A DNA stretch of 64,000 nucleotides from NCBI GenBank assembly GCA_958510825.1, contig OY294048.1, forward strand, positions 28,299,026 through 28,363,025, in the 5' to 3' direction. Every line of letters starts with the position of its first letter. The stretch's first letter is position 1. The translations under genes were made by a program, and so were the position numbers. The notes beneath the pieces were generated by a model, which searched no databases, was not told the DNA's origin, and saw only the letters and a program-made list of their open reading frames with translations. This document shows, in pieces, positions 1-64,000 of this stretch. The DNA comes from Brachypterus glaber. Its lineage: Eukaryota; Arthropoda; Insecta; Coleoptera; Kateretidae.

Positions 1-107
1 TGTCATGTTTTTTCCTACTCATTTTTGTTATTATATTACCTATATCTAGATAACTAACCTAACCTAAATAATTTTTAATTTTTATGAATACAGGGTGTAT
101 TTGAAAT

Positions 108-985
108 AGTTGGCTTTTAATTCAATTCTCTCAAATTTCTTAACAAATACAAGGTGAAATCAAACGAATTTAAATTCAGCACACACAGATTAACTACAAA
201 CCTTAAAGATATTTTTAATAAATAAAAATAAAACTGAAAAAACATTTTAACAAAATTAAAAATATATCAACATCCTAGTTGGCTTTGACCTAAAATATTT
301 TTACTTTCTTAATAGATCCGAGGTGGACCCCACTGGATTCGGATCCGCCGTAAATAATTTAAGTAAAATCCATCAAAAAAATATATACACTGAGAAGGCA
401 CTGTTCAATATTATAAAAAGAATATATTAATTTATCACAGTTGGCTTTGATCTCAATAATCTGACATTTTTGACAAGATTCGAGGTGACATTCATCAAAA
501 TTAGATTCAGCACGAGCAAATTTTCCAAAAATCATCAAAATATTTGTTATACACTGATAAAACACGGTTTAGTAAAATAGAAAAAATTAATATTTTTGAC
601 AACCAAAAAGTTGGCTTTGACCTCTATTATTTTTAATGTTTCCAACTGATACAAGATGACACCCACTGAATTTGGATTCAGAATACCCAAATTTAAAAAC
701 CGTAAAAATATTTTGCCTACACTGAAAAAAACAGGGCTCTGTGATATAAAAACCCATTAACTGATCGAAGTAGGCTTTGACTTCATTAATATGAATTTGT
801 TAAAACAGTTACGAGATTAAATCCACCGGATTCGGATTTAGCGCACCCAAAATATTTAAAAACCATAAACATAATTTATTTATAACATAAAACGTTGTTT
901 TGTGAAATAAAAATCATGTATTTCGGTCATAGTTGGCTTTGACCTCAATTACCCCAAATTCCTCAACAGATACGAAACTGCCGTA
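108..985 (+). repeat. Diverged 160-170 bp tandem satellite, six copies
   Basis: Units begin with AGTTGGCTTTGACC-like sequence at about 108, 277, 439, 609, 769 and 931, so the spacings are 169, 162, 170, 160 and 162 bp. Each unit also holds a GATTCGGATT-like block and an ACACTGA-AAAA-like block in the same order. Copies are strongly diverged and the last is cut off near 985. The short reading frame across it is a by-product of the repeat. Confidence 0.8.
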
Positions 986-1085
986 GTTTTCGGCGAAAAC
1001 GGAAGTGCAAAAAAATTTGTAGTCCTTGATAAGAAATATAAGCTATAAAAAATTGCTTTGAATGGATTGAAAACAAGTGGACATT

Positions 1086-1503
1086 AAAATAAACATTTTT
1101 TGTTAAGTAAACATATGTCCGCAAATGAGCCGCTTTGGGCTGTAGGGCAAAAAAAATATTTGGTATTATTTTACAAAAAATGTTTACAAGGACATTAATT
1201 AATCACTTTTTGCTCATTTAGGACTTTGTTTTATTGACAAATAAATTATGGTTTACAATAATTGTTCAAAATGTTGACCATGAATTGAAAATTCACAATC
1301 AAAAATTTTCAGGGCAATCTGTATGGGGCTAGGAAATGTTATTTTATACTTTTTAGTACTATTTATTTTATACTTTTTAGTCTATTTTAAAAACGTATTA
1401 TATTAAAAAAATAAATATTTAAATAATTTTTTTTGCTCTACAGCTCAAACGGCTCATTTGCGGACATATGTTTACCAAACAAAAATGTTTGGACTTGGCC
1501 AAA
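1086..1503. mobile_element. Inverted-repeat (MITE-like) element, about 415 bp
   Basis: A roughly 70 bp arm at about 1092-1160, with core TAAACATATGTCCGCAAATG, returns inverted at about 1430-1500. The arms also share a TTTTTTTGCYCTACAGC-like inner part. The spacer is AT-rich and has no frame. No clear target duplication was found, so the ends are approximate. Confidence 0.65.
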
Positions 1504-2098
1504 AACCTCGAAATCGAAATTGCTTCAAATAGTTGCCTCTATCGTTTTTTATCTTCTCTATGAACTGTACCAGTAGATGGTGCCAAAGTCGTTTTTCTAT
1601 CAAAACAAATGAACCGAAAATGTCAGTTCAAAAATCGGGTTTCAAGAAACTAATTTTAAAACGTTATTTTTCCCGAAAAATCATGTTTTTTTAATATAAA
1701 TATCAAAGTTGTTGCTTTTTTAAGCAGTTTTTTAAAATGGATTTAAATTCCGTAGGTAGGTACCTATTTATTTTTTACAAAAAAAGTATTGTTTTTAATT
1801 ATTGAGTTTAAAAGGGAAAATCATAAGTTTTAGTCTGTAAATTTGGTTGATATTTTTAAAACTGGTATTACGACTTGGCAAAAAGTTTCAGATTAATCAG
1901 CATTAAGCAACTCTTTACACTTGGTTGAGAAGATTAAAATTTGGTATAAATTGGAGCTTATTAAGGGTTTTGGCCATGAATTTAGAAAATTCCGCCTGTG
2001 TGCGATGGAGGGGGAGAGGATTTTGAAAAAAAACCGTTTTTTGAAATGCACTCACGTACAATATTTTTAAAATAACTATATAAGTCAATATTATCTCA

Positions 2099-2122
2099 TA
2101 CTTCATGTTGCAACATGAAGTA
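2099..2122. repeat. 24 bp perfect palindrome
   Basis: TACTTCATGTTG is followed at once by its reverse complement, with no spacer. The function is unknown. Confidence 0.9.
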
Positions 2123-2530
2123 CGATTAAGTGAGATATTAGTTGTAGAGCTGCAATAAATATAATTAAATAGGTAAAACTATTGTGGTAAACTTTACAGT
2201 ATTAGCAACAGAATATTTATACACAAATCCCCCTTGTCCTTATTGCATGTGTATAGTACCAATAACTTTTGCGGCTTTATACCCATTTAATACCAAAAGG
2301 TCTTCTTAATGTTGAAAGTGGCCTCCAAGATATTGTTATAATCAGCTTACGCTCTCGAAAGCAAATGTGGACTCACGCCACCAAAGGGCCCTGCTAAACA
2401 CATTTTTCTGTTGAACGTGCAAAACTGACCAAAACTGTCCGATTAACCCATGTTTATCTATTTTTTACATATTAAAACGATATTGATATTAATTGTACTA
2501 CTCTTTAAAAGAATCATCCAAATTCAATTG

Positions 2531-2552
2531 AACTAACTTGATCAAGTTAGTT
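2531..2552. repeat. 22 bp perfect palindrome centred on TGATCA
   Basis: AACTAACTTGA is followed directly by its reverse complement. The symmetry continues imperfectly into the flanking CAATTG-like sequence. Confidence 0.85.
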
Positions 2553-3941
2553 TTAATTGGTTTTTATTTTTATTTTTACTGTTTATAATTTTTTTTATTA
2601 TTTATACTTATATAGATATCATTCAAATGTTTTCAAGTATATGTTGTAGTTTTTCCTGTCAATGGGCAATTCGGCTTGTTGAAAATAAGTATTTGATATG
2701 AAGTTAAGATGGTACATTCCTTTTAAGTGACCCCCCTGATTACTTCCCCAAGTAAAGTCTTGCGTTGGTAACGAGGGGATTACCACTATGGAAAGTTATG
2801 TCTACAAAAATCTTCGCAAAAAAATTGAAAAAAATATATTTATTGCCCTTTTTCTCGACTTTTTATATGCAATAGTAAGATTTTGGTGATTTTTTTTCTG
2901 TCGGTCGGCCGTTCGTTCTGTCTTTACCGAAAAAATGTGATCTATTTTTTTTAATTTCGTATTTTTTTTTATTGTAATTAACAAATAAAAAACGTTTTTC
3001 TGGTTTACATACATAGAAGATTTTCAATTTGGTTTTAGTATTTTTCTGCCTATGACGTCAGAGGTTCTAAAAATAATGAAATTGCACCATGGTTAATAAT
3101 GAATTTTTATTCAGCTGTTTTGGTATCTGATATTAACTAAATTAGTACCTATATACATGTTTTACAAAAAACACTTCGAAAAGTGAAAATCATTGGTCCA
3201 TCATATTCAACCATGGATTATACAACCCATAGATTACTGTAAAGATCATAGATTACTAGAGGTACAACCCCCATATATTAGATATTAGATATTCAACTCG
3301 TAACACGACAATATTTATAGGTTGCATATGCCTTGCTCCAAGCCTTGCGCAATTTGCACAGCACAAATAATCTGGTCTTTTGTTGATATAACCTTCAAAT
3401 AAAATTGTTTATTTTTCAAAATGACATATTTATTAACAAAATTTAACAAAAGTAGTTAGTAATTTTGTAAACTACTTATAAAAATTATAGTTAATTGTAC
3501 AATTTCGGCAAGACATATTTATATGAGCAGGTGATGTTATTAGTATATTTATTTCTCTTTTTTACTGTTAAATTATTATGTGTTAACGTTTCTGAGTGTT
3601 CTATATGAGGTGAATTTGTATCAAAGATGTGGGGGTACTGTGGGGTTTTCCGGTTCATTAAAATCGGTAGGCAAAGTTGTATTGTAGGGGGAAGAACTTG
3701 AAGAAAAATTAACTAAAGAAAGTAGCTTTTTCATTAAATTTTAGTAAAATAAACAAATAAGTAGCTAACTAAGTGTACTGGTAGTGAAAAAAAATACTAT
3801 ATTTTCCACGTGAGTAAAGATTTAACATTTTAGACGGCGTCTTGCCGGCTTCCCGCTAGCGCGCTCATCCCGCAATTTGACGTAGGTCAAAAAAACTTCT
3901 CTCACTTGGTAAATAATATACTATTTATACCTGCAAGAAGT

Positions 3942-4667
3942 ATCTAACAAGGATGGGGTCTTTTAAAGCGCCGGACAAAACCGCGCCTGGTTTACCGCGC
4001 CGCCCTTTACCGCGCCACCCTTTACCGCGACTGTCCTTTACCGCGCCGACCGTAACCGCGCCTAGGACATTACCGCGCCTAGGACATTTCCGCGCCTAGG
4101 ACATTTTCGCGCCTACACTAGCAACAATATTTTGTGGATTTTCAACTGTTTCAATTGCACGTTTTTTAACATTATGTTCCATCTCCTTTAAAAGCTTCCC
4201 GTTACTTGTATGAATTCTCCCCTTACAAGAGGTAACATCATATTTTACGCACTTCCAAAAATTTTTATTTTCTTTTGTTTTTTGTTTTCTGTAAATATGC
4301 TGCTTCCAAATAGCCAAATCTTTATTTCTACTGCTTTTGATAATTTCTATCGACATTGTAACTTAACTGAACCTCTACTAGGTAGGTAAATATACTAAAA
4401 CTCAATAAAAATAGCACAAAAAACACTTTTATATAAATCGAACAAAATCACAAAAAAAAACATAAAAAAATCATACAATAATAAATTAAAACTGGGCCAT
4501 GGCTCGGTAATGGACGACGCGGTAGAGGACGGCGCGGTAAAGAACGGCGCGGTAAAGGATGGCGCGGTAATGTCCTAGGCGCGGTAACTGACGGCGCGGT
4601 TTAGGACGGCGCGGTAATGGTCGGCGCGGTAAATTTGGCGCTGTAAAAGACGGCGCCCATCTAACAA
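3942..4667. mobile_element. Non-autonomous MULE (Mutator-like) element, 708 bp plus 9 bp target duplication
   Basis: The 9 bp direct repeat ATCTAACAA lies at 3942-3950 and 4659-4667 and brackets a 708 bp element. The ends are an imperfect terminal inverted repeat: GGATGGGGTCTTTTAAAGCGCC at one side against a GGGCGCCGTCTTTTACAGCGCC-like inverse at the other. Inside each end is a cluster of TTTACCGCGCC / GGCGCGGTAA motifs, about eight per side, in opposite orientation. A 9 bp duplication, subterminal repeat clusters and a FLYWCH-type remnant together fit Mutator-like elements. No transposase core is left, so this is an internally deleted copy. Confidence 0.8.
4096..4356 (-). pseudogene. FLYWCH zinc-finger remnant of a MULE protein
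   Basis: An 86-codon frame starts at an ATG at 4356 and runs into the left subterminal repeats, where it stops. Residues 17-61 look like a FLYWCH finger: W17, Y22, a W34-K-C36 pair, C44 in TSCKGR, and an E-H61-N segment. The expected final His two residues after H61 is Val, so one zinc ligand is lost. FLYWCH fingers are DNA-binding domains found on insect MULE-derived proteins, usually ahead of a MULE transposase domain. That domain is absent and the last residues are encoded by terminal repeat. It is best read as the N-terminus of a deleted transposase gene; expression as a small DNA-binding peptide is possible but unsupported. Confidence 0.6.
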
Positions 4668-5525
4668 AAGTATCACAATTACTTCATATTATTTTAATTG
4701 TGAAAAAAGTAACTTTTTTGAATTTCAGTTAGATTTTTATCCACTGATTATAAAATACATCAAGATAGTTTAGGCCTTGATTCTAACGGACACACCAGGC
4801 TCTTTTTTAGCTTGAGTCCACAAATATATCCGCGCATTTACGGGCATTTGATGCGAACGTGTATTGCCAAATAAGGCCGAAAGAATGACATCGGTCTGAG
4901 CGGTCTGCAAAGAAGTGTCCGACATAAATTAGGTTAGGTTTGGACGGATGATCGTAAATATGTCGCCCAAAGCCAAGACAACGCCTCCTATGCGACTATA
5001 TAAAAAAAGAAAAGAATAGTTTAAGAATTATTACACATAGATAACTAGAAAAAAATATATAAAAAAAACTTTTTAAGGACACGCTTCAATTTTAAATTCA
5101 GAAAAAATATAAAATAGTTCAGTATCAGGCCTCTTTATAAATAAAACTTTTTTTTCTGTATTATTGTATTGTTTCTGGAACCTTTTAAGATGGAGTAATG
5201 AACAACATTTCTAAGAAGAATGTAAAAAAAATGTGAAGAAGCTAAATTCCGAAGACATAATTATGTGTCATACGAAAAAATTTGTAAAATGTATATGAAA
5301 TATAACAAAATGTTATTTAAGATTTAATTAGTCTTAGATGTAAACTACCTGTATCAGAATATACCGCGCATGTCTAAAGTCCTCACCCCCTTTAACTTTT
5401 AAACGGCTTAAGATATCAACTTGAAATTTCTATCATGTAAATAACATAACCAATATGATTTTTTGGTATATACTATATATATATTTTATATGTATGTATT
5501 ACGGGCAAAGACGATCATTCGGCCA
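4668..5525. other. AT-rich spacer with a decayed foldback fragment
   Basis: There is no gene. At about 5380-5440 a stretch reading CCCTTTAACTTTTAAACGGCTTAAGATATC is a diverged copy of the end of the foldback family found intact at 17695-18396 (CTCTTAACTTTTGAAC..GAGATATCGACTTC). Confidence 0.45.
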
Positions 5526-5612
5526 ATGACGTTATTGACCGGTCAGTGATGATAATGCTCAGCCAAATGGGACATTACCGATAATGACCGGCCAATAACG
5601 TTAATGCCTATA
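5526..5612. repeat. Imperfect inverted repeat with CCGGTCA-type motifs
   Basis: GACGTTATTGACCGGTCAG..GATAATG at about 5526-5560 recurs inverted at about 5570-5612 (CATTACCGATAATGACCGGCCAATAACG). A further GCGGCCAGTGATGATAA lies near 5691. It is a small hairpin-forming repeat, perhaps a MITE end. Confidence 0.55.
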
Positions 5613-5884
5613 TAATTTGGGCAATGTTGATAGTTCATGATACAAGCGCATCGTTCTCCGGGTATTGACAACATTGCCCGTTAGAGAGCGGCCAGTGATG
5701 ATAAAATTGAAAGTTAGGCTAAAAAATTAAGCAAAAAGGAGCAAAACCAACGTTAATGCAAACAAAAGTCCCATCATTAAAAAAAAACACTAAACCAGTA
5801 CAAAACCAAATCAAACTAAAGTTAGCGTAAACCATGGTAAAAATTCCATAGTGATATCTCTTTTAATAACGCCAGAAATCATCT

Positions 5885-5922
5885 GAAGATATTTGTGTAT
5901 TTCGAAATACACAAATATCTTC
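5885..5922. repeat. 38 bp perfect palindrome
   Basis: GAAGATATTTGTGTATTTC at 5885-5903 is followed directly by its exact reverse complement at 5904-5922, centred on TTCGAA. There is no spacer. Confidence 0.95.
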
Positions 5923-6690
5923 TTTTTTAATTACTTTACACGGTATACAAGTCAAATACCCAACTTTTAATTGAGGAATAGTTAGGTGTAGGAGGTCAAT
6001 TTAAAGAATTTAGGAAATCGTTTTTGGTTTTACTTATTTTATGGATTTTTCTAAATACGTGGGGTGTCCCAGCCATAAGCCTCGGCTTATTTGGGAGACT
6101 TTAGGATAATCTGCTGTAACCAACGATAAATAAATAAATATATTGGAGTTTCTTTCACAAAAAATAAAAACGCTTCAAAATCCAAATAGTATTTACTAAA
6201 TACAAATGCATAGAGTATGATAACATATGATTTTTGTAATGACAAACAGACATAACCCCATTTCAATATTACACATTCACACAACTTTTTATGAAAAATT
6301 TTAGCTAACCCTACTTTTCCATTTATTATGAAATCAAGTGTACCAAATTTGAAATATCTGTTAAGGTTTCTGTGATACTTTACTATCAGATACTTGATTG
6401 CCAAACGCAAAAGGCGGCCAACTAAAAATTTGCCTAATGGAAAATCTAGCCCTGTGTAAAGGTCACCTAAGTTATATTCAGGGTTTTTTTTTATTACAGT
6501 TGAAACAGTCGACTAATTTAAACTGCCTGCTTTTGACCTATATTTTTATATAATTACTTTGTTTCTTTTTGTTACCATGAGTATGTATTTTCTCATCTCA
6601 AAGGTATAAGGTGCAAGAATGTATACCCCTTTTAACTAGTTTTTATATTTGTAAAGTGATGGCATATATTTCGCTGAGTAAACATTGCGT
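5923..6690. other. No recognisable gene
   Basis: AT-rich sequence. The longest frame (107 codons, minus strand, 6087-6410) has no domain I recognise and looks like chance in low-complexity DNA. Confidence 0.4.
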
Positions 6691-6693
6691 TTA

Positions 6694-6698
6694 CTCTC

Positions 6699-6741
<43 letters not shown>
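6694..6741. repeat. (CT)n microsatellite
   Basis: About 48 bp of CT/TCT repeats, the last 35 or so pure CT. Confidence 0.95.
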
Positions 6742-6743
<2 letters not shown>

Positions 6744-6982
6744 TGCCAATAAATCAGAGTAATACTTAGTTTTCAAAGACAAATGAGTTCAACTCCCCGC
6801 CAAATCTGAAGATTTGGGACTGGAAAAATTTTGCACGGATTTTCTCTTATCAGATCAGGCTCGAACTGGACAATGTCAGGGGGACACATCGACTTGTAAA
6901 TTTCGAAACCTCGTAGATATCTCAAAAAATCAATTTTATGGTTCTTGTGCTAACCAACTCTGTACATGATGACTGGCAACAT

Positions 6983-7050
6983 AAAGGTAACATAATATGT
7001 AAATATGTAAAGGTAACATAATATGTAAATATGTAAAGGTAACATAATAT
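6983..7050 (+). repeat. 26 bp tandem repeat, 2.6 copies
   Basis: Units start AAAGGTAACATAATATG at 6983, 7009 and 7035 and are essentially identical. Confidence 0.9.
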
Positions 7051-7237
7051 AATTGGAGTTTGCATATTATACAAACTCATATTAACTATTCCAATTACAT
7101 AGTTTATGAGTTACGTTATATTCGAGTAATAAATTAGAGTTTGTATAAGTTAAGGCCTATCCACAGGCTTGCATAACAAAACATAAAGCATAATAACATA
7201 ATGACATAATTTGCATGCGGCACAAGAAAGAAAGACT

Positions 7238-7388
7238 TAAGGCATATCCAGAAGCTCGCATAACAATATAGTACATAATAATGCAGTACCGTGATTGGCT
7301 TACAAGATACATGGCGGTATTTCAAGCCAATCACGGCATAGCATTCTTATGTACTATGTTGTTATGCGAGCCTGTGGATATGCCCTTA
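7238..7388. mobile_element. 151 bp palindromic MITE
   Basis: TAAGGCATATCCAGAAGCTCG at the left returns inverted as CGAGCCTGTGGATATGCCCTTA at the right. The middle also pairs (CCGTGATTGGCTT with AAGCCAATCACGG), so nearly the whole element can fold on itself. Confidence 0.75.
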
Positions 7389-7412
7389 TCCACAAATCCA
7401 CTTTCTATACAT

Positions 7413-7972
7413 GTAGTAGTAATGGTGGGGAGGTCAAGCCTGGCAACTAGACCATATGGTCCTTTTTGCCTACCCCTGTGTTACTAGTTTTTCTACTCTA
7501 ACGAGGATTTTAGTTGCTGTACCCCGGGACCTACAGTTTAGCGAGGAATCCGAACCTCGTTTTGTCGGCTTTTTTGGCTAAGTGAGCGGCTTTGATCCTT
7601 AAGTTTATTGGCTGCCAGTGCACTTGGACCGGCGCCAAACTGCTTAAGGATCATTTTCGCTTGCAGCCTTAGTACAGATCCTGGTTGCTTGGAAGTCCTT
7701 AAAGTGAGCTCTGCCAACCGACCTGACAGCTACCTTGCTGCTCCCTCTCGGTGCGCCCGGGTAGTATCACAAGTCCGAGTGCTATGCGGCATTATCCACT
7801 GCAAACCTTTTTCTGTACTGTGTGCTTAGATCTTCGGCAGCACAAGCCGACGTGGTGGGGAAACGACGGTATTTTATTTCTGTGAAAAAGTTGTTCCACA
7901 ACCGAGGATTGAACCCCGGCCTCTCGAATACTAGATCGAGGCGTTCACGACTGAGCTACCGCCGCCCCTCCC
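7413..7972 (-). mobile_element. tRNA-derived SINE, 560 bp, with 9 bp target duplication
   Basis: The direct repeat TCTATACAT at 7404-7412 and 7973-7981 brackets the element exactly. Read on the minus strand it begins with a tRNA-like head: a GGCGGTAGCTCAGTCGTG segment matching a Pol III A box, then about 40 bp later GGGGTTCAATCCTCGG matching a B box. The body is GC-richer than its surroundings. The 3' end (GGCAAAAAGGACC..., then CCTCCCCACC, then TTACTACTAC) is very similar to the 3' end of the LINE at 37778-40209. The head gives an internal Pol III promoter; the shared tail is the expected recognition site for that LINE's reverse transcriptase. Confidence 0.85.
7898..7970 (-). promoter_or_regulatory. 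tRNA-like head / internal Pol III promoter of the SINE
   Basis: The A-box-like TAGCTCAGT and B-box-like GGTTCAATCC are correctly ordered and spaced on the minus strand within a 73 bp tRNA-like unit. It is part of the SINE and is not called as a working tRNA gene. Confidence 0.7.
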
Positions 7973-7999
7973 TCTATACATAGGCACATAAGATTTATT

Positions 8000-8400
8000 A
8001 TTTTATTTAGTTATTTATTAACGGGATAACCCCTTTTTTAAATTACAATATATACATACATAAAATTTACACAAATATATGTAAATAATAATAAAAAAAT
8101 ACATTAAAATATATAACTAAAATAATTAAAATTAATTTACAAACTGTAGTAAAGTTTTAAGAATATAAGAAACTAGTTCAGTATGCTTCAAAAAACACCA
8201 ATAACATGCACAGTTGGGTTCAAATTTGCTAAAGATACCATTCAAGTTAGAGGACCATTTAAAAGATAATTTTTGTTGTGAAAATTGATGTAAAATAAGT
8301 AAGTGTTTCTTGTTAAAAAGTTAATATTAAAATTTATTATAGAAAGCAGATTATGACATTGAAACTTTCTTGATAAAATATTGTGTAAATCCGCTTTATT
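8000..8400 (-). pseudogene. 3' end of a Jockey/CR1-like LINE (post-RT C-terminus)
   Basis: Minus-strand translation from about 8396 to 8165 gives a broken but recognisable LINE C-terminal region: NLLSIINFNINFLTRNTYLF, then INFHNKNYLLNGPLTWM, then SLANLNP. This follows the usual LLSLINFNIP..TRN..LFYIP..RTNY..NSP layout seen downstream of the RT domain in Jockey/CR1-type LINEs. Stops interrupt it and no catalytic part is left. The AT-rich stretch down to about 8000 is probably its 3' untranslated region. Confidence 0.5.
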
Positions 8401-8613
8401 ATTGACAGTTTGTGTCGTTATTGGCTAAATATTATGTTTAATATTATGTTTAATAGTAGATTTAAATCACAATTGTCAAAGTTAGGTTATAACACTAAGC
8501 GCTGTTAAAACAGAAGTGGTTTTGAAAACAACGCCAAGAAAAAATAGAAGAAGAAGAAGAAGAAATGTGATTAGCATTACTTTTATTTTTCTTATGTAAT
8601 ATGTCGTGTTATG

Positions 8614-8873
8614 TAACTACGTAGATTTCGCCATTGACTTTTGCTTTTAAAATCCTTATGTCTTATGCACGATTTATGTATTATGGTTATGCAAGCCTCT
8701 GGATAGGCCTTTACCAGTGTTTATGTACAGAGTTGAATAGTACTAACTACGTAGATTTCGCCATTGACTTTTGCTTTTAAAATCCTTATGTCTTATGCAC
8801 GATTTATGTATTATGGTTATGCAAGCCTCTGGATAGGCCTTTACCAGTGTTCATATACAGAATTGAATAGTAC
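8614..8873 (+). repeat. 130 bp tandem duplication
   Basis: Copies at 8614-8743 and 8744-8873 begin TAACTACGTAGATTTCGCC and differ at only about three positions near their ends, so the duplication is recent. It covers the right end of the 7151-8713 insertion and the adjoining flank. Confidence 0.9.
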
Positions 8874-9254
8874 AAGGAGTAGAAAATAGATTTTTGGGGA
8901 TTCGAAGTTTCGAAATTTACAAGTAGATATGCTGCTGTGATTAACAGCTTCTTGGTGGCCAAATATTTTTTTTGTGATTTCGATTTAAAAAGAAATTATT
9001 TTTCATAACTATAATAATATTTTATTTACGGAAATTCAATTTTAACAATAAATTCATATAAAAAATATTAATACATCACAATATCACAATATAAATCACA
9101 AGTTATATAAATCTAAAACTAACCTATTCAGGTCCCGAGAACTAAGCTGCTTTTAGATCCCCCAAGGAAAGTCTTAGGTTAGTAAAAAAATTTCATTGCT
9201 TTTTTTTACGTTACTCGACGTTTTATATCCAAAACATATGATTTCCGCCAAAAA

Positions 9255-9420
9255 AAAAATTCTGTCTGTCGGTCGGTCTGTGTGTCCGGGAAATTTGTGA
9301 CCACGATAACTCAAGAACGCTTCCGAATAAAGACTTCAAATTTGGACCACAGGTTAATTATCCAAAGTTCTAGGCTGGGATTGTTTTTCGTAAAAATCGG
9401 ATTGGGGCAAGGGCCATTTT
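9255..9420 (+). repeat. Decayed interspersed repeat (TGTCCGGGAAAT family)
   Basis: CTGTCTGTCGGTCGGTCTGTGTGTCCGGG, then CGATAACTCAAGAACGCTT, then AAAGACTTCAAATTTGG. The same order of blocks appears at about 33905-34005, so this is a dispersed family. Confidence 0.6.
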
Positions 9421-9430
9421 TTTTTTCAAT

Positions 9431-9640
9431 TTATTTTTCATTTTTGATTTTAATGAACCTAGACCTAGAGGGGAAAGTATTATTTTGTTGGCAGCAGTAT
9501 TTAAACTTTGTCAAGTTAGTAAAAAAATCCAAGTCTAACATGTTAGCAAGCCTGCAAATCCTACTAATAGAATAATTATTACCATAATTGGTTCTATGTG
9601 TAGTACTGTAGAAAATACGAAGCATATAACAATATTATTC
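9431..9640 (-). pseudogene. C-terminal fragment of a Jockey/CR1-like LINE
   Basis: An open frame on the minus strand encodes RIFYSTTHRTNYGNNYSISR followed by ICRLANMLDLDFFTNLTKFK. This matches the conserved end of Jockey/CR1-type LINE ORF2 (LFYIP.HRTNYG.NSPI.RICRLAN). Only this tail remains; RT and endonuclease are absent. It overlaps on the opposite strand the repeat at 9255-9420 and its extension. It probably belongs to the same broad group as the fragment at 8000-8400 but is not an obvious copy of it. Confidence 0.55.
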
Positions 9641-10295
9641 AATTTTCAGTATACTATGGCCGCATTATTCACGTACGTCTGAGTCAATAACATACATTAT
9701 TTGCCACTGTGCAGTGTAAAAAATATTTCCTTGAATTTAATTACCAGCTATAGGTACCAGCATTTCAAAAGAAATTGTAACATTTTTCCGAATTTTAAAA
9801 TATTTTAATTTTAAAAAATTTATTTTAGGATATTACGTCGACTACGCAATACGTCGTTATCGATAATTTAAAGGGTAACCTTAGGCAAAAAAATACCTTA
9901 TGCACTTGAATATAAAGTAGGTAGTGTTGTTTTTTTCTGAATGTTGGCAATATTTTGGTTATTATGTGTAAACGCTTTAGATTTAATGGATATTAACCCT
10001 ATTGCACCTTTTGCCCATTTGGGAACACCGGCATTAAGAGACCTGAATTCTTCAATAACCAAAATATAAACTTTATGGGCACCTAGTTATCACTTGGGGA
10101 CACTGTTCTTCAAGTTGGAGTATGTATCTATAGAAAGATGGCAGTATCTAATCTTGCCGGCAGGTGATCATCTCATGCACTTTGAAAATTATCTGGAGTA
10201 GAATTTGTGTTAGTGTGTTGGTTTTGTTTAAAAACGAGCTTTTGAGTTCTAATAAATTCTAAAAATGGTTTAGCTGATTACCACACATAACACTG
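9641..10295. other. No recognisable feature
   Basis: AT-rich sequence with no gene, clear repeat boundary or structured motif that I can support. Confidence 0.4.
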
Positions 10296-11325
10296 CTCAA
10301 CACTCAAAAATTTGCCGACACCATTTTAGTGGTATCTGGCTATATTTGATGCGCTGATTTCGGAACCTTTTTTCGTTTTCTTCGATCAGCTTGTTTTTTG
10401 AGATATAATGCACAGTGTTTTTTTGCTTATAGTTGTAGTAAAAAAAATAATTAAGGTTCAATTAATAATTTTTTGCAGTGGATTGGTTCTTTATTAATAG
10501 GGCTCTAGCCAAAAAAAGCAGATTTCAAATATCTTTGTTCATTTGCTTTTTATAGCCTTCTAAATTCAAAAAATTACATTTTTTCTTATTTTTTTGCTAT
10601 ATTTTTATAAATTTTTTATATAAATACTAAAAATATGGCTCTGATTTTTATAGGCAAAAGTAAGTCAAATGTGAGATTTGTAAAAATAAAAATAGTTTTA
10701 GATTGAAAGGAGATTTCACGGGCAGAACATCAATATTTTGAATTATTTAATGATTATTTAATATTTATTTAATGTTATTTTAATGTTTTAAAGCAATCAA
10801 GCATTTTTGTTTCATAATAAATTTAATTTATTGTATTGCTCTCCAAAAAATAAATAAAATATTTAAAAATTCTTGTTTTTTTTCTTCGATAACCCGCGGT
10901 GAAATCTCCGTCACTGGATTAAATCTAAAACTTTTTTTTATTTTTATAAACCGCAGTTTTGTGTTAGTATTGCATATATAAATTAGTTATCTTTAGTATT
11001 TATATAAAATTTTATCAAAATATATGGAAAAAATACGAAAAAAACTAATTTTTGGAATTTAGAAGCTTATTAAAAACAAATAAATAAAGATATTTTAAAT
11101 TCGTTTTTTTGGCTTAGAGCACCACTAATAGAGAATGAATCCAGGACAAAAAAAATAATTAGACCTAAATTATTTTTGTTTTAATACAACTATAGGCAAA
11201 AAAACACTGTGCGCTATATCTTAAAGAAAAACAAGCAGGTCGAAAAAAACTAAAAAAGGTACCAAAATCAGCGCATCAAATATAGCCAGAATCAACTAAA
11301 ATGATGTCGGTAACTAAAAGCTGCC
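10296..11325. mobile_element. Foldback element, about 1.03 kb (family A)
   Basis: The left arm (CTATATTTGATGCGCTGATT, AGTGTTTTTTTGCTTATAGTTG, ...) returns inverted at the right end (AATCAGCGCATCAAATATAG, ...). Arms of about 430 bp extend inward to near 10735 and 10893. The centre contains GGTGAAATCTCCGTCACTGG. There is no coding frame. A half-copy of the same family lies at 52340-52755. Confidence 0.8.
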
Positions 11326-11569
11326 CGGAAAATGAAAAAAAAAATCCTTTTTCTAGAGCAGTGTAATTTTTGAGCAAGTAGATAATAGCTCTTTTAGTTT
11401 TGTATTCGTTTTTGTTCTTCATATGCACAAAGAGTTTGAACAAAAATGAAACAAAATTTTTGAAATAAAATATTCCAAAAATGTTCAATATTTTTTTCGT
11501 TGCAAAATAAAATTATTTGCAACATAGGGTTAAGAAATACCATCTAGAAATCTACAAATATATCGGGTG

Positions 11570-12200
11570 TTTTTTTTAACCGAAGACTTTCAAATATCTT
11601 GAATACTATGCATTTTAGGAAAAAAAAAATTGACAAAAGTTGTTTATTTTAATGGGGGAAAAATGGTGTATTTATTTTTTATGGATTTTACGTTTTCAAT
11701 GTAATTTCAAGGCCAACTTGTTTTTTTTTTAATAGAAACATATATTTTTTTACTGCTATTTAATTCTCCTCAAAAAAATAAAAATCTTTTGTAAAACACT
11801 TTTTTTGATCGGACATTTAGTTGCAGAGATAACACAGCCACACAAAATTAAAAAGGTTGGAACTCCAACGGACCCGACTAGTCGATTCCTATGTATTTGG
11901 AGCCGCTGAATCCGAATCTGAGGATATCATATCATTGCGAAAATGTTTTTTGAGGTTATGTTGAAAATGGGAGCTAACTTTTAAATTTCGACCTCAGATT
12001 CCGATTTAGTGGCTGAAAATACATAGGAATTGACTAGTCGACTTAGTCGAGAATCCAACTTTTTTAATTTTGTGTGGCTGTGTTATCTCTAGGTACAACT
12101 AAAAGTCCGAGCAAAAAAGTTTTTTACAAAACATTTATATTTTTTAAGCTGAGTTAAATAGCAGTAAAAAAATATATTTGTATTTTTAAATATTTAGTTT
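11570..12200. mobile_element. Foldback element, about 630 bp (family B)
   Basis: Blocks TTACTGCTATTTAA, GAGATAACACAGCCACACAA, CGACTAGTCGATTCCTATG and CCGCTGAATCCGAATCTGAG run inward from the left. They return inverted in reverse order on the right. There is no frame. It resembles the element at 20878-21490 in its terminal ACACAGCCACA and its inner GCTGAATCCGAAT block. Confidence 0.8.
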
Positions 12201-12585
12201 ATTTCTTGAAAAATAGTACATAAGCATAGAGAGCGCCAAATAAGCTTTTGGCTTGTGCTAGGTGCTCTCCATTAATTTTTAAAAACAAATATTTTAAATG
12301 TTGACGTTTCATATTTTTCACTTTTTCACATAAAAATTTCAAATCCCTTCTTCCAAGCTCCACCTCCATTTCCACATATTCTTTCCTTCATTTTATCCAT
12401 TCTCAATCATCATTCCAAAAAATATTTAGCTTCTTACAATAATTTTTATGAAAAAAAATACTCAAAAAATGTCAAGTCAAAATTAGCAACAATAAGATTT
12501 TAGATTAGAGAAAAGAGATGTAAAAAAACCATAGTAGGGGTAAGGTATTTTCACTTATCAGTACAACATACTACATATACCGGGT

Positions 12586-13736
12586 GCCACAAAATAGTGG
12601 TACACCCCTATAACTTTTTTGTTTATTAACTTATCAAAATGAAATTTGGAGGATGGAAATAATTGAATAAACTGTATTTTTTGACATTGTAAAAAAGTGT
12701 TTTTCTCTTCCGGTTTCGCCGGAAATTATTTCAAATTTTGATTTTTAAACAGAACACCCTGTATATTTTTACATATTTTGATTCAAAACTGAATTATGAG
12801 TACAACCATGTATAATTTATCAACTATTGACAGAACATGTCATTTTTACTGGTACTGGTACCTTAGTACCATTAAATGACATATTTTTTTCTTAAAAGAT
12901 TGATATCCATATCTTTGTATTTCAATCAAAATTTATTGGTAAAAATTTACTGTTAAAAATAAATAAAAAAGAAAAATTATCAATAAAACAACTTTTTTAG
13001 TCAGTTATTGTTTTTGTGTTAAGTGAATTTCTAATAAAAAACAAAAAACCATCGTTGATGTGAGTATTATTATTATAGTAATTAAGCAGTTTAAATAATT
13101 AATAATACGTTAAATTGTTAAAATTAATTAATACAATAAGAAATTATTAATTTAAATAACTATAAAACGTATATATCAACGATCGTTTTTTTGTTTTTTA
13201 TTATTAATAGTAATTTTTTGCCCAAAAATTTTGATTGAAATACAATGATATGGGTATCAATCTGTTAAGGAAAAAATATGTGATTTAATGGTACCAGTAC
13301 CTTTTCATTTAAAAAAATTGAGTTATATTGAAAAAAATGATTTGCCTAGTTTTAATGAGCTCCAAATTGGTTAATAATTATAGTTTTCCTAAGAAAACTA
13401 CTAAGCCAAGAATAATTTTGCATATTTAAAAGCTCCAAACTAGATTTAAAATTAAAATTTAATTAAAAAATGACATGTTCTGCCAAAAGATGAAAAATTA
13501 AACATGGTTGTACTCAGAATTCAGTTTTTAATCAAAATATGTAAAAATATACAGGGTGTTCAATTTAAAAATCAAAAGTTGAAGTCATTTCCGGTTAAAC
13601 CGTAAGTGAAAAAAACTTTTTTACAATGTCCTAAAATGCAGCTTATTCTATTATTTACATACACCAAATTTTATTTTGGTAAGTTAATTAACAAAAAAGT
13701 TATAGGGGTGTACCACTATTTTGTGGCACCGGTATA
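12586..13736. mobile_element. Foldback element, about 1.15 kb, TATACCGG termini (family C)
   Basis: TATACCGGGTGCCACAAAAT at the left and its near-exact inverse at the right continue as arms reaching almost to the centre. Inner blocks ACAGGGTGTTC, GACATGTTCTG and GGTACCAGTACC also pair. The terminal TATA on each side would fit a TA target duplication of the Tc1/mariner type. No transposase frame is present. Confidence 0.8.
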
Positions 13737-14357
13737 TAAATTATATTCTCTCGCAAATTTTTTTATTGTCAGTAAGTGGTAGTTTTATCTCGTTGAAATC
13801 TCATACTGGTTGGATATTTTAAATTCAAGGTGTGAACAATGAAGTTTACTTGGGCCTTATTAAACTTTAAAATATTTCCACACAATACAAAACCTCGGTT
13901 GCGAAACGTTTTCCACCGAGTACAATTCGCAACGTACATATTTTATACTAATTTGGTTCGCAAAATTATTATAAACAGCAGACAATGCTTATCAAATTTA
14001 AAAATTTAAAGTTAAAGTTTTTGTCAATAATTTTATTATAACCAATAATCGCGGATTTGGTATTAATTGCATATTTAGCACTTTAACACTTTAAACAATT
14101 TTCAAATTACGCCAATTTTAAGTAAAACTAAACTTTTTGAACGTTCCCTTACAATTCCGACACGTTCGCAGCAAGTGCTGGCCGTTAAATTAACCAGTAA
14201 AAAGACGCACGGGTAAGTCGCGCTCCTCTATAAATAAAGCGATGACGCACCGGTGCGTCATGGGCGCTGAAAGTGTTAATGTTTAAAAATAATTATGTAA
14301 AATATTCTCAGTGTATTAGTATACTCTAGTATGCGTTCAATTTAATTAAATAAGTTA
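13737..14357. other. Unannotated stretch with one 18 bp palindrome
   Basis: There is no gene. TGACGCACCGGTGCGTCA at 14243-14260 is a perfect palindrome, followed by GGGCGCTGAAAGTGTTAA. The surrounding 14150-14280 is less AT-rich than its neighbourhood and may be the end of an unidentified DNA transposon. Confidence 0.45.
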
Positions 14358-14450
14358 GCTGTTTTTGCTTTTCCTTACAACGATTTTTAAACTCCATATA
14401 GAGATATATAGAAAGGATTTGATTTTCGTAGTTTTCCCTACTACATATAT

Positions 14451-14493
14451 GTGGCTCTGAAGAGTGCTAAAAAGCACGAAATCGATCAGTCAC
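14451..14493 (+). ncRNA. Minimal type I hammerhead ribozyme motif, copy 1 (intact)
   Basis: Parts in order: GUGGCU (stem I, 5' strand); CUGAAGA (core); GUGCU-AAAA-AGCAC (stem II, 5 bp with tetraloop); GAAA (core); UCGA; then U-C at the cleavage site; AGUCAC (stem I, 3' strand). GUGGCU pairs with AGUCAC over 6 bp with one G-U. Stem III would be the self-complementary AUCGAU (14481-14486), which cannot form a hairpin but can pair between two molecules. This is as in the dimeric minimal hammerheads of Penelope-like elements. Predicted cleavage is between 14487 and 14488. All invariant core positions are present. Activity is inferred. Confidence 0.75.
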
Positions 14494-14888
14494 TTCGGAG
14501 GGACGACTGCGTTAATCAAACAAAAGTCGTTTTAAGGAATAGTAAAATGTTTTATATAGATTTTTTTAAATTTGTAAATATCAAACAATTTAATTTAGTT
14601 TACTAATTCAGATACCACTGTAAAAGGTGCCCTTCTAGCGTTTAGGATTCAATTGGCGGCAATGTCCACCGTGGCATTGATTAATCTGCCCCCTATCGAC
14701 AGCGTGCAATAGGTTCTTGAAACCAATAACTGCTTCCTTTTTTCGTACTGTCGATAGGTTTATTCAGTCTCTGCTTTTAGCAGTAGATGTCGCTAGCTGT
14801 TTTTGCTTTTTCTTACAACGATTTTTAAACTCCATATAGAGATATATGGAAAGGATTTGATTTTCGTAGTTGTGTCCACTACCGATAT

Positions 14889-14931
14889 GTGGCTCTGAAG
14901 ACTGCTTAAAAGCACGAAATCGATCAGTCAC
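14889..14931 (+). ncRNA. Hammerhead motif, copy 2 (stem II closing pair lost)
   Basis: Same layout as copy 1, but stem II reads CUGCU-UAAA-AGCAC, so its first pair is C-C instead of G-C; four pairs remain. Core CUGAAGA and GAAA, stem I and the palindromic AUCGAU are unchanged. Confidence 0.65.
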
Positions 14932-15325
14932 TTCGGAGGGACGACTGCGTTAATCAAACAAAAGTAATTTTAAGGAATAGTAAAATGTTTTATATAGATT
15001 TTTTAAATTTGTAAATATCAAACAATTTAATTTAGTTTATTAATTCAGATACCACTGTAAAAGGTGCCCTCCTAGCGTTTAGGATTCAATTGGCGGCAAT
15101 GTCCACCGTGGCATTGATTAATCTGCCCCCTATCGACAGCGTGCAATAGGTTCTTGAAACCAATAACTGCTTCCTTTTTTCGTACTGTCGATAGGTTTAT
15201 TCAGTCTCTGCTTTTAGCAGTAGATGTCGCTAGCTGTTTTTGCTTTTTCTTACAACGATTTTTAAACTCCATATAGAGATATATGGAAAGGATTTGATTT
15301 TCGTAGTTGTGTCCACTACCGATAT

Positions 15326-15368
15326 GTGGCTCTGAAGACTGCTTAAAAGCACGAAATCGATCAGTCAC
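15326..15368 (+). ncRNA. Hammerhead motif, copy 3 (same stem II change as copy 2)
   Basis: Identical in the motif to copy 2, including the C-C mismatch next to the core. The two units therefore probably arose by duplication after that substitution. Confidence 0.65.
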
Positions 15369-15761
15369 TTCGGAGGGACGACTGCGTTAATCAAACAAAA
15401 GTAATTTTAAGGAATAGTAAAATGTTTTATATAGATTTTTTAAATTTGTAAATATCAAACAATTTAATTTAGTTTATTAATTCAGATACCACTGTAAAAG
15501 GTGCCCTCCTAGCGTTTAGGATTCAATTGGCGGCAATGTCCACCGTGGCATTGATTAATCTGCCCCCTATCGACAGCGTGCAATAGGTTCTTGAAACCAA
15601 TAACTGCTTCCTTTTTTGGACTGTCGATAGGTTTATCCAGTCTCTGCTTTTAGCAGTAGATGTCGCTAGCTGTTTTTGCTTTTCCTTACAACGATTTTTA
15701 AACTCCATATAGAGATATATGGAAAGGATTTGATTTTCGTAGTTGTCCCTACTACCGATAT

Positions 15762-15804
15762 GTGGCTCTGAAGAGTGCTAAAAAGCACGAAATCGATCAG
15801 TCAC
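15762..15804 (+). ncRNA. Hammerhead motif, copy 4 (intact)
   Basis: Matches copy 1 throughout, with stem II GUGCU-AAAA-AGCAC fully paired. It lies in the truncated last unit. Confidence 0.75.
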
Positions 15805-15868
15805 TTCGGAGGGACGACTGCGTTAATCAAACAAAAGTCGTTTTAAGGAATAGTAAAATGTTTTATAT

Positions 15869-16802
15869 TAATTAAATAAAATTAAAATTATATGTAGACG
15901 AATAATCTGCACCAGACATGAATACCAAATCCGCTATCACTGATTATAACAAGGAAAAATATAAAAATCAGGTAGGTAACCTTTCTAGACGGGTGGCAAA
16001 ATGAGAACGTTTAATGTTCACAAAACTCGTAAAAGTTCAATTCTATTAGCAAAATTGTTAATAAAAAATAAAAAAAATCCTTTTTTTCATTTTTCACAAA
16101 TTCGTCACTTTCCTACATATTTATTTGAATCATTTATTTTGTTTTATAGCTTTATCAGATTGTTACCGATACATATTAAGCGCAATTTGTAGGCAGAAAA
16201 AAAATTAATTACAGAAAAAATAAAACCGCGGACATGTACTGTTCTTAAAATGAATTTTAGTTTATTTCGTTTTTTTTTATAAAATTGTTTTAGCTTAATT
16301 TAAACGATAGTAAATAATAACAATCATTGCAAATAACAAGTTGTTTTACATACTCGTACATAAATACAACAATAAAGGCAAATATTTCAGCTTTAGTCGT
16401 TTTTTTTCATTTGCAACAGAGATGCCTATTTTATCTTTTGAAGATTCTTTTAACAAAATTAATCAATTTTTTACTTTCGATCTTTTTCATAATCTATTCT
16501 TTTTCCTTTGAATCGACCTTATAGAATCAAAAAATTTTCGGGTCAAAACTAAAAATTAATATTTATTTTCTGAAACCGAGCATGTTTTTTGTCCGAAGCA
16601 TATCAAACACCAATTGCACTGCTAATAGCTGAAGTCGGCAATGCTAAGCTTTGTCTACTTCTTGATTATCATTGGTTTGTTTTATACAGTTAATTTTTTA
16701 GGTTTGATTTTGAATTGATACTTAGAATCGATTCTTTTGTATAAGATCGGCATCCCTGATTTGCAAAAATTACTTGTCAATCAGAAGAAAAAACAAAAGT
16801 AC
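15869..16802. other. No recognisable feature
   Basis: AT-rich sequence. Two 63-65 codon frames near 16001 and 16327 are low-complexity and resemble nothing known to me. Confidence 0.4.
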
Positions 16803-17018
16803 TATGGTCTGTTTCATCAAGCAAGATAGTAAATTAAAAATCGCTCAGTGAATATTTTCAAAACAGATTCGAATATTGGATATGCGAATATACTGCGTAG
16901 TTTATTTTATAAAACATAACTATATTCTATACACAAACATATACTATTCAAACCTGTTGTAAAAATATTTACTATGCGATTTTTAATTTACTATCTTGCT
17001 TGAAAAAAAAGACCACAG
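16803..17018. mobile_element. MITE, about 215 bp
   Basis: A roughly 40 bp terminal inverted repeat: GGTCTGTTTCATCAAGCAAG then ATAGTAAATTAAAAATCGC at the left, its inverse at 16976-17016. The interior is unrelated AT-rich sequence with no frame. Confidence 0.75.
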
Positions 17019-17214
17019 TCCTGGACAAGTACTGCCCTTTGACCGACTGCTGTAAATATATGGATCTTGCAGCCGTAGCTTCTCGTAAATCATAATGTTC
17101 TTAAGCAGAATAAATAAAGCTAAATATTTTGCGAACATTTGCTATCTCATCTCAAAATGGCTATTTTTGGACTAGTACTGTTCTTTGACTGACCGATTCA
17201 TATACATTCCACAA

Positions 17215-17400
17215 CGCGGATTCCGCATTCATATCTGAGTGCGGAATATTATAGTCTAGTCATCCACACGGTAGAAAACCTCCGACGCAAGGGGAGGTAT
17301 CACAGAACGGGCAGCGCCCTCTCTTCTTTACGTAATAAGCGTGCGTGCGTGTAAGTGAGACGCACTCACATTCCGAACATATTTTCCACAACCACATTCT
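17215..17400 (+). repeat. GC-richer dispersed repeat
   Basis: The segment from about 17275 (CTCCGACGCAAGGGGAGG, CTCTTCTTTACG, AAGCGTGCGTGCGTG, TCACATTCCGAACAT, CCACAACCAC) matches in order the segment at about 36075-36200 (CTCCGACGAAAGGGGAAGGG, CTCTTCTTTCCG, AGGCGTGCGTGCC, CATATTCCTAACAT, CGTAGCCAC). At least two copies of an unidentified repeat are present. Confidence 0.6.
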
Positions 17401-17694
17401 TGTGCCGAACAATATAATTGTATATATTTTTATTTGGGGGTACTAGTGTATATATATGTCCATTTTTCAAAAAATGGGATCTCCGCCCCCACTTACGCGA
17501 CATTGATCCATTGAGATGTATGAGGCATTATGTCCAATTCCAGTTACTAATATTATTGATAAATAAAAAGCTGCCGTGAGAGAAATTAAAAGAAAAAACC
17601 TTAAACTAATAAGCAAAGCATGCTCTCCTGAAAAATTTAATTTTTGTGGCATAGTGCCCTTTACCTCCCACATAAAGAAATTAGAAACGCCGTT

Positions 17695-18396
17695 AATATA
17701 CAGAGCGGTCCAAAAGTCACCCCCCCTCTTAACTTTTGAACCAGTTGAGATATCGACTTCAAATTTGGAACTTTTAAATAATACAACTTAAACTATCTTT
17801 AAGCATATATTTAATACTTTCAGCTCTTAAAATGTGGGCAGGGGGCATGGGGGAACATTTTTTTAATGGAAAGGGGGGTCGTGTAATACATCATTTTAAA
17901 GCTTATAAAATTCTCCATTTAATTCCATATTTTTAAATTAAAAAAAAAAATGGGTTTAAAATGGGGTTGAAAATGGGTATTAGTGTCAAAATTCCTCTAA
18001 AAAAAACAAATAATTTTTTAAAAATGTCTAATTTCATCATAAAAAAATGTTAATTATACTTTTAAACTAATTTTAGTTGACATAAATAAAAATTTATAAA
18101 AAAAAAACTTAAAAAATCGCATGTTTTAGCACAAAAAATTGAAAAATCAAAACCTTAAAAAACATTTTTAAAAAAATTTAAAATGTTAGTTTAAATAGAG
18201 AATTTTATAAGCTTTAAAATGACCCCCCTTCCATTAAAAAAAATGTCCCCCCATGCCCCCCTGCCCACATTTTAAGAGCTGAAAATATCAAATATATGCT
18301 AAAAGATATTTTAAGTTGTCTTATTTAAGAGTCGATATCTCAACTCGTTCAAAAGTTAAAAGGGGGGGGGGTGGCTTTTGGACCGCACTGTATATT
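17695..18396. mobile_element. Foldback element, about 700 bp (family D, GCGGTCCAAAAGT termini)
   Basis: AATATACAGWGCGGTCCAAAA begins at both ends, in inverse orientation. Then come CTTAACTTTTGAAC, GAGTTGAGATATCGACTTC, CAGCTCTTAAAATGTGGGCA and GGGGGCATGGGG, mirrored on the right. The arms are about 250 bp. The ends carry C-tract/G-tract length differences. Related copies or fragments lie at 5380-5440, 53970-54935 and 54940-54985. There is no frame. Confidence 0.85.
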
Positions 18397-18819
18397 AGCT
18401 TTTTTGTACATTCTCTATAGTAAATCGTGGCTACCTACATACGATCTGCGTCCAATTCAGTTGAAGTAGTAATTTTTCTTTTTAACAGTTTATTGGTTAA
18501 GGTGAATTTTATTACACCGTAAGGAATTTTTTATAATTACTAATTTGTATTTATCGCTTTAAATTACGTATTGAAAATTGAGACTGACTTCACATAACTG
18601 CATAAATTTAGTATCTTTTAACACGATATATCTTTTACATAATATAACAATAACTTATCTGTCGGCTACTCAAAGCAACAGGTATTTTTTTAATAAAACA
18701 AAGTTACGAATATCCGAATAGTAATTCGGATATATGTTCGGACGAATAAAAATTAAGGCTAATTGTCCGACAATTCATTTTAAAGTAGATTTCTTGGAAA
18801 CATTTTTTTATATTTTTTA

Positions 18820-18958
18820 GGGCCACTTGCACCAACTTAAACCTAAACTGGGATTATCTCAAGTAAACTGAGTTTAAGTTAAAAATACTGTATTCTGATT
18901 GGTTGACTGTCCATTTAATCCAAGTTTAAAGTTAAACCATATTTGGTACAAGTGGCCC
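18820..18958. mobile_element. PIF/Harbinger-like MITE, 139 bp, TTA target duplication
   Basis: GGGCCACTTGCACCA at the left and TGGTACAAGTGGCCC at the right form a terminal inverted repeat that continues inward (AACTTAAAC / GTTTAAAGTTAA). TTA precedes and follows the element (18817-18819, 18959-18961). GGGCC-type ends and a 3 bp TWA duplication are typical of PIF/Harbinger elements. Confidence 0.75.
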
Positions 18959-19224
18959 TTAGTGAAAAATCACCCAGTACCACGAATTTTAAATGACCAT
19001 TTTTAGTGTTTGCTTACTATTGGTCAATGACCAAAAATAAAATGTATTAATCATTTATTAGTCACCGTTATTAAACATAGTTTATTAAAAGCGGTCAATG
19101 AAATAGTAGTAGATAGTAACATTTCAAAAACATTTTCTTAAAAATTTGCGATATTTGTGACATATTATGCCAAAACATAGTTACCAAATAACAAATAAAA
19201 AATTTTACCAGATTTTTTTGTTAT

Positions 19225-19830
19225 TTGTCTCCTCTTTTGCTTGACAAAAAACGTCGCATTAAGGCTCTCTACTCCCGACGTCAGTTTTTGGTCATATTGG
19301 TCCCCGACGTACTACCGACGTCAGTTTTAGGTGATATTTGTGACGTCATACATACGACGCATATCAGAAGTCGACAAGACGTCAGTTTTTGGTCAAATCT
19401 TAACGTCATCAAAATTGTACGTCGCTGGTACGTCACTTTAATGTTAAGGTGGTGCCACATATAGTTTTCTACCACTAAAAAAAGTTTTAAATCTAATTAA
19501 TTGATCCAAGAGTGATGACTTTATAAAGTATTTTTCTGGAATTACGTAAACTGTAAAATTCCGTTTACTAGACAACTTCGCCTCCAGCCTTTTCGGTTAA
19601 TATTCCCATGGCAACTATTAACTGGAGAGATGTATCTATATAAATTACTAGATGTTATTCTAACGTCATATTTCTGACTTTATTATAACGTCAGTAATGT
19701 CGCGTCCCTGGGCTGTGACTTATACACGTCACTGGAACAACAGTGACGTTATAATATGAAGTCATGTAGGTCAGTTAGTGCCCAATAATTGATGTCAAAA
19801 AGACGTATTTTGGTTTCCTGGGCAGGGAAC
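19225..19830. repeat. Cluster of GACGTCA motifs
   Basis: CGACGTCAGTTTTTGGTCA-like blocks occur at about 19277, 19316 and 19377. More CGTCA/TGACG motifs are spaced through 19400-19810, and the cluster ends near CCTGGGCAGGGAAC at about 19816. The cluster looks like subterminal repeats of an unidentified DNA transposon. TGACGTCA is also the CRE/bZIP consensus, but nothing here points to a host promoter. Confidence 0.5.
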
Positions 19831-20047
19831 ATAACTTGATGATAATGATGATCAGTAGTCGGCGTAAACTCAGTTATGACTCATCAACGTTGAAAATAAA
19901 CACAGAAACATAGGCTTACGGAATAATTTTTCCGAATTATGTGGGAAATTTTTATAAAGGTCGCTAAATCAAAACATTTGACGACTAATTTATTACACAC
20001 AACAATATTGACTATACATACTACTATAAATATGTAAAAAACCAATA

Positions 20048-20158
20048 TTCGATTTTTATCTTTTAAGTCCAAACGAAAGTTTTTAATTTTTATTTATCGA
20101 TAATTTTTTTTCCCACCTTACTCGTTTGGACTTTTTATAAGATAAAAAGAAATAAAAA
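20048..20158. repeat. Short inverted repeat (MITE-like)
   Basis: TTTTTATCTTTTAAGTCCAAACGA at the left pairs with TCGTTTGGACTTTTTATAAGATAAAAA at the right, leaving a spacer of about 55 bp. Confidence 0.6.
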
Positions 20159-20234
20159 TGTAAATATTTAAAACCTCGCGTCAACGCTAGAGTCGTCGCG
20201 GCGCCTATGCGAGTACTGGAAATTCGCCGAGTAC

Positions 20235-20254
20235 TGATGATGATGATGATGATG
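20235..20254. repeat. (TGA)n microsatellite
   Basis: Six to seven TGA units. Confidence 0.9.
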
Positions 20255-20877
20255 CTAATACTACAATGTTTTACTCACAAATAAGTTCATGAAGTTTGTT
20301 TTCACCTAAGCTATTCTATTAAACAACAATTCGTGTATTCTACGGTAATTATGCCATTATTATTAAAATGTGGAATACTTAATTAGTAATCGTGAATCGT
20401 ATATTGAAGGTGAAACTCAAATATTTACACGGGAAAATTGTTGAATCCTTAATGAGAGAAAAACAAGATTTAATGTTCGTTCTGCTCGATTTATTTAAAA
20501 GTTTGTTTTTAACCCTTAGTAACAAACATAGCCTTAATATTATGCCTAGAAAATATGGGCAATGTGAGTCCTCCAAACTTCTTCTACGTGAATCTTTGAG
20601 TATCTCAGCACTTTTAACATATTTATATTAAGACCTAAATCTGATCGAAAAAGTGGTTAAGCTCTATAGCGATTTTTTTATTTAATGTCGGGAATCTTAA
20701 AAAATAGCCTTACAGCATTTTAGTTTTCATGTTTTTTCAGAATTTAATGTTTTTCGTCGTGTTTATTATCAGTTATATTTTAAATTTTATTTCATTGCGC
20801 TAGCATTTTATTTAGTAAATGTCCTTGTAAGGTATACCGTGCCAAAACTGTAGTAAACATTACAGAATAAGAATTAC
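20255..20877. other. No recognisable feature
   Basis: There are overlapping 65- and 79-codon frames on opposite strands at 20379-20631, neither with a recognisable domain. Confidence 0.4.
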
Positions 20878-21490
20878 ACAGCTACAAAAAAATAAATAAA
20901 GGTAAGTCATATACCTTTTTTGAAACCATTGTATTCCTATGTATGATATTTTGAGGTGCTGAATCGAATTTGAGGTCGAAATAGCACTTCATAGGATTAG
21001 TTTTTGAGATAACCTAAAAAAAAACGTAATTTTTGAGTATAAAGTAATGTTTATTGAGGTTATCTCCAAAACTAATCATATGATGTGCTGTTTTCACTTT
21101 AAATTCGGGTTCAGGGCCTCAAAATACATAGTGGTCCCCAAAAAAAAATTGTAGCCACAAAAAAAAGTTTAAGAACTTTTTTGGAGACCATTGTATTCCT
21201 ATGTAATTTGAGGCGCTGAACCCGAATTTGAGGTAAAAATAGCACCTCATTCCAATAGTTTTGAAGATTACCTCAAAAAACGTTATTTTATACTCAAAAA
21301 TTACGTTTGGACTTTTTTTTTTGAGGTTATCTCAAAAACTAATCCTAAACGTTATTTTCGAATATAACGAGTATGACGTTTTTTGAGGTTGTCTCGAAAA
21401 ATAATTAATAATCCTATACAATAGGATACAATAGGAATACAATGATTTCAAAAAAGGTATATGACTTTTATTTTTTTTTGTGGCTGTGTT
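20878..21490. mobile_element. Foldback element, about 610 bp (family B-like)
   Basis: The ends read ACACAGCTACAAAAAAATAAA and TTTTTTTTTGTGGCTGTGTT. Inside, GGTATATGAC / GTCATATACC, ATTGTATTCCTATG, GGCGCTGAACCCGAATTTGAG and TGAGGTTATCTCAAAAACTAAT occur several times in both orientations. It therefore looks like an inverted duplication of an inverted repeat. There is no frame. Confidence 0.75.
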
Positions 21491-21502
21491 ATGTTATGTT
21501 AT

Positions 21503-22352
21503 GTACAGTAGCCGGCGTATTTCTAGTTGTAGTCCAGTCTTCAGGTCAATAAAAGAGGCTTTACCTGGAAATAATTCAGGGAGTTTTGATTTTGGGTTTA
21601 TTGGGTAGGGTTAATGGCCGCAAATAAAAAAAAAAACAATTTTGGGACGTTGAACTCGATTTGGAACTTTAATTTTTTCAATGTATTTTTCACATTAAAA
21701 CGGACTTTTAAAATATATCTTAAACGTTACACTATACGTTTTTAGATTTTTAATGTTTTTCTCGAAAAACCAAAATTGTTCTTTATTGTCGGTTTGGCAT
21801 GCCCTTGAAAACATTTTGGGTGAAAATTAAAAAAATCTATCTGGCACTTTCTTTTTAATTTACTTAAAATTACTTTTTTTTTAATAATTCACACATTTGT
21901 GCCCCATTATTTCGAGTAAACCGATTTTCGATTGAATCACCATTGTATTAATCATAAAAAAACATCCTAACCGAGTCATAAAGGAAAATATAAAACCCTA
22001 CAGTGTAACGTTTAAGGCGGTGCCGTAATTAGCTATTAGTCGTACAAAAAAATATACGACACAAAAAATGTTGGAGATTTGGTCCTCTTTTACATATCAA
22101 AAGTTTTTTGTTCTAGGATGCACCGATCTTGAGATATTTTAAAAAAAAAATTTTTGTGAAAAATAAGTTAAAATAAGAGAGTTCCAAATAGAGTTCATTG
22201 TCACAATATTATTTATTTATGGCCTTAAACCCTATCTAATAAACCAGAAATCTAAACTCACTGAATTTTTTCCAGGTAAAGCCTCTTTTATTAACTTGAA
22301 AACTGGACTATAACTAGAAATACGCTGGAACTGATTATGTATTACTGTACAT
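21503..22352. mobile_element. Foldback element, about 850 bp (family E)
   Basis: GTACAGTAGCCGGCGTATTTC, TAGTCCAGTCTTCAGGTC and AATAAAAGAGGCTTTACCTGG at the left return inverted at about 22215-22352. The arms are about 130 bp. The interior is AT-rich and has no frame. Confidence 0.75.
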
Positions 22353-22860
22353 ACAAATAAATAACAAAAGGTGAAAAAATATGGATTAAACTTATAAGCC
22401 AGTTATATTATTTTATATTAAAAGTAAGTAGCAACGTTGCTATAATAAGGTGTCTGTAGTAGAGGGTTAAAAACATGTATAAAGAATAATCTTGCAAAAA
22501 TAAACAAGCCTTACAGGTTAATGCTTTAAAACCTATAGTACTCAATGTTTTGTATGTTATTATTATTTTTAAATTATTTAAATTAAAAATATTTGTTCTA
22601 TGGTTTACAATTTAGTGAAATTATATTTTCTGAAATTTAACTAATAGCGCACAGGGTTACTGAAATCTTCCTGGGGTGTAAAAGAACCTCAAATTTAACC
22701 AAAAACTGATTTTGGTAGCTGAATATCTATATTTTAATATTCTGCTTTTAGCAAAATCGTAGGGGTTAGTTTTTGAAATATATTGGCTTAACAGTCCTAA
22801 GCAGGGTTCAAACTTTACCAAGTGGACTATTATAGATGAGTATTGTTGATTATTAAGAGG
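22353..22860. other. No recognisable feature
   Basis: AT-rich sequence without a supported gene or repeat boundary. Confidence 0.4.
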
Positions 22861-23094
22861 TATTTACCAGGTTGCTGATGTTGCTTCCACTACTGCTTAA
22901 CGTTACCGCTAGGTGTTCTAAATGGTATCTCACCAACAACAAGATGTTCTTAGTTCATTAGTCTTGATGGCCAATTAGTTAATTTGCTAGGCAGCCTGCT
23001 AATTTGACGCACATCGCCGGATTAGTATGGACTTTCTATGCCATTGGGAATACACTGCGCTAATGAGGTCCACAGTTTTCCCTTAAGCTCTGTG

Positions 23095-23355
23095 ACCATG
23101 TTTGTTTGTTTATTTGTTTGTACTATTCTACTTAATTAAGCATCCCCTGTCCAGAATTTTTTTGGGCTAGTAGTAGAGGGAACCACCGGCTTATACTGAC
23201 TTTCGAACGTGTCCGCTTCACTTATCGCCTTCGCCAAATTTCAATTATTAATTAACTGAAAAAGACAAATCGGTGTCAGTGAGAATCAAACTCATGCTAG
23301 TTGGCTAGTAGGCTTGTCATACAGATGCGCTAGCCCACTAAGGTAATCCTCTCAA
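23095..23355 (-). mobile_element. tRNA-derived SINE (second family)
   Basis: On the minus strand the element starts with a tRNA-like head at about 23350-23278: ACCTTAGTGGGCTAGCGC resembles an A box region and GAGTTTGATTCTCA a B box. A body of about 150 bp follows, then a TAAACAAACAAAC-type tail near 23105. Similar unique-looking sequence continues to about 22870, so the 3' limit is uncertain. No target duplication was found. The head and body differ from the SINE at 7413-7972. Confidence 0.6.
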
Positions 23356-23904
23356 TAAAAAAAAATGTTGGTGAATTACAAGTTTTATTGCTAGCTTTCA
23401 ACCAGTGTTTCTAAGTGTCCGCTATGTTGCGAATAAGTTTTTGAATTTTTATTAATTACGTGAAACATTTTTTGATATTATAATTTGGCAGCAAATAATA
23501 TGCCTACAGACAGTATTTTTGGTTTACTTTGAGGATCTCATGCATCCTATGCAATATTCAGTAGTGAAACCTTTGTAAAAATTACAGATATTAACTTTAT
23601 CGGTATACATATTTTTGTATACAGCTGTAAAAAGAAAATAAATAAAAATTAAAGTAAAAAATTATTTAGATATTTAAAAAAAAACTAAAATAAATGTTAT
23701 TTTTTTTTAAGGTAAATATTTTTTACAAAAAATAAGTTTTATATGATGGTAAAATGCTTCGTTTTACAATGCCTAATCAAAGAAACTGAATTATTCCCAA
23801 AGAAGAAGAAATAAAAAAAAACAGTGGCATTAAGTTTTCTACAATTTTCATTACAGAAATCCTGCATTAGCTTTTCCTTTTTTGAATAGTCTTTTACCTT
23901 TAAG
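23356..23904. other. No recognisable feature
   Basis: AT-rich spacer between a SINE and a palindromic MITE. Confidence 0.4.
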
Positions 23905-24140
23905 GTTCTATATTGACTTGTAAATTTTAAATCTCAAAAAAATCAGTTTTCGATTCCTTGTACTAATCAACATATACAAACTGCTATTAACTATTCCAAT
24001 TGGTTAATAAGTTACTTTACATTCGAGTAATAATTTGAAGTTTGTATAAGTTACCAGTCATGATGTACAGAGTTGATTATTAAACTGGAACGAAAATTGA
24101 TTTTTTGAGATACTTGGTTTCGAAATTTACAAGTCGATCT
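23905..24140. mobile_element. Compact palindromic MITE, about 236 bp
   Basis: GACTTGTAAATTT, TCAAAAAAATCAGTTTTCG, GTACTAATCAAC and TATACAAACT at the left are mirrored by AGTTTGTATA, AGAGTTGATTA, CGAAAATTGATTTTTTGAGA and AAATTTACAAGTCGA at the right. It is the uninterrupted relative of the element split at 6890-8935. It directly abuts the large foldback that starts at 24141. Confidence 0.75.
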
Positions 24141-24644
24141 GCAAACAGACAGGCACGTTTCTTATGGAAAATGGCTTTCGGTCAAAAATTCTGAGTTAGT
24201 ATGATGTAGATTTCAAATTTTTAATCAAAAGCTTCCATTGACCCAACTTGATCTGATAGCTGGTTTTTGAATTATAGGTCAAAAACTCAAAAACAGTAAA
24301 ATTTTAATTTTATTTTTTAAATAAACTGAAATAATAAACTTTACATCAGGTTTTGTTCTTATTATATATACTCGTTACAAAAAACTAAAATTATGTTTTT
24401 TTCGTTTAAAATAAAGGTAAAAATTAAAAAAAAAATCTTTCTAAATATGGCGAAGGCGCCACCTCGATATAAAAAGAAGAGAAATAACCGTCAGATTTTC
24501 TAATAATATGTAAAATGAAAAAATTTACATTAAAATTAGGTATAAAAACCTAACTTTCAAAATGTTGTTATTTTTTTGAAAAAAAAAATAAAATAAAATA
24601 ATATGTAGTTTCTTAAAAACTAAATTTCAGTAAATAATAAGTCG

Positions 24645-24715
24645 TCTTTGTGACGCAGTGGAAACGGAGTGATGCTCTTGATAAATTACTCTGGTTCGAA
24701 TTCATCTAGCAGAAT
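24645..24715 (+). promoter_or_regulatory. tRNA-like sequence in left arm of the foldback
   Basis: TGTGACGCAGTGGAAACGG resembles an A box region (canonical TGGCGCAGTGG) and CTGGTTCGAATTC a B box, about 50 bp apart. The A-box half is reminiscent of initiator tRNA-Met (GTGGCGCAGYGGAAGCG). Stems are decayed, so it is a tRNA-derived Pol III promoter relic and not a working tRNA gene. Confidence 0.55.
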
Positions 24716-25027
24716 GCAAGCTTTTTGTTTTTTTTTTATGTTTTCATCACACAAAAATACTTAAAAAAAAATAGTCTGATTAAGAGTAATTTTCTCTATT
24801 TTTTTGTGTAGTAGTACTAGTAGTTATAGTAATAAAACAATCTTAAAATATATAAGTATAAAATATATAAAAATTTTATATTCTTTTATATACAAATAAA
24901 TATTTTTTTTAGAAGAAAAAAACATTTCATATTATAACGTGTAACACGTAACAGGTAACGTTACGTGTTATAACAGGAAAAACATAAAAAAAAAAACAAA
25001 AAAAGCTTAGTTAGCTTAATAATATAT

Positions 25028-25100
25028 GCTTCTAGCTGGATTCGAACCCGGAGTAATTTCCAAGAGCATCATTCCGTTTCCACTGCGCCACAAATGCGAC
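25028..25100 (-). promoter_or_regulatory. tRNA-like sequence in right arm of the foldback
   Basis: On the minus strand, TGTGGCGCAGTGGAAACGG is a perfect A-box match and CCGGGTTCGAATCC a perfect B-box match. It is the better preserved of the two mirrored copies, and transcription from it would run outward across the arm toward about 24950. Confidence 0.6.
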
Positions 25101-25603
25101 TTACTATGCAGTGAACTATAGTTTTTAAAAAACTACATATTTTATTTATTATTTTTTTTTTTCAAAAAAAATACATTGTTTTGAAAGTTAGATTTTATAC
25201 GTTATTTTAATGTAAATTCTTTCATTTTATATATTATTAAGAAAATCTGAAAGTTATTTCTCTTTTTTTTTATATTGTAGTGGCGCCTTCGCCATATTTC
25301 CAAAGATTTTTTTGAATTTTTAACTTTATTTTAAACGAAAAAAATATAATTTAAGTTTTTTTATTACGAGTATATATAATAAGAACAAAACCTGATGTAA
25401 AGTTTATGATTTCAGTTTATTTAAAAAACAAAATTAAAATTTTATTGTTTTTGACTATTTGACCTATAACTCAAAAACCAGCAGTCAGATCAAGTTGGGT
25501 CAACAGAAGCTTTTAATCAGAAAGATGAAATCTACATCATACTAAAAATTCCGAATTTTTGACCAAAAGCCAGTTTTCATAAAAAACGTGCCTGTCTGTT
25601 TGC

Positions 25604-25925
25604 TTAAAAGTTTTGCTTTAATTTCTTGATAGAATTATAACTATATACCTGACCATTAATGGTTCAGCATTGTTTAGCGACTGTCATTACAAATTCATTC
25701 CTCTATAATTTTTTCATGACTATTTTAAATATTGAACTAAATATTTATGAGAGAGATGTCTCGATATCGTGACGAGGAAACGGCATTCGAAATGCGATCT
25801 CTTCCTCGGCAATAAAAAATAAATAGCAGACCATTCTATTTATTCCAAATCGGGACTGTTTAACAAATCATGCGAAATTATTTACGTTGACATAATTAAC
25901 TATTCCACGATAAATAAAAACTTTT
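25604..25925. other. No recognisable feature
   Basis: A mildly GC-richer patch near 25740-25810 (GAGATGTCTCGATATCGTGACGAGG) matches nothing I know. Confidence 0.4.
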
Positions 25926-26095
25926 CTATGTCTCTAAAAAGTAAAAAATTAAAAAAATACTTAAGTCGGTGCCAATTTCACTATTTCCTAAATTAATTAC
26001 TAACAATTATTTTTTTATTATTTTGCTATTGTTTGCTGTGAAATTGGTACCAACTTAAGTATTTGTTATTTTTTACTTTTTAGAGATATAGAAGT
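25926..26095. mobile_element. MITE, about 170 bp
   Basis: CTATGTCTCTAAAAAGTAAA, AATACTTAAGTCGGTGCC and AATTTCAC at the left are mirrored as GTGAAATTGGTACC, AACTTAAGTATT and TTTACTTTTTAGAGATATAG at the right. Confidence 0.7.
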
Positions 26096-26097
26096 CA

Positions 26098-26815
26098 GTT
26101 TATTTTTTTTTGCGAAAAGTTTTTATTTTTTACTTTTTAGAGACACAGAACTTGTAGATTCGTAGCGTCATCTAAGCTAAATTATAGCTGTCCTTCCATC
26201 TCGGCAAGCTGCTGACGTCACAACGCACTAACAGTGCATCTTCTTAAAAATAAATTTCTAAAAAATAAAAGTAATATTTTTATTTCAGGAACCAAGAGTC
26301 CAACCAGCTTTATTTTAAACAAAATACTAAAGAAAATCTTGTTAAACTTTAAGCGTTAAGTAATAATCAAATAACGCCTTATTGTAAAATCACAAAATTT
26401 ATCATTTTCTCTTGGTATTTTAACATAACAGGTCCAGAGAATCAAGTTTAGCTGCATTTAAAAGATTTTCAGTGTGCGGTAATATTTAAGTGACCCCTTA
26501 ATCAAGTTATCCGGCTTATACGAGTTATCCGATATTTCTATAAAAATTTGGTTGGTTTGGACTTTTTGTCCAAACCAAATTAAGCCGGTTTTAAGTGAAA
26601 TTGCGTTAAAATGATTAGATTTATTTTAATTATCCGGCTTATCCGGCATTATCCGAGCGTCAAATTGAAACGAGACCACTTAAGGAATGCCTTCTTTAAG
26701 TTTCATCAAATTCCGTTCATTCGTTCCAAAGTTATGCTGGAACAAACATAGAAAAACAAAGTCACACTTCGAATTGATAACCTCCTCCTTTTTGGAAGTC
26801 GGTTAAAAAGAAAAG
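26098..26815 (+). repeat. Dispersed repeat H, uninterrupted copy
   Basis: About 720 bp from GCGAAAAGTTTTTATTTTTTAC to GGAAGTCGGTTAAAAAG. It shares ordered blocks with 57160-58618, including CATCTCGGCAAGCTGCTGACGTC, GGTCCAGAGAATCAA, GATTTTCAGTGTG, TCAAGTTATCCGGC, CATTCGTTCCAAAGTTATG and CCTCCTCCTTTTTGGAAGTC. The last block resembles the 3' ends of widespread insect retroelements. The frame content is nil. It is the empty-site reference for the LINE tail at 57538-58380. Confidence 0.75.
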
Positions 26816-26904
26816 TCAAATTCTTATTAAATAAAGAAATAAAATTAAGAACGTGTTAAGTTCAAAAGATTAAATATTTCCTTATTAAAGAAAATAATTA
26901 TATA

Positions 26905-28085
26905 CAGGATGATCAGTAACTGCTATGCCAAAATTTAAGAGGTGATTCTATACCCAAAAATATGAAAAAAAGTTTCTATAAAGAGTGGTCCGGAAATGAG
27001 CCCTAAGGGAGCTACGGCCCTTCGAAGATGACATATTGAATGGAAAAAAAATCAGAGCATCAATAAAATTTTAATGCTGCAGGGTGATTCTTTATTTAAA
27101 ACTGAGCAAAGTAGTATTCTTCACCAAAACACCTAAATTTAATATTAAAGGAGTAATAGCCTTTTAAAAAGTAACGTTTTTGGTGCACAAAATGTTACTT
27201 TCTCTTGATGGCATTTATTTTTTTAAAAGGTTGCTCCTACAGTGTTACACTATATAACATTTTTTATGTATTTTCACTCAAGAAATAAAATTAAGAATGT
27301 GTTAAGTTCAAAAGATTAAAATTTTCCTTATTTGAGATAATAATTATATACAGGATGATCAGTAACTGCCATGCCAAAATTTAAGAGGTGATTCTATATC
27401 CAAAAATATGAAAAAAAGTTTTTATAAAGGGTGGTCTAAAAATGAGCCCTAAGGGAGCTACGGCCCTTCGAAGATGACATATTGAATGGAGAACAAATAA
27501 GAGCATCAATAAAATTTTAATGCTGCAGAGTGATTCTTTATTTAAAACTGATCAAAAAAGTATTCTTTACCAAAACAACTAAATTTAATATTAAAGGAGT
27601 AATAGCCATTTAAAAAGTAACGTTTTTGGTGGCACAAAATGTTACTTCCTCTTAATTGGATTTTTTGTTTTGAAAACCGTTGCTCCTGTATGACATTTTT
27701 TATGTATTTTCACTCAAGAAATCTATATTTTTTACAAAAAATCCAAAACAAAACTACACATAAAAAAGTTTGTAGCAAAAATGTGTTAAATCTCACATAA
27801 TTTGTCGGTCTAGGCACGCCTCTGGATATATTCAAAAAAATAAATTAACATAAACTTATTACCCTTGTTAATACCAGTATACATGCAAAAGCTCGTCGCT
27901 CTAGCTTAAAAGCTACCAGAGTTATTAATTAACCTTATTTTTATTACAATTTTAAAGGGTAGTAGCTCCCTTAGGGCTCATTTCCGGATCAACCTTTATA
28001 GGAACTTTTAGGGATATTTTTGAATGTTGATTCTACTCTTAAATTTTGGCATGCCAGTTATTGATCACCCTGTATGTATATGAAT
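26905..28085. mobile_element. Foldback element, family I, with an internal 446 bp tandem duplication
   Basis: The left end ATACAGGATGATCAGTAACTG and right end TTATTGATCACCCTGTATG are inverted. The left half occurs twice in tandem: AGAAATAAAATTAAGAACGTG starts at 26835 and again at 27281, and TATTTTCACTCAAGAAAT recurs at 27711. Marker blocks are GCCCTAAGGGAGCTACGGCCC and GGTGATTCTATA. A simpler copy lies at 50556-51297. There is no frame. Confidence 0.75.
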
Positions 28086-28599
28086 AAATTATTTACTTGC
28101 TTCAAGTAATTATTTCTCTGATAGTAAATATTCCTATTTGGTAAAAAAATAAAATTTAATATACTTTAATTTAAAGTTTAAAGTTTTATAAACTTGTCAA
28201 AACGTAATTAAAAACAGCTTCACCCCCAGTTAATTTTATACTGAAAAACCGATGTCTGGAATTGATTTTCTAAATGGGGATTCTAAATTTTAGGCAACCC
28301 AATTAAAAGCAATGTATTTTTAAGACATTGACAATTTTAATGCTTAAAGTATTGGACCAAATGCACCGTACTAATTTAGTCTAAATGTAAAATTGTGAAA
28401 CAAATGGCTTCCTTTCACTCCCTCATTTCTATTTGTATTTAACCCTCTACCATAGACGGCGGGTTTTGCTTTTCACCTGTTTGTGTTTTTTTTTAACTTT
28501 TTGACAATTTAAAAGTCCCCCCCTCCCCCTTAAAGTTAAAAAATTTAATTTTCTCGCTAACGAGAAAAAATATCCATAATCTGAAACAGATTTTAATTT
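28086..28599. other. No recognisable feature
   Basis: AT-rich spacer without a supported gene or repeat boundary. Confidence 0.4.
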
Positions 28600-29455
28600 G
28601 ATTTATCAAGAGACCCCACTAGTGTGGTTCAAAACACAAAATTTGAAAAAAATTTCCGCTTATGGAGGTTGAACCTAATTTTGATGAGTTAATATCCCAC
28701 CAAAAAAAAATTAAAAATATTGGAGTATATTTACCACTTCCTCACGAGGGTGCAAGTTTTGGCATTTTGTCCACGGTGGGTTCGAAGTTATTTGGGTTAG
28801 TAAAAAATTGAAAAATAAAAGTAATCGGTTGCCTCGTTTTTTTTTAATGGGGAAATAACCGGAAAAAATTGAAATTATGAAGCAAAACATTAAGCGTTTC
28901 CTCAAATGACCTGAAATTTTCAAAATATAGTTTTTGTATACTCCCTAATGTGTGACATAAGAATCAACAAAGTTACGCTTTATTATACCTCAAAAAAGGG
29001 CGTAAATCCCAAAAAATCGTGTTTTTTACATACTTTTGATTTTGACGTAAAGGTCAATATATTCCAAAAATTTCTGATTACAAAAATTAAAGAGCATTAA
29101 TTGAACTTTAGTTTGCATTTTTAATTTTTAAAATGGGGGGTTATAATGAAAAACAAATTTGGCTATATTAGTCCAAACCTAAAATTCATAACTTCCGATT
29201 TTAAAAAGACATTTTTGGAAAATATTAACAGTTACGCCAAAATATTCAAAAGTATGTAAAAAACATGATTTTTTGGGCGGATAAGATGCCAAAACTTGCA
29301 CACTCGTGAGGTAGTGGTAAATATACTCCATTATTTTTTATTTTTTTTTGTGGGATATTTACTCATCAAATGAGCTTTATCCTCCATGAGCAGCAAAAAA
29401 GTCTAACTTTTTTGTTTTAAACCACCCTAGACTCTCATCGCCTAAGTGGGGCACA
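28600..29455. mobile_element. Foldback element, about 850 bp (family J)
   Basis: ATATTGGAGTATATTTACCAC, CCTCACGAGGGTGCAAGTTTT and TTTTTTACATACTTTTGA at the left are mirrored by TCAAAAGTATGTAAAAAA, AAAACTTGCACACTCGTGAGG and GTGGTAAATATACTCCA at the right. The arms reach to about 29090 and 29180. There is no frame beyond a 70-codon shadow. Confidence 0.75.
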
Positions 29456-30304
29456 CAAGGAGGAAAATAAAAAAATTAAGTGGATAACGCGACACATTAT
29501 TAAAAAAAATTAAAACTCTTGAAAATTCCGATATAACAATTTATACGAAAATATTGTAAACATTTAAAAAATATTTCGATATTACCGTAATACACGTATT
29601 TTGCCCAAAAACTGATATTAAAAATCAAATATCAAAACCAAAAAATTTCTTTCCTACTTTATTGAAATAAAAAATATTATTTTTTAATTTTTTAAATAAA
29701 TTAGTTTTTTTATGACCTCAAATTATTTCTCTCTATGTAAACTTTGGCCCACTTTACTAATTTTGGGACAGGAAACACGATAAAAGGTAGTTTACCGCTC
29801 TAGATGCGTTGAAATTTTCTTTAGGGGGCACTAAAGCCTCTTAAATAAGGGGTTTAGAAAATATCTTAAAAACTATTACCTACCCCTTCGTAAGCAAGAT
29901 TATTTTTTAATGAAAGAGCATAAAAAATATTAAATTAATTCAAGTTATATTTTTTATTTTTTGATTTTTGCCCCACCCAAACATTTACCGTTAACTAGTA
30001 TTTAAAAAAAAGCTTATGAACCTATTTAAGACCAGCAAAAGAGGATTTTATGCAAAAACACCCTTATAGGTAACATGTGGGTTAGGCTCTTTTCATAATA
30101 AAGGGTATTGTTTAATCCCTTATTACAAGTTCTTTTTTGTTGTTGAATATTGATATAAAACGATGTAAACAATTAAACACTATTAAAATATAATTAATAT
30201 TTGGTACAAATATCATTAAGAAAAAAAAATCACATTTTTGCTTTTCCTGTAAAATAATAATTTTGTTGGTTAGGTCTTTATGTTAATTTTATTCTTCATA
30301 TATA
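29456..30304. other. No recognisable feature
   Basis: AT-rich, low-complexity stretch. Confidence 0.4.
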
Positions 30305-30530
30305 GCAACCGTTACAGAACTATGCCATAACACAAAATTTTGAAAAATGTGTTTTTAGAGTATTATTACTGTTCTTATTGAGATCTACCGATCTGTATAA
30401 CTGGAATATTCTAACTAGCTTAGTTATATATAATATGCCAGTTATACAGATCTCAATACGAGCAATAATAATACAATAAAAACACATTTTTCAAAATTTT
30501 GTGTTATGATACTACACTGTAATGGGTGCG
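30305..30530. mobile_element. Palindromic MITE, about 225 bp
   Basis: CATAACACAAAATTTTGAAAA, ATGTGTTTTTA, TATTATTACTG and ACTGGAATATT run inward from the left. The right arm mirrors them through CCAGTTATACAGATCTC to TTTCAAAATTTTGTGTTATG. Arms are about 95 bp. Confidence 0.75.
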
Positions 30531-30559
30531 ATATATTTTCTTTCACTATTATAGTTGCT

Positions 30560-31592
30560 AGGACGTACCTAGAGCACTATATAGGTAGGTTTGTTAGAGT
30601 AGGTGGGTAGTTTGAGTGGTTCCGCAGGAGAGTACTGACATACCCACAATTTCAGACCGCAAGAAATTTTTCAAGAAACCGGACACTACTGCAAAAACAT
30701 TGTTGAAATCAAGTCTGTTATACACCAAACATTTGCGCTAACTATTTAGGTTAAAATTGTTTAACATTAACCATGACAATTTAAATATTTTTATCCAAAT
30801 TTTCCAATAAAATAGTTTGTTTAAGGTGTTTTGTTCATAAATGGCATAGAAGATACAGTAAATTCTATTTACAAACGGTTCTGTTTAAAATTATAGTTCT
30901 AAAATGTTTATAACTTATTCACATGTAGTAATATTTTTTGTATTTCTTTACTAAATAGAATCAGTATTTTAGCAAAACTCATACAATTTCTTATTAACTA
31001 ATGTATTACCAATGCTGAATATCCATTAGGGCTAATAATTTCTGATTTAATAAAAGCTTGTTTTAAATCTTTTAAAATCTCTTAATGCAGTTTTAGGTAA
31101 TTTGGTAGATCATTTATAATAATTTAATTTACTTATTATTAGCCAGGCTCTGATTTTACGAAATATCTTTTAGTTAAGAAAGAAAATAAAGGAAGGCTAT
31201 ATTTATCTAAAACAAATACTTAAGTTTAATTAGTCAACCAAAGCAACAAAATATTATCAAAATGCACAATTGATTAGGTCTGTACACGGGAAATATATAA
31301 TTACACCGTTTTAAATTTAATTCATCTTCTTAAGTAGCGTTTATTAGAAAATAATGAAAAAATGAAGCAAAGTGTAATAAATTATTTTCTGTTATTGTCA
31401 AACTTTCATGTCAAATAGAATAACAATTAAAATCAAAAATTATTTTGTTTAAATTTTTCTTTTGATGAGGCACTTCCGTCCGCCATTTTCGGTCTGAGAT
31501 TTTGGGTATGTCGGTACTCTATTTGTGTAGTGTGTGGACTACCTACCCCCCCTAACAAACCTGCCTGCCCAGTGCTCAAGACGTACCAAGAA
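30560..31592. mobile_element. DNA-transposon-like element with about 100 bp terminal inverted repeats
   Basis: GGACGTACCTAGAGCACT, GGTAGGTTTGTTAG, GGTGGGTAGT, GAGTACTGACATACCCA and ATTTCAGACCG at the left are mirrored at about 31485-31590. The roughly 830 bp interior is AT-rich with no transposase frame. Superfamily not assigned. Confidence 0.65.
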
Positions 31593-31609
31593 ATATTTTT
31601 TTGTAACTT

Positions 31610-31790
31610 AATATGAATCATATTACCTATATGCTGTAAAATATCTATTTGGTACGTTTTTTTTATATAATATGTACATAATATGTTATAGACAGATTTA
31701 TATTATATATCTATCTAATATGAATCATACGACAGTAGTATTATATGATGTTAAATATCTATGTGGTAGGTCTTAGAACGACATTAAATA
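31610..31790 (+). repeat. Imperfect direct duplication of about 110 bp
   Basis: AATATGAATCATA..AAATATCTATTTGGTACG near 31610-31660 recurs as AATATGAATCATA..AAATATCTATGTGGTAGG near 31720-31775. Confidence 0.5.
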
Positions 31791-32173
31791 AATAAAAGTA
31801 AAAATAAATATTTATTTTAATTTGTTACAACAATGAAATGTATGGCACATTGTGTGCTTTAAAAGCTTAACCACAAAATGTTCTGTAGCATAACGTAAAA
31901 CGCTCGTTTTCTCACAATAGCTCCTTTTAAATTTTCTGCAGAATGAACTACATTTTAGTCTTTCTCAGCACAAGCTCTTTAACATTTCAGTTCGTTTCTC
32001 TGACAGTGCACTGGTAAATTTTTATGGCTTTACTTTGAATTTTTTTATGCGAAAAAGTTTTATAGAACATAAACTTTTCCTTGTATTATCTCATAAAGGA
32101 AACTCTACTTTTTATTATAAGGTGAAACTTAAGTATTTAAAATAACAACTTTATATCTTTTCTAATGTTCTAC

Positions 32174-32790
32174 CCAGGGGCGGATCCAGGAAGTGGCCCT
32201 GGGGGGAGGCTAGAATCCAAAAACTTTACTTTTATATCCTTAAATTAAGAAATAACGGAAGAAAGCGCTAGCACCGCAGGCGAAGATTTTTAAAAATTCG
32301 ATGGTCTATTTTAATTTTAAACCAGTCTTTAAAATAATTAATTAAATTTAAAATTTCATAAAAACAGAAGAAACTCTAGTGCCCCAGGTGAAATTTTTTA
32401 CGAATTTCACTCTTAGGTTTTACAAAAACGTAAAAAAACCTAGCCCAAGGGCGTTTTTTTTTTTTAAATTTTAAACAGTCAGGCGAAAATTTTTACGCTT
32501 AAGTTATACAGTCTCAAATAAAAAAAAGTAAAAGGCCCCAGTGCCACAGGCAGTTTTATTATTCAAAATTTTACAAAAATTCAAGAAAGCTCTAGCGCCG
32601 CTGGCTAAAATTTTTACGAATTTCACGCTTAAGTTTTACAATCTTAAATAAATAAAAAAACGCCCTAGTGCAACAGGCGGAAATTTGTAACGACTTAATG
32701 CTCTATTTTAATTTTTAAACAGTTTTATTATACAAAATTTTACAAAAATGCGAGAAAACCTTATAGGCCAGGCACTGAATTCATAAAAGG
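32174..32790 (+). repeat. Array of about 110-130 bp repeats with GGCGGATCCAGG end (family M)
   Basis: It starts AGGGGCGGATCCAGGAAGTG and continues with repeated blocks GCYCTAGYGCC-CAGGCGAAAAT, TTTTTACGAATTTCACGC, TTAAGTTTTACAATCTTAAA and AGTTTTATTATTCAAAATTT. About five diverged units are visible. The same series lies at about 45945-46740. The GGGGCGGATCCAG start resembles hAT-type termini, but no right end was found here. Confidence 0.65.
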
Positions 32791-33029
32791 GGGCTTTCGC
32801 TGCAAAAGGTCTAGGAAAGTTCTAATTTGGTAGATTTGTACAGTTTGGTATCCTCATTAATATTCCGAGTTTCCGATCTTGAGCGAGCGGCGCGCCGCCA
32901 TATTGGTAAAATGGTACCGAAAACCAGTTTTTCTAGAATATCTTATCTCCAACTAGCTATTACAAAATTATAGAGCATGAAATTTTCTACAACTTTTGTA
33001 GGAAACATTTTTTAATCAGATGAGTAGTT

Positions 33030-33420
33030 CACGAGTTACTTCAGGGTTTAATTCCCTACCCAAAAATATGAAAACAAGTTTATTAAAACCTATGTCCTAA
33101 AATGACTTGTAAGGGAGCTACGCCCCTTCAAATGGGGTTGCAAAAATTCGATTTTTATTTAATAACTCAGGAACTCTTTGTGTTGTAGCAACAAGGTATT
33201 GCATGTGATATATTTTTAATAAGGCCTATCAGCCAATGGTATTTGCATGTAGGTTTTTTAACCAGGGGCATCCAAAATGAGGGGGGGGCTTATCACTTTT
33301 TTGCCCCAAACTTTTTTCTAAGTAACTTTTTTGTGGATTTATTATCAGAATAGTATTCCTCAGGTAAAGATACATAAAAAAGATACTCACGTTCTAATAC
33401 CATAGGATTAACCGTTTTCG
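33030..33420 (+). repeat. Decayed copy of foldback family I
   Basis: CCCAAAAATATGAAAACAAG, TTGTAAGGGAGCTACGCCCC and TTTTTTGCCCCAAACTTTTTTC follow the same order as the element at 50556-51297. The terminal inverted repeats are lost. Confidence 0.55.
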
Positions 33421-33899
33421 AGAAAAATTAATTTTAACGTGAAATTTCACATATAGAAGACGAAAAATAAAATACTAAAATGTTGAAAACCAAAATTTCA
33501 ATATGCGTTATTTGTGAAAAAAAAATGCGCGATGAATATTTTTTTTATTGGTAATGTCGGTTTCAGAGCATCAAAAAACATAGGAAATGAAGGTATAACC
33601 TTAGGACAGAGAATTTATTATTTTTTTTGTAAACGTGTTATTTGGACGTGTTATTTGAGTATTTTTTTAATGTTTCTACGTATGAATTCTTATTTAATGA
33701 AAATAGTAACGTACCTATTTTAAAATTTATTACTTTATTTTATTTTGAGTTTGTACAATTTTGTCCAGATTTTGTGGTCAAAATCAATTGTTTGAATTTT
33801 GTCTAGTCTGCCAAAATTTTATTACTTTCGTCCAGTTTTGTCCACTCGGATAAAATCAAACAACACTGTTTCATGTAAAAAAAAAACATTTTGATCAAC

Positions 33900-34010
33900 A
33901 AACAAACAGTCTGTCTGTCCGGGAAATCTTGTAAGCGCGATAACTTAAGAACACTTTAAGATAAAGACTTAATATTTGGCCTACAATTACGTTGGGTAAA
34001 TCCATGGTAA
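33900..34010 (+). repeat. Second TGTCCGGGAAAT repeat copy
   Basis: GTCTGTCTGTCCGGGAAATC, CGATAACTTAAGAACACTTT and AAAGACTTAATATTTGG follow the order seen at 9255-9420. Confidence 0.6.
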
Positions 34011-34264
34011 CTGTCGTCACAATAGCAGAAAAAAATTATACTTCCTTTACAATATTTTATTACATTATTACTTTTTAAGAAACAATCTTTAATAATAATT
34101 AATAACAAAAAGTCTTTAATAATAATGTATTAAAATATTTCTAAGTGTCATAAATAAATAAATAATAAATAACAAAAAGTCTTTAACAATAATGTATTAA
34201 AATATTTCTAAGAGTGATTTTTTCTGCGGCTGTAACGACAGTTACCATAGATTTACCCTGTTAC
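33988..34264. mobile_element. Small foldback with an internal direct repeat
   Basis: GGGTAAATCCATGGTAACTGTCG at the left is mirrored by CGACAGTTACCATAGATTTACCC at the right. Between them ATAACAAAAAGTCTTTAA..AATATTTCTAAG occurs twice, about 57 bp apart. Confidence 0.7.
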
Positions 34265-34417
34265 CAAAAGTCCTTGCTTGGGATTAATTTTGACAAAAAA
34301 ATGGGAAAATGGGGAAAATAAAATATCTATTCGCAAAAATTTGAAATTTGGTATACAGGGGTTTCTGAGGGAGCTGAAACTGAATCTAATACACTAGGTG
34401 CAAAAATTAAAGGATAT

Positions 34418-34810
34418 TAAATACACTGCCCAGTAAAAGAGCCTTCCCATTTTTCACCCCCGCGCGTGAAATGGATTTTTTATTATCAGATTCACTTTTA
34501 GCAATCTTAAAATTCCCAATATACCAATTTGAAAAACTACCTCCCTCCTCTCAGGGGGTGGATTTAGAAAAAACTTATTTTAAGATTCAGTTTTATCGAC
34601 CTCAATATATCAATGTTCAAGAAAACAATGGCCCCTCAGGGGGTGGAGTTAGATTTTTTTTTATTATTAGATTCACTTTCAGCAACCTTAAAAGCCCCAA
34701 TGTACCAATTTTTACGAAAACTACCTCCCGCCCCTCAGGGAGTTGAATTAGATGTTTTATTATCAGATTCACTTTCAGCAACCTCAAAAACCCCTATATA
34801 CTAAATTTTT
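34418..34810 (+). repeat. Tandem repeat of about 90-100 bp, CACTGCCCAGTAAA family
   Basis: It starts ACACTGCCCAGTAAAAGAGCC, followed by four units sharing TTATTATCAGATTCACTTTC, AGCAACCTTAAAA and CCTCAGGGGGTGGA. One unit with the same start lies at 43570-43690, and inverted sequence of the same type lies at about 40640-40755. The apparent frames here are repeat artefacts. Confidence 0.65.
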
Positions 34811-35084
34811 GTAAAAAAATGTATTTTCCCCATTACCGCAACCCAATGTTCACCAAAAACATTCACGAGCGAGAACTTTTGGTAAAATTGAAAATACAAT
34901 GAATACAAGGCTTTCCCGAATTTTCGAAAATTTTCAAAATGGGAAATCAAAAATATTCTAAAATTTTAGGTGATTTTTAAAAGGCTGTAACTTGGCAAAA
35001 AATGGTCCTAAAGCAATGATAAAAAAAGCTAATTGATTCAATTCTAATGTTTTAAGATTCTAGTTTAAATGTTTTTATCACTAG

Positions 35085-36036
35085 CCATTTTTAAGTAATC
35101 ATAAAAAAATCAGCGGTAAAAAAAATCTAAATTTTTGCTTGCCTTTCAAAAGGCCCGGGCTCCCACGGTCTTCAATATTTTTTTTGCGATTTTATCTAAA
35201 AACACTTTTAGCTTCATTTTTCTTCTTTAAGCCTTACAAGAGCTCTGTACTAGGTTTTTTGCTGAGTTATCAGCTTTAAAGCAAAAATTACACTTTTAAA
35301 TTTAATAATTAATTACTCGAGAACTAATAATCGTACAGAAAATTAAAGGATGGTTTTGAAAACTTCGAAGTATCCTCTATAAGATGTTTTTATTGCTTTT
35401 TGATGAATTTTTTTTGTGCGAGAAACTTGATTCGAAAAAAGGTAAAAAACTGCGTTTTTAGGACTTTTTTCTTGACTTGGGATTACATTGCAAATAATGG
35501 ATAGACTAGGGATATTTTTGGTTTTTTAGCCTAGTAGCATTGTGAATGTTGTAAATTTTTCGATTTTTTTATTTGTGAAGATGTTTTTTTTTATTTTTAT
35601 TTTCTTTTTTCAATGATAAAAATATAAATTATTTTTAAAAAACAATTTCTTCCTCAAATAACGAATAAGAAAATAAAAATTGACTCTTTATTAATTTTTA
35701 TCAAACGTGACAATTTCCATTATTCGGATCACAATAAAAAAAACAAAAAAGAATAAAAACAGCTTATAGAGGATACTTTGAAGTTTTTAGAGCCATACTT
35801 CGGTTTTCTGTACGATCATTAGTTCCCATTAGTGTAATTTTTGCTTTTAACGCTGATCACTCAGTAATAACCATCGTACAGAGCTCTTGCAACATTCAAA
35901 TTAAAGAATAAGAAGCAAGCTAGAAGAGCTTTTAGATGGAATCATAAAAAAATACTGAAGACCGTGGACCCTTTGAAAAGCAAGCAAAAATTTATAATTA
36001 TTTTTACTGCTGATTTTTTTATGATTACTGAAAAAA
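35085..36036. mobile_element. Foldback element, about 950 bp (family N)
   Basis: The left arm (AAAAATCAGCGGTAAAAAAA, TTTTGCTTGCC, CCACGGTCTTCA, AGAGCTCTGTAC, CGTACAGAAAATTAAAGGATGG, GTATCCTCTATAAG) is mirrored on the right from CTTATAGAGGATAC to TTTTTATGATTACTG. Arms are about 300 bp. There is no frame. Confidence 0.8.
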
Positions 36037-36059
36037 GATCAATAATAATATAGTTCTCC

Positions 36060-36205
36060 GCATGAAACAAAGTCTCCGACGAAAGGGGAAGGGATCATTC
36101 TAGCACTCTTCTTTCCGTCAAAAGATTTATAAGGCGTGCGTGCCTACAACGAGCCTCTCACTTGCACTCATATTCCTAACATTTTTCTCGTAGCCACAGA
36201 TCCGT
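36060..36205 (+). repeat. Second copy of the GC-richer dispersed repeat
   Basis: Matches 17275-17400 block by block (CTCCGACGAAAGGGG to CGTAGCCAC). It lies just upstream of a LINE fragment but is probably independent of it, because the copy at 17 kb has no LINE beside it. Confidence 0.6.
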
Positions 36206-36382
36206 GCATCAAAATATAGGGGTTTACGACACAAGGACGAAAAATACTGCTTTTGGGGAGATTACGGAGATTGGCATCCGAGCTCGGACAGCGAGGTGGG
36301 TAACCGTAATGGCCCTAAAAACAGATTTGGTCCGTGTATCATACACTATTTTTTATTCGATTGTAATATATTAATAATAATG

Positions 36383-37670
36383 ATGGTAAATATATTGTCG
36401 CCGGGTTATTTTTTGATATGACTAGAGCGTTCGATGTCATTGATGTCGAACTATTGCTCCTTAAACTTGAATCATATGCTTTAATGGAAAAGCCCTAGAA
36501 TGGTTTAGATCGTATTTGACCAACCGAAGGCAGTTTGTGGAAATTACCGCGGATACTGGACAACAGGTAAGAGCCAAATTTTTCTCTAGGGAGATAAAAG
36601 TAAACAGGGGTACCCCCCAGGGAGGAATTTTATCGCCCCTTTTATTTCTAATATTTAGCAATGAACTTCTGAAATTTATTCTAGACAGAATACCGGAAAA
36701 ATTTAGAATTTTTTTTAAACTCTGCCAATATGCAGACGATTCATCCATGTTGGTCAGGTCCGATCTGAATAATTTTCTAGAATTTCTTAGTTTTATTGCC
36801 AGCCTAATGCATCAATGGTGTAAAGAAAACTCATTAATACTTAACCCGCAGAAGTCTGCGGTCCTTAAATTTAACAAAATTCAAAATGATAGAAGTTTAT
36901 TAGTTTACTGTTCAAAAAAATCTATTCCGGAGACGTCGGAATTTAAGCTACTGGGACTTTTTTTAGATGAAAATATTTCATGGGATATGCATACTAACTA
37001 TGTAGCTAGAAAATTAAACAGTTGCAATTATGCTCTACTTAATTTAAGAAGTAATGTCTCAAGAAATGTATTATTAACTTATTATAATGCGAGCATAAAG
37101 TCCCACATAGAATATGGCCTAATAATTTGGGGGGGCTCGATACATGTACACAGACTTTTAGTCATACAAAAAAAATTATAAGAACACTGTGTGGAGTAAA
37201 ACGGAGATGCCACTGTAAACCATTATTTATTAAAAATAAAGTAATAACTATATTTTCACTTTACCTTTACAATTTAATAATATTTGTTGCTCAAAACAAA
37301 TCTAAGTTCATTTCAAACGGTGATTTAAACTCTAGAGCTACCAGAAACTCGAACTTATGGAGTATTCCAGTACATCGCTCGGCGAAGTTTGAAAAAAGTA
37401 GTAGATATATAGGCATAAAAGCTTATAACAAGTTACCGAAAGAATGTATGAATATGAATAGGAGACAGTTAAAGGTGAAACTTAAACATTTTTTCTTGAA
37501 AAATCCATTTTACTCCATACAGGAGTTTCTAATCTGTGACATTAGAAATTTTGATATAAATTCAGATACAAATTAAGTGACTAAATTTAATTAAATTGAC
37601 GAATGCTTGTAATTTTTTTATGTAAAATTTAAGGAGCATAATAAATGATGTTTAATGTTTAATGTTTAAA
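36383..37670 (+). pseudogene. Non-LTR retrotransposon (Jockey-type) RT fragment, two frameshifts, family P
   Basis: A 5'-truncated LINE reverse transcriptase. The frame opens with VAGLFFDMTRAFD (RT motif A) at about 36400. It shifts near 36484 (before GKALEWFRSYLTNRRQFVEI), giving the open stretch 36516-37181 with RGTPQGGILSPLLF (motif B) and CQYADDSSM (intact YADD). It shifts again in an A-run near 37170 and finishes as the 150-residue tail ending FFLKNPFYSIQEF. The 3' end carries TTTAATG repeats at about 37650-37667. It shares tail and C-terminal sequence with the minus-strand copy at 59507-60846, so the two are one family. No endonuclease or first ORF remains. The enzyme would copy the element's RNA at the nicked target site; this copy cannot do so. 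Confidence 0.85.
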
Positions 37671-37762
37671 TACATTTGTATTTTTGATAACTTTTGGTTT
37701 GGATATTAGTCAACCAATGAACGTCGACTATTTTACTTTTGCGGCTTAGGCCGAAAAATTAA

Positions 37763-40224
37763 ATTTTCATACAGGTAGTAGTAGTAGTAGTAAGGGTGGG
37801 GAGGCTACAAGCCAGGCAACTAGGCCATTATGGCCCTTTTTGCCAGCCCCGAGCTGTCCCAGCCACACATCTACCCTACTCCCTGCCTAAACCTGCCGGA
37901 CCTCCTTATAAAGGTCGCGATATCTGTCCAGGCAAGGGTACGCAACTCCTCTCTTCGGAGAGTTGCCACTCCGAAGATCTCCTGTCGTATTCTGCCGAAC
38001 CGATCGCATTGTCCTAGGAAATGGAAGGACGATTCTTCGTCTATCCCGCAACCCGAACAGACGGGGTCGTTACCAACCTTCATCTTGAACAGGTGCCTTC
38101 CTAGTCCACAGTGACCCGTGAGGATCCCTGTGAGTTGGCTGATCGTGGCTCGGCTTCTTCCTAGTAGCCACGCGGTTTTTGACTTGCTTGGACCGGAAAG
38201 GAAGTCCTTTGCCTGTCTGCAGTTCGTGACCGTTGACCAGCTTTCCCTTAGTTTTTCTCCAGCCCACGTGTTGAGGGCTGATGTGACTTGTTTCCTTGTA
38301 ATACCAAGCATGGGTTCGGGTCCCATGCACGGAGTTTCGGCTCCGAGCCTGGCAAGTTCGTCTGCCTTCTCGTTGCCTGGTATCCTGCTGTGTCCAGGGA
38401 CCCATACAAGGTGGACTCTTTTGTTCCTCGCTAGCTCCTCCAGGGCTTCTATGCATTCCTGCACAAGACTGGATCTTGTGCTGGGTGCACTGAGAGCCTT
38501 CAGGGCTGCTTGGCTGTCGGAGCAGATGTATACATCTGATCCGTTACTCCCTAGAACCTCTTCGCATCTTGCCGCTTCCTGTATCGCAAAGACTTCCGCT
38601 TGGAATACCGTGGGGTACCTGCCGAGCGAATAGCTCTTTTGAACCCCCGTGTCTTGTACAAAGAAGCCTGCGCCCGAGCTTTGCGTGCTTTCCATCCGGG
38701 AGCCGTCTGTATAGCACACTGTTGCGTTTTGGGCAAAATTAACTTCCTTGTTCTCCCACTCGTGTTTTGTTGGTATAGTGAGAGAGAATGCTCTGTCAAA
38801 CCTTAATCGGTCTTCCGCCTCTATCACCTTGATGCTGCTGATAGGTAACTCTACTCTGGCAACATCGGCGATTTTTGTATGTCCGTAGACTGCCCCTTCA
38901 CCCAGCCAGCATCCAACATCTCTCATTCTAAGGTAGCTAGCCATTGCCTCCCTCCTTATCCAGGACGGAAGCGTTGGCAGCCCCAGTAGAACTTCCAGTG
39001 CTGATGTGGGGGTCGTCCTGATTGCGCCGGTGATCCCGAGACACGCTAGTCTTTGGATCTTACTCAGACTCCGAGCTACTGTGGTTTTGCTGACGCTTGG
39101 CCACCATACCACCGAGCCATATTGGACTCTGGGTCTAATGACGGCGGTATAGATCCATAATAGAATCTGTGGGGTCATGCCCCAGCTTTTTCCCACTGCC
39201 CGACGCAAGTGCCAGAAGGTCGCAATCGACTTGTCAATGACTTTGTCTACATGCGCCTTCCAGTTGAGTTTACTGTCTAGGGTTACTCCCAAGTACTTGA
39301 CCTCTTGTGAGAGCACAAGCGGTTTTCCGTACATTTGGGGGGCCCTAAAGTTCTCTATCTTTCTCCTATTGGTAAAGAGGATAAGCTCAGTCTTTGTTGG
39401 GTTGACTGATAAGCCTTTTTCCTCACACCACTCTTCTATTATCCTGCAGGCTGTCTGGATTCTTTCACAGACCGTGCCCAAGAACCTTCCAGTGACTAGG
39501 ACCGTGCCATCATCTGCAAATGCTTGTGCGTATAGCCCAGCGGCCGTCAGCCTCTCTAGGAGACTGTCCATAACTAGACACCATAAGTGAGGTGAAAGAC
39601 AACTGCCCTGTGGACATCCACCCCTCACCCCGATGTCCAGACGACAGTCCCCCAGAGAGGCCATGACATTCCTTTCTACCAGCGCAGATCTTACCCAACT
39701 AACCAGCGCTGGCGGGGTGCCCCTCGCTAATAGCGCACTGCAGATGGTTGACGTTCTTGCCCTGTCGAATGCTCCCTCTACGTCAAAGAATATGGCCAAC
39801 GCCCATTCTTTGTGGTGTAACGCCTTTTCGACTCTTCGCACTATAGCGTGGAGGGCCGAGTCTGTCGACCTGCCTCGCCTATATGCGTGTTGTCCTCTAT
39901 GGAAAGGATGCCTGCTAAGCACTCCTTCCATCAGGTACCGGTCCACTATCTTTTCCAGCGTTTTCAGCAGGAAAGATGTAAGGCTTATTGGTCTGAAGGA
40001 TTTGGCGGTTGTGTAATCCTTCCTACCCGGTTTGGGGATGAAGACCACTCTCGCCCTCCTCCATTCCTTTGGAACATATCCCAGCGCCAGGCTGGCCTTA
40101 AAGATCCTCTTCACGCTGGGAAGAACGATCTCTATGCCCGCCTGGAGTAGCGCTGGGAATATGCCATCCGGTCCTGCTGCCTTGTATGGGTCAAACTCTT
40201 TCACCGCCCATTTTCATACAGGTA
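37763..40224 (-). mobile_element. Recently inserted 5'-truncated RNase H-bearing LINE with 15 bp target duplication
   Basis: ATTTTCATACAGGTA occurs at 37763-37777 and 40210-40224 and brackets 2432 bp of LINE. The 3' end on the minus strand reads GGCAAAAAGGGCC..., then CCTCCCCACCC, then TTACTACTACTACTAC. The 5' end stops inside the RT frame, the usual result of incomplete target-primed reverse transcription. The base composition is far richer in GC than the flanks. The flanks match the repeat at about 61196 and 61859 (AAATTAAACTTTTCGTACAG), which shows the empty site. Confidence 0.9.
37871..40209 (-). CDS. LINE ORF2 fragment: reverse transcriptase, RNase H and CCHC knuckle
   Basis: An intact frame of at least 777 codons, open to the truncation point upstream of the first Met at 40204. 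Residues counted from that Met are: GPDGIFP (11-17), FRPISL (70-75), FFDVEGAFD (139-147, motif A), GCPQGSCLSP (196-205, motif B) and FADD (229-232, motif C). The RNase H domain runs about 495-620 with D500 (YTDGS), E537, D563 (SDSQ) and D615 (NEKAD). A CX2CX8HX4C knuckle lies at C716, C719, H728, C733. RT, RNase H and a terminal knuckle fit the R1/LOA/I-type branch of the Jockey superfamily; the exact clade is not settled. The upstream endonuclease and ORF1 are missing, so it cannot move itself. All visible catalytic residues are present. Confidence 0.92.
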
Positions 40225-40239
40225 TATTCTACAAAAAGT

Positions 40240-40760
40240 GGCGCTTTTAGATACAATTAAATAAAAAAAAATATTTAGACTAAGGATCTTAAAACTAGAG
40301 ACCAAAAGCTTCAATTAGTTAGTCATTGCTCCATGAACTTTTTCGCGTTTTGAAAATCACCTAAAAGTCTAGGATGTTTTTTAATATCCTTAAATTTTTG
40401 CGCCTAGTGTAATATTTTGTTTAAAACGCGAGGTTAATCGTAATTAAATATTTACATTTATGTAAAAATTGGTTAATAGGTGTTTTTGAGGTCGCTGAAT
40501 TTGAATCCGATGAGAAAATTTTTCTTACTTCATCCCCGGAAAGCGGCGAGTAAATATTTTAAATGTTTACATTGTTAGCTACAAATCGTATAGGGGTTTT
40601 TTAGGTCGCTGAAACTAAATCTTAGAATTATAATTTCACTCCCTGGGGGCAATCATTTTGAGAGCTTTGAGGTCTCTAAAACTGATACTAGTAATAAAAA
40701 ATCCATCTCCACCTTCAGGGTGGAAAAATGGTAAAGCTTTTTTAATCTGTGCAGTGCAGT
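40240..40760 (-). repeat. Inverted partner of the CACTGCCCAGTAAA repeat region
   Basis: On the minus strand it reads ACACTGCACTGCACAG, GGAGATGGATTTTTTATTAC, CACTAGGCGCAAAAATTTAAG and AAAATCACCTAAAAG-like sequence. These correspond to 34380-34490 and 34960-35000 in inverse orientation. The two may be the arms of one older foldback, now 5.5 kb apart with other insertions between. Confidence 0.45.
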
Positions 40761-41038
40761 GTATTGTGAATTAAATAATTAAATAATTTTAAATTATTAT
40801 TACTAAAGTGTTAATATTTTATAACTAAACACACTAGTTAGAAGTGATCTATTTTTTTACAGTAAATAAATGAGTTTATTGTTGTACGCCGTAAAAAAAA
40901 GTTAGTTAGCAAAACCACCACTGGCGGCAGAACTCTTCCACTTTGATAACAGCCATACTTCAAACTTGTTTGTTTATTATGTAAACAGGTGGTTGACTCG
41001 AAATTCTGTGCAAAAACCTTGTGTGAAATTGATTAAAA

Positions 41039-41161
41039 ATGATTGAAGAAGAATATATGGTTTATACACCTACAAATCTCTCCGAAATTGCAAATGCTAC
41101 ATTAGACAAGTTACCATCGAAATCACGAAAAGTGTATGATTTAGCCTATGAAAAAATTTAA
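41039..41161 (+). pseudogene. Possible Crypton-type (tyrosine recombinase) N-terminal fragment
   Basis: A 40-codon frame includes NLSEIANATLDKLPSKSRKV followed by YDLAYEKI. The pattern NLSEIA..LP.KSR..Y..AYEKF resembles the N-terminus of insect Crypton-like tyrosine recombinase proteins, which begin with a helical DNA-binding segment. The frame ends in an A/T run exactly where such proteins continue, so a small indel is likely. Nothing catalytic is visible downstream. Identification rests on a short pattern and is tentative. Confidence 0.35.
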
Positions 41162-41849
41162 AATTACCTAAGGAAGGTTTAAGTTTATTTCGAAAGAGTT
41201 TTATTGGACCATTTTAATAAAAAAAAACATAATTTATTACTGAATAAATTAAATTCAAAAATTAATATTTAAAAAAATATCTAGGATGCTTGTAGAAAAA
41301 TTGTATGTTTCACTCAGAGGAAAAGTGCTTTTTTTACTAGTCTGTAGTTTCCGGACCGCTTCGCGTCTCCCGTAAAAAAATATACTATTTTCAAAGGTCC
41401 CAAAAATGAGTATAAATAAATAAATAAAATAAAGTCTTGTTGAAGAAAGAATTTACAACTTTTATATAAATAAGCAGTTTAGGCTGTATTAAATTTTATA
41501 AGATCAAACATTATCATATGAAATTGGCTCTTCTGCCGTGGACGAGCATTGTTTCCAAAATGGTAAAGTACTTAAAAATTATTCTTTGAGAGCAGAAGAA
41601 GCAACAATACACCTTTTCGCGCGACACGATTTAGAAAAATGAAAAAAAAGTGAGATGCGCTCAGCCGATAAGAATCGGGAGCATCGCCTATTGTATGCAA
41701 ACACCACACAATGATCCAGATTGAATTCGTAGGAAGACAAAAACATGAAATTTTCCGAAGATGATATTATGAAATAACCTAGAAAATATAGTAATAAATA
41801 GTAAAAAAGCTTAAACACTAAGGGTGGTGTTTTACGGCAATCGAGAAAT
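41162..41849. other. No recognisable gene
   Basis: AT-rich sequence with a small GC-rich patch near 41345-41370 (CCGGACCGCTTCGCGTCTCC). The 79-codon minus-strand frame at 41579-41818 has no recognisable domain. Confidence 0.4.
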
Positions 41850-42121
41850 ATAATTACAATACTTTTGTAGTCTAGGAGCTGTTGACCATTTTTATTTCAT
41901 TATTTGCTCCCAGATGTATTATGTCTTAAAGTACATTCAAATTAAGCTATTTGCAAATTACCAGGTCCTGGAACGGGCTCCTTTGGATGCTAGAAGCTTC
42001 GAAAAGGTGGTGAAATGTGATGCCCGAAAATAGTTATTTTTGTATTAAGAGTGCAAAATGACTCGTGGAATTTGCTGATCGAGGCGTCCAGCCGAGATCA
42101 GTAATTACGAGAAAGCAGAAA

Positions 42122-42152
<31 letters not shown>

Positions 42153-43025
42153 ATACATTAATAAATAAATAAATAAATAAATAGAAAGTAAATTACTCTT
42201 TACTATCACTCTCCATATTTAAAACACAAATATTTAACACAAATTGAGATTTGATTCCAAAATAAACAACAATTTTATGTAAAAACAATGGCGGAGCACA
42301 ACAACTCGTATATACGTGACAGTTTTTTTACGACTGACCTGCCGGTTGCCTACACTGAGCACGCAAAATTCAATTTTGCGCTTGCTGTCATGGTAACGAG
42401 CAGAAAAGTAAAATACTAAGAAGAAATTGGTTATTTTGAAGACTGAAAACTTCATTTGTTTTTGCAGAAATGTTAACTTTTCTATTAGATCGTAGAAAAA
42501 TATATTTTTAACTTAACGAGTCAAACCCAGACTGAGAATAATCTAGATGTAATAAATATATTTTCACAGCAATTATTTAGTAGGCCAAGGGGTAAAAAAG
42601 GGCTTTAAAATGTTTATTTGAAATATGCCAATACTAAACATTCTAATAAATTTTCATTTAATCAAAATGTCATTTCATAAATTCTCATTACTTTAAAAAA
42701 TGAAGTATCACATATGTCAAAGGCACTTTTTAAAGACTGTTCTTACCTTTTGACCCTAGAATTATTGTGTATAACTATGAAAATAGCTTAATCTGACTGT
42801 AATAAATGTAATGTATGACTCGGAAAGTTTAAAATAGATTTTTTTGGTAGCTCATTGCCCCCAGAGTTTTGGAGCTTCTAGCGCCCAAAGGATCCAGATC
42901 CGGAGCCTACTAATTTGAAATTAGCTTAGTTTAAATTTACTTTAAGACATATATAAAATACAGCTGGGAGCAAATAATAAAATAAAAATGGTCATCAGCT
43001 CTTCGACTATTGTGTGTATTTGATA
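41850..43025. mobile_element. Foldback element, about 1.17 kb (family Q)
   Basis: GAGCTGTTGACCATTTTTAT, TTATTTGCTCCCAG, TGTCTTAAAGTA, AAATTACCAGGTCC and CCTTTGGATGCTAGAAGCTTC at the left are mirrored at about 42860-43020. Arms are about 170 bp. The interior contains an (AAAT)n tract and no transposase frame. Confidence 0.75.
42117..42183. repeat. (AAAT)n microsatellite
   Basis: About 16 AAAT units with one interruption (ACATTA). Confidence 0.95.
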
Positions 43026-43049
43026 TTTCATTATTTTTTATTAAATGAA

Positions 43050-43071
43050 GTATTACGGATATCCGTAATAC
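43050..43071. repeat. 22 bp perfect palindrome
   Basis: GTATTACGGAT is followed directly by its reverse complement, centred on GATATC. GCATGC motifs lie close by on the right. Confidence 0.9.
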
Positions 43072-43565
43072 AGCATGCAGTATCGCAGAATTGCATGCAT
43101 TCTCCGAAGGACATGTTTTTTTAATTTGTCAAAACGCCTTTCCCCGAAGCTGTTAGTCGTCAGCTGAAACAAAAAAAAACTACACCAGGGTAATGCCTAC
43201 CGGCTTTATATGCGCCTTCGCCAATTTTAAAAATTCTTTATAAAAAGTTCCTCCTATTTTCCTTTTAGAGGCGAAGCTAAATTTCCGTTACTAACAAGGG
43301 ATTCAAGATCGACTCCAAGAAAAACACTAATAATGCAAAAAATAGTGAAATAATTACTCTTTCACATAATTCTACAATAATTTAAAACGATTTAAAATTT
43401 TAGAAATATTTAGATTTTAGATTTCATGAATTTTTTGAGCCGCTTCATTTGCTCAACAATTTAGGTCAAAAACTTGAATTTGATTCTTCTTAAATCAATT
43501 GTCCTGCTAAGGTTTATAAAGCTTTAATTTTTAATCTGAAAAGTTTGTTAAAATCGAAAGTAACA
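43072..43565. other. No recognisable feature
   Basis: There is no supported gene or repeat boundary. Confidence 0.4.
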
Positions 43566-43569
43566 TAAA

Positions 43570-43700
43570 CTAAATACACTGCCCAGTAAAATCGCTTTCC
43601 CATTGTTCACCTTCTAGCGTTAAATGGATTTTTTATTATCAGATTCACTTTCAGCAACCTCAAAAACCCCTATATACCATTTTTCACTAATATTACCATC
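43570..43700 (+). repeat. Single unit of the CACTGCCCAGTAAA repeat
   Basis: It begins ACACTGCCCAGTAAAATCGC and continues TTTTTATTATCAGATTCACT, AGCAACCTCAAAAACCCC, as at 34418-34810. Confidence 0.65.
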
Positions 43701-44068
43701 CACTAGAAAACTTTTTTTTTTATTTTCGCCATAACAATACTTTCTTCTCTTCGAGGTAGCTCGAAAGTAAAAATTTTAGGCACTAAACATAAAGAATCAT
43801 TTTGAGGCTCCAGCGGATTTATTTTATTCATAATTTTACGTAAAATTATTAAATAATAGTTTTGGGTACAAATGCTTATTGGTTAATTTCTCAGGAAACA
43901 TACCACACTGTGCGCCAGTAGGATACATATTTCTGTCGATAGCTTGGTGGACACTATAACTTCTTTATACCGTGTTAATATTTATTTTTTATTCTTTTGT
44001 TTTGCTTTTGTTTTAGTTTTATTTTATTTACCAACATGCTTATAAACTCGAAATTCAAGGCATTTACA

Positions 44069-45519
44069 AATACACTACTCAAAACAATTATCGTATATTT
44101 TTAACCCCTTCTGCTACATATATATATGTGTATGTATATATACTCGTGACAATCTGAGAATACGACTCTGACGTCACAGCGCGTAAATTAAAAAGCACTG
44201 TGTAGTGTAACTGAAACTCAATTATTAAGACTTAATATATAATTATTATATAAAAAGTGTATATAAACAAAAATCATTTATTAAATCTTAAGAAAGTAGT
44301 CTCGATTACCCCACAGTATTTAGTTTACGCGCTGTGACGTCAGAGTCAGAGTCAGATTGACAAGAGTATATATGCATATGGATATTTTTAGGTCTAGAAA
44401 AACTTACCACAATATCCACAGTTGGATATATTCATATACGGGATAAGGTCGCATTGTGTTTTAGTGGTATTAAGTTTAGCACTTTCATTAGAGCCTGATA
44501 GGAGCCCTCATTTCGCTGCGTGTATATAGTGGTTACTAAAGTTGAGAAAAATTTTAAGTGAAGAAATCTTTCTCAAATAAATTTTTCATAATAATTTTAG
44601 TTCGGTATAGGTCCCTATACCTTGTAGAGCCGGTTAAAGGGAAAGGGGCTAAAAAAAATGTATGAGCTAATTAACTAAATTGTGTTTCATTAGTCTTTTT
44701 CTTGCAAAAAATTTGGGATACCCTTTCGGAAGTTCTAACACGTATCAAGAGATAGATAGATACAGTACTTTATTGACTAAGTCAAAGGGCTATCGACCGA
44801 GGCCCTTCCGTCCAACATTTTCACAAAATATATATATATTTATAAAATTAAGATTTTTTTTTCAGAAAATTATATATAAAAAAAAAACTACTAATAAATA
44901 TAGAATAAAATATGCTAAAATTAAATCATAATTGTTCATTTCTACCCTGAATGTCTTCGAACATCGTATGTGATGGAGTTTTAAAGTTTTTGTCATTTTT
45001 GGAGAATCTATTGGAGAGTTCTTCTAAACGTAGTGAAATTGGTTTGATGTTGGTTTCTTCGTAGAGTAGAGGGTTTGGAGGATTGTATAGTGGGTTCTGC
45101 GGATGTCTCATTTTGGTGATTTTCCTTAGACAGCTAGTTTCTGCTACTTGTATCGCTTTTTTAGCCGTAGTACTACCATTTGCTAGAATGATGTGACCAT
45201 ATTCTAGAAGGGGCCTAAATATTGATTTGTAAATTATACTGGCAGTTATGTTAATTCCTTGCTGTTTGTAGGTAAGAGACTGGAAGAAGCTAGCCCGGGT
45301 TATTGCTCTTTTCTTTATTATGCTTGCATGCTGACTCATTTTATTTTGGAGTCAATTTTCATACCCAAGTATTTTGCTTGTGGTTTAGGAGAAATTCTTT
45401 GGTTGCACACTTATCAAAATTATTTAAAAACGTATTTCAATAAAGTCAATTTTAAAAGTTGTTCAAAATAAATAAATTTGAAAAAAATAGACTATAACTG
45501 TTTTGAGTAGTGTATAATA
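44069..45519. mobile_element. Tc1/mariner-like inverted-repeat element interrupted by a LINE tail
   Basis: TACACTACTCAAAACAATTAT at about 44070-44092 and its inverse ATAACTGTTTTGAGTAGTGTA at about 45495-45517 match Tc1/mariner-type ends, and TA flanks both sides. A second inverted pair inside the left part (TATATACTCGTGACAATCTG, GACTCTGACGTCACAGCGCG, about 44135-44190 with 44330-44385) makes a hairpin of about 250 bp. No transposase frame survives. Confidence 0.6.
44745..45430 (-). pseudogene. Jockey-type LINE 3' fragment, frameshifted
   Basis: Minus-strand coding resumes at ISPKPQAKYLGMKIDSKIK (about 45400-45345). It shifts frame at an A-run and continues in the 137-codon frame 44926-45339: IIYKSIFRPLLEYGHIIL, then CLRKITKMRHPQNPLYNPPN and SLRLEELSNRF. 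These are the thumb and post-RT regions of a Jockey-like RT. RT motifs A-C are missing. The 3' untranslated region ends with AATAAAGTACTGTATCTATC, i.e. a short TATC repeat tail near 44750. It differs in sequence from the other LINEs here. Confidence 0.75.
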
Positions 45520-45892
45520 TTATTATAGAGGTCATTCCTTATAACTTTTTTTGTTTAGGTTTGTGTCTTTAATCAAAATCTGATTTTTGATGCTAATTTA
45601 CCTAATGACATAATTCACTAGTCGGAAGCTCGTGTACAAATTTTCAGAAGTCTTCAAAATATTTTAAAAATCTAGAAAATTACGGTAATTATCCAAAAGA
45701 TTTCGAAGAGTTCTCAAAAATCTCGAAAATCTATAGATTTATATGAATATCTGTATATAAAATCCTAATTAACGCACCCAGCCTAGACCCCTGGACCTAG
45801 AAATTTGAAATTTTGACAGTTTGTTTCTTTTATCATGTAAGCACCCACTAAGAAGCGATTTTTCGAAATTCAATCCTTTTAAGCAGAGCCGT
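45520..45892. other. No recognisable feature
   Basis: AT-rich sequence without a supported feature. Confidence 0.4.
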
Positions 45893-47085
45893 AACTAAAG
45901 CTGTTTGCACCTGTGGCAGGTTATCACTTTGCGCCCCCTATCCGGATTCAGGAAATTGTCCTGGGGGGGGGGGGTGAATCCAAAAACTAAAATTTTATAT
46001 TCTTAATTTAAAAAAAAACCTAAGCAAGTAAGCAAGCCTTACCGCGAAGATTTTTACAAATTCGATGGTATATTTTAATTTTAAACCAGTCTTTTAAATA
46101 AAAATTAATTAAATTAAACATTTCACAAAAATATAAGAAACTGTAGCGCCGCGGGCGAAAATTTTTACGAATTTCACTTAGTTCTACAAAAACGTAAGCC
46201 ACAGGGGAATAAAAAAAATAAATTTTTTAACAGTATTAATACTGAAAATTTCAAAAAAAAATGTAAGAAAGTTCTTGCGCAGGCGAAAATTTTTACGCTC
46301 TACAGTCTTACATAAAAAAAGTAAGAAAGCCCCAGTGCCACAGGCGAAACTACAAACTCGATCTATATTAATTTTTAAACATATTTATTATTCTAAATTT
46401 CAAAAAAATTCAAGCTCTAGCGCCGCAGGCCAAAATTTTTAGGAATTTCAGAACTTAAGTTTTACAATCTTAAATAATAAAAATAAAACGTAAAAAGCCC
46501 GAATGCACCAGGCGAAAATTTTTACAAACTTTAATTTTTAATCAGTTTTATTATTCAGAATTTCACGAAAATGCAAGAAAGCCCTAGTGCCACAGGTATT
46601 ATTTACAAACTTTAATTTTAAAACAGTTTCTCAATTCCAAATTTTACAGAAGTATAACAAACTTCTAGAGCCACAGGCCAAAATTTTTACGAATTTAAAG
46701 GTCTATGGTGCACTTGAACACGCAATATATTAAAAAAGCTCGTTTTGGCCCCCCTTACTGCGTTTTCTGGGTAGGAGGAGTAAACCTCCCTTTATTTACG
46801 GCCCTGATTATATCATGAAAATGTGTATTTAGGAAAAATATTATCCTACAAATTTTACAATTATTTTGTCCTGGGGTTTTTTTATTAGGTTAAGTAAACA
46901 AGGAAAGAAGTAACAAAAATAAAAACGCCTTCTCATTTGACATTAATAAAATATGAACAAACAAAACTATCAAGTTCTTCATAACTAAAAGTATGTAGGT
47001 ACATTCTTTAGACTTTGGCGCCCCTCTTAAGTATTGCTCCTGTGGCAAATGCCACCTTTGCCACCCCCTAGTTACGGCTTACATA
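45893..47085. mobile_element. GCCGTAACTA-ended element containing a second family M array
   Basis: GAGCCGTAACTAAAGCTG at 45888-45905 and CCTAGTTACGGCTTAC near 47068-47083 are inverted ends, each followed inward by CACCTGTGGCAGG / TGTGGCAAATGCCACC-type sequence. An inner end, TTTATTTACGGCCCTG, lies near 46790-46806. Between about 45945 and 46740 the GGCGAAAATTTTTACGAATTTC units of 32174-32790 recur. The termini look hAT-like but no 8 bp duplication was confirmed. Confidence 0.5.
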
Positions 47086-47478
47086 TTTTTTATTTAAAAC
47101 TTTTAAATCAATTTTGGATTGCTAATTCTTAATCTAAGTCGATTTTGTTGAATGGTGATATATGGTAATTATTTTAATAGGTATTGATTACTTAATTACT
47201 ACGGTAATTACATTCAGCGGAGTTTTTATGACAACCGCGCGGTGTAGACGGCACCATCAAAGCTGTCCCTGAATGGAGTGACCCTACTGAATTACCTAGC
47301 GGTTAACCTAACCTGATCTTAACCTTATAAGGTGTTATTTTAAAATAAAATATAACTTTCCCTCCATGTATTTAATTGCAGCTACCCAAGTTGATGTTAT
47401 AACTGCCCTTGTTGAACCAGATTGCCTGTTATAATAATCATTGCCCATATTAAAAAAACCAGACCTTTCTTCTTCTTC

Positions 47479-47902
<424 letters not shown>

Positions 47903-48034
47903 GTATCCAGAGTCTCAGCCAAAGCTGGAAATATATGACAAACTAATAACGTGATAATTTTAGTTTGAATTCAGTTGATGGAAATGAAATTCATCATAGC
48001 CCACTAATCCGATGGAATTTGATGTTCTTCCTTC

Positions 48035-48948
48035 TTATTCCAGAGATAAAAATTTTCTTATTATTCTGCATGTATCTAGAATCACAGATTTTTGAATTTG
48101 AATGTATAATCCTCTTGGTAAAGATAGGGATTCTAAATTCTTTGAAAAATTTTTCGTCACTACACCCTCTAGTGACATGACTATTGCTAAAATTTTGACA
48201 TCTTTTAAATTCCACATTCTTTTTAATTCAATTTTAAGATCTTGATATTTTTCAATTTTAGTTGTTTCAGATTTAGTTAAATTACAAGTAAGAGGTACAG
48301 CAAAATAAATTATAATTCCAGTTTTTTCTTTTTTATCGATTAGTACTATATTAGGTCTGTTGTGATTAATAGTTCTATCGGTGATTATTGGCCTATCCCA
48401 ATACAGTATCAAGTCTTGATTTTCTAAAACAGCTTCAGGAGTATATTTATAATAAGGAACTTTGATATTAATTAATTGATTTTTGTGAGCAATTGCTTGG
48501 TGAACAATTCCAGCCATTTTATTATGTCTTCCCAAATATGCGTCGTTGGCTAAATTAGGACAACTACCTGTGACATGTTCAATTGTTTCTCCAACAGAAT
48601 TACATTTGCGGCATCTATCTACTACAGGATTTCTTAGGATATGTCTATCATAATTTTTTGTTCGCATTACCTTATCTTGAACCGCTGATATGAAGCCCTC
48701 GGTTTCAGGATATAACAAACCAGTTTTTAAATAAGAAAAGGAAATTTTTTGATCGATATTTTCCTTTTTGATTTGAGATAGATATCTGCCATGCAACTCT
48801 TTATTTCCCCATTTTTCCATTCTTTCTCTTGTTGTTTCACATGTTATTAAATATTGTTGATCGGATAAATTTAAGGGAGTAGCCTTGTTATCAATACTTT
48901 TAATTTGATCTAAGATAGGACTTTCTTGATTAAAAAAATATTCTCTTA
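48035..48948 (-). pseudogene. R4/Dong-like ORF: CCHC knuckle and restriction-like endonuclease part
   Basis: It continues from SLREYFFNQESPILDQIKS after the frameshift, through the Met at 48820, to the stop at 48035. A CX2CX8HX4C knuckle (CRKCNSVGETIEHVTGSC) precedes GRHN and the endonuclease core RPNIVLIDKKEKTGIIIYFAVP-like segment. In the family this core reads RPD...ID(V/I)AVP and supplies the catalytic acids. Here Asp is replaced by Asn after RP, and by Tyr before FAVP, so DNA cleavage is probably lost. The domain would nick the target to prime reverse transcription. Confidence 0.8.
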
Positions 48949-50013
48949 AAGACCTCTACCTCCCTCTTTTCGAGATAGATAGAGACGTTCAACTGCCGAA
49001 TTTGGATGAAGAATACGAAATTTAGTAAGCATTCGCCTTGTCAATCTATCTATCTCGTCTAAATCAGTGGAACTCCATTTAATTACGCCAAAGGAATATG
49101 TAAGCGCTGGTACAGCCCATGCATTTATAGCAGAAATCAGGTTTTTCGAAGAAAGCTTTGTATTAAGTAACTTTGTAAGTCTTGTTTTATACTTTTCTGT
49201 CAATTCTTTTTTAATGTCCGTATGTCTAAATCCCAACTGTTGCTTAAAACCCAAATATTTGTAAGACTCATCCTTGGGAAGTTCTTGAATATTAAGTAAA
49301 ACCTCTTCAGTATTGAGAACTTTTCCTTTATTCACCTGGACAATTGCACACTTATCTAACCCAAACTGCATCTTTATAGTATCACTAAATACTTTAGTGG
49401 TATTTATTAGCCTAGACAACTGATCTTTGGTTTCTGCAAATAACTTGATGTCATCCATATAAAGCATGTGATTTATTTTATTAGGAACATTCATCGTTAT
49501 TTTATATCCTATATTTAAAGAATTCAATAGTGAGGATAGCGGATTAAGTGCAAGGCAGAACCATGTAGGACTATAAGAATCTCCTTGAAATATTCCTCTA
49601 TTTATATTAATTTTTTCAATAGCCCTATTATTTATTTTAAGTTCAGTTTTCCAAGTTGTCATAGAATGTGCAAGAAGTCTTTTAATAATCGGATGAATCT
49701 TATACATATCAAGAACTCTAAGCAGCCAATTATGTGGTATCGAGTCAAAAGCTTTAGAGTAGTCTATATAGCAAGTATATAAATTACGCTTTTTAGTTAT
49801 TGCGTGGTGAGCAATGACTGAGTCCATAACCAATAAATCCTTGCAACCTTTTGATCCCTTTGCACAACCTTTTTGAAATGGTGATATTATTCCATTATTT
49901 TCACAATGCATGCAAACATAGTAATTTACTAATGAAGACAATAGTTTATATATAACAGATAAGCATGTAATTGGACGATAGTTACGTGGATCAGTTATTT
50001 CTCCTTTTTTGTA

Positions 50014-50014
<1 letters not shown>
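48946..50014 (-). pseudogene. R4/Dong-like ORF: reverse transcriptase part
   Basis: Coding begins at the truncation with YKKGEITDPRNYRPITCL and passes the Met at 49941. It continues through QKGCAKGSKGCKDLL, CYIDYSKAFDSIPHNW (motif A), GIFQGDSYSPTWF (motif B, the QGDxxSP form of the R2/R4 branch) and LYMDDIKLFAET (motif C, intact YMDD). It ends in YLSRKEGGRG just before a frameshift near 48948. A deletion of a dozen or so residues probably joins it to the C-terminal part. The RT catalytic residues look intact; the frame break makes the ORF non-functional. Confidence 0.85.

Positions 50015-50077
<63 letters not shown>
50015..50077. repeat. (ATT)21 microsatellite
   Basis: Twenty-one perfect ATT units at the 5' side of the Dong-like element, followed by a T-run. 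Confidence 0.97.
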
Positions 50078-50555
50078 TTTTTTTTTTTTAATGGGTTTTA
50101 TTTTTTTTCTCAACATAGTTTTTTCGAGATTGATTTTTGTTTTTTATTTCATTAATTTTGTAATAACCATGCTTAGGTAAAATTATTGTTTTGCTGCCAG
50201 TCGCTTTTTTTAATTGCAATAACTATAAAACTGCATTAAAAAAATAAAGATCTTATTTTGTTCTTGCTTTTAAAAAAGCCGAAAAGTCATTGTATCAACA
50301 AGAACATCTCTAGACGAACATAAAAAATAAATTAATTAAAAGGTCTTTTACTTCTCTTATGGCACATTAAGTTCGTAGGAAAGTTTAAGAAATGTCGTTT
50401 AAAATAATTAATTTTTATGTTTTTGGGAAGACTCTTGTAGCTTTTTATTTTATTGCTGCCTTTATACGTAATTTCCGGGTGGATAGTTTAATATAACATA
50501 ATATTTATTTACAGTACTATAAATAGTATTCTTGTGACTTACGAGTCGTGTTAAG
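50078..50555. other. No recognisable feature
   Basis: T-rich start, otherwise AT-rich spacer. Confidence 0.4.
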
Positions 50556-51297
50556 ATACAGGGTGATCAATAAATAGCATGTCAAAATTTAAGAGATGAT
50601 TATACTTTAAAAAGTACAAACCAAAAATATCAAATAAAGTTCCTATAAAGGTTGGTCCGGAAATGAGCCCTAAGGGAGCTGCGACCCTTTAAAATTGTTT
50701 TTAATTAATAACTCTGGTACCCTTTAAGCTAGAGCGACTATCTTTTGCATGTATACTAGTATTGCATGTATACTAGTATTAATAAGGGCAATAAGTTTAT
50801 GTAAATTTTTTTTTTTTTAATTTATCCAGAAGCGTCTCTAGACGGAAAAATGTATTAGGCTTAACACATTTTTGCCCCAAACTTTTGTATGTGTACTTTT
50901 TTCGGATTTCTTTTTGTAAAAAATATGGATTCCTTGAGTAAAAATACATAAAAATGTAGAATAGTGTAACAGTGTAGGAGCAACCGTTATCAAAAAAAAA
51001 ATGTAATTAAGAGGAAGGTACATTTTGTGCCACCAAAAACGTTACTTTTTAAAAGGCTATTACTTTAATATTAAATTTAGGTGTTTTGGTGAAGAATACT
51101 ATTTTGCTCAGTTTTAAGTGAAAAATCACCCTGCAGCATTAAAATTTTATTGATGCTTCTTTTTGTTTCCCAAACAATGTGTCATCTTAGAAGGGACGTA
51201 GCACCCTAAGGGCTAATTTCTGGACCAACTTTTTTTTCATATTTTTAAATGTAGAACCTCTTAAATTTTGGCATGACAGTTATTGATCACCCTGCAG
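50556..51297. mobile_element. Foldback element, family I, simple copy, about 740 bp
   Basis: ATACAGGGTGATCAATAAATAG, CATGTCAAAATTTAAGAG at the left and CTCTTAAATTTTGGCATG, ACAGTTATTGATCACCCTG at the right are inverted. The GCCCTAAGGGAGCTGCGACCC block lies inside the left arm and returns near 51190. CCCCAAACTTTTGTATG and GCATGTATACTAGTATT mark the interior. There is no frame. Compared with 26905-28085, this copy lacks the 446 bp duplication. Confidence 0.8.
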
Positions 51298-51973
51298 TTA
51301 ATAGAAGTTTTTACCACCAAAAAAATTCTTGCGGGGTTCGATTTGTAAGCACATAAATAGTCTGTAAAAAAAAACACCGTAATCGGCCTAGCCGTTTTTA
51401 AGAAAAGTGTGTTTTAAAGGTTACACCTTCATTAGGGTGCCCAGAATTTTGATTTTCTTTTAAGTTTTAAAGGTCTTACCACCAGAATTGTTTATTAGGG
51501 TGAGTGGCAATTTCACATTGCCAATGTTTACAATTTTAAACCTAACCTTTGTTATTTTAATTGCTTCGTTGTGCAAAAATTTTATATAAATTTTTTAATT
51601 TCGCTTAAAATGTAAGACTTGATCATCTAGTGTCAGACATCATCGTAATCAGAAAAAAAAACTGTATAAAAAAGGAGAATTCCAAAATGGCGCCCATAAG
51701 AAAAAACGAAGTTAAGTGTTGTTACTCTTGCATCTAAAATGGAAAATATAATAACAGATTTAGATTCCTTGAAAAAAGTACCCTAGCAACGTTTCAGTTA
51801 AAACCGTCTAGCTTTGTCGGTTTTTGCTCAAAAAAATAAGAACGAAAATCAGGATTTTTTATTTTTTTTGCAATAACTAAAAAACAAAAAGTGATAGGTC
51901 AAATTTTCTTTCAGATTAATGATCAGCATAAAAATGCGCATTTTTTTTTTAATTTAACCGATCTTGTATCTCT
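51298..51973. other. No recognisable feature
   Basis: AT-rich sequence without a supported feature. Confidence 0.4.
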
Positions 51974-52218
51974 TACACTGATAAAAAGGATTCTTTTGGA
52001 TGTCAATTAAATTATTTGGTTGTGAGTAACAAATTTTATTTGAGTCAAATAAATATTTAGTTCATTTAAACAAATATTTGAATTGCAAAATGATTTATTA
52101 ATGGAAACAAAATAGTTTATTTGACAGAAATAAAATTTATTTATCAGAACCAAATAACTCAATTGGCCATATCCAACCAAATATTCTGTTGACACAAATA
52201 AACTGTTTTATCAGTGTA
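51974..52218. mobile_element. Tc1/mariner-like MITE, about 240 bp
   Basis: TACACTGATAAAA at 51974-51986 and TTTTATCAGTGTA at 52206-52218 are perfect inverted ends, each including a TA that fits a TA target duplication. CAAATAAAYTATTTGG-like blocks repeat inside in both orientations. Confidence 0.75.
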
Positions 52219-52339
52219 TAATAACCGAGATACCCATGCTTGAGGGTAACGGGCACGCTGCATTATAAAAAAAAACGAACAATTAAAAAAAACTTTTTCT
52301 CCTTCAAAATAACATTAAATAAACATTGAATAATTCAAA

Positions 52340-52755
52340 ATGTTGTTGTTGCTTTCAATAACTCCCCGTAAAATCTCCGTTACTGGATTCAATCTAAAAC
52401 TTTTTTTATTTTTACAAACCTCATATGTGTTAGTGTTGCTTATAAAAATCAGAGCTATATCTTTAGTATTTATAAAAAATTTTCATGAAAATATAGCAAA
52501 AAATGCGAAAAAATCTGATTTTTTAATTTAGAAGCCGCTTTTTTGTTTTGAGCTCTATTAATAGAGAACTACGGCAAAAAAATATCAGACCTATTTTTTT
52601 TACTACAATTATAGGCAACAAAACCACTGTACGTTATATCTTAAAAAAAAAAAAAAGGTTCTGATCGAGAAAAATGAAGAAAGGTTCCCAAAACAGCGCA
52701 TCAAATATGTCTAGAATCAACTAAAATGGTGTTGGCAAATTTTTGAGTGTGGATC
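52340..52755. repeat. Half-copy of foldback family A
   Basis: It matches the centre-to-right half of 10296-11325: AAATCTCCGTTACTGGATTC, AATCTAAAACTTTTTTTATT, CAACTAAAATGGTGTTGGC. The matching left arm is absent. Confidence 0.7.
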
Positions 52756-52839
52756 CATGGAGCAGTCTAACCAATGTGAAAGCCAAGTATAACTGCAAAA
52801 TGGTTGTTTATTGTAAAAGGGCATGTGTATTATAACACA

Positions 52840-53000
52840 GGCCTCGAATTTAAAGTTATTAAATGTTTAAGGGGTAAAGGGTCCAAAAGCCAAAGTCTTG
52901 ATAATAACGATTAATTTTTTATTATTAAAACACCATGACGCGTTTCGTTCGGTCATTTTCAAATGGTTACATATAAACTATACAAGAAAGAAAATGGGGG
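52840..53000 (-). repeat. Penelope-like terminal fragment (candidate)
   Basis: The minus strand carries the decayed minimal hammerhead described below, followed by GGTGTTTTAATAATAAAAAATTA and CAAGACTTTGGC-like sequence. That arrangement resembles insect Penelope-like terminal repeats. No RT or GIY-YIG coding is visible around it. Confidence 0.4.
52932..52967 (-). ncRNA. Decayed minimal hammerhead motif
   Basis: On the minus strand: ACCAU (stem I), UUGAAAA where CUGANGA is expected (C3 to U, G8 to A), a collapsed stem II (UGACCGAAC), GAAA, CGCG, U-C, AUGGU (stem I, pairs with ACCAU over 5 bp). The self-complementary ACGCGU again stands where stem III should be. Two invariant core bases are changed, so it is predicted inactive. 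Confidence 0.5.
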
Positions 53001-53455
53001 TAAATATAAAAAAAAAGTGAGATAAAATTTTAGATAAACAAAAATAAAATAACTTGTACTTACAAACTACGTCAAAACCTCCATAGTTAAACAAAAGAAC
53101 ACAAAAATTTAATATTTAAATTATGGAATATCAAATATTTATAATAAAAGTTTTCACACACACAAAGTAGGGGAGACTATTTTTTTAAAAGCCATTTTTT
53201 AAATATTACAACGGAAAGAGTCTCTCCTGGTAACACCATTATTCCTACACACTATGTATTTTTTGAGAATTTAAATATTAAACATTTATAGAAAAAAAAT
53301 ATATATTTATATTTTATTGATATGTGATTAATTGTACAAGACCCTGTCTAAAACAATGTATATTTAACGATTTTCTTTCAAATCGGAATTGATTGATTGA
53401 TATCTTATGTCATCAGGTATGTTTTAATCCAAAAAATGTAGGAGTCCACGAAATT
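53001..53455. other. No recognisable feature
   Basis: AT-rich spacer without a supported feature. Confidence 0.4.
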
Positions 53456-53459
53456 TTCG

Positions 53460-53870
53460 TTTAAAATCGCCCAGGCGAACAGTGGGGGTCCGCTGTATCC
53501 GAATCCGGAGTTGGTTTGACTCGGTCAGATCGCATTTCGTTGCTTACCTCAAAAAAGCAATGAAACAAAACACTTTTCATCACTTTTTTGAGTTTAGGAA
53601 CGAAAGGTCTTGTCCACCAGATGAGACTAACATTTCTATACGTTTTTGGGGTAGCTGAATTCAAATCCGCAGTTGGTGTGACTCGGTCAGATCGAATTTC
53701 GTTAATAACTTCAAGAAAGTGATGAAAGTTGATACATTTTACCACTTGTTTGAGGTTAGGAACGAAATGCGATCTGAAAAAACCAAACCAACCCCAGATT
53801 CGGATTCAGCGACCCCAAAAACGTATAGAAATGTTTGTCACGTCTGGTGGACAAGACCTTTTTCGTGTGC
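53460..53870. repeat. Direct and inverted repeat of about 160 bp (GTTTGACTCGGTCAGATCG family)
   Basis: CCGCTGTATCCGAATCCGGA, GTTGGTTTGACTCGG and TCAGATCGCATTTCGTT at 53488 recur at 53646 in the same orientation (158 bp apart), and inverted at about 53757-53815. The TCTTGTCCACCAGA / TCTGGTGGACAAGA block at 53606 and 53848 is also inverted. The frames here follow the repeat. Confidence 0.65.
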
Positions 53871-53969
53871 CTGTGTTTTTGTTGAATCATTAAACTGAGT
53901 TGGGGTCAAAAAATGTTCTAGTAACCTGAAATTTGGTATGTGAGCATAGTTTTTCCATTGAAATAACAT

Positions 53970-54935
53970 AGGGGGAGGTGCATATGAAAAATTAAAAAAA
54001 GTGTTTGTTTGCAATGCCCTAATATACAATCTGCATCCCTTTGTTTACTATAATAGAACTTGTTTCAATTTTTAAAGGTGTTATACTTTTTGTAATACTT
54101 TAAAGCCGTAATTATATCTCCCCCTCTCTTAACTTTTGAACGAGTTGAGATATCGACTTCAAATTTGGAACACTTAAATAAGACAACCCAAGTTTAGTTT
54201 AGTTTAGTTTAGTTCAGTGCGGGGTTCACGCCCTCAACACCTGGTCCCTAGGGATCTTTGTGTTAACCGCACAGACCTCCTCATATCATCCCCGTTTCTT
54301 TTATAAAGTCCAGGTACGTTTTCAGGGGAGTGATTATGATCTCGTTTGGTTCCAGCTAGTCGTTTCCAAAGTATTTCCATCTTAGGCCTATTAGAGATGG
54401 ATATTCATATATGAGGTGGTAGGGTTCTTTGTCCCCTTCCCCACATCTTCTGCACACGGGGATCGTGGGATCGTGGGACAGACCCACTTGGTGTCGGTGC
54501 TTGTTTAGTAAGCAGTGTCCTGATATTATACCCGTTATGGCTTTTTCAGTTGACTCCTGGACATGCCTAGAAGTAAGCTGGTTCTTTTCTTGGTTGGTCC
54601 CCCTAGAAAGAGTTTAGAGTGCCTCATTTTAGGTGCATCGATCCAGTGTTGCTGGTGTTCATTCCGCATCCACATTTTAAGAGCTGAAAATATCAAATAT
54701 ATGAAAAAAAATACTTTGGGTTGTCTTACTTGAGTATTCCAAATTTGAAGTCGATATCTCAACTCGTTCAAAAGTTAAGAGAAGGGGAGATATAATTACG
54801 GCTTTAAAGTATTACAAAAAGTATAACACCTTTAAAAATTGAAACAAGTTCTATTATAGTAAACAAAGGGATGCAGATTGTATATTAGGGCATTGCAAAC
54901 AAACACTTTTTTTAATTTTTCATATCGATATCTCA
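53970..54935. mobile_element. Foldback element (family D-related) split by a LINE fragment
   Basis: Left arm 53975-54192: AGTGTTTGTTTGCAATGCCC, TAATATACAATCTGCATCCC, ACTTTTTGTAATACTTTAAAG, CTTAACTTTTGAACGAG. It returns inverted at about 54690-54925 with very few differences. Between the arms lies a LINE 3' piece (54191-54675). A further family D end (GAGATATCG..., GGACCGCAC-like) lies at 54940-54985. Confidence 0.8.
54191..54675 (-). pseudogene. 3' fragment of an RNase H-type LINE with (CTAAA)n tail
   Basis: Minus-strand coding starts at MRNEHQQHWIDAPKMRHSKL, passes GMSRSQLKK and shifts frame near 54545. It continues AITGIISGHCLLNKHRHQVG and CRRCGEGDKEPYHLIYEY, then stops. This is the region after RNase H in R1/LOA/I-type LINEs (compare GILTGHCGLGRHL and the CCHC knuckle of the LINE at 37871-40209). 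The last knuckle Cys is Tyr. The tail is CTAAA repeated about five times at 54191-54214, so it is a different family from the 37.8 kb LINE. Confidence 0.75.
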
Positions 54936-54970
54936 ACTCGTTCAAAATTTAAGAGAGGGGTGACTTTTAG

Positions 54971-55037
54971 ACCGCACGGTATAATATTCATATTGTCACT
55001 GTATTACAGTGTCAGTATGAATATTATCCCGTGCGGT
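54971..55037. repeat. 67 bp hairpin with 33 bp arms
   Basis: ACCGCACGGTATAATATTCA, TATTGTCACTGTA at the left pairs with TTACAGTGTCAGTATG, AATATTATCCCGTGCGGT at the right, with two mismatches and almost no loop. It sits at the end of a family D copy. Confidence 0.85.
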
Positions 55038-55098
55038 ATAAGTACAGTACTTGGTTGCCATTTTAAACTCAAAATCAAAGAGTGTCTCAACCTTTTGT

Positions 55099-55125
55099 CA
55101 AGATGACTTGTGTAAAGTCATCTTG
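55099..55125. repeat. 27 bp hairpin, 11 bp perfect stem
   Basis: CAAGATGACTT / AAGTCATCTTG with a 5-base loop. Confidence 0.85.
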
Positions 55126-55391
55126 CTTTGTGTGAAGTTTAGCGTCACTTTATTCAGGGTCCCTAGCTGAAATAGCTGTCCGCGTTGGAACGGTCGTTCC
55201 GGCTAACTCAAAATCAAAATACGAAAAAGCATATGAAATGTTTTGTAAATTGATTATTTAGAATATATTTCTAAAAGTCAAAGGTTTTAACCAAAAATTT
55301 AATAACTTCTTGGAAAATGCACCAAACCAAGTATATTTAGAAACCGAGGTAAAATTTATAGTTTATAACACTTAAAAAATAGTATATTATA

Positions 55392-55512
55392 GTACTAGTT
55401 TCATAACATACGTTTTTAGTGCACGAGTACAAGTTTAGAAAACGAGCCGCTTGCGGCGAGTTTTATAAAGTACTAGTGCTCTAAAAACATGTTATGAAAC
55501 GAGTGCTTTATA
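55392..55512. mobile_element. Short palindromic MITE, about 120 bp
   Basis: AGTACTAGTTTCATAACATAC, GTTTTTAGTGCACGAGTAC and CGAGCCGC at the left are mirrored by GCGGCGAG, AGTACTAGTGCTC, TAAAAACATGTTATGAAAC at the right. Confidence 0.7.
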
Positions 55513-55915
55513 CAATTTTTTCTATTTTGCTCTAAAATTTAAAAAACTTTTTTTACATTTAAAATGATGACTGATTTAGGGATTTTTGTTTTGGGTTGGC
55601 ATTACAGTTTACACTATGTTTAAAATTCTAAGAACAAATAATATTTTAATATATTTTACAGTCATCTCTTCTTTTTTCACTGCAATTAACCAGTCCACAA
55701 TTTTAAGACGGTAAAAAATTAACCAAACACAAAATTTTGTAGAAAATTAAACTTTAAATCGACATTGACATTTGCAAGCAAAACGTCAAAAGATGGGCTT
55801 TTGTATGTTGCCAACCCAACAGAAAAAAAAGTAGAGACCTCTTATGGGCCTATAAGAACACGCAAAATGCGTGTGATTATGAGCTTATAAGAGTCGCAAA
55901 ATAGAAAAAATATGT
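55513..55915. mobile_element. Inverted-repeat element, about 400 bp
   Basis: ATTTTTTCTATTTTGC at the left and GCAAAATAGAAAAAATA at the right form the ends. A short palindrome, ACGCAAAATGCGT, lies near the right end. There is no frame. Confidence 0.5.
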
Positions 55916-56222
55916 ATACTAGAAGGTAAGTTTTCCTGTCCCATTTATTAATGACGTACACGCTCTACTTCTCTATGCTCGCCCTTCAAACCAGTTTATT
56001 CGACTATCCTAGTGTAGTACTTTTTTTCAAATTTTTAGGAGAAATTCCTATAAATAAGTTTTAAGGGTTTTTTTCATTTATTTTTTTCTTTAAAACTCAT
56101 TGTTTTTTTAGGAGAAAGTCCTCTCCCTCATCATAAACAGATATTTTAATTTGTAATAATATAATATTTTACTATTCCTTGCAACTACTTTTGTTTTGAT
56201 TAACACAGTCGTCCAAACCGAA

Positions 56223-56265
56223 GTGACTGATCGATTTCGTGCTTGTTAGCACTCTTCAGAGCCAC
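56223..56265 (-). ncRNA. Minimal hammerhead motif, left arm (intact layout)
   Basis: Minus strand: GUGGCU, CUGAAGA, GUGCU-AACA-AGCAC, GAAA, UCGA, U-C, AGUCAC. All core bases, both stem I strands and the palindromic AUCGAU are as in the 14451 copy. Only the loop of stem II differs. Confidence 0.7.
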
Positions 56266-56496
56266 ATATCAGTATAAGGACAACTGTGAAAATCAAATCT
56301 TTTTCATATGCTATATGGAGGAGAAAAATAATTGTAAGGAACAGCAATAACAGTTAGCGACATCTGCTGCCAAAAGAAGTCTCTGCTTTTGGCAGCAGAT
56401 GTCGCTAACTCTTATTGCTGTTCCTTACAATTATTTTTCTACTCCATATAGCATATGAAAAAGATTTGATTTACACAGTTGTCCTTATACTGATAT

Positions 56497-56539
56497 GTGG
56501 CTCTGAAGAGTACTAACAAGCACGAAACCGATCAGTCAC
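56497..56539 (+). ncRNA. Minimal hammerhead motif, right arm (two changes)
   Basis: GUGGCU, CUGAAGA, GUACU-AACA-AGCAC (one A-C mismatch in stem II), GAAA, CCGA, U-C, AGUCAC. The stem III palindrome becomes ACCGAU and no longer self-pairs. It is probably weaker or inactive compared with the left arm. Confidence 0.55.
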
Positions 56540-56600
56540 TTCGGTTTGGACGACTGTGTTAATCAAAAAAAAGTAGTTGCAAGTAAAATAGTATATTATT

Positions 56601-57159
56601 ACAAATATATTTTTCTACATTTTAAAAATGTTCCAAGTTTTTCAATTAATTAGATATTTTAATACTTTTTATTTTATTTTGCATACCTTATGAGGCCTCA
56701 ATGCAAATAATTGCAATTCTCCATTACTACTTCATTGTGATAAGACCGCTGGAAACCTTTATGTTTATGTACAAAGGGCACCTTATCGAGTAAAATTATT
56801 GGTGAATATTTTGCTACTGTGTGTGTGTGTATGTATTTTTCAGTCACGTAGGTTGTACATTCTTAATTAAATTTATCTTTTATGTATATGTCACCCCAGT
56901 CAGACAATTTTATCTCTTTTTTGTAATGACAATTGAGGGGGTTGGAAGTAAAGGGGTATAATTGCGTTTTTGTTCAAAAATAAGATTATTGCATATTTTA
57001 ATGCTTAATCAATTGCCTAATAAACCCGTAAAATAAATAACTTAAATACATACATTACAGAAGTGAAAACAACTTAAAAATCTTAACCTCTAAAAGAGTA
57101 AAGGATTTTTTGGTAGTAAAAGTGTTAATAATCAATGATATAACATAAACTGTTAACTG
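56601..57159. other. No recognisable feature
   Basis: AT-rich spacer with a short (GT)n run near 56818-56830. Confidence 0.4.
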
Positions 57160-58618
57160 TTTGCGAAAAGTTTTTATTTTTTACTTTTTAGGGACACAGA
57201 ACTTGTAGATTTGTAACTTCATCTAAGCTTAATTATAGTTATCCTTCCATCTCGGCAAGCTGCTGACGTCACAATGCACTGTGACGTCATTATCTTAAAG
57301 ATAAATGTCTAAAAAATAAAAGTAATATTTTTATTTCAGCGCCCAAGAGCCCAACCAACCTTATTTTAAACGAAATATTAAAGAAAATCTTGTTAAACTT
57401 TAAGCGTTAAGTAATAACCAAACAACTTTTGGTAAAATCACAATATTTATCATTTCTCTTGGTATTTTAATATTACAGGTCCAGAGAATCAACTTTAGCC
57501 TCGTTTAAAAGATTTTCAGTGTGCCGTAATATTTAAGTTTATTTTTTTTAATTTATAAATGACCTCAAACAACAGTTACATAACTGATAACAAGGCCTAA
57601 CTACTAAATATAATTACAATGTCTTTTGTTTATAAAAATATAGAATATAATATATACATAATTTGATTAATAATACTTATGAGTTTAACAGGTACATTTT
57701 AGATTATAATTAATTTTTTTTTATTGTTTAATATAATTTTTATTTCATTTGGTATTTTATTATATTCTGATGTTCCAACATATATAGGTGATTTTTGGGA
57801 TTTCTTAGTTTTACCTAGAGGATTTCTAAAATTTTCTCGTGTTCTTGTTTGATGCTGATATATTTGTCACACATTCTCCAGTGATCTATTTGACTTACTA
57901 GTTTTATGGATAATTCCTTGAATAAGTTTTATTGAGTCAAGTTGCTTTAACTTTTGGATGTTAAGTAGTCGAGTTACTGAAAAGATAGTCACTGCTGGGG
58001 TAAGGTAATTATAACCATAAATTACTTCAATAGCATTATTTTGTGTTGTTTGTACTTTTTCCATCAAATTTTTAGTAGCATTACCCCAAGGTAGAAGATA
58101 TCTTAGATTTGACTCAATTAAACTGTAGTAAACCGACTTCTTACTTCTTAAATTTAAAAAATGAGAACAACGGTTTAAGGCCCCTATGAACGGAACAATC
58201 TTTTTTATGACATTGTTGATATGGCTTTCCCATGATAACTTCTCATCTCTCATCAATCAAAAGTCCTAAGTACTTATATTTGCTGACTTTGGCTAAATCT
58301 GTATCATTAAATTTTATTGATACCTCTTGACATAAAGGTTTATTTTTTTGTTTCATAAGCATAAAGACCGTTTTCTTGATGACCCCTTAATCAAGTTATC
58401 CCGCTTATCCGAGTTATCCGATATTAATATATAAAATTTGGCTGGTAGTAGAACCATTATCTGAGCGTCAAATTAAAACGGGACCACCTCATGAATGCCC
58501 TCTTTAAGTTGCAAAAAGTTTCATCAAATTCCATTCATTCGTTTCAAAGTTATGCAAACATAAAAAAAAACAAAGTCACGCGTCGAATTGACAAACTCCT
58601 CCTTTTTGGAAGTCCGTT
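57160..58618 (+). repeat. Dispersed repeat H, copy split by a LINE tail
   Basis: Matches 26098-26815 from GCGAAAAGTTTTTATTTTTTAC onward. Repeat sequence stops at GTGCCGTAATATTTAAGT (about 57538) and resumes at GACCCCTTAATCAAG (58381). In the 26 kb copy those two are contiguous, so the 840 bp between them is an insertion. A segment of about 90 bp present in the other copy near 26560-26650 is missing here. Confidence 0.75.
57538..58380 (-). pseudogene. Jockey-type LINE 3' fragment, frameshifted
   Basis: Minus-strand coding begins at KKTVFMLMKQKNKPLCQEVS and VSKYKYLGLLIDE, at the 58380 boundary. It shifts frame near 58252 into the 129-codon frame with EKLSWESHINNVIKKIVPFI, LRSKKSVYYSLIESNLRYLL and LTPAVTIFSVTRLLNIQKLK. 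It shifts again near 57867 and ends with HQTRTRENFRNPLGKTKKS and YVGTSEYNKIPNEIKIIL. This is the thumb and C-terminal part of a Jockey-like RT; motifs A-C are absent. Only a minimal target duplication (T) can be inferred from the empty-site copy. Confidence 0.75.
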
Positions 58619-58689
58619 AATGAGAATACAACTTTACGAAAACAATAAAAATACTGGTCTCTGGTTTTTATCACGAACCCATGAGCTTC

Positions 58690-61195
58690 TTTAATGTAAA
58701 TATTTTACTTTTTTTAATAAATGCATAAAGATAAATATGAAAATTAACAAAACTATTTTATTATACAAATTTAGATACGGACCGAAAAATAATTTTGTGA
58801 TTATTTAAGTTTATGTTCTAATCTAAAGTTTATAAACTTGACTTAAATTTATTTTTTTAAAATTAGATCCAGTATTTTTAACATAATTTAATAAAAAACA
58901 TTCACTTTTATTATTTTTAGCCTTATTTTGTTATGCATTTCATGCCTACACCTAAAACGACTAAAATATTTTGGTATACCCTTTTATTTATTTATTGTCA
59001 AAATTTTCTTCAACTTTGCTTGAAGGCAGAATAATAGTGTAAATATTTTACTTTTTTTAATGATTACCATATATTTAAATATGAACATTAACAAAACTTT
59101 TATTATAAGAATTTGGATATGGACCGAAGAATAATTGTGCTTTTTTAAGTTTTTAAAATATTTTATTCTCTCGGTAAACGTTAAACTTGGCTCAAAAATT
59201 TTAAACTATAAAAATACGACACCGATAGTTTTTTGTATTTAATAATAATTTTATAATAAAAAACATTCACATTTATTATTTTTAGCCTTAATTTGCTATG
59301 TAAAATGCGAATAAAATATTTTGGTGTATTTATACCCTTTTACTGGCAAATTTTTCTTCCAATTTACTGGATGCAAGATAAAAAAGTATACTTTTACGTT
59401 TTTTTAATCAATACGATAAATTTAGATATGAAAATTAACAAAACTATTTTATTAAAATAATTTACGTGCGGACCGAAGAAGAATTTTGCAATTTTTTAAC
59501 CTTTTAATGTATTTTTAAACATTAAACATTAAAAGTATTTATTTCCATAGAAAATTTTACAATTTGTTGGATAATGTCAAGACAATAGCATATAAATATA
59601 AAGTATAAAGTACATATACAAACATATTAAAAGTTTTAATTAGAACAAAGTAAAATAAACAATATATTGTTATCAAACAACAGTAATAAAGTTGACCATT
59701 CCTACGCTCTAAAATACTCCTGCAAACTAAAAAATGGATTGCTCATGAAATATTTTTTTGTCTCATTTTTAAATTTATTTAATGTTAGACTTTTTAGATG
59801 CGTGGGAAGTTTATTGTAGATCTGTATTGCCATGTATTGGGGTGACTTTTCAAAAGTGGCGGTTCTATGTTGGGGAATACTGAGTACATGTGCGTTTCGA
59901 GTCTGCATTTTTTTATTAATCGAACCATTAGTTACAAAAAGTTCAGGATAGTTTTTTACGAATATAGCCATATTGTTCATGTAAAGAGAATATATGGTCA
60001 TGATGTTCAATTTAATGAAAATTGGTGCAGTGTGATCTAAATAAGCTGATCCATTTAATACTCGTATTAAACGTTTTTGAGCAAGTAATATTCTTTCCAT
60101 GTTAGCAGATGAACCCCAAATTGTGATACATAATTAAGGTAGCTTTGAACATAGGCGAAATAAAACATTCTTTGAAGGCTCAACGACACTTTTTCTTTAA
60201 GCAGCCGAACTGCGTAAAGAGGGCTGTTGATTTTTCTAGTTAAGAAGTCGACGTGAGTACTGCATCCGAGTGTAGAATCTATATTAACACCGAGAAATTT
60301 ATTATTTTCTACAACAGGAATGGAGTTGTTTTGCGCATGAACCCACATGCTGTAGTTTTTTTGAGCGTTATATGGGTTTCTAAACTGTATAATTGCAGAT
60401 TTTTTAGGATTGAGCAGTAGTCCGTTTTCATCACACCACTCTATCATGAGCCCTAAAATCTTATTAGCAATTCGACTTAGTTCCGTCACATCTTCTGCAG
60501 ATAATACCACGGATGTGTCACCCGCAAATTGACATATCTGGGCACCCTTAACCTTATTTAGCTTAGCCAACAGATCGTTGCAGAATACCAGAAAAAGCAA
60601 TGGCGATAGCACCCCCCCTTGGGGAACACCATAGTCGCAGGGAACAGTATTTGATTTTTCCCTGTTTATTTGAACATATTGGCTTCGATTGTGTAGATAA
60701 GATTTGATCCACTGCTTTGCGCATCCGGTTATACCGTAGGATTCTAGTTTTTCTAAAAAGTCGCTCATGAATTACTAGATCAAAGGCTTTAGTTAGATCA
60801 AAATAAATTCCAGCCACCCGAAATTTATCATCTAAAGCCCTTGCTTTTTTTTATGCTCTCAACTTAAAGGATACCTTGTCTCAAAATGTTATTCCCCAAA
60901 AATACGACACCAATGTTTTTTTTGTTGTTTTTATCAATATATTTCCAATAAAAAAACATTCACATTTATAATTTTTAACCGTATTTTGTTATGTGTTTCA
61001 TGCATAAACCTAAAATTAGACTAAAATATTTTGGTGCATTTATACCCTTTTAATGCTAAAATATTCGTCAACTTTGCTTGGAGGTAGAATAATAATGTGA
61101 ATATATTACTTTTTTAATTAATAAATATGATAAATTTAGATATGATCATCAACAAAACTATTTTATTATTATTATTTACCTACGGACCGCAGAAA
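58690..61195 (+). repeat. Tandem array of about 345 bp AT-rich units, forward orientation
   Basis: The block TTTTACTTTTTTTAAT..GATAAATATGAAAATTAACA recurs near 58697, 59040 and 59395, then near 61105 after the LINE insertion. Other ordered blocks are GGACCGAARAATAATTTTG, AAAAACATTCAC, TATTATTTTTAGCCTTATTTTG, TATACCCTTTTA and TTCAACTTTGCTTG. Copies are diverged by small indels. There is no coding frame. Confidence 0.75.
59507..60846 (-). pseudogene. Jockey-type LINE (family P) with altered RT catalytic box
   Basis: Same family as 36383-37670: shared TTTAATG tail (here about 59515-59535), similar end (YFMSNPFFSLQEY) and RT sequence. The minus-strand reading starts with AGIYFDLTKAFD (motif A) and shifts frame near 60775. 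It goes on with MSDFLEKLESYGITGCAKQW, GVPQGGVLSPLLF (motif B) and CQFAGDTSVV. The catalytic FADD/YADD box is FAGD here, losing one essential Asp. Another frameshift near 60090 leads into the C-terminal 132-codon frame. It interrupts a unit of the 345 bp array. Confidence 0.85.
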
Positions 61196-62770
61196 AATTA
61201 AACTTTTCGTACAGTTTTTTATACTAAAAGTCACCATTTTAGATAAATCGAATAAAAAGTTTTTTTCATTATAAGCATACCAAAATAAGGCTAAAAATAA
61301 TAAAAGTAAATGGTTTTATGTTAAAATTTATTGTTGAAAACAAGAAAGTATTGGTGACGTATTTTTATGCAATAAAATTTTGAGACCTTTAAGCTAAGAG
61401 CATAAAATACTTTAAAAAGTTAAAAAAATGACAAAATTATTCTTCGTTCTATACCTAAATCATTAAAATAAAATAGTTTAGTTAATGTTTATATCTAAAT
61501 TTATCGTATTTATTAAAAAAAGTAAAATATTTACATTATTATCTTGCCTCCAAGCAAAATTAAAGAAAAATTTGGCAGTAAAAGGGTATAAATGCACTAA
61601 AATATTTCAGAAGTAATTTAGGTGTGTAGATGCACATACATAGCAAAATAAGGCTAAAAATAATAAATGTGAATGTTTTTTATCAGAAAGTTATTATTAT
61701 AAACAAAAAACTATCGGTGTCGTATTTTTATAGTTTAAAATTTTAAGACAAATTTACCGTTTACCGAGAGAATAAAATACTTTAAAAACTTAAAAAATAG
61801 CACAATATTCTTGGGTCGATATCTAAATTCTTATAAAAAATAGGTTTGTTAATGTTCATAAAATTAAACTTTTCGTACAGGTTTATTATACTAAAAGTCG
61901 CGATTTTAGATAAATCGGATAAAAAGTTTTTTTCATTGTAAGCGTACCAAAATAAGGCTAAAAATAATAAAAGTAAATTTTTTTATGTTAAAATTTATTG
62001 TTGAAAACAAGAAAGTATTGGTGAAGTATTTTTAAGGAATAAAATTTTGAGAGCGTTTACCCTTTAAGCTAAGAGCATAAAACACTTTAAAAAGTTAAAA
62101 AAATAACAAAATTATTCTTCGCTCTATACCTAAATTATTAAAATAAAATAGTTTTGTTTATGCTTATATCTAAATTTATCGTATTTATTAAAAAAAGTAA
62201 AATATTTATTTATTTATTATTATCCTGCCTCCAAGCTAAGTTGAAGAAAAATTTGGCAGTAAAAGGGTATAAATGCGCCAAAATTTGTTAGTCGCATTTT
62301 AGGTGTATGCATGGAATATATACAAAACAGGGCTAAAACTAACAAAAGGAAATATTTTTTATTAGAAATTTCTTGTTGAAAACAATTGGACTTTTGAAAT
62401 TTCTTGTTGAAGACTATTGGAGTCGTATTTTTATAGAACAAAATTTTGAGACAAGCTTGCGCTTTAAGCTGAGAGCATAAAATACTTTAAAACGTTAAAA
62501 AGTTCAAAATTATTCTTCGATCCGTACCTAAATTATTATAATAAAATGGTGTTGTTAATGTTTATATCTAAATTTATCGTACTTATTAAAGAAAGTTAAG
62601 TATTTACATTACTATCCTGCCTCCAAGCAAAGAAACCATTGGCAGTAAAAGGGTATAAATGCACGAAATTTCTTTAGCCGCATTTTAGGTGTAGGCTAGA
62701 AGTTCATACCAAAATAACCCTAAAATGATAAAAGTCAATCTTTTTTATTAGAAATTGACTGTTCCTATCG
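61196..62770 (-). repeat. Array of the same 345 bp units, inverted, with a 665 bp higher-order repeat
   Basis: The unit now reads on the minus strand: AATAAGGCTAAAAATAATAA, TTTGGCAGTAAAAGGGTATA, GCCTCCAAGC and TAAAATATTTAC recur near 61290, 61545, 61640, 62220 and 62620. The segment from AAAATTAAACTTTTCGTACAG at 61194 repeats from 61859 (665 bp later). The whole 58690-62770 block is therefore a large imperfect inverted array with its switch point near 61200. Confidence 0.7.
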
Positions 62771-63110
62771 GAGTCATATTTTTATATAGATCGATATTGC
62801 TTTTGAACTGGGAACTTATAAATCTAATTAATAGTAAAATAATTTGCATCAAGGTTTGGTTACCGGCTTATTTTTTTTTTTTTAATTTTAAATATACCGA
62901 TAAAATAAAAACATACAAACACCTCTTTATTTCACTGTTTAATATTTTAAATACATTGTCGAACTTTAAAGATTTATATCCCAGAATCTTAGAAGGTGCC
63001 CTTCTATTACCAACCCCCTCAATTTAAATCTAGTTTTTAATTGGATGGTTACAGTTGGGGAGAGAAAACTTTTTTCAACTAATGAACCCAAATTTTCCAA
63101 CTAATGAAAA
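62771..63110. other. No recognisable feature
   Basis: AT-rich spacer. The 90-codon frame crossing it has no recognisable domain. Confidence 0.4.
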
Positions 63111-63116
63111 CAAATT

Positions 63117-63627
63117 TTTAACTTAGGAAATAAACTTTTCCGTCTAAGGAAATATTTTCATTTGATTTTAACGACAGATAGATAACTTTCTAATATATAC
63201 ATTTTCGGCTATTAACCTACAAACGTGCAGCGTATATATATATTTTTATATATAGACTGTCAATTCTTAACTTATTTAACTTTGCTTAACCGGCTAAAGG
63301 TTTATAGAATGGTTTAGGTCCTTGGCGTTTTTAATGCACGTTACTGTACATCCTAAATTGTGGCGATTTGCCTTTTGGGAACAAGTGAACATATAACAGT
63401 GACCACCATACTTTTATATCTATCTAACGGTTTATTTAAATATTAACAACATACAGGATACACAGTGCTGATGATTCCCAAAAAGGATGAAATGGTACTA
63501 TTCACTGTTTCCTGTTCATTTGATTTTAACGACAGATAGATAACTTTCTAAAATATTTTCCGACAAATACTAGTATATAGTATACGTGTATTAAGTAAAA
63601 AATATTTCATTAGACGGAAAAGTTTAT
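63117..63627. mobile_element. Inverted-repeat element, about 510 bp, with internal direct repeats
   Basis: AACTTTTCCGTCTAAGGAAAT near 63133 is mirrored by ATTTCATTAGACGGAAAAGTT near 63605. TCATTTGATTTTAACGACAG then ATAGATAACTTTCTA occurs at 63158 and again at 63514 in the same orientation. Confidence 0.6.
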
Positions 63628-63951
63628 ACACAGAAAAAAATATTGTCTTAAATCAAGAATGTGTGATTTGTATATAACGAAGAGGATATATTCTCCTTTA
63701 AAGCGAAATTGTGCTTTAGATATGAAAGAATAAGAATATGGTATACTTGAAAGGAGAATAAGTTCTCAAATATGAAAGGATAAAAATATAGTGTGCATAA
63801 AAGAAGAATAATATTAATTTATTAATATAATAAAATAAATATTGATTAATAATAATATATTATAATATAATATAAGAGAATATTATTCTATTCGTTTTAT
63901 ACAAATCACCATATTCTTTATTTAAGACAATATTTTTCTGTATATATAACA
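63625..63951. mobile_element. MITE, about 325 bp, TATAYACAGAAAAA ends
   Basis: TATACACAGAAAAAAATATT, GTCTTAAATCAAGAAT and GTGATTTGTATATAACGAA at the left are mirrored by TTCGTTTTATACAAATCAC, ATTCTTTATTTAAGACAAT and ATTTTTCTGTATATA at the right. Terminal TATA is consistent with a TA duplication. The arms are about 65 bp. Confidence 0.75.
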
Positions 63952-64000
63952 AAAAAAAAATAAAAAGCCAATAAACTAAACAAAAACTTGTCAACTTATA

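Follow-up and report, generated by a model that had tools for sequence, protein, structure and literature searches.

A probable non-coding hammerhead retrozyme family of the beetle Brachypterus glaber, with head-to-head arms and paired fixed ends that hint at Penelope-type machinery

A tandem repeat whose units each carry a hammerhead ribozyme raises the question of whether the array is a mobile element and, if so, which machinery inserts it. The array considered here (array A) lies in 64,000 nucleotides of Brachypterus glaber DNA (assembly GCA_958510825.1, contig OY294048.1, positions 28,299,026 to 28,363,025 of the forward strand; referred to here as the window). An earlier note on this DNA had claimed tandem hammerhead units of 437 bp at 14358..15868, which was borne out by TRF (14356-15868, period 437, 3.5 copies, 97% matches), by the presence of four motifs and by a geometric descriptor. 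The series GTGGCT-CTGAAGA-hairpin-GAAA-TCGA-TC-AGTCAC was identified in all four units, starting from 14451, 14889, 15326 and 15762, and the predicted cuts, each after a C, are spaced by 438, 437 and 436 nt. Both ends of the array are adjoined by an identical 12-bp sequence; a match of at least 12 bp was obtained by chance in 8 of 20000 random site pairs at the same spacing (1514). The features of array A are as follows.

14342..14353, unstranded: left target-site duplication of array A, TTAATTAAATAA, a 12-bp exact match adjoining both array ends
14354..15867, plus strand: array A, a one-armed retrozyme insertion of 3.46 units, with its 5' end at about unit position 1 and its 3' end at about 202
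14451..14493, plus strand: hammerhead of unit 1 (core and inner stems), predicted cut after 14487, outer stem I short of three pairs
14889..14931, plus strand: hammerhead of unit 2, cut predicted after 14925, C.C at the stem II base
15326..15368, plus strand: hammerhead of unit 3, cut predicted after 15362, C.C at the stem II base
15762..15804, plus strand: hammerhead of unit 4, cut predicted after 15798, intact, its extended fold the lowest in energy of six copies
15727..15851, plus strand: extended ribozyme domain of unit 4, with an outer stem I of 19 pairs, 4 pairs, a UAU/U internal loop and 6 pairs
15868..15879, unstranded: right target-site duplication of array A, TTAATTAAATAA

The type I hammerhead descriptor was run on both strands of the 64 kb, with 40 dinucleotide shuffles as a control. 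Six matches were obtained (the four of array A, one at 56259 on the minus strand and one at 63468), compared with a mean of 0.05 and a maximum of one in the shuffles. Eight additional hammerhead matches in the window, found with a loose regular expression, were dropped, as none matched the descriptor and six had no nearby direct repeat; a weak match at 21810-21887 (69-74%) was rejected for want of a descriptor match. The exact ribozyme pattern was found neither in viral nor in genome contigs of collections that comprise viruses and prokaryotes, and unit A had no match in a phage collection, results that carry little weight for an animal element.

The array A ribozyme was shown to consist of an inner stem I (GUGGCU/AGUCAC), the core CUGAAGA plus GAAA, a stem II of five pairs, and a helix III reduced to a single A-U pair capped by the palindrome UCGA. 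Beyond a 3-by-1 internal loop (UAU/U), outer stem I follows with CCGA/UCGG, CGUAGUUGUCCCU/AGGGACGACUGCG and UUUGAUU/AAUCAAA, a total of 23 pairs, of which unit 1 is short of three and units 2 and 3 are short of one. The description of each hammerhead as complete and minimal was accordingly upheld in part: all four motifs are present and helix III is short, but units 2 and 3 carry a C.C mismatch in stem II, units 1 to 3 have lost outer stem I pairs, and stem I runs on past the internal loop by up to 23 pairs, unlike in the minimal Penelope hammerhead as described in PMC7761336. A minimal Penelope hammerhead is one that lacks helix III or loop-loop contacts, and this form seems doubtful here: helix III is minimal, and stem I is extended with an internal loop. 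The helix III resembles that described for the axolotl retrozyme Amex1, with one pair and a palindromic tetraloop (PMC7229834).

The covariance-model check suggested by the earlier note gave no match at gathering score in an Rfam search of the window, and Hammerhead_HH9 matched units 4 and 1 (28.4 and 25.3 bits) and units 2 and 3 (16.2 bits) below its gathering score of 52. In the aligned ribozymes, 95.3% of stem cells pair, compared with at most 48.5% in a slid control, and one stem pair is changed on both sides, from G-C to A-U; none of the pair measures stands clear of column shuffles, as 61 to 500 of 500 shuffles reach them. In ViennaRNA, the active fold was less favoured than one in which UGA of the core pairs with UCG; the energies of the cis and dimer forms leave the mode of action undecided. 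If the ribozyme acts as a dimer, units 1 and 4 could supply the cores that cut the sites of units 2 and 3. The predicted release of 437-nt monomers is a fair expectation for the family as a whole, in which 119 of 144 hammerhead copies (the four of array A included) are identical, and less so for array A, in which two inner cores are damaged. Two of the 144 copies carry a G-to-A change in the core.

The coding content of array A is limited to an 84-aa antisense frame without a Pfam match, and no reverse transcriptase or GIY-YIG endonuclease frame lies within the array. The GC fraction of its units is 0.36-0.37, and three monomers, when folded as circles, were 64-67% paired, with z values of -4.8 and -6.5 for the two of them that were tested. 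Tandem hammerhead satellites with units of a few hundred bp, to which array A is likened by description only, include newt satellite 2 and cave cricket pDo500. Array A also resembles metazoan non-LTR retrozymes as described in PMC7229834, which share a type I hammerhead, tandem units of 150-450 bp, a GC content below 50%, a highly paired monomer and, where duplications occur, target duplications of more than 4 bp (12, 12 and 10 bp at the three loci of the window). Plant LTR retrozymes (PMC4918200) are likewise small non-coding elements with hammerheads, and the circular RNA known from them would be expected here; those of plants have a type III hammerhead, a 4-bp duplication, and LTRs with PBS and PPT, compared with a type I hammerhead and a 12-bp duplication in array A.

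Two other loci in the window carry hammerheads, and their features are as follows.

56139..56150, unstranded: left target-site duplication of locus B, AGATATTTTAAT
56151..56373, minus strand: left arm of locus B, inverted, with its 3' end outward, the short end
56223..56265, minus strand: hammerhead of the locus B left arm, intact, descriptor match
56374..56651, plus strand: right arm of locus B, with an extra tail, homologous to unit A through about position 248
56497..56539, plus strand: hammerhead in the right arm of locus B, short of one stem II pair, no descriptor match
56652..56663, unstranded: right target-site duplication of locus B, 12 bp
63150..63159, unstranded: left target-site duplication of locus C, AAATATTTTC, 10 bp
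63160..63550, plus strand: locus C, a second retrozyme-like family, 1.1 copies of a 358-bp unit, with direct repeats at 63157-63198 and 63515-63556
63462..63508, plus strand: locus C hammerhead, type I, with a predicted cut after 63502, Hammerhead_HH9 30.8 bits (gathering score 52), descriptor match
63551..63560, unstranded: right target-site duplication of locus C

Locus B (56151-56651) is composed of head-to-head partial units that are 79-84% like unit A, and forms a near-palindrome, about 460 bp long, in which each strand has a hammerhead; the right arm is about 40 nt longer on its 3' side. A 12-bp chance match at its spacing (501) was seen in 1 of 20000 random site pairs. The unit of locus C has no sequence likeness to unit A, and when folded as a circle it shows no unusual stability (z -1.9); its hammerhead shows U.U at the stem II base and a UAC/U internal loop in stem I, and a 10-bp chance match at spacing 391 was obtained in 22 of 20000 random site pairs. 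Locus C is flanked by 29-bp inverted repeats (63130-63158 and 63599-63627), and its insertion site may therefore have been a small transposon with inverted repeats. Near it, at 62026-62756, lie two copies of a 386-bp tandem, 80% alike, which was rejected as a hammerhead repeat because it has no CTGANGA core.

Elsewhere in the window, reverse transcriptase frames (48035-50097, minus strand) are present within 47479-50097, between long TTA and TAT runs; the arrangement resembles an R2/R4-type (Dong-like) element in a TAA repeat. A frame of 780 aa for RT plus RNase H at 37871-40213 occupies a stretch of 52% GC in a region near 30% GC, and its listed relatives reach 63% identity, with 69% of the query covered (P0007). 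Among the 120 best relatives listed for a reverse transcriptase of the window, the few with an organism name include a seed beetle, a psyllid and metagenome bins that are labelled Gammaproteobacteria. At 3991-4656, short tandem arrays on ACCGCGCC and on its complement are separated by about 390 bp, and the interval contains a fragment of a FLYWCH zinc finger (4099-4362, minus strand).

Unit A was searched in the 648-Mb assembly (842 contigs), which gave at least 182 matches, and 40 of 1118 candidates were scored. Thirty-nine loci were taken from the best matches listed to the full unit; genome copy counts are lower bounds, and array lengths are biased upward because the loci were chosen as best full-unit matches. 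Loci L001-L008 were not counted, since they duplicate places already represented by L009-L047 or by the window. Array A was kept in the 40-locus counts and left out of the duplication controls and two-arm end counts, and locus B was left out of the genome-wide arm, end, variant and hammerhead counts. The unit represents a young genome-wide family, the 77 aligned full units showing a median of 4 differences over 437 columns between loci, with many identical. Array A is a one-armed and more diverged copy of this family, with more differences from the majority sequence in its units than in those of other loci. The proposal that it is a retrozyme-like mobile array was therefore sustained by its tandem units, its 12-bp duplication, the lack of a notable coding frame, the strongly folded monomer and the young genome-wide family.

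An alternative is a plain satellite DNA, spread by unequal crossing over and carrying its hammerhead incidentally. In array A the units follow the pattern [a p][b p][b q][a], which is compatible with a single unequal exchange located between columns 278 and 388 of the alignment (0-based), and the array may later have grown by one unit in this manner. As an account of the family, the satellite explanation is scarcely credible: the loci are dispersed, with duplications and fixed ends, and between families A and B the hammerhead keeps 42 of 43 positions, compared with 149 of 188 elsewhere (Fisher p 0.003; one sequence pair).

Thirty of the 39 loci were two-armed, and every one of these was head-to-head. 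Ten of 40 loci, array A among them, were one-armed in the present mapping, which takes only the largest cluster per locus with gaps under 60 bp; L012 was scored as one-armed because its inverted part sits 200 bp off. Duplications of at least 11 bp (11-16 bp) were found for 21 of 39 same-locus boundary pairs, compared with 4 of 1482 cross-locus pairs. The 21 duplicated loci include two one-armed loci (L029 and L046), and the mapped ends of the other 18 showed no duplication of this length. In all 19 two-armed loci with such a duplication, by which the exact ends were set, one 3' end was located at 196-207 and the other at 242-247 (medians 201 and 244), although half of the loci would be expected to be mixed by chance if the arms chose their end sites independently. 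This rule of one short and one tailed end was also observed in 27 of 30 loci (exceptions L010, L015 and L021) when wider windows were applied (195-230 and 238-258) and no duplication was required. Relative to the ribozyme cut, predicted after the C at unit position 132, the 3' ends of the family lie 69 and 112 nt downstream, that of array A 69 nt, those of locus B 78 and 118 nt, and that of locus C 48 nt.

The 5' ends of the two arms were not within 10 nt of each other in any of the 30 two-armed loci (median separation 120 nt), indicating that the arms are separate cDNAs. This bears on the view that palindromes arise by self-priming, in which a cDNA folds back and copies itself, as has been proposed for rotifer Penelope elements (PMC3846280). 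Self-priming would yield the head-to-head geometry and may apply to locus B, the arms of which start within about 10 nt of each other and show a 93% mirror match. For the family, with separated 5' ends, arms of different lengths and two 3' ends about 43 nt apart, it is a very improbable cause. At the junctions between arms, an overlap of at least two bases was seen in 19 of 30 loci, compared with 18% expected, a count that alignment extension may inflate. The longest arms measure 2626 nt, equal to six turns of the unit, in this sample of upward-biased locus choice.

The same ends are informative with regard to an ordinary LINE as the mover of the retrozyme, acting through one-strand target-primed reverse transcription with twin priming to give the inverted parts. 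An insertion made by LINE twin priming has a single 3' end and is inverted internally, whereas all 19 two-armed loci with a duplication have two 3' ends, both facing outward and each at a fixed place. Furthermore, the unit reaches to within a few nt of the duplication, so that no room is left there for a poly-A tail. A LINE origin therefore seems quite unlikely, even though RVT_1 was identified by Pfam in four of nine window frames, LINE-like by eye, and Nematostella retrozymes with 15-bp duplications have been likened to LINEs (PMC4918200).

Another possibility is that the arrays are solo pseudo-LTR arrays of an autonomous Penelope element and not an independent retrozyme, an explanation whose enzyme overlaps with that of the reading preferred here. 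Unit positions of about 411-437 plus 1-202, which are common to unit A and locus B, behave like a 229-bp pLTR with an optional tail. Against this stand a 208-bp body between those parts, without a recognised frame in the 77 aligned full units, and a stem I of the retrozyme kind. In addition, the first frame through the ribozyme ends at once (ATG TGG CTC TGA), unlike in the Anolis element. We consider the pseudo-LTR explanation unlikely.

The two arms of a locus share a common source. The diagnostic position 40 is T in 24 loci and C in 16 (array A included), and in the 21 loci in which both arms cover it no base difference was observed between the arms, with a deletion in one segment of L042. 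Similarly, a T at position 23 that is private to L020 was present in five of five segments, in both arms. Variants found in only part of the units (L014 at position 274, and also L016, L019, L027, L040 and L043) are not predicted by a single clean circle without later change or a mixed template. Differences between units within a locus averaged 3.13, compared with 4.30 for shuffled labels (lowest of 500 shuffles 2.8), a within-locus similarity only modestly above that of shuffled labels, which speaks weakly for a single source.

The flanks and 5' ends were also inspected. GTT, read outward from either side, occurs just outside the duplication in 14 of 40 flanks, compared with a background of 1.9%; it is present on one side of locus B (AAAC before the duplication) and absent from the flanks of locus C and array A. 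Unit positions below 15 account for eight of 69 5' ends, and the 5' end of array A also lies there, near position 1. At unit positions 330-359, at the 5' arm of a CCTATCGACAG/CTGTCGATAGG hairpin, 16 of the 69 mapped 5' ends were located, and this is a possible stalling or joining site. Two one-armed copies (L032:970 and L034:987) begin at unit positions 136 and 137, just past the cut, as a cut linear RNA template would give; these being the only starts near the cut, the use of 5' ends as marks of ribozyme-cut RNA was dropped.

Comparable insertions are described for Penelope-like elements. In Adineta vaga, Penelope copies are reported with head-to-head inverted pLTRs, a 31-bp tail on one of them and duplications of 8-10 bp in named cases, one insertion having no duplication (PMC3846280). 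With the Penelope protein of Anolis, both strands of the target are cut and extended, and copying begins at two internal sites that are adjacent in the RNA and separated by the stretch that forms the tail; in the assay described, no difference in start site was seen between the strands, insertion did not require the ribozyme, and a linear RNA was used (PMC11167929). This strand result fits either strand using either site, and neither shows nor excludes pairing of the sites within one event. Copying there starts at 111-118 of the frame, with the hammerhead cut at 26, i.e. 85-92 nt past the cut (PMC11167929). As described in these sources, Penelope-like elements thus resemble the present family in having head-to-head inverted copies flanked by a duplication, an optional tail on one arm (31 bp and 30-40 bp there, about 43 nt here), AT-rich targets, starts tens of nt past the hammerhead cut, and partial tandems. 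They differ in that the present unit lacks a reverse transcriptase or endonuclease and in the length of the duplications, which are about 12 bp rather than 8-10 bp.

The link to Penelope drawn in the earlier note is supported as regards insertion machinery (head-to-head arms, a fixed short end and a tail of about 43 nt). It is not supported as regards sequence descent, as the scan against Pfam of 19 of the 59 frames in the window brought no recognisable Penelope gene to light. Penelope elements were named as a strong candidate for moving retrozymes in PMC7229834, from the main text of which the words 'inverted', 'head-to-head' and 'orientation' are absent, indicating that such arrays are not described there. 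According to a 2020 review, animal retrozymes carry no conserved motif pointing to an autonomous mover (PMC7761336).

Taken together, the best reading, to which we assign a probability of about 0.78, is that of a non-autonomous, non-coding metazoan non-LTR retrozyme whose circular RNA would be reverse-transcribed from both target strands by Penelope-type machinery. By analogy with published retrozymes, tandem transcripts would cut themselves at each hammerhead into monomers of about 435-437 nt, which a host ligase would close into circles. A Penelope-type reverse transcriptase/endonuclease would then cut an AT-rich target with a 12-nt stagger; machinery of this type is suggested because the one-sided tail, the inverted arms and the AT-rich targets are published marks of Penelope-like elements. 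Both target 3' ends would prime cDNA synthesis on the circle, one from about position 201 (69 nt past the cut) and the other from about 244 (112 nt past it), and each cDNA would run a variable distance, of up to six turns. Joining of the two cDNA ends at scattered points, often over a few matching bases, would result in back-to-back arrays with one short and one tailed end.

A more specific version is bilateral target-primed rolling-circle reverse transcription by a Penelope-type dimer, in which two reverse transcriptases act per insertion, one per cut strand, starting 43 nt apart on the same circular RNA. We regard this version as tentative, at somewhat short of even odds. If true, it would reveal which class of enzyme is responsible for the spread of animal retrozymes, and the asymmetric Penelope tail would represent the interval that separates two start sites which are paired and each serve once in an event.

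For the biology of the family, the anatomy of the insertions offers a clue to the mover: their fixed ends come in pairs, the arms are inverted, the duplications measure about 12 bp, and both sides show a target preference. This pattern provides evidence, though indirect, for a mover of Penelope type. Within the array A family, it also tells against the idea that head-to-head copies generally arise by self-priming, and other genomes with retrozymes offer a means of checking the short-and-tailed end rule. Since the family is young, with dozens of near-identical copies among those fetched, its source RNA, circles and enzyme may be findable in living animals.
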